Shown one piece after another: positions 1 through 28,363 of a DNA stretch of 28,363 nt (position 1 is the first letter of the stretch; each line of letters begins with the position of its first letter). The notes under the pieces are model-generated. The model was not told the DNA's origin. It searched no databases and saw nothing but the letters and a program-made list of their open reading frames with translations. The DNA comes from a virus: positions 1 through 28,363 of the IMG/VR virus record IMGVR_UViG_3300020442_000039. The stretch is one strand, 5' to 3'. Both the position numbers and the translations under genes were made by a program.

Positions 1-141
1 ATGTCATTAGAAAACCCTAGCAACAGCCAGGCTGCTCTTGTCAGTGTAGTGACAGGTGCAATGACTGGTGCCTTTGGATTATGGCTAGGGGCAGAAGGAA
101 AGCACACTATTACAGATGTCAAAACCAACACGACTAAATGA
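1..141 (+). CDS. Small membrane protein of the lysis/accessory cassette
   Basis: A 46-residue ORF opens with ATG at the first base of the window, so the true start could lie upstream and the gene may be partial. It has a polar N-terminus, one hydrophobic segment (about residues 11-30, rich in Ala, Val, Gly and Leu) and a short polar tail, as expected of a single-pass membrane protein. Its last 26 bases overlap the next gene in another frame, an arrangement common in phage lysis cassettes. I do not recognise a family. A role near the holin is suggested only by position. Confidence 0.5.
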   Translation: MSLENPSNSQAALVSVVTGAMTGAFGLWLGAEGKHTITDVKTNTTK

Positions 142-535
142 GAACTCTGAGGTTGCGCTTCCATTACGGAACATAATCACAATGGTTATCGCAGCTAGTG
201 TCGCGACCTGGGCATACTTTGGTATCGTAGAGAAACTCAATCAACATGGCACAACTCTAAAATTAATGGAGAGTGATCTAGAAAAGAATACAGAGTTTCG
301 TATCAAGTGGCCGCGTGGATCTCTTGGTTCGCTTCCCGCTGACTCTGAGCAATTCATGATGATCGAGGATATATATAAACAAGTAGATAAGATAAACAAA
401 CATATTGATAACATGGCACTCAACAAAGTTAACATTGAGTTTCTTAGAAAACAAATGGACAAAGCAATAGATGATATTGAAAAACTAAAAGATGCAAACA
501 GAGAGATAAAGTACACCAATGGGAACAGTAACTAA
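116..535 (+). CDS. Membrane-anchored coiled-coil protein, candidate inner-membrane spanin-like
   Basis: This 139-residue protein has a polar N-terminus, one membrane segment at about residues 18-36 (IITMVIAASVATWAYFGIV) and a long charged C-terminal part. That part contains the string KWPRGSLGSLPADSEQF and then helical, heptad-like sequence (about residues 80-130). An N-terminal anchor plus an extracytoplasmic coiled coil is the general architecture of Rz-type inner-membrane spanins, and the gene sits two genes before the holin. It overlaps the next gene by 17 bases, as Rz/Rz1 pairs often do. I recall similar proteins in uncultured marine phages, always unnamed. The spanin role is inference; a conserved structural or membrane protein is equally possible. 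Confidence 0.6.
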   Translation: MSKPTRLNENSEVALPLRNIITMVIAASVATWAYFGIVEKLNQHGTTLKLMESDLEKNTEFRIKWPRGSLGSLPADSEQFMMIEDIYKQVDKINKHIDNMALNKVNIEFLRKQMDKAIDDIEKLKDANREIKYTNGNSN

Positions 536-761
536 AATCGTTGTAGCCTTATGTATGTTTACCTCTCAATCAGGAGAGATGCCTGAAGAACATCTATTGG
601 TAGAGGAAGGGTTTGGTAAATGTTTGGAGATGAAACGTAAGGCAGAGCGTAACGTAAACCCAGAAAGAATTAGATTTGTTTGTGGCAAAGTAGAGGCAGT
701 TATTGAGGTAGACCAAACAGGCAAAGAACATATTAATAAAATAATTATGGATAAAACCTAG
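519..761 (+). CDS. Small exported-like protein with conserved-looking cysteines
   Basis: This 80-residue protein begins with a short basic/hydrophobic stretch (MGTVTKIVVALCMFTSQSG) that resembles a weak signal sequence. A charged domain with two more cysteines (KCLEMKRK and VCGKVEA) follows. The VALC string is near a lipobox, but Leu at the -1 position is atypical, so lipidation is doubtful. It overlaps the upstream coiled-coil membrane protein by 17 bases and lies 28 bases before the holin. If the upstream protein is an inner-membrane spanin, this would be the place for an outer-membrane partner. That is a positional guess; the family is unknown to me. Confidence 0.5.
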   Translation: MGTVTKIVVALCMFTSQSGEMPEEHLLVEEGFGKCLEMKRKAERNVNPERIRFVCGKVEAVIEVDQTGKEHINKIIMDKT

Positions 762-789
762 ATTATTGATATGGTTAAGTAGGAGGTAA

Positions 790-1185
790 ATGATGTTGAG
801 TTTATTGGGTAATCTAGTAGGGCCAGTTACAGGACTGCTTGATAAGTTTATTGAGGACAAAGACCAAAAGAATAAGTTAGCACATGAGATTGCAACGATG
901 GCCGAGAAGCAATCACATGAAGTTATTATGGCACAGATTGAGGTACTCAAAGCTGATGCAAAAGGTAACTGGTTTCAAGCGTCCTGGCGCCCATTGATTG
1001 GGTGGATCTGCGGCCTATCCCTAGGAATAAATTATATGGTGTCACCTATATGTGCAGGGTTTGGTGTTGATATACCACAAGCTGACATGAGTGTAATGAT
1101 GCCGTTGATGTTTGGAATGCTAGGCATTGGTGGAATGCGCAGCTATGACAAGGCAAAGAAAACAGATACAAAGAAAATAAATTAA
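790..1185 (+). CDS. Holin, 3TM (gene-transfer-agent type)
   Basis: This 131-residue protein has an amphipathic N-terminal region, a basic and acidic helical stretch, then the diagnostic string GNWFQASWRPLIGWICG followed by hydrophobic segments (about residues 65-90 and 97-117) and a charged tail rich in Lys. This matches the 3TM holin family first described for release of alphaproteobacterial gene-transfer agents. It would form lesions in the inner membrane that let the endolysin reach the wall. AGGAGGT lies at 781-787; the second in-frame ATG (793) has the better spacing, so the protein may start there. The next gene follows through a TAATG overlap. Confidence 0.85.
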   Translation: MMLSLLGNLVGPVTGLLDKFIEDKDQKNKLAHEIATMAEKQSHEVIMAQIEVLKADAKGNWFQASWRPLIGWICGLSLGINYMVSPICAGFGVDIPQADMSVMMPLMFGMLGIGGMRSYDKAKKTDTKKIN

Positions 1186-1385
1186 TGTTACAGGTTGGAG
1201 AAAAAAAACTATCGAATGAACAACAAACTAAATTGTATTGGGATATTGTACAACGTGAAACAAATGTAATCGCTCACAAATATATGAAGATAGTAGAGGA
1301 AACAAACAACCGTTGGCCAACATATAAGGATGATTGTATTACGGCAGCATTATCAGTAACGCAGGATAAGTATGGCACGATTTAA
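1185..1385 (+). CDS. Small hypothetical protein
   Basis: This 66-residue, mostly helical and charged protein is coupled to the holin by a TAATG overlap. Its end overlaps the next gene by 14 bases. No membrane segment and no motif that I recognise. Its place between holin and endolysin suggests late expression, but no function can be assigned. Confidence 0.6.
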   Translation: MLQVGEKKLSNEQQTKLYWDIVQRETNVIAHKYMKIVEETNNRWPTYKDDCITAALSVTQDKYGTI

Positions 1386-1557
1386 AAAAGTAAAGAAGGA
1401 TAACCAGTTTAAAGATATACCTGCTAAGTATCTAGCTGGTGCAAAGAAGAAGTCTAAACGTGCAAAAGAGATAAGGCGTACTAGACGATTATATAAAATG
1501 TCGAAGCTATCACCAGCTGACTACGACAGAATTAGCAGAGAAAGAGCGAGGGGATAA
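1372..1557 (+). CDS. Small highly basic protein
   Basis: The 61-residue product is dominated by Lys and Arg (for example KKKSKRAKEIRRTRRLYK in the middle) and has the short signature KDIPAKYLAGAKKK. Such small basic proteins recur in marine phage late regions and may bind DNA or be virion-associated; neither is shown here. It overlaps the preceding gene by 14 bases and ends in a TAATG junction with the next, so it is part of one coupled run of short genes. Confidence 0.6.
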   Translation: MARFKKVKKDNQFKDIPAKYLAGAKKKSKRAKEIRRTRRLYKMSKLSPADYDRISRERARG

Positions 1558-1763
1558 TGGCAGCACCAGAGAAATATAAAAAGATGTTTGGCGCTGATCG
1601 AGCAAACAAAATTTATAAGCGTGGGTTAGGGGCGTATTACAGCTCTGGCAGTAGACCCAAGGTATCTGCTCATCAGTGGGCGGTAGCTAGATTGAAGGCT
1701 CATGCCAAAGGTAAAGCTACAGTTAAGAAAGCAGATGGTGATTTATTTAGGAGGAAAACATAA
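1557..1763 (+). CDS. Small basic protein with RGxGAxYSSGSRPxxSxHxWAxAR motif
   Basis: A 68-residue basic protein. Residues about 21-45 contain KRGLGAYYSSGSRP followed by SAHQWAVARLKA. I recall this signature from small uncharacterised proteins of tailed phages (I believe DUF5824-like, but cannot confirm). Proteins with this block occur in diverse phages near structural genes. It is joined to both neighbours by one-base TAATG-type overlaps. The role is unknown; nucleic-acid binding is plausible from the charge. Confidence 0.6.
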   Translation: MAAPEKYKKMFGADRANKIYKRGLGAYYSSGSRPKVSAHQWAVARLKAHAKGKATVKKADGDLFRRKT

Positions 1764-1981
1764 TGGCAGTACGAGATGACCAGGCATTTGCTCAAGCATT
1801 ATCTTTTATGTTTAGACCTACGGCAGCGGGCGCACAACAAATGAAAGGGATAATGGATAAACAAAAGAAACAATCTATTTCAAATAGACGTAAGAGAACC
1901 ATGACAAATATGGCAATGTCAAATGGATTGGTTGGAATGAATGGAGGAGATAATGTTCAAACTTTCGCAACGAAGTATTGA
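1763..1981 (+). CDS. Small hypothetical protein before endolysin
   Basis: This 72-residue protein is rich in Met, Gln and Lys/Arg with an Arg/Lys cluster in the middle (NRRKRTM). GGAGG sits just upstream of its ATG. Its last 29 bases overlap the endolysin start in another frame, and the endolysin ribosome binding site lies inside its coding sequence. No family recognised. Confidence 0.55.
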   Translation: MAVRDDQAFAQALSFMFRPTAAGAQQMKGIMDKQKKQSISNRRKRTMTNMAMSNGLVGMNGGDNVQTFATKY

Positions 1982-2402
1982 TAGATTAAATGGTATCGAT
2001 GATGCCATGAGAGCAGTGACAGAACTAGCTATCGAATATACCAAGATTGATTTTGGTGTAACGTGTGGACTAAGAACTATTGAAGAGCAACGTGCATTGG
2101 TAGATGCAGGTGCATCTCAAACTATGAATAGCCTTCACATTACAGGACAAGCCGTAGACGTTGTTGCTTATGTTGGCCCAAGGATTTCATGGGAAGTAAA
2201 TCTTTATGATGATATAGCAGAGGCATTCAAGATTGCAGGCATTGAACTTGGTGTAGGTATTCGTTGGGGTGCAGCATGGACTGTTCCAGATATTAGAGAT
2301 TGGGGTGGTACTATGGAAGAAGCTATGAACTCATACATAGATATTAGAAGGAAGGAAGGGAAGCGCCCATTCATAGACGCTCCCCATTTTGAACTTATAT
2401 AA
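1953..2402 (+). CDS. Endolysin, L-alanyl-D-glutamate peptidase (M15/VanY-like)
   Basis: The 149-residue protein is a single-domain zinc peptidase of the M15C type, which cuts the peptide stem of peptidoglycan at the end of infection. Visible signature: SLHITGQAVDV gives His62 and Asp69 as zinc ligands (SxHxxGxAxD), and DAPHFEL near the end gives Asp142 as likely catalytic residue and His145 as third ligand. Length fits T5-type endolysins (about 137 residues), with a slightly longer segment before the last motif. I chose ATG 1953 over the in-frame ATG at 1941 because GGAGG (1943-1947) is then 5 bases upstream. No signal peptide is visible, so release should need the nearby holin. Confidence 0.88.
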   Translation: MFKLSQRSIDRLNGIDDAMRAVTELAIEYTKIDFGVTCGLRTIEEQRALVDAGASQTMNSLHITGQAVDVVAYVGPRISWEVNLYDDIAEAFKIAGIELGVGIRWGAAWTVPDIRDWGGTMEEAMNSYIDIRRKEGKRPFIDAPHFELI

Positions 2403-2643
2403 CTGCGATACCTCTAGGACTATTTATCTCTTTCAAGATATAACCTTTTCTTGCTAGGCAGTTAAGTATACGATGAGCATTACTCGCGGCTGCCATCTTT
2501 GGCATTGCTTGTTTGCCATCAATCTTACCAACACAGATCTCTCTCACTGTTGGATATACTCCTGATACTTTTTGATATGCTACCAGGAATGCTAAGACTT
2601 GTTGTTGTCTAGGTGTAAGACCAATCCTATTCTTATTGTCCAT
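2395..2643 (-). CDS. LexA-type winged-helix DNA-binding protein lacking the peptidase domain
   Basis: The 82-residue protein matches only the N-terminal winged-helix domain of LexA. LTPRQQQVLAFL opens helix 1, YPTVREIC is helix 2, the SNAHRILNCLARKGYI segment corresponds to the alphaproteobacterial LexA recognition helix (SGIHRLITALEERGFI), and SPRGIAVI matches the wing's last strand. The ORF stops where LexA would continue into the hinge, cleavage site and Ser-Lys peptidase, so it cannot self-cleave. There is a small insertion between helices 2 and 3. It is the last gene of the leftward operon, overlaps RecT by 11 bases, and its end overlaps the endolysin by 8 bases. A phage repressor or competitor at LexA boxes is the likely role (inference). 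Confidence 0.75.
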   Translation of the reverse strand: MDNKNRIGLTPRQQQVLAFLVAYQKVSGVYPTVREICVGKIDGKQAMPKMAAASNAHRILNCLARKGYILKEINSPRGIAVI

Positions 2644-3619
2644 CAGTATTCTCCCTAGCCATAATGCTGAGGCTCTTGTTCCAATCTAATCTTTTGGTTT
2701 CCAACTCTTCAGCTAATTGTTTATCGCTAAGACTTTCGAGAACGTCTTTGTTTGCTTCCTTCAACTCCTTCATCTTGGTTCTTTTTATTTCAGGTGTAAG
2801 GTCTTTGTGTGTAGATCTATACATAGCCAACATCAACTCATGATATCTATGACCCCAATCTTGCTCTACATTATAGAACTCAATCTTGGCATCATCCCTA
2901 CCGCTAGGAATATGTAAGGGCATACCCTCTGGTTCTGCTTGATTATCTATGACCGCATCCTTATGCACCTGTTCCTCGTCCATAGAAGCCTTCTCAATGG
3001 CATCGGTTAGTTTTGTGGTGGTATCCACCGCAGAAAGGCTAGGCATAGGCTCTACGTCCTTCTTAGGGGATATATCCCTCATGTTTTCTTGGGGGTAATC
3101 CATTGCCTCCTCTGCAGTAATCAATCCCTTCACTGCATCTGGGAATGCATCACGAATAGCAAACCCTCTTGCCCTCAACTGCAACATTCGATTTGGATAC
3201 TGTTGCCATGGCCCTTGCTTACCCCATAGCCTCGCCTTCTTGGCATCCTCTTCTGAGAACTGGGTAAGCGTTGCCTCTATCTCACCATTGTTAAGTGTTC
3301 GTTTAATCTCACAGAATGCTATGGTTCCTTCCATCCATTCTCTACACCCTGCAAAATTCTTATGACCTTTTACAAGAGCAAGTAAACTATCACCCCACAA
3401 TGAAGGTCTACCATTTATAACTGCAATGTTTTGTAGAGCCTGCATTGGTGCAAGACCTATCTCATATCCCCATTGAACAGCTACTAGTATGTTAGCTGGC
3501 TTACCCTGGAAGTCTTTGGGTACTAACCCTGACTTGGATAAAGTTTCTGCAAACTCTTTTGCTTCCTTCAAGTTTGTTGGTTCCAACATTTGACGTTGAA
3601 TTATATTTTTATTTGTCAT
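2633..3619 (-). CDS. recT: RecT-like single-strand annealing recombinase
   Basis: This 328-residue protein has the RecT-family core in residues about 20-175. The block GYEIGLAPMQALQNIAVI followed by NGRPSLWGD is the typical signature, and the QYPNRMLQLRARGFAIRDAF helix closes the core. The C-terminal 140 residues are charged and variable, as in other RecT proteins. RecT anneals complementary single strands during homologous recombination and works with an exonuclease that makes 3' overhangs; the gene just upstream is such an exonuclease. AAGGAGAT lies 6 bases before the ATG. It overlaps both neighbours by 11 bases. Confidence 0.82.
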   Translation of the reverse strand: MTNKNIIQRQMLEPTNLKEAKEFAETLSKSGLVPKDFQGKPANILVAVQWGYEIGLAPMQALQNIAVINGRPSLWGDSLLALVKGHKNFAGCREWMEGTIAFCEIKRTLNNGEIEATLTQFSEEDAKKARLWGKQGPWQQYPNRMLQLRARGFAIRDAFPDAVKGLITAEEAMDYPQENMRDISPKKDVEPMPSLSAVDTTTKLTDAIEKASMDEEQVHKDAVIDNQAEPEGMPLHIPSGRDDAKIEFYNVEQDWGHRYHELMLAMYRSTHKDLTPEIKRTKMKELKEANKDVLESLSDKQLAEELETKRLDWNKSLSIMARENTDGQ

Positions 3620-4562
3620 CGCTTATCTCCTTAATTGAGAACGATGTACTGTCTATGAATTGACCAGGTACATCCACCATCGTTCTCTTAGGTTTTTGTG
3701 TTGTAACTGATTTGATTTGATAGCTGCCAACATTCATGATGTCCGCACCAATACTATCCATGTGTAACTCAAGTATCTCTTGGTTATCTTTTGCAATCTT
3801 AGACCAATGCCTACTCTCTGCTTTAGCCTTCATGCAATCGGTAGCAACAACCTCGATGTCTAAGTTATCACCAACCTTCTCTCTTGGTTTGATGGTAACT
3901 TCTTTTAGTCCTTCTTCTTTTGGATCTACGATTGGAGGGTAGTCACCATCCTCTTCAAGTAGTTTCCAAAACTCTTTGGCAGCTGCTAAGATTTGTTTGC
4001 AAAGTTTTTCGTCACGTTCAAAAGCATACGTCACCAACTTACCTTGTTGTGTCATGACTAACACAACTGCCCAAGGTAGATTGGCGCACATCATTTGTTG
4101 GTGTACTTGTATCATCCAATCAGGTTTACATTTGTTTGTATGATAGAAGTCTGTCTTTACTTCAAGAACACCTTTGCCTTTCAACTCAAGACCATTGGTA
4201 ACTAAATCAAAACCTTTTGGAACTGTAAGTATTCGATCAAGTGTAGCACCAAGCCTTGCTTCCTTAATTCTAAAAGCCTTGCTTGGTTCCTCCGCTTCAC
4301 ATTGCATACCATCTTCCTTCAATGTTTCTAACCACCAGGGAACAATGGCGTGTTCAAGATAGGTTCCTCTCAACAAAGCATTTTTGTGTAGAACCTTTTG
4401 ATCAATGACTTCAACACCAGCTACTGCTCTCTTGTGTTCGTCAAGTTTATCTTGCCTAGTATTTCCATAGGCATCTTTGTGGAGTAGAACTGCAGGCATT
4501 TCAGATGCACCCAACTCTTCTCCTGTTATTGTTTTCTTACCTGTTACTTTAACGTCTGGCAT
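3609..4562 (-). CDS. YqaJ-like PD-(D/E)XK exonuclease
   Basis: The 317-residue protein carries the expected nuclease residues in order: Glu70 in RGTYLEHAI, Asp109 in LGATLDRI, Glu134 and Lys136 in GVLEVKTDF, and Gln156 in the VHQQMMCA helix. This is the YqaJ/lambda-exonuclease fold, which degrades the 5' strand of duplex ends. It partners with the RecT-like protein just downstream to form a Red-alpha/beta-like recombination pair. The C-terminal ~100 residues are helical and ungrouped. GGGAGAT is 6 bases before the ATG. It overlaps RecT by 11 bases and the upstream membrane protein by 19 bases, so the three are likely coupled. Confidence 0.82.
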   Translation of the reverse strand: MPDVKVTGKKTITGEELGASEMPAVLLHKDAYGNTRQDKLDEHKRAVAGVEVIDQKVLHKNALLRGTYLEHAIVPWWLETLKEDGMQCEAEEPSKAFRIKEARLGATLDRILTVPKGFDLVTNGLELKGKGVLEVKTDFYHTNKCKPDWMIQVHQQMMCANLPWAVVLVMTQQGKLVTYAFERDEKLCKQILAAAKEFWKLLEEDGDYPPIVDPKEEGLKEVTIKPREKVGDNLDIEVVATDCMKAKAESRHWSKIAKDNQEILELHMDSIGADIMNVGSYQIKSVTTQKPKRTMVDVPGQFIDSTSFSIKEISDDK

Positions 4563-4735
4563 ATCGGATCTCCCATTGTATTATCGCAATAGCATTTGTC
4601 ATTGAGCGCACAACCTACCCAGATTGCAGCCCAAACAAACACAACAAAAACCACAGCACCAATTAGCTGCACTACAAAAGACAACCAATCTTTGGCTGTC
4701 CAATCTCTAATTAAATCAAACATCATATCCCCCAT
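4544..4735 (-). CDS. Small single-pass membrane protein in the early operon
   Basis: A 63-residue protein with one clear hydrophobic segment (about residues 18-43, LSFVVQLIGAVVFVVFVWAA and onwards) followed by a short Cys-containing tail (CALNDKCYCD, then ICQTLK). There are three ATGs close together at the start; the third (MFDLIRD) has GGGGGA 4 bases upstream and may be the real one. It overlaps both neighbours (13 and 19 bases). Early single-pass phage proteins of this kind sometimes act in superinfection exclusion or host takeover. Nothing in the sequence proves that here. Confidence 0.55.
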   Translation of the reverse strand: MGDMMFDLIRDWTAKDWLSFVVQLIGAVVFVVFVWAAIWVGCALNDKCYCDNTMGDPICQTLK

Positions 4736-4974
4736 TGTCCTGTCTTACCCCAATAACCTATGTCATCGTAGAGATCATCACAGCATCTCCACGCTTCATA
4801 AGCTGCTAGTCCTTTATCGTTTGTGCATTGAGCAGTGCCATTGTTTGGGTCAATCCTTCTACCCTCGGCAGCTTCAAACTCTTTTGCATAACCCTGTTTC
4901 TTTTTATCTACATGAGCAGCCACGTTTGCTTTTGTAAATCGTTGGGTTGTATAATCTACTCTTACATTATTCAT
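4723..4974 (-). CDS. Small hypothetical protein
   Basis: The 83-residue protein starts at the internal ATG giving MNNVRVDYTTQRFTK, because AAGGAGG lies 6 bases upstream of it; the longer frame from 5019 has no such site. The sequence is soluble and charged, with a Cys pair in WRCCDDLYDD and an aromatic C-terminus (GYWGKTGQWGI). It overlaps the end of the methyltransferase gene by 8 bases. I do not recognise the family. Confidence 0.55.
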   Translation of the reverse strand: MNNVRVDYTTQRFTKANVAAHVDKKKQGYAKEFEAAEGRRIDPNNGTAQCTNDKGLAAYEAWRCCDDLYDDIGYWGKTGQWGI

Positions 4975-6415
4975 TGATAACCTCCTTATCCATGTATGAA
5001 AAAATGTGGGCAATGACATCTATCGTCCACCCATTGCCAAGCATCCTATATCTTTGTGTCTTTGATGCACCCTCGGTATATCCATCAGGTACGGTTTGTA
5101 ATCTCTCACACTCTAGTGGTGTAAGTTTTCTCCAAGATAATCCCTCAATCATTTGACCTTGTTCTTCTTGTTGAATGAGGACACTATCTTTTTGAACTGT
5201 TGTAAGAGCATTGGACTTTTGGTCTGCTCTTAATTCTAATTGTTGTGAGGTTGTACCTTCTTCATTGTACCTTCCTCGAACTGCACCACCTGTAATCTTG
5301 GGTGGTGTATGTGTCATAATCGTAGGAGCCTTACCCGTTTCATCATACACTCTACGATTTCTTTCATTGTCTTTGAGTATCTCCTCTGGAATATCAAATG
5401 CTTTCATTGGAGTTTTGTATGCTACCTTTGGTTCGGTGTTACCACCTCCCATCGTAGTAAGTGTTGGTGACTTGCCATCAGGACTATAAACTCTCTTGAT
5501 CATGTCATGTCCTTTGATGTCTGCCTCTCCAACTTGCATTGGTTTTCTTACACCAACCATTCCCCAGTTATTCCATCCATTCCCATCTCTTGCGAGAACC
5601 GCACCTGCTTTTTGTACATCTGCTTTGAGTAAAGTCTTGCCAAGGTTTCCAACTAAATCACAAATGGGTCTGCCTTGCTCATCACAAGCTAGGTAATCTC
5701 CTTGCCTTCCATTCTTTACATACTCCGATGCAGATAGATTACTTGCTTTCTCTTTATCACTTGTAATCAAGCAGCTATCTTTGTTGTTTTTGATTTGTCT
5801 TTTTACAAAGTTATCTGACATGAGTGTTGGGTCATTGGGTTCCTCTTCTAAGATATCCCTCAACACAATGTTCTTATCTTGTGGTTGTTTGATGTTGGGA
5901 ATGTTCGTCCAATAAAATCTTTGTCTTGATTGTGCGCTAACCAATGAACTATTAATGAAGTGAGGTTCAAACCTTACGGTGTTAAACAAATCAAGAAACT
6001 CTCTGTCTACTTCATCACTTGTGTAACACTCAGATACCTGGTCGGTTATAACTCCAAGGTGTTGTGGCTCCATCCTTACATTCTCAAGTAAGAAATACTT
6101 TGGTTTGATTGCTTTGAGTAATCTTACAAACTCAAAGAACAACGCAGACCTTGGGTCATCGAATGCAAGTTTCTTTCCTGCAAAGCTAAACCCTTGGCAA
6201 GGTGAACCAGCTAACATGAGATCTACATCCATGTAGTCTTTGGCATCTACCTTGGTGACATCACCAATCTGAATTGTGTTTGGGAAATTCTTTTGAGTTA
6301 TTGCGATAGCGTGTTTGTCTATCTCTGATGCATAATACTTATCAACTTTGATACCAAGTCTTTGCAATGCTAACTGCCCACAACTCATGCCATCAAAGAG
6401 GGATAGCACTTTCAT
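4967..6415 (-). CDS. C5-cytosine DNA methyltransferase
   Basis: The 482-residue protein methylates cytosine at C5 using AdoMet. Motifs in order: I, VLSLFDGMSCGQLAL (residues 3-17); IV, SPCQGFSF with catalytic Cys73; VI, ENV (111-113); VIII, SAQSRQRFYW (160-169); IX, RKLTPLECERLQTVPDGY (429-446); X, RYRMLGNGWTIDVIAHIF (455-472). The region between VIII and IX, the target-recognition part, is unusually long (about 258 residues) and repeats an RVY-x2-(D/E/G)GK(S/A)PT motif at about 308-320 and 355-367, with a looser third copy near 399-407. All catalytic motifs are intact, so it should be active. It abuts the recombinase stop codon with no gap. Self-protection against host restriction is the usual role; no partner restriction gene is visible. 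Confidence 0.9.
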   Translation of the reverse strand: MKVLSLFDGMSCGQLALQRLGIKVDKYYASEIDKHAIAITQKNFPNTIQIGDVTKVDAKDYMDVDLMLAGSPCQGFSFAGKKLAFDDPRSALFFEFVRLLKAIKPKYFLLENVRMEPQHLGVITDQVSECYTSDEVDREFLDLFNTVRFEPHFINSSLVSAQSRQRFYWTNIPNIKQPQDKNIVLRDILEEEPNDPTLMSDNFVKRQIKNNKDSCLITSDKEKASNLSASEYVKNGRQGDYLACDEQGRPICDLVGNLGKTLLKADVQKAGAVLARDGNGWNNWGMVGVRKPMQVGEADIKGHDMIKRVYSPDGKSPTLTTMGGGNTEPKVAYKTPMKAFDIPEEILKDNERNRRVYDETGKAPTIMTHTPPKITGGAVRGRYNEEGTTSQQLELRADQKSNALTTVQKDSVLIQQEEQGQMIEGLSWRKLTPLECERLQTVPDGYTEGASKTQRYRMLGNGWTIDVIAHIFSYMDKEVINE

Positions 6416-7108
6416 TTATGCTACCCTCTTCAATGCATTGCTCACTGTTGATGCATACCAATCACCGCCCCTCGCAGTTTGGTATCCTTCATCATTCAAG
6501 TGTTGTGCAATTTGTTTCATAGTCTTACCCTGACCTAGCTGGTCTTTGATTACAGGTAAAACTTTAGATGCAAATCTATCTGCTCTTGCTTTGATAACTG
6601 CGTTGCCTGCATCTGAAGCTGCTTGGTTTGGATTGCCAAGACTAGTTACTTTCTTACCCGCTCTTGATATGAAGTAACCCTTCTCTTTTATCTCTGCCTT
6701 TTGTCTATCGTGAGCTGCCTTGGTTCTCTCACTTATCTTGATACGTTCCATTTGTTGAACTGTAAAAAAGAAACCTGCGTTCTGCGGCTCAAGACTTTGA
6801 TTGTCCAAAGATACTAACTCAAGTTTACTACTCATCACATTATCTCGATACCAGGTAGATACCTCTGCAAGATCACGTCCAAGTCTTGATAGGTTAGCAA
6901 CTACCAATGGCACGTTAAGTTTTCTTGCTAGTTTAGTAGCAGCTAGAAACTCAGGACGTTCTGCGTTTGGTGTCTTACCTGATACACCTTCCTCAATAAA
7001 CCAATCTACTTCAGCATCTGGAAATGCTCTTGTGATTTGATGCTTTTGGTTTTCAACAGTTTGTTCCTTTGTTGAAACTCTTAATATTGAAACTATCTTT
7101 TTATGCAT
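6416..7108 (-). CDS. Serine recombinase (resolvase/invertase catalytic domain plus short recombinase tail)
   Basis: This 230-residue protein has a serine-recombinase catalytic domain: ILRVSTKEQ gives nucleophile Ser12, and ANLSRLGRDLAE supplies the conserved active-site arginines. The C-terminal ~70 residues (after GNPNQAASDAGNA) end in IAQHLNDEGYQTARGGDWYASTVSNALKR, the DNA-binding 'recombinase' helix motif of large serine recombinases. It is far shorter than phage integrases of that class (about 450-550 residues), but this compact form is common in alphaproteobacteria. It is the first gene of the leftward operon with AGGAGGA 6 bases before the ATG. It may integrate the phage, resolve multimers or invert a segment; no attachment site could be identified. 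Confidence 0.83.
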   Translation of the reverse strand: MHKKIVSILRVSTKEQTVENQKHQITRAFPDAEVDWFIEEGVSGKTPNAERPEFLAATKLARKLNVPLVVANLSRLGRDLAEVSTWYRDNVMSSKLELVSLDNQSLEPQNAGFFFTVQQMERIKISERTKAAHDRQKAEIKEKGYFISRAGKKVTSLGNPNQAASDAGNAVIKARADRFASKVLPVIKDQLGQGKTMKQIAQHLNDEGYQTARGGDWYASTVSNALKRVA

Positions 7109-7141
7109 TGCGTATCCTCCTTGTTCTTGTCATCTTCTACT

Positions 7142-7169
7142 AATATACTCATTCAAGAACATAATGCAA
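7142..7169 (-). promoter_or_regulatory. Candidate sigma-70 promoter for the leftward operon
   Basis: Read on the minus strand: TTGCAT (7169-7164), a 16-base spacer, then TATATT (7147-7142). That is 4/6 and 5/6 to consensus. It lies 34 bases before the recombinase start codon and is the best candidate I see for the leftward operon. Confidence 0.5.
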
Positions 7170-7187
7170 GAGGTAAATAAAATTAAT

Positions 7188-7202
7188 GTTCTCATTAGGT
7201 TC
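7188..7202 (+). promoter_or_regulatory. Alphaproteobacterial LexA box (GTTC-N7-GTTC)
   Basis: GTTC TCATTAG GTTC is an exact match to the direct-repeat LexA box known in alphaproteobacteria. It sits between the two divergent candidate promoters, ending 4 bases before the candidate rightward -35. A one-mismatch copy (GTTC-N7-CTTC) lies at 7123-7137 in the leftward leader. By hand estimate the motif or its complement is expected less than once in the whole window by chance, and well under 0.01 times in this 160-bp gap. The phage also encodes a LexA-type winged helix, which strengthens the call. Confidence 0.6.
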
Positions 7203-7206
7203 TCTA

Positions 7207-7234
7207 TATACAAAAGATAAGGCTATGATATATT
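7207..7234 (+). promoter_or_regulatory. Candidate rightward early promoter
   Basis: TATACA (7207-7212), a 16-base spacer and TATATT (7229-7234) give a weak -35 (4/6) and a good -10 (5/6). An alternative -10, TATGAT, lies at 7224-7229 without a good -35. The LexA box is just upstream and a phased direct repeat just downstream, so this promoter could be repressed from both sides. Confidence 0.35.
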
Positions 7235-7237
7235 TGC

Positions 7238-7255
7238 TAGATATCTGATAGATAT
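7238..7255 (+). repeat. Phased direct repeat TAGATAT-N4-TAGATAT, candidate operator
   Basis: Two TAGATAT copies start exactly 11 bases apart (7238 and 7249), about one helical turn, between the candidate -10 and the ribosome binding site of the ribbon-helix-helix gene. Ribbon-helix-helix proteins (Arc, MetJ, CopG) bind adjacent short repeats on one DNA face, so an autoregulatory operator is a reasonable guess. Confidence 0.35.
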
Positions 7256-7268
7256 TTAGGAGGTAACA

Positions 7269-7469
7269 TTGCAAAAGAAACAGGAAAAGGCAGAGGTAGA
7301 AAAGTTAACTGAAGAACTACACTACCAAGCTAACCTGGTGCCGATGTATGTAAAGATTAGTCCAGAGGTAAAGCAGCTAGTAGAGAACCAAGCCAAGATT
7401 GAGAGGCGAACACTTGCATCGATGGTTGAGGTTTTACTTCGCGATGGTTGCGAGGCCAAACGTGCGTAG
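7269..7469 (+). CDS. Ribbon-helix-helix (Arc/CopG-like) DNA-binding protein
   Basis: This 66-residue protein starts at TTG 7269, chosen because a full AGGAGGT (7258-7264) is 4 bases upstream and no ATG is suitably placed. After a charged N-terminus, PMYVKISPEVKQLVE forms the beta strand and first helix and IERRTLASMVEVLL the second helix of a ribbon-helix-helix fold, with the usual 'RT/RS-L-A' helix start. Such proteins dimerise and bind operators through the strand. As the first gene of the rightward early unit, next to a phased repeat, it is probably a transcription regulator that controls itself. It overlaps the next gene by 26 bases. Confidence 0.6.
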   Translation: MQKKQEKAEVEKLTEELHYQANLVPMYVKISPEVKQLVENQAKIERRTLASMVEVLLRDGCEAKRA

Positions 7470-7851
7470 CAAATATGGAAACAAAAGATACACATTGGAC
7501 GGCATCAGTTTTATGAGCAAGGCGGAAGCCGCTTACTATTGGTTTCATATCAAACCAAGAGAAGCCAAAGGTGAGATAACAAACTTGGTATTCCAACCAA
7601 GGATACGATGTGAAGTGGGAGGACAAAAGATATGCGATTACATTGCAGACTTTTCTTACTTCGACAGGCAAGAAGAAGGGCAACATGGACAACATGGATG
7701 CCAAGTTATAATCGAGGTGAAGGGATACAAGACAGACGTTTACAATCTCAAGATAAAGCTAGTCCATGCATTGTACCCAGGAATGAAGATTATTGTCGTG
7801 CCGTCAAAGGATATGAAAAAGGAAATAGCAAACCTGCCAAAGCAGGAATAG
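7444..7851 (+). CDS. DUF1064-type PD-(D/E)XK nuclease
   Basis: The 135-residue protein (ATG 7444; the longer TTG frame from 7399 lies inside the previous gene) has the DUF1064 pattern. RSKYGNKRYTLDGISFMSKAEAAYY includes Glu28, then come CDYIADFSYF with Asp69 and VIIEVKGYKT with Glu91 and Lys93. These are the acidic residues and lysine of a PD-(D/E)XK nuclease core. The family is common in phage replication regions and is thought to act as an endonuclease on branched or replicating DNA, but is poorly characterised. It lies between a regulator and the replication-initiator-like gene, and abuts the latter. Confidence 0.75.
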   Translation: MVARPNVRSKYGNKRYTLDGISFMSKAEAAYYWFHIKPREAKGEITNLVFQPRIRCEVGGQKICDYIADFSYFDRQEEGQHGQHGCQVIIEVKGYKTDVYNLKIKLVHALYPGMKIIVVPSKDMKKEIANLPKQE

Positions 7852-8826
7852 GTGGTAGCATTGAAGAAAACTAAGCTAACACCTGACCCAGTTAGAGATC
7901 CACCAAACAAGTCAGGTGGAAGTTATCAATGCCCTGGGCCTCATATGATTATGCCTGCGAGAGCCTATGGAGATGATAGGTTCAACCAATACCCTATGAC
8001 ATTCAGAGCCTTTGCTATCTGTTGTAGCCATGCAAACTCATGGACGGGTGTATTCTTCCCCAACCAACTCTACATTGCCAAGGTATTACAATGCAGCCAA
8101 CAAGCAGTATCCCAACACATGAGGAAGCTACTTGAGTATGGATACATCGAGAAATTAAGGAATGCAGATATCAGAAGGAACTACGGCAAACGTGGAGCAT
8201 TGTGGAGAGTTATCTATGACCCTACAAAGTCCTTGGATGATTGCATTGCTGGTCAACCTGCACAAGATCGTGACCCTGAGATGGAAGCGGAGATAGCCAA
8301 GCATACCCTCAATGTTGCCAAGAGTGGAGCGAGGAGAAAGAGTATAAAGGCTGTGGATAAAGATAAGGTAAACAAGGTGGGGATTGTACAAGATGTATCT
8401 AGTAAGAGTAATGGTATGGATACAAATAACAAGATGGACGTTGTACTAGATAACAAGACCCAGCTAGTAAATAACTCTATTAATTTAACTAATATAAATA
8501 CTATAGGGGAAATTAAAGAAATAGATTGTAGGAAACTATGCAACGCATATGGCGAGATACTACAAGAGCAATACAACAAACCTTGGAGTTATGACATGAG
8601 ACAGATGAGTATTGCAAAGGAGCTGCTACAATCAGGTTATACAATCCTATCATTTATAGAAGATGCTAGGAGTGTTGTGAAATGGAAGAGGGAGAAGAAC
8701 CAACAACCTCCATATTCCTTACAATACTTCATGTCTAGGAAGGTATCACAACAACAAGCTAAGAGTGGTAAGGATGTAAAGGATATCATCAAGCATATGT
8801 CAAACAAGATGAGGTTACCCAAGTGA
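7852..8826 (+). CDS. Winged-helix replication-initiator-like protein
   Basis: A 324-residue protein starting at GTG 7852 (AGGA 4 bases upstream; TTG 7861 is an alternative). Residues about 50-110 form a winged helix: QLYIAKVLQCSQQAVSQHMR is the helix-turn-helix and LLEYGYIEKL leads into the wing. A long polar, Asn/Lys-rich linker follows (about 160-225), then a helical C-terminal domain (KPWSYDMRQMSIAKELL and onwards). N-terminal HTH, low-complexity linker and C-terminal helical domain resemble lambda O and related phage initiators, which bind the origin and recruit helicase. The linker DNA holds short repeats and an AT-rich tract, as in lambda. Initiator function is inferred. Confidence 0.6.
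   Translation: MVALKKTKLTPDPVRDPPNKSGGSYQCPGPHMIMPARAYGDDRFNQYPMTFRAFAICCSHANSWTGVFFPNQLYIAKVLQCSQQAVSQHMRKLLEYGYIEKLRNADIRRNYGKRGALWRVIYDPTKSLDDCIAGQPAQDRDPEMEAEIAKHTLNVAKSGARRKSIKAVDKDKVNKVGIVQDVSSKSNGMDTNNKMDVVLDNKTQLVNNSINLTNINTIGEIKEIDCRKLCNAYGEILQEQYNKPWSYDMRQMSIAKELLQSGYTILSFIEDARSVVKWKREKNQQPPYSLQYFMSRKVSQQQAKSGKDVKDIIKHMSNKMRLPK
8384..8520. other. Candidate replication origin inside the initiator gene
   Basis: Short direct repeats cluster in the linker-coding part: TTGTAC(A/T)AGAT at 8384-8394 and 8441-8451, ATAACAAGA at 8426-8434 and 8450-8458, CTAGTAA at 8399-8405 and 8464-8470. They are followed at once by a strongly AT-rich stretch (8466-8520). Iterons next to an AT-rich tract inside the initiator gene is the lambda-origin plan. 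The repeats are short and imperfectly spaced, so this is only a candidate. Confidence 0.3.
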
Positions 8827-9038
8827 TACATAACCCAAAGGAACCTTTAGGATTTGTAACACCCAGAAATATCATGTGGGGGTGTACAAAAATGTCTACA
8901 TTTAATGCCATAGAATGTAGGCATAGCAACGATTATGGCAAAAAATCGACCCTCTGGGGGGCTGGCCTGTCGTATACGATAGGGGGGTTTCCTAAAAATA
9001 TTTTGGGGTTTTCAAAAAAAAGAAAGGACACGCTATGA
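8823..9038 (+). CDS. Doubtful 71-residue ORF across the structured gap
   Basis: This frame starts at GTG 8823 inside a GTGA overlap with the upstream gene and ends in an ATGA overlap with the downstream gene, so it fits the operon perfectly. Against it: the protein composition is unlike its neighbours (many Gly, Trp, Cys and Met, no clear secondary structure pattern), there is no ribosome binding site, and the DNA holds a pseudoknot, a palindrome and several G runs. I lean to a non-coding regulatory or origin region, but a coupled small gene cannot be excluded. Confidence 0.25.
   Translation: MIHNPKEPLGFVTPRNIMWGCTKMSTFNAIECRHSNDYGKKSTLWGAGLSYTIGGFPKNILGFSKKRKDTL
8893..8940 (+). ncRNA. Candidate H-type RNA pseudoknot upstream of SSB-like gene
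   Basis: Stem 1 is 10 bp: 8893-8902 (TGTCTACATT) with 8914-8923 (AATGTAGGCA), including one G-U pair. The 11-base loop contains TGCCATA (8906-8912), which pairs perfectly with TATGGCA at 8934-8940, extendable by one G-U pair. Loop 1 is 3 bases, the stems almost abut, and loop 3 is 9-10 bases, all within the range of real H-type pseudoknots. It ends 94 bases before the ATG of the next secure gene. I see no known riboswitch consensus. Confidence 0.5.
8966..8983. repeat. 18-bp near-perfect palindrome with flanking G runs
   Basis: CCTGTCGTATACGATAGG is symmetric except for one mismatched pair; its core TCGTATACGA is a perfect 10-bp palindrome. G6 runs lie at 8956-8961 and 8982-8987, G4 at 9005-9008 and G5 at 8878-8882. 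It could be a protein operator, part of an origin, or a short hairpin in RNA. No U tract follows that would make it a standard terminator. Confidence 0.45.
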
Positions 9039-9286
9039 AAGTAGACAAACTATTTGACGTAGTACAGCCAAAAGAAACGGACAAGCTAGACGAGAGTGGT
9101 AAACCCGTAACTAGATGGCAGAACCTGGGGATTGCTTTTTACAAAGAAGGCAAAATCACTGGGATAAAACTTGAAGCCTTACCTGTTCCTGATAAAAACG
9201 GAGAAGTATGGATAAGGTTATTCGAGAAGAAGGAGAAACCAGGGATGGCTAATCCTGGGGATAGTGGAGGTGATCCGTGGTCATAA
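9035..9286 (+). CDS. Small protein, possibly SSB-like
   Basis: The 83-residue protein has a compact beta-rich core (RWQNLGIAFYKEGKITGI, then VWIRLFEKKEK) and a flexible Gly/Asp tail ending GDSGGDPWS. I recall a family of small plasmid and phage proteins with this core (KxxWxxxGxxxxxxxG... xxLFxxKEK) and an acidic tip such as DDEIPF, which resembles SSB C-terminal tips. Single-strand DNA binding in replication or recombination is therefore a plausible but unproven role. AAGGA is 7 bases before the ATG. A pseudoknot and palindrome lie upstream, and the next gene starts within its last codons. Confidence 0.6.
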   Translation: MKVDKLFDVVQPKETDKLDESGKPVTRWQNLGIAFYKEGKITGIKLEALPVPDKNGEVWIRLFEKKEKPGMANPGDSGGDPWS

Positions 9287-9534
9287 AGATGGTCAAGAAA
9301 CTTTGGCAGGGCAAGTATGTGTCTGTTAGAGATTACGAGGTCAAGCAGGCCATTGTTAAAGGTGGCATGAGAATAGAGCATGGAAAAGATATGATGCAGC
9401 TAAATGTAGACGAGTTAAAACAACTCAAACCTACAGGAGCAACGCTTCAATCTAAATATGGAGGAACGTATAGGTTAGTAGATATAACCTTCAAACCTCT
9501 TACCGAGCATCCAGACCAAGGGAGATTGTGGTAA
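9277..9534 (+). CDS. Small hypothetical protein with GTG start
   Basis: This 85-residue protein starts at GTG 9277. The choice is supported by GGAGGTGAT (9266-9274), an almost complete complement of the 16S rRNA 3' end, with 6 bases between GGAGG and the GTG. The sequence is basic with a beta-rich look (GKYVSVRDYEVKQAIVKGG; KYGGTYRLVDITFKPL). I do not recognise the family. It overlaps the upstream gene by 10 bases and ends in a TAATG junction with the terminase small subunit, so it may be co-translated with packaging genes. Confidence 0.6.
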   Translation: MVIKMVKKLWQGKYVSVRDYEVKQAIVKGGMRIEHGKDMMQLNVDELKQLKPTGATLQSKYGGTYRLVDITFKPLTEHPDQGRLW

Positions 9535-9953
9535 TGGGAAAAAGGGTAGTGCCGCCTGTTGGTAGATTTGGTGGAGTGGGTAATATCCGCAAGAGATTGC
9601 GTGGCTCACAGATAATCTACGACAATCGTGATGGACTAGCTACTGAGATGCTAGGTATCGCGAAGGCAAAGATAACTGATATTTTTGATTGGAACGGCAA
9701 GAAACTTGATTTGAAGGATGCTAAAGATATCCCTGATCATGCCTTGGCCGCCATCAAGAAGATTAAGATTACGCCTACCCAAAGCGGTGAAGATATCATC
9801 GAAGTAGAGCTGCTTGATAAAGTTAGAATAATGCAACTGCTGGCGAAGTCCGCTGGACTATTAGATACCGAGAAGGACGCGGATAAACCAGCGGTTGTTG
9901 ATATACAAATGGTAATGCCAGGAGAGGAGGTAGAGGATGAAGAAAAAAAGTAA
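9534..9953 (+). CDS. Terminase small subunit (probable)
   Basis: The 139-residue protein (ATG 9534 preferred over GTG 9528; AGGGAG is 9 bases upstream) has an N-terminal basic region (GNIRKRLRGS) and a helical middle. It ends in a pattern typical of small terminases: HALAAIKKIKITPTQSG followed by EVELLDKVRIMQLLAKSAGLL and a short acidic tail. Small terminase binds the packaging site and regulates the large-subunit motor. The place, one short ORF before the large subunit, supports the call. A canonical N-terminal helix-turn-helix is not obvious, so the identification is probable rather than certain. Confidence 0.65.
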   Translation: MGKRVVPPVGRFGGVGNIRKRLRGSQIIYDNRDGLATEMLGIAKAKITDIFDWNGKKLDLKDAKDIPDHALAAIKKIKITPTQSGEDIIEVELLDKVRIMQLLAKSAGLLDTEKDADKPAVVDIQMVMPGEEVEDEEKK

Positions 9954-10104
9954 ATATGAATATCTTTTATGGAATGCATATCATACAGTTATAGTTATTT
10001 TATTAGCTGGATTATTGATTGTGGAAGTAGCTGAATATTTTACAAATACAAAATGTGGTCAAATGCTTTGTTGGTCAGGTTTTCAATTTGGAGTTTGTGC
10101 ATAA
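9937..10104 (+). CDS. Small Cys-containing membrane protein between terminase genes
   Basis: A 55-residue ORF starts at ATG 9937 with GGAGG 8-9 bases upstream. It overlaps the terminase small subunit by 17 bases and ends in a TAATG overlap with the large subunit. It has a basic N-terminus (MKKKSKYEY), one hydrophobic segment (about residues 17-32, HTVIVILLAGLLIVEV) and a C-terminal tail with three cysteines (KCGQMLCWSG...VCA). Tight coupling on both sides argues that it is real. The role is unknown. Confidence 0.6.
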   Translation: MKKKSKYEYLLWNAYHTVIVILLAGLLIVEVAEYFTNTKCGQMLCWSGFQFGVCA

Positions 10105-11630
10105 TGGAAGGAAACGCTGTAACTAAATTAGACTTTAGTGGTAGTCCAACTGTCGCAAAGTTTATGAAGTCATCAGGTTTTGTGAGAGGGTTACTAGGCC
10201 CTGTAGGATCTGGAAAATCTTACGCCTGTTGTGCTGAACTGTGGAGGAGAGCAGTCCAACAAAAACCCTCTCCAAGAGATGGTATCAAGTATTCGAGATT
10301 TGCGATAGTCCGAAATACACATCCAATGCTAAGAACGACAACTTTAAAGACTTGGTTGGAACTTATGCCAGAGCATATATGGGGTAACGTAAAATATGCT
10401 CCTCCAATAACTCACCATATAAAATTACCAAGTAAGGGCAATGCAGCTGGAATAGATTGCGAGGTTATATTCTTAGCCTTAGATGACCCAAAGGACGTGC
10501 GTAAATTACTTTCTTTGGAACTTACGGGTGCATGGGTCAATGAATGTAGAGAGCTGCCTAAAGCCGTTATAGACGGCCTTACGCATCGTGTTGGTAGATA
10601 TCCAACAAAAGCAGATGGAGGCCCAACATGGCATGGAGTTATACTTGACACTAACCCATGCGATACAGATCACTGGTATTATCATTTAGCAGAAGGCAAA
10701 GATAGACCTAAAGGTAAATATGCCTGGGAGTTTTTTAAGCAACCCCCTGGTGTGTTAGAAGTAGATAACGATGAGGTTCCAGAGGATATGCCTGAAGCAA
10801 ATGGATTTTTGCAATCCGCAGGCAAATGGTGGCGCACAAATCCCAAAGCAGAAAATTTAAAAAATTTGCCAACAGGATACTACGAGCAGTTACTTGGTGG
10901 TAAGCAACTTGATTGGATTAAATGTTATGCTCAAGGCTCTTACACATATGTTCAAGAAGGAATGCCTATATGGCCTGAATACGATGACACTACTATGGCA
11001 AGAGATCTAGAAGCAGAACCAGGGGTTCCTGTGCAAGTAGGTATTGACTTTGGATTAACACCCGCAGCTATCTTTGCTCAAAGAATGTCTAATGGTGTTT
11101 GGCACGTTCTACATGAACTAGTTACATTCGATATGGGTCTTAATAGATTTGTATCTATGCTCAAAGAAGAAATGGGTATCTTCTTTCCTAAGTATCAATT
11201 TATGGTATGGGGTGACCCTGCAGGTCAACAACGTGATCAGATTTATGAAACAACTGCATTCGATCACATGAGGACTATGGACATCCATGCACGTCCATGT
11301 GCAACAAACGATTTTAAAATTAGACGTGAGGCTCTTGCTATACCCATGCAAAGATTGATTGAAGGTAAGCCAGGGTTTTTAATAAATAAAAAATGTGAAC
11401 GTCTAAGGAAGTCTTTAGCAGGTGGATATCATTTTAGAAGGGTATCGATGGGAGCAGGCCAGGAGAGGTACAGGTCTACACCAAACAAGAATGAACACTC
11501 ACACGTTGGTGATGCGGCGGGATATTGTCTGCTTGGAGGTGGTGAACATAAGGATATGGTAACAAGAAAAGGTGGTGTTGCAAAAATGCAACAAACTGTA
11601 AAAGTGTTGGATTTCGATGTTTTCTCCTGA
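10104..11630 (+). CDS. Terminase large subunit
   Basis: The 508-residue protein (ATG 10104; the open frame extends upstream to 10053 but that part lies in the small ORF) is the DNA-packaging motor. Its ATPase has Walker A GPVGSGKS (residues 32-39) and a Walker B-type LTGAWVNECREL with catalytic Glu147. Its C-terminal RNaseH-fold nuclease has three acidic residues: Asp315 (VGIDFG), Asp371 (WGDPAG) and Asp470 (HVGDAAGY). The length is normal. It acts with the portal encoded downstream to cut and pump genomic DNA. It overlaps the next gene by 14 bases. Confidence 0.93.
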   Translation: MEGNAVTKLDFSGSPTVAKFMKSSGFVRGLLGPVGSGKSYACCAELWRRAVQQKPSPRDGIKYSRFAIVRNTHPMLRTTTLKTWLELMPEHIWGNVKYAPPITHHIKLPSKGNAAGIDCEVIFLALDDPKDVRKLLSLELTGAWVNECRELPKAVIDGLTHRVGRYPTKADGGPTWHGVILDTNPCDTDHWYYHLAEGKDRPKGKYAWEFFKQPPGVLEVDNDEVPEDMPEANGFLQSAGKWWRTNPKAENLKNLPTGYYEQLLGGKQLDWIKCYAQGSYTYVQEGMPIWPEYDDTTMARDLEAEPGVPVQVGIDFGLTPAAIFAQRMSNGVWHVLHELVTFDMGLNRFVSMLKEEMGIFFPKYQFMVWGDPAGQQRDQIYETTAFDHMRTMDIHARPCATNDFKIRREALAIPMQRLIEGKPGFLINKKCERLRKSLAGGYHFRRVSMGAGQERYRSTPNKNEHSHVGDAAGYCLLGGGEHKDMVTRKGGVAKMQQTVKVLDFDVFS

Positions 11631-12105
11631 AGAACTTAACCAAGCAATGAAATTAGATTGGCCAAATCAACGTATTGTAGATTGGCATCCTGCACATTTA
11701 GAACTTATAGAACTCAATCAATTTGATGCAGCTAATAGTAAATTGTTTGATGATTATACTAAGTACCTCTCAAGTTTTGTTACAAAAGGTTACAGTTTCA
11801 CAGCTATGCAAGAAAAGATCTATGCAATGTTTGGTGTATGGAAATTATGGGATGGAGTTTATGAAGCATGGCTAATTCCAAGTAATGATATTAGTCGTAA
11901 AGCATTTAGAATGCACAAGGCATCTAAACTATTTTTTGACTACGCTGCAAACAAACTGGAAATGAAACGATTACAAATCACGGTTTGTTCTCGTAATATC
12001 CCTGCTTACAAGTGGGCGAAAGTATGTTACTTTGAAGATGAGGGTATTTTAAGAAACTATGGCCCTCAAGGAGATGATTATTATATGATGTCGAGGGTGT
12101 TTTAA
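11617..12105 (+). CDS. GNAT-fold-like phage protein (T7 gp13 / internal virion protein A-like)
   Basis: This 162-residue protein has the strand-helix pattern of an acetyltransferase fold: WDGVYEAWLIPSNDI, then SRKAFRMHKASKLFFDYAA, then MKRLQITVCSRNIPAYKWAKV and FEDEGILRNYGPQGDDYYMMSRVF. It lacks a clear acetyl-CoA-binding (Q/R)xxGxG/A loop, so it may not be an enzyme. Proteins of this sort in T7-like phages include gp13 (internal virion protein A), needed for virion assembly. It overlaps the large terminase by 14 bases. Identification is by pattern only. Confidence 0.55.
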   Translation: MFSPEELNQAMKLDWPNQRIVDWHPAHLELIELNQFDAANSKLFDDYTKYLSSFVTKGYSFTAMQEKIYAMFGVWKLWDGVYEAWLIPSNDISRKAFRMHKASKLFFDYAANKLEMKRLQITVCSRNIPAYKWAKVCYFEDEGILRNYGPQGDDYYMMSRVF

Positions 12106-12106
12106 T

Positions 12107-12355
12107 ATGGGCGGTATATTTTCAAGTCCTTCACCTCCACCACCACCTCCTGTTAGCGAAGAGGAAACTCGAAGATCGCAACAGTTAGATGCTGAGGAGA
12201 AGAGGGAAAGAAAGACTATTGCTTCTAGACGTAAGTCAAGACGTGGTAGATCTGCAAGATTGTTGATGTCTGTTGTTAGAGCTGCACCAGAAGTTACTGG
12301 TCAGGCTCAACAAATGGCTACCAAACTAGGCGGTACTAGAAACCCAAGAGGTTAA
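12107..12355 (+). CDS. Small proline-rich protein with MGG N-terminus
   Basis: This 82-residue protein starts MGGIFSSPSPPPPPPP, a Gly-led N-terminus with a proline run. A strongly charged helix follows (EEETRRSQQLDAEEKRERK), then a basic stretch (SRRKSRRGRSAR). Similar MGG-x-Pro-run small proteins are common just before the portal in marine podoviruses; their role is unknown to me. GAGGG lies upstream of the ATG. The start of the next small ORF follows its stop directly. Confidence 0.6.
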   Translation: MGGIFSSPSPPPPPPVSEEETRRSQQLDAEEKRERKTIASRRKSRRGRSARLLMSVVRAAPEVTGQAQQMATKLGGTRNPRG

Positions 12356-12356
12356 G

Positions 12357-12509
12357 ATGTCTGATAAGGTTTGGATTAGAAACCCCAGGCATCGAAAGTA
12401 CAAACCTGGAGAGGAGGCTGATGATGTACGGAAACATGACGAAGAAGAAGCCAATGGCGAAAAAGAAACAGATGGCGAAGAACAGCAATCTGAAGAAAGC
12501 GATGGCTAA
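12357..12509 (+). CDS. Small acidic protein overlapping a basic one
   Basis: A 50-residue ORF begins one base after the previous stop, with AGAGG 6 bases before the ATG. Its N-terminus is basic (WIRNPRHRKYKPG) and the rest is acidic (HDEEEANGEKETDGEEQQSEESDG). From 12421 the same DNA is read in the +1 frame as a Lys-rich protein. Both frames have a good ribosome binding site. No family recognised. Confidence 0.5.
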   Translation: MSDKVWIRNPRHRKYKPGEEADDVRKHDEEEANGEKETDGEEQQSEESDG

Positions 12510-12537
12510 AAAATATGGTAAACCTAAGAAGGCTTAG
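12421..12537 (+). CDS. Very small Lys/Met-rich basic protein
   Basis: A 38-residue ORF with GGAGG 4-5 bases before its ATG; a second ATG follows at once (12424) and is 7-8 bases from GGAGG. It overlaps 89 bases of the acidic ORF in the +1 frame. It repeats an M-A/T-K-K-K/N unit (MTKKKPMAKKKQMAKN...AMAKKYGKPKKA). Short basic proteins of this type recur in marine podovirus structural regions and could bind DNA. Either frame could be the only expressed one. Confidence 0.5.
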   Translation: MMYGNMTKKKPMAKKKQMAKNSNLKKAMAKKYGKPKKA

Positions 12538-12540
12538 TCT

Positions 12541-12813
12541 ATGGTTGCAAAGAGGTTTCAGAACCCCAGCGGCGGTCTTAATGAAGCTGGAAGAAAGCAT
12601 TTTAAAAAGACAGAGGGTGCTAACCTCAAGAGGCCTCAGAAGTCTGGCACTGATAGTCGCCGTGTTAGTTTTGCTGCTCGTTTTGCTGGGATGAAAGGCC
12701 CCATGAAGGATGACAAGGGGCGTCCAACTCGAAAAGCATTGGCCTTAAAAGCATGGGGGTTTGGTTCAGTAGAGGCTGCTCGTAACTTTGCTAATAGGCA
12801 TAAGAAAGCATAA
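12541..12813 (+). CDS. Small basic conserved phage protein (DUF6321-like)
   Basis: This 90-residue basic protein contains FQNPSGGLNEAGRKHF, then GANLKRPQKSGTDSRRVSF, then AARFAGMKGP...DDKGRPTRKALALKAWGF. I recall this block as a small conserved phage family (I believe DUF6321, not confirmed). It may be a minor virion or DNA-associated protein. It lies 3 bases after the Lys-rich ORF and 1 base before the portal ATG. Confidence 0.6.
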   Translation: MVAKRFQNPSGGLNEAGRKHFKKTEGANLKRPQKSGTDSRRVSFAARFAGMKGPMKDDKGRPTRKALALKAWGFGSVEAARNFANRHKKA

Positions 12814-12814
12814 T

Positions 12815-14422
12815 ATGGCAGCGTTAGATACAAAACAGTTAAAAAAAAGATATAGAGGTTGTCAAACCAGAAAAGAACAATGGAGGGCAATCTACGAAGA
12901 GGCATATGAATATTGTTTGCCTATGCGTAACCTATACGATGGTTATTATGAACAGGATACTCCTGGTCAAAATAAAATGAAACGTGTGTTTGATAGTACA
13001 GCTATTCATTCAACATCACGATTTGCAAATAGAATACAATCCGCTTTATTTCCTCCGCAACAGCAATGGTGTCGCCTGCGACCAGGTTCAGATGTTCCAC
13101 CAGAAAGAAAAGTCCAAGCACAACAAGTCTTAGATTTATATGGTCAAAAAATGTTTAGCGTTATGCGCCAATCAGGTTTTGATCTTGCTATTGGTGAATT
13201 TCTTTTAGACTTGGCCGTTGGCACTGCTGTTATGCTAATTCAAAAAGGAGATGAACTACAGCCAATTAGGTATACAGCTATTCCAATGTATCAAGTTACA
13301 TTTGATGAAGGCCCTGATGGAAAACCTAATTTTGTTTTTAGAAAATTCAAAAGACCATTTGAAGTAGTCGAACAAGAGTTTCCTGGGGTAGAGTTTCCAG
13401 AAGAGGTTTTATCTAAGTATAGAGAAAAACCTATGGAGTACATTGAACTACTTGAAGCAACGTACCCCGATAAGGAAAGTGGTAAGACCAACTATTGTCT
13501 TATGACAATGGAAGGTGATCACAAAATTTTACATAAACATCTCAAATCTTCACCTTGGGTTATCTCAAGATTTATGGTAGCACCTGGTGAGATCATGGGG
13601 AGAGGGCCTTGTTTATATGCCCTTCCTGATATTAAAACTTTAAACAAGGTTATCGAATTAAATCTGAAGAATGCTTCACTTTCTATAGGGGGTGTATTCA
13701 CTGCGGTTGATGACGGAGTGCTAAACCCTCAAGCTATTCAGATAGTGCCAGGGGCGATCATTGGTGTATCCTCTAATGGTGGCCCAAGAGGGCCTTCCCT
13801 GGCACCGCTCCCTAGATCTGGTGATACAAATCTATCGCAACTTATTGCGAATGATTTACGAATGAATATCAAAAAAACTTTGTATGATGAAAGTTTACCT
13901 CCTGATAATATGTCAGCGAGATCTGCAACTGAAATTGTAGAAAGGATGAAAGAACTCTCTCAAAACTTAGGAGCTGCGTTTGGACGATTGATTACAGAAA
14001 CAATGTACCCAATCGTCAGACGTTCTTTAGAGTTAATGGATGAAGAAGGTATGGTTGATCTACCATTGAAAGTAAATGGACTAGAAGTAACTATTGAGCC
14101 ACAATCACCATTGGCTATGGCAGCTAACATGGAGAAGGTACAGAACGTACTACAATTTATGCAGATAGCATCATCGTTCCAAGGAGGTGCAGGTCTTACA
14201 CTTGTAAACCCTGAGAAGGTTGGTGACTACATTCTAGATCATATGAATATAGATGCATCACTTAGAACAACTCCAGAAGAGAGGCAGGCAATAATTCAAC
14301 AGGCACAACAAATGCAAATGCAGATGATGCAGCAGCAAGCCGCCCAGCAAGGTCAAGAAACTCCACCTTCTGACCAAGCAGGGGCGGCACCACCACAAGA
14401 AGGTGAGGTAGCAGGTGGCTAA
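12815..14422 (+). CDS. Portal protein (T7 gp8-type head-tail connector)
   Basis: This 535-residue protein (ATG 12815; the frame is open further upstream but that part is inside the previous gene) fits the podovirus head-tail connector family in length and pattern. The N-terminus has LKKRYRGCQTRKEQWRAIY, then VFDSTAIHSTSRFANRIQSAL and FPPQQQWCRL; the core has DLAVGTAVMLIQKGDE and the C-terminal half SARSATEIVERMKELSQNLG. The tail (about residues 490-535) is Gln/Met-rich then Pro/Gln-rich. Twelve copies form the DNA channel at the capsid vertex where terminase docks. It overlaps the next gene by 8 bases. Confidence 0.9.
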   Translation: MAALDTKQLKKRYRGCQTRKEQWRAIYEEAYEYCLPMRNLYDGYYEQDTPGQNKMKRVFDSTAIHSTSRFANRIQSALFPPQQQWCRLRPGSDVPPERKVQAQQVLDLYGQKMFSVMRQSGFDLAIGEFLLDLAVGTAVMLIQKGDELQPIRYTAIPMYQVTFDEGPDGKPNFVFRKFKRPFEVVEQEFPGVEFPEEVLSKYREKPMEYIELLEATYPDKESGKTNYCLMTMEGDHKILHKHLKSSPWVISRFMVAPGEIMGRGPCLYALPDIKTLNKVIELNLKNASLSIGGVFTAVDDGVLNPQAIQIVPGAIIGVSSNGGPRGPSLAPLPRSGDTNLSQLIANDLRMNIKKTLYDESLPPDNMSARSATEIVERMKELSQNLGAAFGRLITETMYPIVRRSLELMDEEGMVDLPLKVNGLEVTIEPQSPLAMAANMEKVQNVLQFMQIASSFQGGAGLTLVNPEKVGDYILDHMNIDASLRTTPEERQAIIQQAQQMQMQMMQQQAAQQGQETPPSDQAGAAPPQEGEVAGG

Positions 14423-14720
14423 TAACGCAGACAAGATTAGAGATATTAACTCTGTAGGATGGGATGGACTAGATGCAAATGTACATCACCTACGGATTAA
14501 TGATATCGATGAACAGCGAAAGCTAGACATCGCATATAGTAAATGTTTCCAAACTAATGAGGGCAAGGAAGTTTTGAAACATCTTATTCAAATAACTCTT
14601 GATCAACCTTGCTGGGTTCCTGGGGCAGACAGTAGTTTTGGTTATGCTAGAGAAGGACAGAACTCAATCATTCGAGAGATACAACAACGTATAAGGAGAG
14701 CAAATGAGCCAAGCGAATGA
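14415..14720 (+). CDS. Bbp19-like phage protein
   Basis: This 101-residue protein starts at GTG 14415 (GAGG 7 bases upstream). Its core, FQTNEGKEVLKHLIQITL followed by a Cys/Trp/Pro stretch, YAREGQNSIIREIQQRIRR and a polar end, matches the pattern of Bordetella phage Bbp19-type small proteins found between portal and scaffold. Their function is not known. It overlaps portal by 8 and scaffold by 17 bases, consistent with a head-assembly operon. Confidence 0.6.
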   Translation: MANNADKIRDINSVGWDGLDANVHHLRINDIDEQRKLDIAYSKCFQTNEGKEVLKHLIQITLDQPCWVPGADSSFGYAREGQNSIIREIQQRIRRANEPSE

Positions 14721-15534
14721 GGCACTGGCTGCTGACGATACTGTCAAAACAGAAGAGCAGCAACAACCTGAACCTCAAGGTTTAATGGACGAAGCTAGAC
14801 AGAATGAACCTGTTAGTGAAGAAACGAATGAACAACCTGGAGATATCCCACATCTTGAACCTCAAGAAGAGGTAGATGATGATGGGCCATATGAAAGACC
14901 TGAATGGTATCCAGATAAATTTTGGGATGATGATGGCCCAAATTTAGAAAAACTTACAGAGGCATATACCAATCTTGAAAAACAATTCCACCAGGGCAAA
15001 CACAAAGCACCTGAAGGTGGGAAGTACAACACAGAATTTTTAGGGGATAGTGTTCCTCAAGATGATGCGTTGTTAACTTTCTTTAGTGGATGGGCAAAAG
15101 ATAATGGTATATCACAAGCAGCGTTTGAAGGTTTGGCAGGAAAAGTTATGGAGATGGGTGGTGCGAACGCGGAAGCGGAAACACTATCTATTGCTCAAGA
15201 GAAAAAAATGCTAGGCGAAAACGCAGATGAAATAATTAAGTCTAACATCACCTGGGCAAATGGACTTGTTAACAAAGGTATCATTTCAAAAGATGAGTTA
15301 GATGAAATAGACATATGGGGTGGCACTGCTGTTGGCGCACGTTTGTTGCAGAAGGTTAGAGCAATGACGGGTGAGAATGTTAACATACCAACAACAACTG
15401 CATATGAAGCAGGTAAGGAAAGTGAGGATGATTTCCGTGCAAGAATAAACCAAAAGATGGCAGATCCAAAATATGGAACTGACCCTGCTTATACTCGTAG
15501 TGTTGAGAAGGAATTTGAGGACAGATATAAATAA
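14704..15534 (+). CDS. Capsid scaffolding protein
   Basis: This 276-residue protein lies between portal and major capsid, where T7 gp9 lies. The N-terminal 90 residues are acidic and Pro/Gln-rich. Next come the characteristic RPEWYPDKFWDDDGPN...LTEAYTNLEKQF and a helical middle, and it ends in a basic, helix-forming tail (DPAYTRSVEKEFEDRYK), as expected of the capsid-binding end of scaffolds. It guides procapsid assembly and leaves before or during packaging. No protease domain is visible. The stop is followed at once by the candidate capsid promoter. Confidence 0.85.
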   Translation: MSQANEALAADDTVKTEEQQQPEPQGLMDEARQNEPVSEETNEQPGDIPHLEPQEEVDDDGPYERPEWYPDKFWDDDGPNLEKLTEAYTNLEKQFHQGKHKAPEGGKYNTEFLGDSVPQDDALLTFFSGWAKDNGISQAAFEGLAGKVMEMGGANAEAETLSIAQEKKMLGENADEIIKSNITWANGLVNKGIISKDELDEIDIWGGTAVGARLLQKVRAMTGENVNIPTTTAYEAGKESEDDFRARINQKMADPKYGTDPAYTRSVEKEFEDRYK

Positions 15535-15535
15535 C

Positions 15536-15566
15536 TTTACAAGATGGGTCTTGTGAGATATATATT
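15536..15566 (+). promoter_or_regulatory. Candidate capsid promoter with overlapping dyad
   Basis: TTTACA (15536-15541), a 17-base spacer and TATATA (15559-15564; TATATT at 15561-15566 is an alternative) form a fair sigma-70 promoter right after the scaffold stop. A perfect 6-bp dyad with a 4-base centre (ACAAGA-TGGG-TCTTGT, 15539-15554) overlaps the -35 and spacer and could be an operator or hairpin. The predicted start, near 15571-15576, is just before the structured leader. Confidence 0.45.
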
Positions 15567-15580
15567 ATATTGAACGATAA

Positions 15581-15647
15581 CTGTAACCACAGCCGTTCTG
15601 GCAGCTGAGAAATCAGCCGTTGCGGAGGCGTACTCCGTAGGTTACAG
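15581..15647 (+). ncRNA. Candidate four-way-junction RNA leader of the capsid gene
   Basis: An 8-bp perfect outer stem (CTGTAACC 15581-15588 with GGTTACAG 15640-15647) encloses three hairpins. They are GCC/GGC (15592-15594, 15600-15602), GCTGA-GAAA-TCAGC with a GNRA tetraloop (15604-15617), and CGGAG/CTCCG with a 5-base loop (15623-15637). Linkers are short (3, 1, 5 and 2 bases). It has no tRNA anticodon or T-loop pattern and I see no known riboswitch consensus. The whole 67 bases are GC-richer than their surroundings. It starts a few bases after the predicted transcript start. Confidence 0.5.
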
Positions 15648-15692
15648 CCCAGGCTTTCTGGATAACTGTTGCGAACAATGTAAACGTAACTT

Positions 15693-15708
15693 TATGCTAG
15701 GAGGCATA
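15693..15708 (+). promoter_or_regulatory. Capsid ribosome binding site in a small hairpin
   Basis: A full AGGAGG (15699-15704) is 6 bases before the capsid ATG. It is flanked by a perfect 5-bp inverted repeat (TATGC 15693-15697, GCATA 15704-15708), so most of it would sit in the loop. Such loop exposure usually aids ribosome access. Confidence 0.5.
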
Positions 15709-15710
15709 TT

Positions 15711-16571
15711 ATGACAACAAGAGCAAACTTGTCGCCAGCGTTTACGCAGCTGTTTGAAGCCGAGGTACATCAAGCGTACCAAGGAGCAGCGGTACTTACT
15801 GGCGCAGCAAGAACCAGAACTGGAGTAGTCGGTTCAACGGTTAACTTTCCCAAAGTAGGGAAAGGACAAGCTAGTGTTAGAACACCTGGTACAGACGTAG
15901 TACCTCTAAACACTAGTTTCTCAAGTGTGTCCTGTACACTTACAGATTTTTCTGCGAGTGAATACAGTGACATCTTCCTGCAAAATAAAATCAACTTCGA
16001 TGAGCGAAGAGAACTTGCACAGGTTGTTGGTTCAGCTATTGGACGTAGACAAGATCAAATTATCTTGGACGCGTTGGCAGCTGCATCAGCTGGTAGCACA
16101 GTGGCAAACACTGTTGTTACAACTGGTAGTCCAAGTGCATCTGACCTCAACGTAGGTAAGATTATTGCAGCGAAGAAAGCAATGGACGCTAAGAATGTTC
16201 CAACTCAAAATCGTCACATGATTATTCATGCGAACAATTTGGCTGGACTTCTTGGTGATGAAAGAGCAATCAGCGGTGATTTTCAAAACATTAGAGCATT
16301 AGTATCTGGTGAATTGAATACTATGATGGGCTTCCAATTCCATATCCTTGGTGACAGGGATGAGGGTGGATTGTCTATTGATGGTTCAAATGATCGTACT
16401 TGTTTTGCGTTTCATCAATCCGCACTAGGTGTTGCAGTAGGGATGCCTGCTTCAACTGAAATTAACTATATCGCAGAGAAAACATCTTTCTTGGTGACAG
16501 CCAAGCTATCTATGGGAAGTATCGCAATCGATACTGACGGTATTGTAGATGTTGTCTGTAGGGAGGCTTAA
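15711..16571 (+). CDS. Major capsid protein (HK97 fold, T7 gp10-like)
   Basis: This 286-residue protein follows scaffold, as in T7-like phages. Its N-terminus (LSPAFTQLFEAEVHQAYQG) and the GSTVNFPKVGKGQASVRTPG block followed by LNTSFSSVSCTLTDFSASEYSDIF are typical of podovirus capsid proteins with the HK97 fold. The C-terminus (FHQSALGVAVGMPASTEINY...KLSMGSIAIDTDGIVDVVC) forms the P-domain/A-domain strands. It is shorter than T7 gp10A (about 345 residues). Its own promoter, structured leader and perfect AGGAGG suggest the high expression needed for the shell. Confidence 0.88.
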   Translation: MTTRANLSPAFTQLFEAEVHQAYQGAAVLTGAARTRTGVVGSTVNFPKVGKGQASVRTPGTDVVPLNTSFSSVSCTLTDFSASEYSDIFLQNKINFDERRELAQVVGSAIGRRQDQIILDALAAASAGSTVANTVVTTGSPSASDLNVGKIIAAKKAMDAKNVPTQNRHMIIHANNLAGLLGDERAISGDFQNIRALVSGELNTMMGFQFHILGDRDEGGLSIDGSNDRTCFAFHQSALGVAVGMPASTEINYIAEKTSFLVTAKLSMGSIAIDTDGIVDVVCREA

Positions 16572-16573
16572 TC

Positions 16574-16855
16574 ATGGCGTTTAGTAGAGATGGGTGGAAC
16601 CCAATCGGTGGACAGTCCAAGAAAGGGTCTGCACCACAGGTATTTGCATATACGACAGCGGATACTATCGCTACAGTAAACAATGAGGGTTATTTCAATG
16701 ACGTAGCCCAAGAGGTTAGTGTTGGCGATATGATTTTCGTAAACTCAAGTACAGGCGGTACGCTAGTAGCAACTTTAGTTTATGTCCTATCAAACACTGG
16801 AACAGTGGTGGACGTGAACGATGGTACTACACTAGCGAACACTGATACTGACTAA
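16574..16855 (+). CDS. Small structural protein downstream of capsid (possible decoration protein)
   Basis: The 93-residue product starts MAFSRDGWNPIGGQSKKG and is rich in Thr, Val, Asn and Gly, with beta-strand patterns (QVFAYTTADTIATV; VGDMIFVNSSTGGTLVATL; VYVLSNTGTVVDV). Position directly behind capsid and this composition are usual for head decoration or head-associated proteins in marine phages; I recall the MAFSRxGWxPIGGQS start from several of them. The exact role is inferred. GGGAGG is 8 bases upstream of the ATG. Confidence 0.65.
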   Translation: MAFSRDGWNPIGGQSKKGSAPQVFAYTTADTIATVNNEGYFNDVAQEVSVGDMIFVNSSTGGTLVATLVYVLSNTGTVVDVNDGTTLANTDTD

Positions 16856-16864
16856 AGTAATATG

Positions 16865-16888
16865 GTGGGGGGCTGAAAGGCCCCCTAC
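16865..16888 (+). terminator. Strong GC hairpin after the capsid unit
   Basis: GTGGGGGGCT (16865-16874), loop GAAA and GGCCCCCTAC (16879-16888) form a 10-bp stem with two wobble pairs and a GNRA loop. No U tract follows, so it is not a textbook intrinsic terminator. It may attenuate read-through or stabilise the capsid mRNA 3' end. The place between capsid and tail genes matches T-phi of T7. Confidence 0.5.
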
Positions 16889-16907
16889 TACTATAAGGAG
16901 GTTGTAG

Positions 16908-17537
16908 ATGGCAGTAGGCGATACCGATGTAACAATTTGTAACAAAGCATTATTACTATTAGGAGCAGAAGCTATTACTAGTTTTTCTGATGGTTCTCCA
17001 GCTGCACAAGCCTGCAACACTATCTACAAAGAAGTTAAGTTTTCTACATTAGGAATGTATAAGTGGTCTTTCACTATTGCAAAGACACAGCTATCAAGAG
17101 ATAGCAACACTCCACAGAATGAATGGACGTATCAATATTTATTCCCCAACGATATGCTTATTGGAGTACCTGAAGCTGTAAGAACAAGTAGTACACCAGG
17201 TGCGCCATTGTTTAAAGATTGGGAAGTAGGACAGGCTACAAGTGGTGTAGCCGTTCTTAGAACAGACGCAACAGAAGTACATATAGATTATCAAAGAGCA
17301 GTAGGTGAAGGCTCAATGCCAACTTACTTTGTTACTTTGTTAGCATATCAAATGGCTTGGCATTTAGCAGAAGTCATAACCGATCAAACAACTAAATCAG
17401 ATTATTGGAAACAAATTGCACTTGGAACTGTAGCTGAGAATTTTAGAGGAGGATACTTTAGACAAGCTGCATCTATTGACAGTGGAGGGCAGACACCATC
17501 TGTAGTGGGTGATTATCTGCTAACAGATATTAGATGA
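16908..17537 (+). CDS. Tail tubular protein A-like (T7 gp11)
   Basis: This 209-residue protein has the gp11-type pattern: TICNKALLLLGAEAITSFSDGS, then NTIYKEVKFSTLGMYKWSFTIAK, then WTYQYLFPNDMLIGVPE and the helical end (LLAYQMAWHLAEVIT). T7 gp11 forms the adaptor ring (gatekeeper) under the portal. AAGGAGG lies 6 bases before the ATG. It overlaps the next tail gene by 4 bases (ATGA), as in most podovirus tail operons. Confidence 0.85.
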   Translation: MAVGDTDVTICNKALLLLGAEAITSFSDGSPAAQACNTIYKEVKFSTLGMYKWSFTIAKTQLSRDSNTPQNEWTYQYLFPNDMLIGVPEAVRTSSTPGAPLFKDWEVGQATSGVAVLRTDATEVHIDYQRAVGEGSMPTYFVTLLAYQMAWHLAEVITDQTTKSDYWKQIALGTVAENFRGGYFRQAASIDSGGQTPSVVGDYLLTDIR

Positions 17538-19579
17538 GTAGAGTACAACAATACCAAGCATCGTTTAGTATTGGTGAGATAGATCCGCTTCTATATGGCA
17601 GACTAGATCTACAACAATATTATCAGAGTGTATCATCTGCAAAGAATGTTATCTTTGAACCTCAAGGTGGTTTTAGCAGACGCCCAGGTCTAAAGTTTCT
17701 TTTAGATTTAACACCGCATGGTGCAGCTAGTAGTCATCACCTAGTGCCGTTTGAGTTTTCATCAACACAATCTTTTATGATTGCGATGACTGCTTTTAGC
17801 AATAATACAATTCGTATGCATTTCTTTCAGCAAGGAACTTTGCTTACAAACATAAATGGTTCTGGAAATAATTATTTAGATTTCAATGTTGGTGCTATGT
17901 ACGCAACAACTAGTTTTGATTTAGCTAAATTAAGTTTTACACAATCAGCTGATACTTTGATTTGTGTTCATCCTAACTTTGTACCATTCAAAGTAGTGCG
18001 AGGAGGAACCAACACTACATGGACAGCAAATACTCTTTTAGGTGAACTAACTGTACCTAAACACGCATTTAGCCTTTCTACGTCTAATCCATCTGGAACT
18101 ATTACTCCTAGTGCAGTAGATGGCACAGTAACTATTACTGCATCAAATAGTATATTTAGTAGCAGTAACGTAGACCAGTTTATAGAAATCGATAATGGTT
18201 TTGGTAGAGCAAGAATAACTAGGTTTAATTCTGCAACAGAGGTTGAAGCAATGGTAGAGATACCATTCTTTGATACTGATGCTACAAGTAATTTTATTTT
18301 AGAAACAGGTTACGAAGATGCCTGGTCAAATAGTAGGGGTTGGCCTTTTACAGCTACCTTCCATGAAGGACGTTTATACTTTGGTGGTAGTGCATCTTTG
18401 CCTTCATCTTTGTTTGGTTCAAAGGTTGGTGACTTCTTTAACTTCAAAGCAGCTGAAGGATTAGATGATGATGCTATTAAAATCACGTTATCTACTGATA
18501 GCGTTAATACTGTTACTGGCTTACGTTCTGGTAGAGATTTACAAATCTTCACCACAGGAGCTGAGTTTTTTATTCCACAAGGTGATCTAGACCCAATCAC
18601 TCCAGCTAATGTTGTTGCTAAGTCTAGTACAAAACGTGGAGCAAAACCTTTTATTAAACCGCAAGCTGCTGAAGGTGGTACGTTATTTATACAACGATCT
18701 GGTAAAGCTATAAGAGAACTATTGTTTAGTGATGTAGAACTTTCTTATGTTGCTAACAATATATCCTTACTTGCATCTCACTTACTTGTAGATCCACAAA
18801 AGATGGCTCTACGTTCTGCAACAGATACTACAGAAGGTGATTTGTTTCTTATAGTTAATGGTGAGGACACTCTAGGTTATAGAGCAGCTAGTTTACAACA
18901 CGCTGGTCAGATAGCTGCATTCATGTTGAACAAAGGACAAAACATTGTAGCACCATCTCATTTAGTAACTGATGGTGTATTCAAAGATATAGCTGTTGAT
19001 ATTGATGACATCTACACAATCGTTAAAAGAACTATAGGAGGTGCAACTAAATATTATTTAGAAATCTTTGATGAGGATTTTACAACAGACAGCGCAGTAC
19101 AAACCTTAACAGGTTTCTCAGGTAACACTTATGGTGGTCATTCTCATTTAGATGGCAAGACTGTAAAAGTTATTCGTGATGATATCGTTGACCCTGACCA
19201 AACTGTTTCTAGCGGTAATGTTACAGCTGGTGGACAACCAACAACTTATTTAGAAGCTGGATTAGATTATGCGGTGGAGGTTGTTACTAACCCTGTAGAA
19301 CTTAGATTGCCTAGTGGTGTTGTAGCTGGACAAAGAAAAAGAATATTGGAGGTTACACCAAATATGTATTTAACACAAAACTTAGCTTTGAATGGTCATA
19401 CTCTTCCTTTGCAGACTATAGCGTTATCAGGATCAGGAGGAGTTTCAGCATTTACAGGAAAGAAAAAAACGCCTGGCTTCCTTGGATATTCTAGGGATGC
19501 GCAGATAACAATAAGCCAAACTCAACCAGTGTTCTTTACGCTATTGAGTTTAGATTACAAAGTGAGTGTAGGACAATGA
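17534..19579 (+). CDS. Tail tubular protein B-like (T7 gp12, nozzle)
   Basis: The 681-residue protein follows the gp11 homologue. Its N-terminus SFSIGEIDPLLYGRLDLQQY and NVIFEPQGGFSRRPGLKFL are the hallmark of podovirus nozzle proteins, followed by a long beta-rich body with propeller-like repeats (for example GWPFTATFHEGRLYFGGSA and LRSGRDLQIFTTGAEFFI). T7 gp12 makes the tail nozzle and holds the fibres. The length is somewhat shorter than T7 gp12 (794). It is joined to both neighbours by 4-base overlaps. Confidence 0.85.
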   Translation: MSRVQQYQASFSIGEIDPLLYGRLDLQQYYQSVSSAKNVIFEPQGGFSRRPGLKFLLDLTPHGAASSHHLVPFEFSSTQSFMIAMTAFSNNTIRMHFFQQGTLLTNINGSGNNYLDFNVGAMYATTSFDLAKLSFTQSADTLICVHPNFVPFKVVRGGTNTTWTANTLLGELTVPKHAFSLSTSNPSGTITPSAVDGTVTITASNSIFSSSNVDQFIEIDNGFGRARITRFNSATEVEAMVEIPFFDTDATSNFILETGYEDAWSNSRGWPFTATFHEGRLYFGGSASLPSSLFGSKVGDFFNFKAAEGLDDDAIKITLSTDSVNTVTGLRSGRDLQIFTTGAEFFIPQGDLDPITPANVVAKSSTKRGAKPFIKPQAAEGGTLFIQRSGKAIRELLFSDVELSYVANNISLLASHLLVDPQKMALRSATDTTEGDLFLIVNGEDTLGYRAASLQHAGQIAAFMLNKGQNIVAPSHLVTDGVFKDIAVDIDDIYTIVKRTIGGATKYYLEIFDEDFTTDSAVQTLTGFSGNTYGGHSHLDGKTVKVIRDDIVDPDQTVSSGNVTAGGQPTTYLEAGLDYAVEVVTNPVELRLPSGVVAGQRKRILEVTPNMYLTQNLALNGHTLPLQTIALSGSGGVSAFTGKKKTPGFLGYSRDAQITISQTQPVFFTLLSLDYKVSVGQ

Positions 19580-20151
19580 GCGGCCCAACTTTAGCAGTAA
19601 TGGCGATAGCGTCTGCCGTAGTAGGCAGTTACGCAGCTATCCAAGGTGCAAAAGCACAAAAGAAAATGTATGAACGTCAAGCAGATATTACAGAACGTCA
19701 ATCAAGATTAGATGCATTGGCATATAAACAACAAGGTGTAAATGCTATTAAGAAAATGAATAGAGTTATGGCGGCAAACGCAGCTAGAGCGGCAGCTGGT
19801 AACCTAGATCCATATGCATCTTATGATAGTGCAGACGTTATTAGCACTTACAATCTTAGACAAGGTGTAAATGATTTTACTATAGCAAGAGATAACGCGA
19901 CCATCGCTAAGAAGATGGGTAAATATCAAGCAGATAATTATAGATATGCAGGTGCAGTAGCCGTATCAAATGCAAAGACTATGGCTGTTGCTAACATTGG
20001 TATGTCATTCGTTACAGCTGGTTCGGTGTATGGAACATCAGGTTTAACTGGAATGTTTAGTAGTGGCACAGCAGCTAATACAACAAACACTATTAGCAAT
20101 TCAATGTTAACTACTCCTAACTACGGCAACACTGGGTACATGGTAGGCTAA
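19576..20151 (+). CDS. Internal virion protein B-like (T7 gp14)
   Basis: This 191-residue protein has a hydrophobic N-terminus (LAVMAIASAVVGSYAAIQGA, about residues 6-25), a charged helical middle (KKMYERQADITERQSRLDALAYKQQ), the YNLRQGVNDFTIARDNA helix and a second hydrophobic stretch near residues 135-155. This is the typical organisation of T7 gp14-type ejection proteins, which are released into the envelope and form a channel for DNA entry. It is coupled by 4-base and 1-base overlaps to its neighbours. Confidence 0.75.
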   Translation: MSGPTLAVMAIASAVVGSYAAIQGAKAQKKMYERQADITERQSRLDALAYKQQGVNAIKKMNRVMAANAARAAAGNLDPYASYDSADVISTYNLRQGVNDFTIARDNATIAKKMGKYQADNYRYAGAVAVSNAKTMAVANIGMSFVTAGSVYGTSGLTGMFSSGTAANTTNTISNSMLTTPNYGNTGYMVG

Positions 20152-22025
20152 TGGCAGAGCAACTTAGATACGAGCAAACACTACAAAGGTTAAATATGCC
20201 TAACGTAGATTTTGCTGCGGAAAAAGAAATAGCAAGAGGATACGCACAGATATCAGGTAAGTTAGATCAAATGTCTAACTTCTTTATGAAACAATCTGAA
20301 GGCATGGCTAAGATTGAAGGAGCAGAGTTTGGAGCAGAGAACGCACCAACACCTGAACAAATCAATGCGGCTAAAGATAGTGGTGTAGAATTACAAATAC
20401 CTGGTGACAAGTATAGTGTGTATGGTCAAGCTGCAAGAGGAGCTGCTCTACAATCTGTTTATGATGACATAACATTTGAAGCTAAGAAAACTATTCTTTC
20501 AGATTTGTTAGATAGTGAAAAACGTAACCTCGATCCACAACAACTTAGAGATAAATTTAATACTTTGATTGATGGTTACGCTGGTACCTTTGATCAAACA
20601 TCACCTGCTCTTGCTAAAAAGTTTAGAGCAGAGATGGGTATCTATGCATATGGTAAAATTAGTACAGAGGCTAGTGCATTTCTAAAACGTGAGAAAGACG
20701 AAGAGATTGCATTATACGCTGCACAAGCAGAACTATTTTTAGATAGTAATAGTGGTGGACTAAGAACACTTATTCTTGGTGCAGTAAATGAAAGTGTTAC
20801 TGCTATAGATACTGGTGATGTTACAGAAACAAAAACTAGTGGTGAACTTATTGATGAACTAATTGTTCTCGAAAAGAAAAAGATATTAGCTGGTGCCGTT
20901 GCAGTAGGTATGAGTGAAAGTCAAGTTACTAAAATAGCAAACGCGTTTGATGCAAGGGTTCTACAAATACAATCTAATATTGTCCTAGAGGAGATGTATA
21001 AACAAGGCTCCGATAAAAGAGGAGTGTTTTATCAACGTGTTAAACAAGCAGTAGAGAAAGGCCCTAATAGTAAAATAGCACTAGAGTTACCACCAAGTGT
21101 AAGAGCTGCTTTGTTTTCTACCAAGGCAGACGATAGGAATACTATTGTTAACAATCTGCGTACAGGTTGGAATAACATCATGGACGATACAGAAAAAGAG
21201 ATTGGGTTCAATGATAGTGTAAGAAAAAATGATGTAGAGAATGCAGAAAGGTCATTCAATCTTTCACTAATTACTTACAATGATACTAACAATGCATCTA
21301 CAAAGTCCGCTGCTTTGGTCAATATGGAAACTTCACTTGCTATTCTTAAAAGAAAAGATCCAGAGAAATACTTAGACTTTAAAACAGCATATGATCTACA
21401 CACTAAAAAACCTGGTGATAATACTGATGTAACAAACTTTGCTCTTAGGAACGATGTAAATACAGAAGCATTGTTTGAAATGGATATCGTAAAAGTAAAT
21501 CCAGAAAAAACTATGGCAGATGTTGTTAAGGCTCTTAACGATAAAAAAATTACCTTTGAGTATTACAAAGAGATTGTAAAAAAATATAACAGTTTATATG
21601 ACGAAGATTTCAAAGCAGCCATCAAACGTATGAAGGATGAACTTGGTGTTCCTGCTGATATGTATCTAGATAAAACTTGGTTGAATAGTCAACAAGCAAA
21701 CGTATTGTCTGCGGGTATAACTGCTCTTACAGAAGCAAGACGTAATGATACTAGTGGCACATTTGATGCAGACAAGTGGGTTACAGACAATATGACAAGA
21801 TTAATTACAGAGCAGATACCAAACGTACAAGGACAAAATACTGCTCTTGTCACTAAGATGAAGCGTTACACAAGAAGGCAAGTGTTAATGTTCATTGATG
21901 CAGCAAGAAGAGATAATGATAATGTTGGTCTACAAAAATGGGAGGATTTGTTAGAACGAACTGATACATTGTTCAATGATCCTACATTTGATCAAACACA
22001 ACTACCTCTTTGGAGTAATGAGTAA
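20151..22025 (+). CDS. Internal virion protein (T7 gp15-like by position)
   Basis: The 624-residue protein is almost entirely helical and charged, with no membrane segment. The N-terminus (FAAEKEIARGYAQISGKLDQMSNFFMKQSEGMAKIEGAEF) resembles gp15-type ejection proteins of T7-like phages. It lies between the gp14-like gene and two further large internal-protein genes and is joined by TAATG overlaps. It is expected to be a core component ejected with DNA. Sequence similarity to T7 gp15 itself is not evident to me, so the name rests on order and composition. Confidence 0.6.
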   Translation: MAEQLRYEQTLQRLNMPNVDFAAEKEIARGYAQISGKLDQMSNFFMKQSEGMAKIEGAEFGAENAPTPEQINAAKDSGVELQIPGDKYSVYGQAARGAALQSVYDDITFEAKKTILSDLLDSEKRNLDPQQLRDKFNTLIDGYAGTFDQTSPALAKKFRAEMGIYAYGKISTEASAFLKREKDEEIALYAAQAELFLDSNSGGLRTLILGAVNESVTAIDTGDVTETKTSGELIDELIVLEKKKILAGAVAVGMSESQVTKIANAFDARVLQIQSNIVLEEMYKQGSDKRGVFYQRVKQAVEKGPNSKIALELPPSVRAALFSTKADDRNTIVNNLRTGWNNIMDDTEKEIGFNDSVRKNDVENAERSFNLSLITYNDTNNASTKSAALVNMETSLAILKRKDPEKYLDFKTAYDLHTKKPGDNTDVTNFALRNDVNTEALFEMDIVKVNPEKTMADVVKALNDKKITFEYYKEIVKKYNSLYDEDFKAAIKRMKDELGVPADMYLDKTWLNSQQANVLSAGITALTEARRNDTSGTFDADKWVTDNMTRLITEQIPNVQGQNTALVTKMKRYTRRQVLMFIDAARRDNDNVGLQKWEDLLERTDTLFNDPTFDQTQLPLWSNE

Positions 22026-23971
22026 TGGATGAATTTAGCAAACAGTTTAGCAAAGATTGGTTTGGTAGTGGCAGTAGTTTAGGTGCAGATGAAACGTACT
22101 CTATCTATTACGATGTCCATACTGGTGAACAAAAGTATTACCCTGGTGAGTTACCTTTGAAAGTAGGTTTGCCTGAGAATATTGAAGATGGCACACCAGA
22201 GGCTATGGAATATAAGAAACAACAAATAGAAGTTTATGGTTTTCCATATGAACTCATATCAGATAGTGAAATAGAAAGAGTTAAAAAACTACGACAAGAA
22301 ACAGTTATTGAAGATCCTAACTGGGCAAGAGCATCTAAAATGCTTAGAGCATATATGCAACCAGGTGCAGATGAATTTAAAACAGACAAAGAATATTCTG
22401 AATGGGGAATAGACTTTATGTCTAGTTTTGAAAACAACTTTACTAATATGGTTTTCAATGTCGCTAAGTTAGAAAGTGCGCCACCACAAGCAATGCACGC
22501 GATGTATTACTTAATGGAAACCGCAGATAGAGAAGGAGTGTTAGCTGAGAACTTCTGGCGTGGTATGTATTATACTGTATTTGATTACGCCAACTTGGTT
22601 GGTTTGGGAACTATGGGTATTGGTCTTATTGGCAAGTCAGCTGGTAAGCAGTTAACCAAAGTAGGATTTAAAGAAGCACTAAAAAGAATTGTTATGTCTA
22701 AACCTGATGCATCTGATTTATTGATGATGGCAGAAGGAGGAGTATATGCAGGTGGTTTCAATGTAGGTCAACAGAAAGTCAAAGTAGGAGCAGGTAAGCA
22801 AGACGAAGTAAGTGTAGGTGAGGCTGCTGGTTCAGCAGCAATAGGATCAGCTATAGGCCCAACTCTCAATAGAGCAGGTCAGGTTGTTATGGAAGGTGGT
22901 AAACGTGTTGCTAGTAAAGTATCAGAGAAACTTGCACCATCTGCAGAAACCATAGCTGCTAAAAACGTAGACCAGGTTATTGATGATACAGTAGGTGTAA
23001 CACCAAAAGAAGAACCTAAACCAAAACCATTCCCTGTTCCTGACAATCCATTTGTAGGTAAAAATACAAAACCATTTTCTTTAGCAACATCAAAAGAAGA
23101 ATTGATTGAAGGTGCAAAAATAGCAGAGGACGCTAGGACTTGGTACACAAAACATAATGAAACTATTGCAGAACTATTTGGTGAAGATGCACAACTATTC
23201 AAAGAACTAATTGGTGTTACATCTCAACAAGCATCAGTAGATGAAAATATAGCTAGAGCCATGATGGCCTATGACTATTTAAAAATACATGGAACTTTTG
23301 CAAAACTAAAAGCAAAAGATAAAAATGTAAAAAATCCTACTGAGCATCATCTACCATTACTATCAGGTGTTATAGCTAATCTTAGAAGGTTAGAAGGAGT
23401 AGACCCATCTGCTACTGGTAAACTTGCTACCCAAAAGGGTATCAGGGAAAGAATGGGTATGGAGCCAACAGAAACTACCTTTGGTATCAAAACATATCTA
23501 GGAGGTAACAAAGTACCCGACTTTGTAGAGGCTATGTTTGAAGGAACAGACGAAGTAGTCACTATGGATAGGCATATGATACAGATATTGTTTGGTCAAA
23601 AAGCACAAGTAAATAATAGCAGTATGGCAGAAGGTAAGCGAATTGTTACTGAAATAGCTAACGAATTAGGGTGGACACCTAAAGAAACACAAGCTGCAAT
23701 TTGGAGCTTTAATCAAATCAAAGATAGTGATATAGTAAAAAGAAAAAAGGTAGATTTAACTGATGTCAGAGATTACAAAAAAGCAATCGAAGAAAGAAGA
23801 GATGCCATCCTCGAACTCGTCACAAAGTTTCGTGACACTGGAGGACAGAGCAAGAGCGTTCAATCTGGGAGCAATACTGTTGGAAAAGATACAGGAACGT
23901 CAACTCAAGGCAACACAACAAACAAAGGAGTAGATACAACAGATCCTCCTATCAACGAGGGAGGTGAATAG
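22025..23971 (+). CDS. Internal virion protein with HhH-GPD-like (DNA-glycosylase-like) segment
   Basis: A 648-residue protein. Residues 1-180 are a charged domain; there is a hydrophobic stretch near 190-205 (LVGLGTMGIGLIG), a Gly/Ala-rich part near 235-290, a Pro/Lys linker at about 325-340, then a compact domain at about 345-565. In that domain, TSQQASVDENIARAMMAYDYL (399-419) resembles the first helix of HhH-GPD glycosylases, LGGNK (492-496) aligns with their hairpin, and Asp515 in VTMDRHM lies 22 residues after the first hairpin Gly, as in the VDTH motif. I recall this domain as an uncharacterised phage family. The C-terminal 40 residues are Ser/Thr/Gly-rich. Confidence 0.55.
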   Translation: MDEFSKQFSKDWFGSGSSLGADETYSIYYDVHTGEQKYYPGELPLKVGLPENIEDGTPEAMEYKKQQIEVYGFPYELISDSEIERVKKLRQETVIEDPNWARASKMLRAYMQPGADEFKTDKEYSEWGIDFMSSFENNFTNMVFNVAKLESAPPQAMHAMYYLMETADREGVLAENFWRGMYYTVFDYANLVGLGTMGIGLIGKSAGKQLTKVGFKEALKRIVMSKPDASDLLMMAEGGVYAGGFNVGQQKVKVGAGKQDEVSVGEAAGSAAIGSAIGPTLNRAGQVVMEGGKRVASKVSEKLAPSAETIAAKNVDQVIDDTVGVTPKEEPKPKPFPVPDNPFVGKNTKPFSLATSKEELIEGAKIAEDARTWYTKHNETIAELFGEDAQLFKELIGVTSQQASVDENIARAMMAYDYLKIHGTFAKLKAKDKNVKNPTEHHLPLLSGVIANLRRLEGVDPSATGKLATQKGIRERMGMEPTETTFGIKTYLGGNKVPDFVEAMFEGTDEVVTMDRHMIQILFGQKAQVNNSSMAEGKRIVTEIANELGWTPKETQAAIWSFNQIKDSDIVKRKKVDLTDVRDYKKAIEERRDAILELVTKFRDTGGQSKSVQSGSNTVGKDTGTSTQGNTTNKGVDTTDPPINEGGE

Positions 23972-26900
23972 TGTCTATACCTAAAGACGAAATTGACAAA
24001 CTATCTTCAGATGTCTTAACACCAGACTTACCTGAAGGTGGTGATATCCCTACAGAAAAGATTATTGATGGAACTGGTAAAGAAGCAGATCCAAACTTTA
24101 TAGATCCAATTCAAACAGAATACCCCGATGGGGAACCTGTACAATATGCACAAGCTAATATTACCAAGAAGATAGGTAAAGTAGTTACAGATGCTGTTGA
24201 TACTTGGACTGATACTATGGGTGGTACAGATGCTATCCGTAGTCCTAACCAAAAAAAATCAAAAGAAAAATTAAACATCAAGGGTGAGAACCCTATAGCT
24301 ACTACTGACACTAGTGGTAACGTATTGATACGTTCTATGTCATTAGAAGAACTTAATGAAGTAAGAAACTTCATGAAGAGTGATATAGATTTTGATGTTG
24401 TTCTACCTAATCTAAATAAAATAGATAGCAAACTATCTGGTGATACTGCTGATGTACAATTTAAAAAACTCATTGCAGCAATGTATGAGCATTACAAAGG
24501 TACAACAGGGCCAGATGGTAAACCATTACTACAAAAAGGTGAGAGGGGTTTTGAGCAGATTATAGCTGATGCCAACAAGATTGGTTCTACAGATATAATG
24601 ATACAACTTCTTGAACGTAAACCTGGTGATAGACTATTTAGTGATGCACAACTTTTAGCAGCTAGGCGTACAGTTTTATCTTTTGAGATCTTGGCACAAA
24701 AGGCCTTGAGGAAATATGAGAAGAGTGGTGAGGCAGTAGATATGGCTAGGGCCTTACAGGCTCTAAACATAAGTGCATATGCACAGATACAATTAGTGGG
24801 CGCACAAGAAGATATAGGTAGAGCCTTAGTATCTAATAAAATTATTGCATCCCCTGGTAAGAGCCGTATCAATGCTCTAGCTGGTTGGATGGATACAAAC
24901 ACAGTAAGTGATTTTACTGCTAATATTACAGACAAAAATGTACATGAATTTCTAGAAGCTAATGGTGGGGAAGATGCCGTAAGAAGTCTATTGGTTGCTT
25001 ACAAACGTCTACCTAACGATAAGACTAGAAATAAATTCATGCGTAACACTTTCTTGGAAACAATAAAAATGTCACCAAGATTAGTTATGGAGATATACCA
25101 AACTGCATTGCTATCCTCTGGTGTTACTCATGCTTATAACGCTGCAGGTACAGGTGTTATGATGGAACTGCAAATGATAGAGCGGTTCATGGGAGGTGAT
25201 TTCAAAGAGGCATATCATATGCTCAAGGCTCATGCTACATACTTCCCACAAGCATTAATGGCCATGTCACACGCATTGATACATGAAAAGTCATTAACAG
25301 AAAATGTTTCCAAATTAGACGTAAGTGGTAGGTCAATCACAAGACACGCCTTTGGTTTGCGTAGTCGATTGGCGGGCGAAGGTGGGGGAAACATTGAAAG
25401 TGCTGCCGCTCTAACTATAGATGGTTTTGGTATCTTAATGAGAGCATTAGGCTATCGTCCTATGATAGCTATTGATGAGTTTTTTAAGACTATGGGTAGA
25501 GGTATGGAAATAGATGCCTTGGCTCATAGGGCTGCTAGTGAAGCTGCAAAAGCAAAACGTGTAGCACTAAAAGATAGTGGTAAAACTGTTGAACAAATAA
25601 ACAAAGAAGCTGCAAAAGTATATCAATCTACTTTTCTTAAAACACAACAAAGCCAAGGTACATTTGATGAGGCATCTGAGTTTGCTAGAATGATTACCTT
25701 CCAAGATGATTTGCCTGGTACTCTAGGTAAGGCTAGTGGTTTCTTTAATAATCCTGTCGTTAAGATATGGGTTCCTTTCTATAAAACTCCTACACAGATT
25801 GTAAGACGTGTATCAGAACGTACACCATTGGCATTGATGATGCCTAGTGTAATGAGAGATAAGATTATCAATGGTAATGCTAGAGAAAGAAAAGAAGCAT
25901 TAGTAAGAATGACTACAGGTGCAGGTTTGTTTGCTACAACAATGTATGTTGCATCAGGTGGTTATGATGAAGATTTTGTAATCACAGGCTATGGCCCAAG
26001 AGATCAAAAACAAAGAACACGTTGGTTAGAAAACAACGAACCATACTCTATTGGTATTAGAAACCCTGAAACTGGTAAATGGGATTTTATTAGTTATGCA
26101 AGGTATGACCCTGTAGCTGGTACTTTGGCAATGGCCGCAGATGCTACGGATATTCTTTACAACCTAGATAATGATGATACTGCCTTAGATCTTATTCTTG
26201 GTGGTGGTACTGCTACTATGAAATACACAGCTACTGCTCTACCTATGACACAGTTTATAGGAGAGATAGTAGATTTAGCAGGATCTAAGTTTGAGAGCCA
26301 TGAAAGTAAAATGGAAAGACTAACACAACTCTTGGCTAAACAAACCTTTATGGCAGGTGGAATTGTCAAAGAACACGTTATGTCTGGTGGTTTTGGAGGT
26401 GTACAACTCAAAGGTAGTATAGAGAGATCTGGTTATGGTGAGGGTGCTAAGTTTGGAGATATGACTTTAGGTAGTGAGTTTGGCTCAAGCATTATACCAC
26501 AAGAACAATATCAAGATGTTGATATACCTTTTTGGGATAGACCTGCAGGACTATACCCTATTACAAGAGCATACTATGAAATGTTAAATGGTATTTGTTC
26601 TAAGACCGCAGGATGTTCTAGTGAGTTACCTGTTAAAACAAATAGATGGAATGAGCCTTTACCACAAACTAGAGGTACAGGTTGGGAACTTATACAGCCT
26701 TGGAGAATAATATCTAAGCCAAGTGCAAACATTATTAATCAAGAACTAGAGAAGTTAAACTTTGCTTTTCCTAGGCTATCGGTGACTATGGGTGAACCAC
26801 AAATCAAGCTAAATGCAGAACAATATGCTAGATATGTAGAGTTATACAATGACCCTTCTAAATCTCCATATGCTACTGAATATTTCAAAACACAAGTTTA

Positions 26901-27255
26901 TTCAGGTGGTGAAAGCCTAATGCCTAAAAACGTAGTAGAAACTATGAAATTGGCAATAAATAGTGATCAATACACAAACATGATGATACAGAGTACCTCT
27001 ACGATAGGTGCTGTAAGAGAGCCTGCGTCTAGGGCGCATCGTATTGATATCTTAAAAGGCATTGATAATGAATATAAATCATATGCTAAAGATCTCATGG
27101 TATATGAGTTTCCAGAGTTAGCAGCATTAATTCAACAACGTGACGTGTTCAAAGAAGAGATGGGAACTAACCCTCGATTGTTACTAAAACCATCATTAGG
27201 GGAAATGGAAGCAGCATCTGATAAGAACATGAGGGAACTATTTGGAGTAGAATAA
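23971..27255 (+). CDS. Large internal virion / ejection protein (T7 gp16-like by position)
   Basis: The 1094-residue protein starts at GTG 23971, one base overlapping the previous stop, with GGGAGG upstream. Residues 1-120 are acidic and low-complexity. A long helical body follows, and the region from about 585 contains FFNNPVVKIWVPFYKTPTQIVRRVSERTPL and TTGAGLFATTMYVASGG, then GYGPRDQKQR and PYSIGIRN...ISYARYDPVAGTLAMAAD. I recall this pattern from the C-terminal part of large phage ejection proteins. T7 gp16 carries a lytic transglycosylase near its N-terminus; I see no such motif here. It is expected to be ejected and form part of the DNA channel. Confidence 0.6.
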   Translation: MSIPKDEIDKLSSDVLTPDLPEGGDIPTEKIIDGTGKEADPNFIDPIQTEYPDGEPVQYAQANITKKIGKVVTDAVDTWTDTMGGTDAIRSPNQKKSKEKLNIKGENPIATTDTSGNVLIRSMSLEELNEVRNFMKSDIDFDVVLPNLNKIDSKLSGDTADVQFKKLIAAMYEHYKGTTGPDGKPLLQKGERGFEQIIADANKIGSTDIMIQLLERKPGDRLFSDAQLLAARRTVLSFEILAQKALRKYEKSGEAVDMARALQALNISAYAQIQLVGAQEDIGRALVSNKIIASPGKSRINALAGWMDTNTVSDFTANITDKNVHEFLEANGGEDAVRSLLVAYKRLPNDKTRNKFMRNTFLETIKMSPRLVMEIYQTALLSSGVTHAYNAAGTGVMMELQMIERFMGGDFKEAYHMLKAHATYFPQALMAMSHALIHEKSLTENVSKLDVSGRSITRHAFGLRSRLAGEGGGNIESAAALTIDGFGILMRALGYRPMIAIDEFFKTMGRGMEIDALAHRAASEAAKAKRVALKDSGKTVEQINKEAAKVYQSTFLKTQQSQGTFDEASEFARMITFQDDLPGTLGKASGFFNNPVVKIWVPFYKTPTQIVRRVSERTPLALMMPSVMRDKIINGNARERKEALVRMTTGAGLFATTMYVASGGYDEDFVITGYGPRDQKQRTRWLENNEPYSIGIRNPETGKWDFISYARYDPVAGTLAMAADATDILYNLDNDDTALDLILGGGTATMKYTATALPMTQFIGEIVDLAGSKFESHESKMERLTQLLAKQTFMAGGIVKEHVMSGGFGGVQLKGSIERSGYGEGAKFGDMTLGSEFGSSIIPQEQYQDVDIPFWDRPAGLYPITRAYYEMLNGICSKTAGCSSELPVKTNRWNEPLPQTRGTGWELIQPWRIISKPSANIINQELEKLNFAFPRLSVTMGEPQIKLNAEQYARYVELYNDPSKSPYATEYFKTQVYSGGESLMPKNVVETMKLAINSDQYTNMMIQSTSTIGAVREPASRAHRIDILKGIDNEYKSYAKDLMVYEFPELAALIQQRDVFKEEMGTNPRLLLKPSLGEMEAASDKNMRELFGVE

Positions 27256-27312
27256 TTATGTTCTCTAATGACAAAATAGCAAATTTGGTATATACATTAA
27301 GTGAGGTATGCT

Positions 27313-28363
27313 ATGGCTACATTTGATGTTAACAGTAATACAAGGAAGGTACAGGCTACAGCTAACGGAACACAAACAGAGTTTTCCTTTAGCTTCCAGG
27401 TCAATGCTACCTCTGACATTAAAGTATTTGTAGATGGCGTACAAAAACAAGAAAGCGTAAACTACGATATTAAGAACAGCAGTAATGGTGCTGGTCTAAA
27501 TGCAGATGGTACAGGTAAAGTAGTATTTATAACACCACCTGCGGCTACCTCTACTACATATACAGTAACAGTACAAAACCCTGGTAGTGGTAATAAGTTT
27601 TACATAGGAGGGGTTCAACAACTTGCTCTCAATCTTACAGAGGGTAATACCTACATTTTTAACTATCCTTCTGCTCATCCTTTTAGATTTTCAACTACAG
27701 CAGATGGCACACATGGAGGAGGTACTGAGTACACCACTGGTGTTACTCATAACTCATCCACCCAAGTAACTATAGTCGTTCCTGTTGGTGCGCCTACTCT
27801 CTACTATTATTGTGCTAATCACTCAGGGATGGGAGGAACTGCTAACACTCCATCTGCAGGCACAGATCATAGACCAACGGCTAATCAAAGTGTTGCCATA
27901 AAATCAGAGGTTCCTAAATCAAGAACTAGTGTATACACAGCTGGTGGTAATATTACCGCAGCTTCTCTAGAAACTGACTTTGATACAATCACCATGCAAC
28001 TTGGTGACAATGCTGAAACACTAAACAGGTCTGTCAAAGCACCAGTAGGTGACCCTGATAACATTGATATGACTATGCCTACAAAGGCAAGTAGACTAGG
28101 AACTGTATTAGGTTTCAATGCTACAACAGGTAACCCTGAAGCGGGCCCTAAGATTGCAGATGTATCTACATTAGCTGCTATAACTGCAGACATAGCTACA
28201 CTCGCAGATATCGAAGATGGTACGGAAGCAACAGATGCCATTCAAGACGTAGCAGCAATAAAAAATCAAGTGCAGACTGTTGGAAGTAATGTAGCTGCAA
28301 TAACTAACGTCAACTCAAATATGGCAGCAGTTACGACTGTTAGCACTAACATCAATGATGTTA
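27313..28363 (+). CDS. Tail fibre, T7 gp17-type N-terminal domain with inserted cupredoxin-like domain (partial)
   Basis: The gene starts at ATG 27313 (GAGG 6 bases upstream) and runs off the window after 350 codons. Residues 1-90 (MATFDVNSNTRKVQATANGT...TEFSFSF...IKVFVDG) and about 190-245 (VAIKSEVPKSRTSVYTAGGN...ETDFDTITMQLGDNAETL) together match the T7 tail-fibre N-terminal domain that docks on the tail. Between them, residues about 93-180 form a cupredoxin-like domain with His122 (SAHPFRF), Cys167, His170 and Met173 (YYYCANHSGMGG). From about 280 on, a repetitive Ala/Val/Thr/Ile coiled stretch begins, as usual before fibre shafts. The receptor-binding end lies outside the window. Confidence 0.75.
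   Translation, partial: MATFDVNSNTRKVQATANGTQTEFSFSFQVNATSDIKVFVDGVQKQESVNYDIKNSSNGAGLNADGTGKVVFITPPAATSTTYTVTVQNPGSGNKFYIGGVQQLALNLTEGNTYIFNYPSAHPFRFSTTADGTHGGGTEYTTGVTHNSSTQVTIVVPVGAPTLYYYCANHSGMGGTANTPSAGTDHRPTANQSVAIKSEVPKSRTSVYTAGGNITAASLETDFDTITMQLGDNAETLNRSVKAPVGDPDNIDMTMPTKASRLGTVLGFNATTGNPEAGPKIADVSTLAAITADIATLADIEDGTEATDAIQDVAAIKNQVQTVGSNVAAITNVNSNMAAVTTVSTNINDV

Follow-up and report, generated by a model that had tools for sequence, protein, structure and literature searches.

A candidate type-1 copper (cupredoxin) module inserted in a phage tail fibre and shared among marine phage tails

Results

A tail fibre gene at the end of the window

The DNA analysed here, called the window throughout, is a virus record from IMG/VR with a length of 28363 bases. 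A tail fibre gene that resembles T7 gp17 at its N-terminus and, like the T7 gene, follows the genes for internal virion proteins runs past the end of the window (Table 1). Its reading frame is open from a GTG at 27301 or an ATG at 27313 through to the window end; the ATG is the likely start, because homologues share the N-terminal MATFDVN, and residues are numbered here with M1 at 27313. On this numbering, the four residues put forward as copper ligands in an earlier note, made from the letters of this DNA, are all present exactly where they had been placed, at His122, Cys167, His170 and Met173. The ligand motif occurs only once in the whole record.

Elsewhere in the window, next to the T7-type structural module, the minus strand between 2633 and 7108 encodes RecT-like and RecE-like proteins, a DNA methyltransferase and an invertase/integrase-like recombinase, and an O-like replication initiation protein is encoded at 7852-8826. 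The portal protein (12788-14422) is nearest to that of Methylophilales phage MEP301 (54%), well above the SAR11 phages (34% or less), and the host may thus be an OM43-type methylotroph.

Table 1. Features of the tail fibre gene and of the related nozzle gene in the window
Feature	Position	Strand	Basis or remark
Tail fibre gene, T7 gp17-like N-terminus	27313..28362	+	3' end past window edge; fold of the docking domain resembles T7 7ey9_a, 8i4m_M of cyanophage P-SCSP1u and others
Docking domain, first half (residues 1-76)	27313..27540	+	Alignment with insert-free sister fibres; fold match 6..199 split around the insert
Inserted module, predicted cupredoxin (residues 77-183)	27541..27861	+	Empty-site alignment; AF2 model of 27553-27864; Foldseek and VIA matches to cupredoxins
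His122, predicted first copper ligand, SAHPF loop	27676..27678	+	No variation among 88 aligned copies; in register with the loop His of plastocyanin 2plt
Cys167, predicted thiolate ligand	27811..27813	+	Invariant in alignment A2; aligns with plastocyanin Cys
His170, predicted second His ligand	27820..27822	+	Invariant in A2; in register with plastocyanin ligand
Met173, predicted axial ligand	27829..27831	+	Invariant in A2; in register with plastocyanin ligand
Docking domain, second half, and start of helical shaft (residues 184-246)	27862..28050	+	54/63 identical to sister fibre L260; fold match to residue ~199, helix 216-241
gp12-type tail (nozzle) protein of the same phage, without module	17534..19579	+	phrog_376; BLASTP gap at module

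The docking domain is interrupted by a clean insertion

Sister fibres that share the N-terminus but lack the module (L260-L264, and more distant ones, on other viral contigs) set the edges of an insert of 107 residues. The sisters read ...GTGKVVFITTP/TDHTPTNNQTVAVKS... where the window fibre reads ...GTGKVVFITPP/107 residues/TDHRPTANQSVAIKS..., the junction being FITTP/TDHTPTNNQ in the former and FITPP/insert/TDHRPTANQ in the latter. Two contigs (L001/L259 and L002/L265) carry the insert at the same site as the window. The insertion proposed in the earlier note, at residues about 93-180, is therefore upheld, but its extent is slightly wider (77-183) when judged from the insert-free sisters.

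Both flanks match docking-domain structures, as expected if a T7 gp17-type docking domain is interrupted: VIA comparison of the flanks gave Z 9.2 to T7 (7ey9_a), 9.7 to LME-1 and 7.9 to P-SCSP1u (8i4m_M), and structure comparison also related the non-inserted part to tail proteins of Carin 1, HRP29 and cyanophage A4. Unlike the known members of this domain (PF03906; 7ey9, P-SCSP1u 8i4m), the copy in the window is split by the insert, and its score against the Pfam T7 tail fibre family PF03906 is below threshold (11.1 bits, with a cut-off of 25.2). The model of residues 1-247 was built from 12 rows and has moderate confidence (pLDDT 70), so that it was used only to identify the two domains; its residues 79-183 match cupredoxins. 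An alignment that combined domain-only and insert-free fibres (A3) was misaligned by MAFFT and was set aside.

The insert is predicted to fold as a cupredoxin

The AF2 model of positions 27553-27864, computed without metal from 88 aligned copies, has a mean pLDDT of 97.2 and a pTM of 0.89. Its best Foldseek match in the PDB was 2dv6, a three-domain nitrite reductase from Hyphomicrobium (E 1.3e-4), followed by rusticyanins and plastocyanins. VIA-align superposed it on residues 27-136 of 2dv6 with Z 9.6 and an rmsd of 2.6 over 90 residues, and all of the VIA matches listed were copper nitrite reductases (CuNIR), rusticyanin or small laccases. With cupredoxins in the top rows of both searches, the small Greek-key barrel suspected from the sequence is borne out by the model, and the insert is predicted to be a cupredoxin-like Greek-key barrel.

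The layout of the ligands was read from the secondary structure of the model (DSSP, model numbering). The first His, His42, lies in the loop between strand 33-37 and strand 44-47; strand 83-87 ends at Cys87, and His90 and Met93 precede the last strand, 95-98. At this level, a His before a strand, a Cys at a strand end and a His and a Met before the last strand constitute the arrangement of a type-1 copper site, which speaks against a fold with the four residues far apart.

Searches of BFVD also returned three "beta-sandwich" proteins of 124-169 aa from Pithovirus and Marseillevirus metagenomic sequences (A0A481Z6J5, A0A481Z7Q7 and A0A481YVH3), which match the fold with E values of about 1e-7 to 1e-6 and are possibly free-standing cupredoxin-like proteins in giant viruses.

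Profiles of the module match blue copper proteins

A profile of the 88 rows, compared with PDB sequences, matched plastocyanin (best E 1.1e-3), copper nitrite reductase, rusticyanin, pseudoazurin, azurin and amicyanin, and in the alignments to plastocyanin the His, Cys, His and Met of the domain fall on the copper ligands. The profile search suggested in the earlier note thus found type-1 copper proteins, with the four residues in ligand positions. Taken singly, 20 of the 88 members matched Pfam Copper-bind (PF00127) and five matched the NCBIfam amicyanin family TIGR02657, both at E<=0.1; single members also matched plastocyanin, halocyanin and rusticyanin in NCBIfam, and the second copy in a tail protein of P-SSM2 exceeds the Pfam Copper-bind cut-off (23.3 vs 21.2). 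The window copy alone had no match for the domain in Pfam (PF00127 included) or NCBIfam (TIGR02657 included), and a phmmer search of the single domain against the PDB yielded chance lipocalin matches only.

The ligand loop of the window copy, CANHSGM, is of the amicyanin type, C-x2-H-x2-M, and the +3/+6 spacing of Cys, His and Met that had been likened to that of amicyanin is confirmed; the amicyanin loop, CTPHPFM, is quoted in the title of 2fta. In nearly every copy the first His is followed by Pro, where plastocyanin has Asn, so that second-shell properties may differ.

Eighteen of the 88 copies also match the Pfam family PF25489, "At5g54830-like domain" (best E 1.4e-4), and this plant domain may be kin to the copper-type domain.

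The four predicted ligands are conserved and are lost together

An HMM search of 258 loci recovered 223 distinct copies, in 218 of which the His-Cys-His-Met set is complete; the other five are truncated or degenerate, and mostly truncated at the motif. A fair test of conservation is provided by the copies found with DNA patterns that contained none of the ligands, and all four residues are kept in 55 of 55 distinct copies of this kind. The pattern used to scan GTDB contained the C, H and M, and its 84 copies were excluded from the conservation evidence as biased. In alignment A2, whose 88 rows were hand-picked from 95 diverse copies and do not include the degenerate copy L233, no well-filled column is invariant apart from those of the four ligands and Tyr165.

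Homologues lacking the four residues, which would speak against a metal site, are nearly absent, and in each of the two clear degenerate copies three or four of them are gone together, as a metal site predicts. In L233 (L233:2522-2773), the ligand positions are occupied by N, A, Q and M, and the second copy in Syn1/L171, also found in L087, has S-N-F and a replaced first His. These degenerate copies (L233 and the second copy of L087/L171) would make useful natural controls.

The module is widespread and occupies unrelated tail proteins

At least 519 viral contig stretches and 22 annotated phage records (tblastn E<=1e-3) encode the domain, numbers that lead us to reject chance occurrence, given also that no residues are better conserved than the four predicted ligands. 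The annotated carriers include the SAR11 phages HTVC028P, Baldr and Hodr and the cyanophages P-SSM2, P-SSM5, Syn1, S-RIM44, S-TIM5 and S-B68, with products named tail fibre, tail spike, virion structural protein or hypothetical. HTVC028P, L007 and L091 carry the module close to the C-terminal end of the fibre, L006 and L009 carry it in small proteins, at the N-terminus, and in L003 and L029 it lies within the gp12-type nozzle protein, whose homologue in the window lacks it; it also occurs in baseplate proteins and in cyanophage and myovirus tail proteins.

In a tree of 219 copies, the window copy groups, with weak resolution, with fibre-inserted copies and with the nozzle-inserted L004, which is consistent with movement between both proteins. 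Phage and bacterial labels change at least eight times over the same tree, a count drawn from few columns and from labels assigned by eye. The bacterial copies come from SAR86, Woeseiaceae, K189A, OM182 and Bacteroidetes, in exported proteins with a lipobox-like leader (LSACGGGG) or with cadherin/Ig-type or subtilase domains, and the exported compartment is the usual location of cupredoxins. Two Cellvibrionales proteins (L144:5851-6996 and L139:5911-6696) hold three and two tandem copies, respectively, with a leader and a hydrophobic C-terminal tail with arginines; these are bacterial surface proteins made of little else than the module.

Discussion

The module is best read as a type-1 copper (cupredoxin) domain that is mobile and is displayed on the tails of marine phages, a reading built on sequence and modelled structure. 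With the known cupredoxins (PF00127; amicyanin, rusticyanin, the CuNIR domain) it shares the fold, the strand order, the His...Cys-x2-His-x2-Met ligand set, a loop of amicyanin length and profile similarity. It differs from them in being part of a virion tail fibre instead of an exported electron carrier, in the Pro after the first His, in a single-sequence similarity that is marginal, and in that its copper binding is predicted. As a mobile beta-sandwich module scattered across unrelated virion proteins, it resembles phage Ig-like domains, which are not known to have a conserved metal site.

Phages are known to carry a free plastocyanin (petE), present in many cyanomyoviruses (PMC3037559). 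In contrast to that soluble electron carrier, the module is a domain of structural tail proteins and is also found in phages of the non-photosynthetic SAR11. Metal in tail fibres has been described as iron in HxH motifs, at the gp37 tip of T4 and in Alteromonas phage R22Y, where it gave rise to the Trojan Horse idea (PMC11705849). Those fibres and the one described here would both be metal-binding tail fibres of marine phages, but the HxH fibres hold iron by paired His between chains, without a cupredoxin fold or Cys and Met ligands. A literature search that covered few subscription papers yielded no description of a cupredoxin or type-1 copper domain that serves as a mobile component of virion tails. 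Some cyanophage tail proteins may already be annotated as Copper-bind in databases (cf. P-SSM2).

We consider it probable that the insert is a cupredoxin module with a working type-1 (blue) copper site formed by His122, Cys167, His170 and Met173 and, from knowledge of the family, highly probable that it binds copper, one ion per module. On this reading the module is mobile: it has entered the docking domain of the fibre at a surface loop and, elsewhere in marine phages, proteins of the nozzle, the fibre end and the baseplate. The N-terminus of the fibre has no export signal, which makes copper loading in the cytosol unlikely; the fibre would be made and assembled in this compartment, which has little free copper, its barrel already folded yet empty, and would pick up copper at lysis or in seawater. 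We give such loading after lysis an even chance. Once metallated, the rigid domain would act as a contact module for host partners in the envelope or periplasm, much like the Ig-like domains of other phages, and its binding surface would be held in place by the metal. This host-contact function is the likeliest single role, held tentatively and at somewhat under even odds; the position of the module in the window phage, at the fibre base and not at the tip, counts against it.

Two rival accounts give the metal no active part. In one, the motif is a disulfide or part of the hydrophobic core of an Ig-like or other beta-sandwich, with no metal; however, only one Cys is conserved, leaving no second for a disulfide, the two His and the Met are invariant and are lost with it, and the profile matches are almost all blue copper proteins with the ligands in register. 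Beta-sandwiches do share arrangements and a few non-cupredoxin rows occurred in the fold searches, but we regard this account as very improbable. A metal that only stabilises the domain, copper or zinc holding together a small, stable barrel that resists proteases and serves to stiffen tail parts or keep them apart, with no redox or receptor function, is a rather unlikely but substantial alternative. The many unrelated positions of the module (fibre base, C-terminus, nozzle, baseplate) are those of a generic decoration, and close sister fibres manage without it. Yet a generic spacer would not need the four ligands, which are kept across copies down to ~28-40% identity, metal-free Ig-like domains serve as spacers in other phages, and the retention of copper-type rather than plain barrels would be left unexplained.

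Two further accounts give the metal an active part. At the host envelope, the domain might be reduced or take up copper, which would alter it or its contacts and so aid fibre reorientation or DNA ejection. T7-type fibres hinge at the fibre-tail junction, and the module sits in parts of this junction both here, in the fibre docking domain, and in the gp12-type nozzle of L003 and L029; but other sites of the module, at fibre C-termini and in tail proteins of myoviruses, are remote from the hinge, and cupredoxins change little between redox states, so we judge such a redox- or copper-sensing trigger improbable. It seems still less probable that phage-borne copper is recognised by host copper uptake systems or delivered through them, since the module lies at the fibre base in the window phage and we know of no host copper receptor that binds cupredoxins in these hosts, even though the cupredoxin site, by family knowledge, is specific for copper and of high affinity. 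In favour of such a copper Trojan horse, the concept has been proposed for iron in marine phages with HxH tail fibres (PMC11705849).

The prediction of a copper-loaded cupredoxin module, which we prefer, is directly testable in cultured carriers (HTVC028P, Baldr, P-SSM2, S-TIM5 and Syn1). If copper is bound, several abundant groups of marine phages, those of SAR11 and the cyanophages among them, would have tails that are copper proteins, and virion biology would gain a new metal together with a known redox cofactor. Copper binding would also hint at steps of marine infection that depend on copper, and virus particles would become candidates for a class of copper ligands in seawater. The widest form of this proposal, in which marine phages as a group carry tail copper in a type-1 module that is loaded after lysis and aids attachment or triggers infection, with virions acting as seawater copper ligands and infection depending on copper, is one that we put forward as an unlikely possibility.
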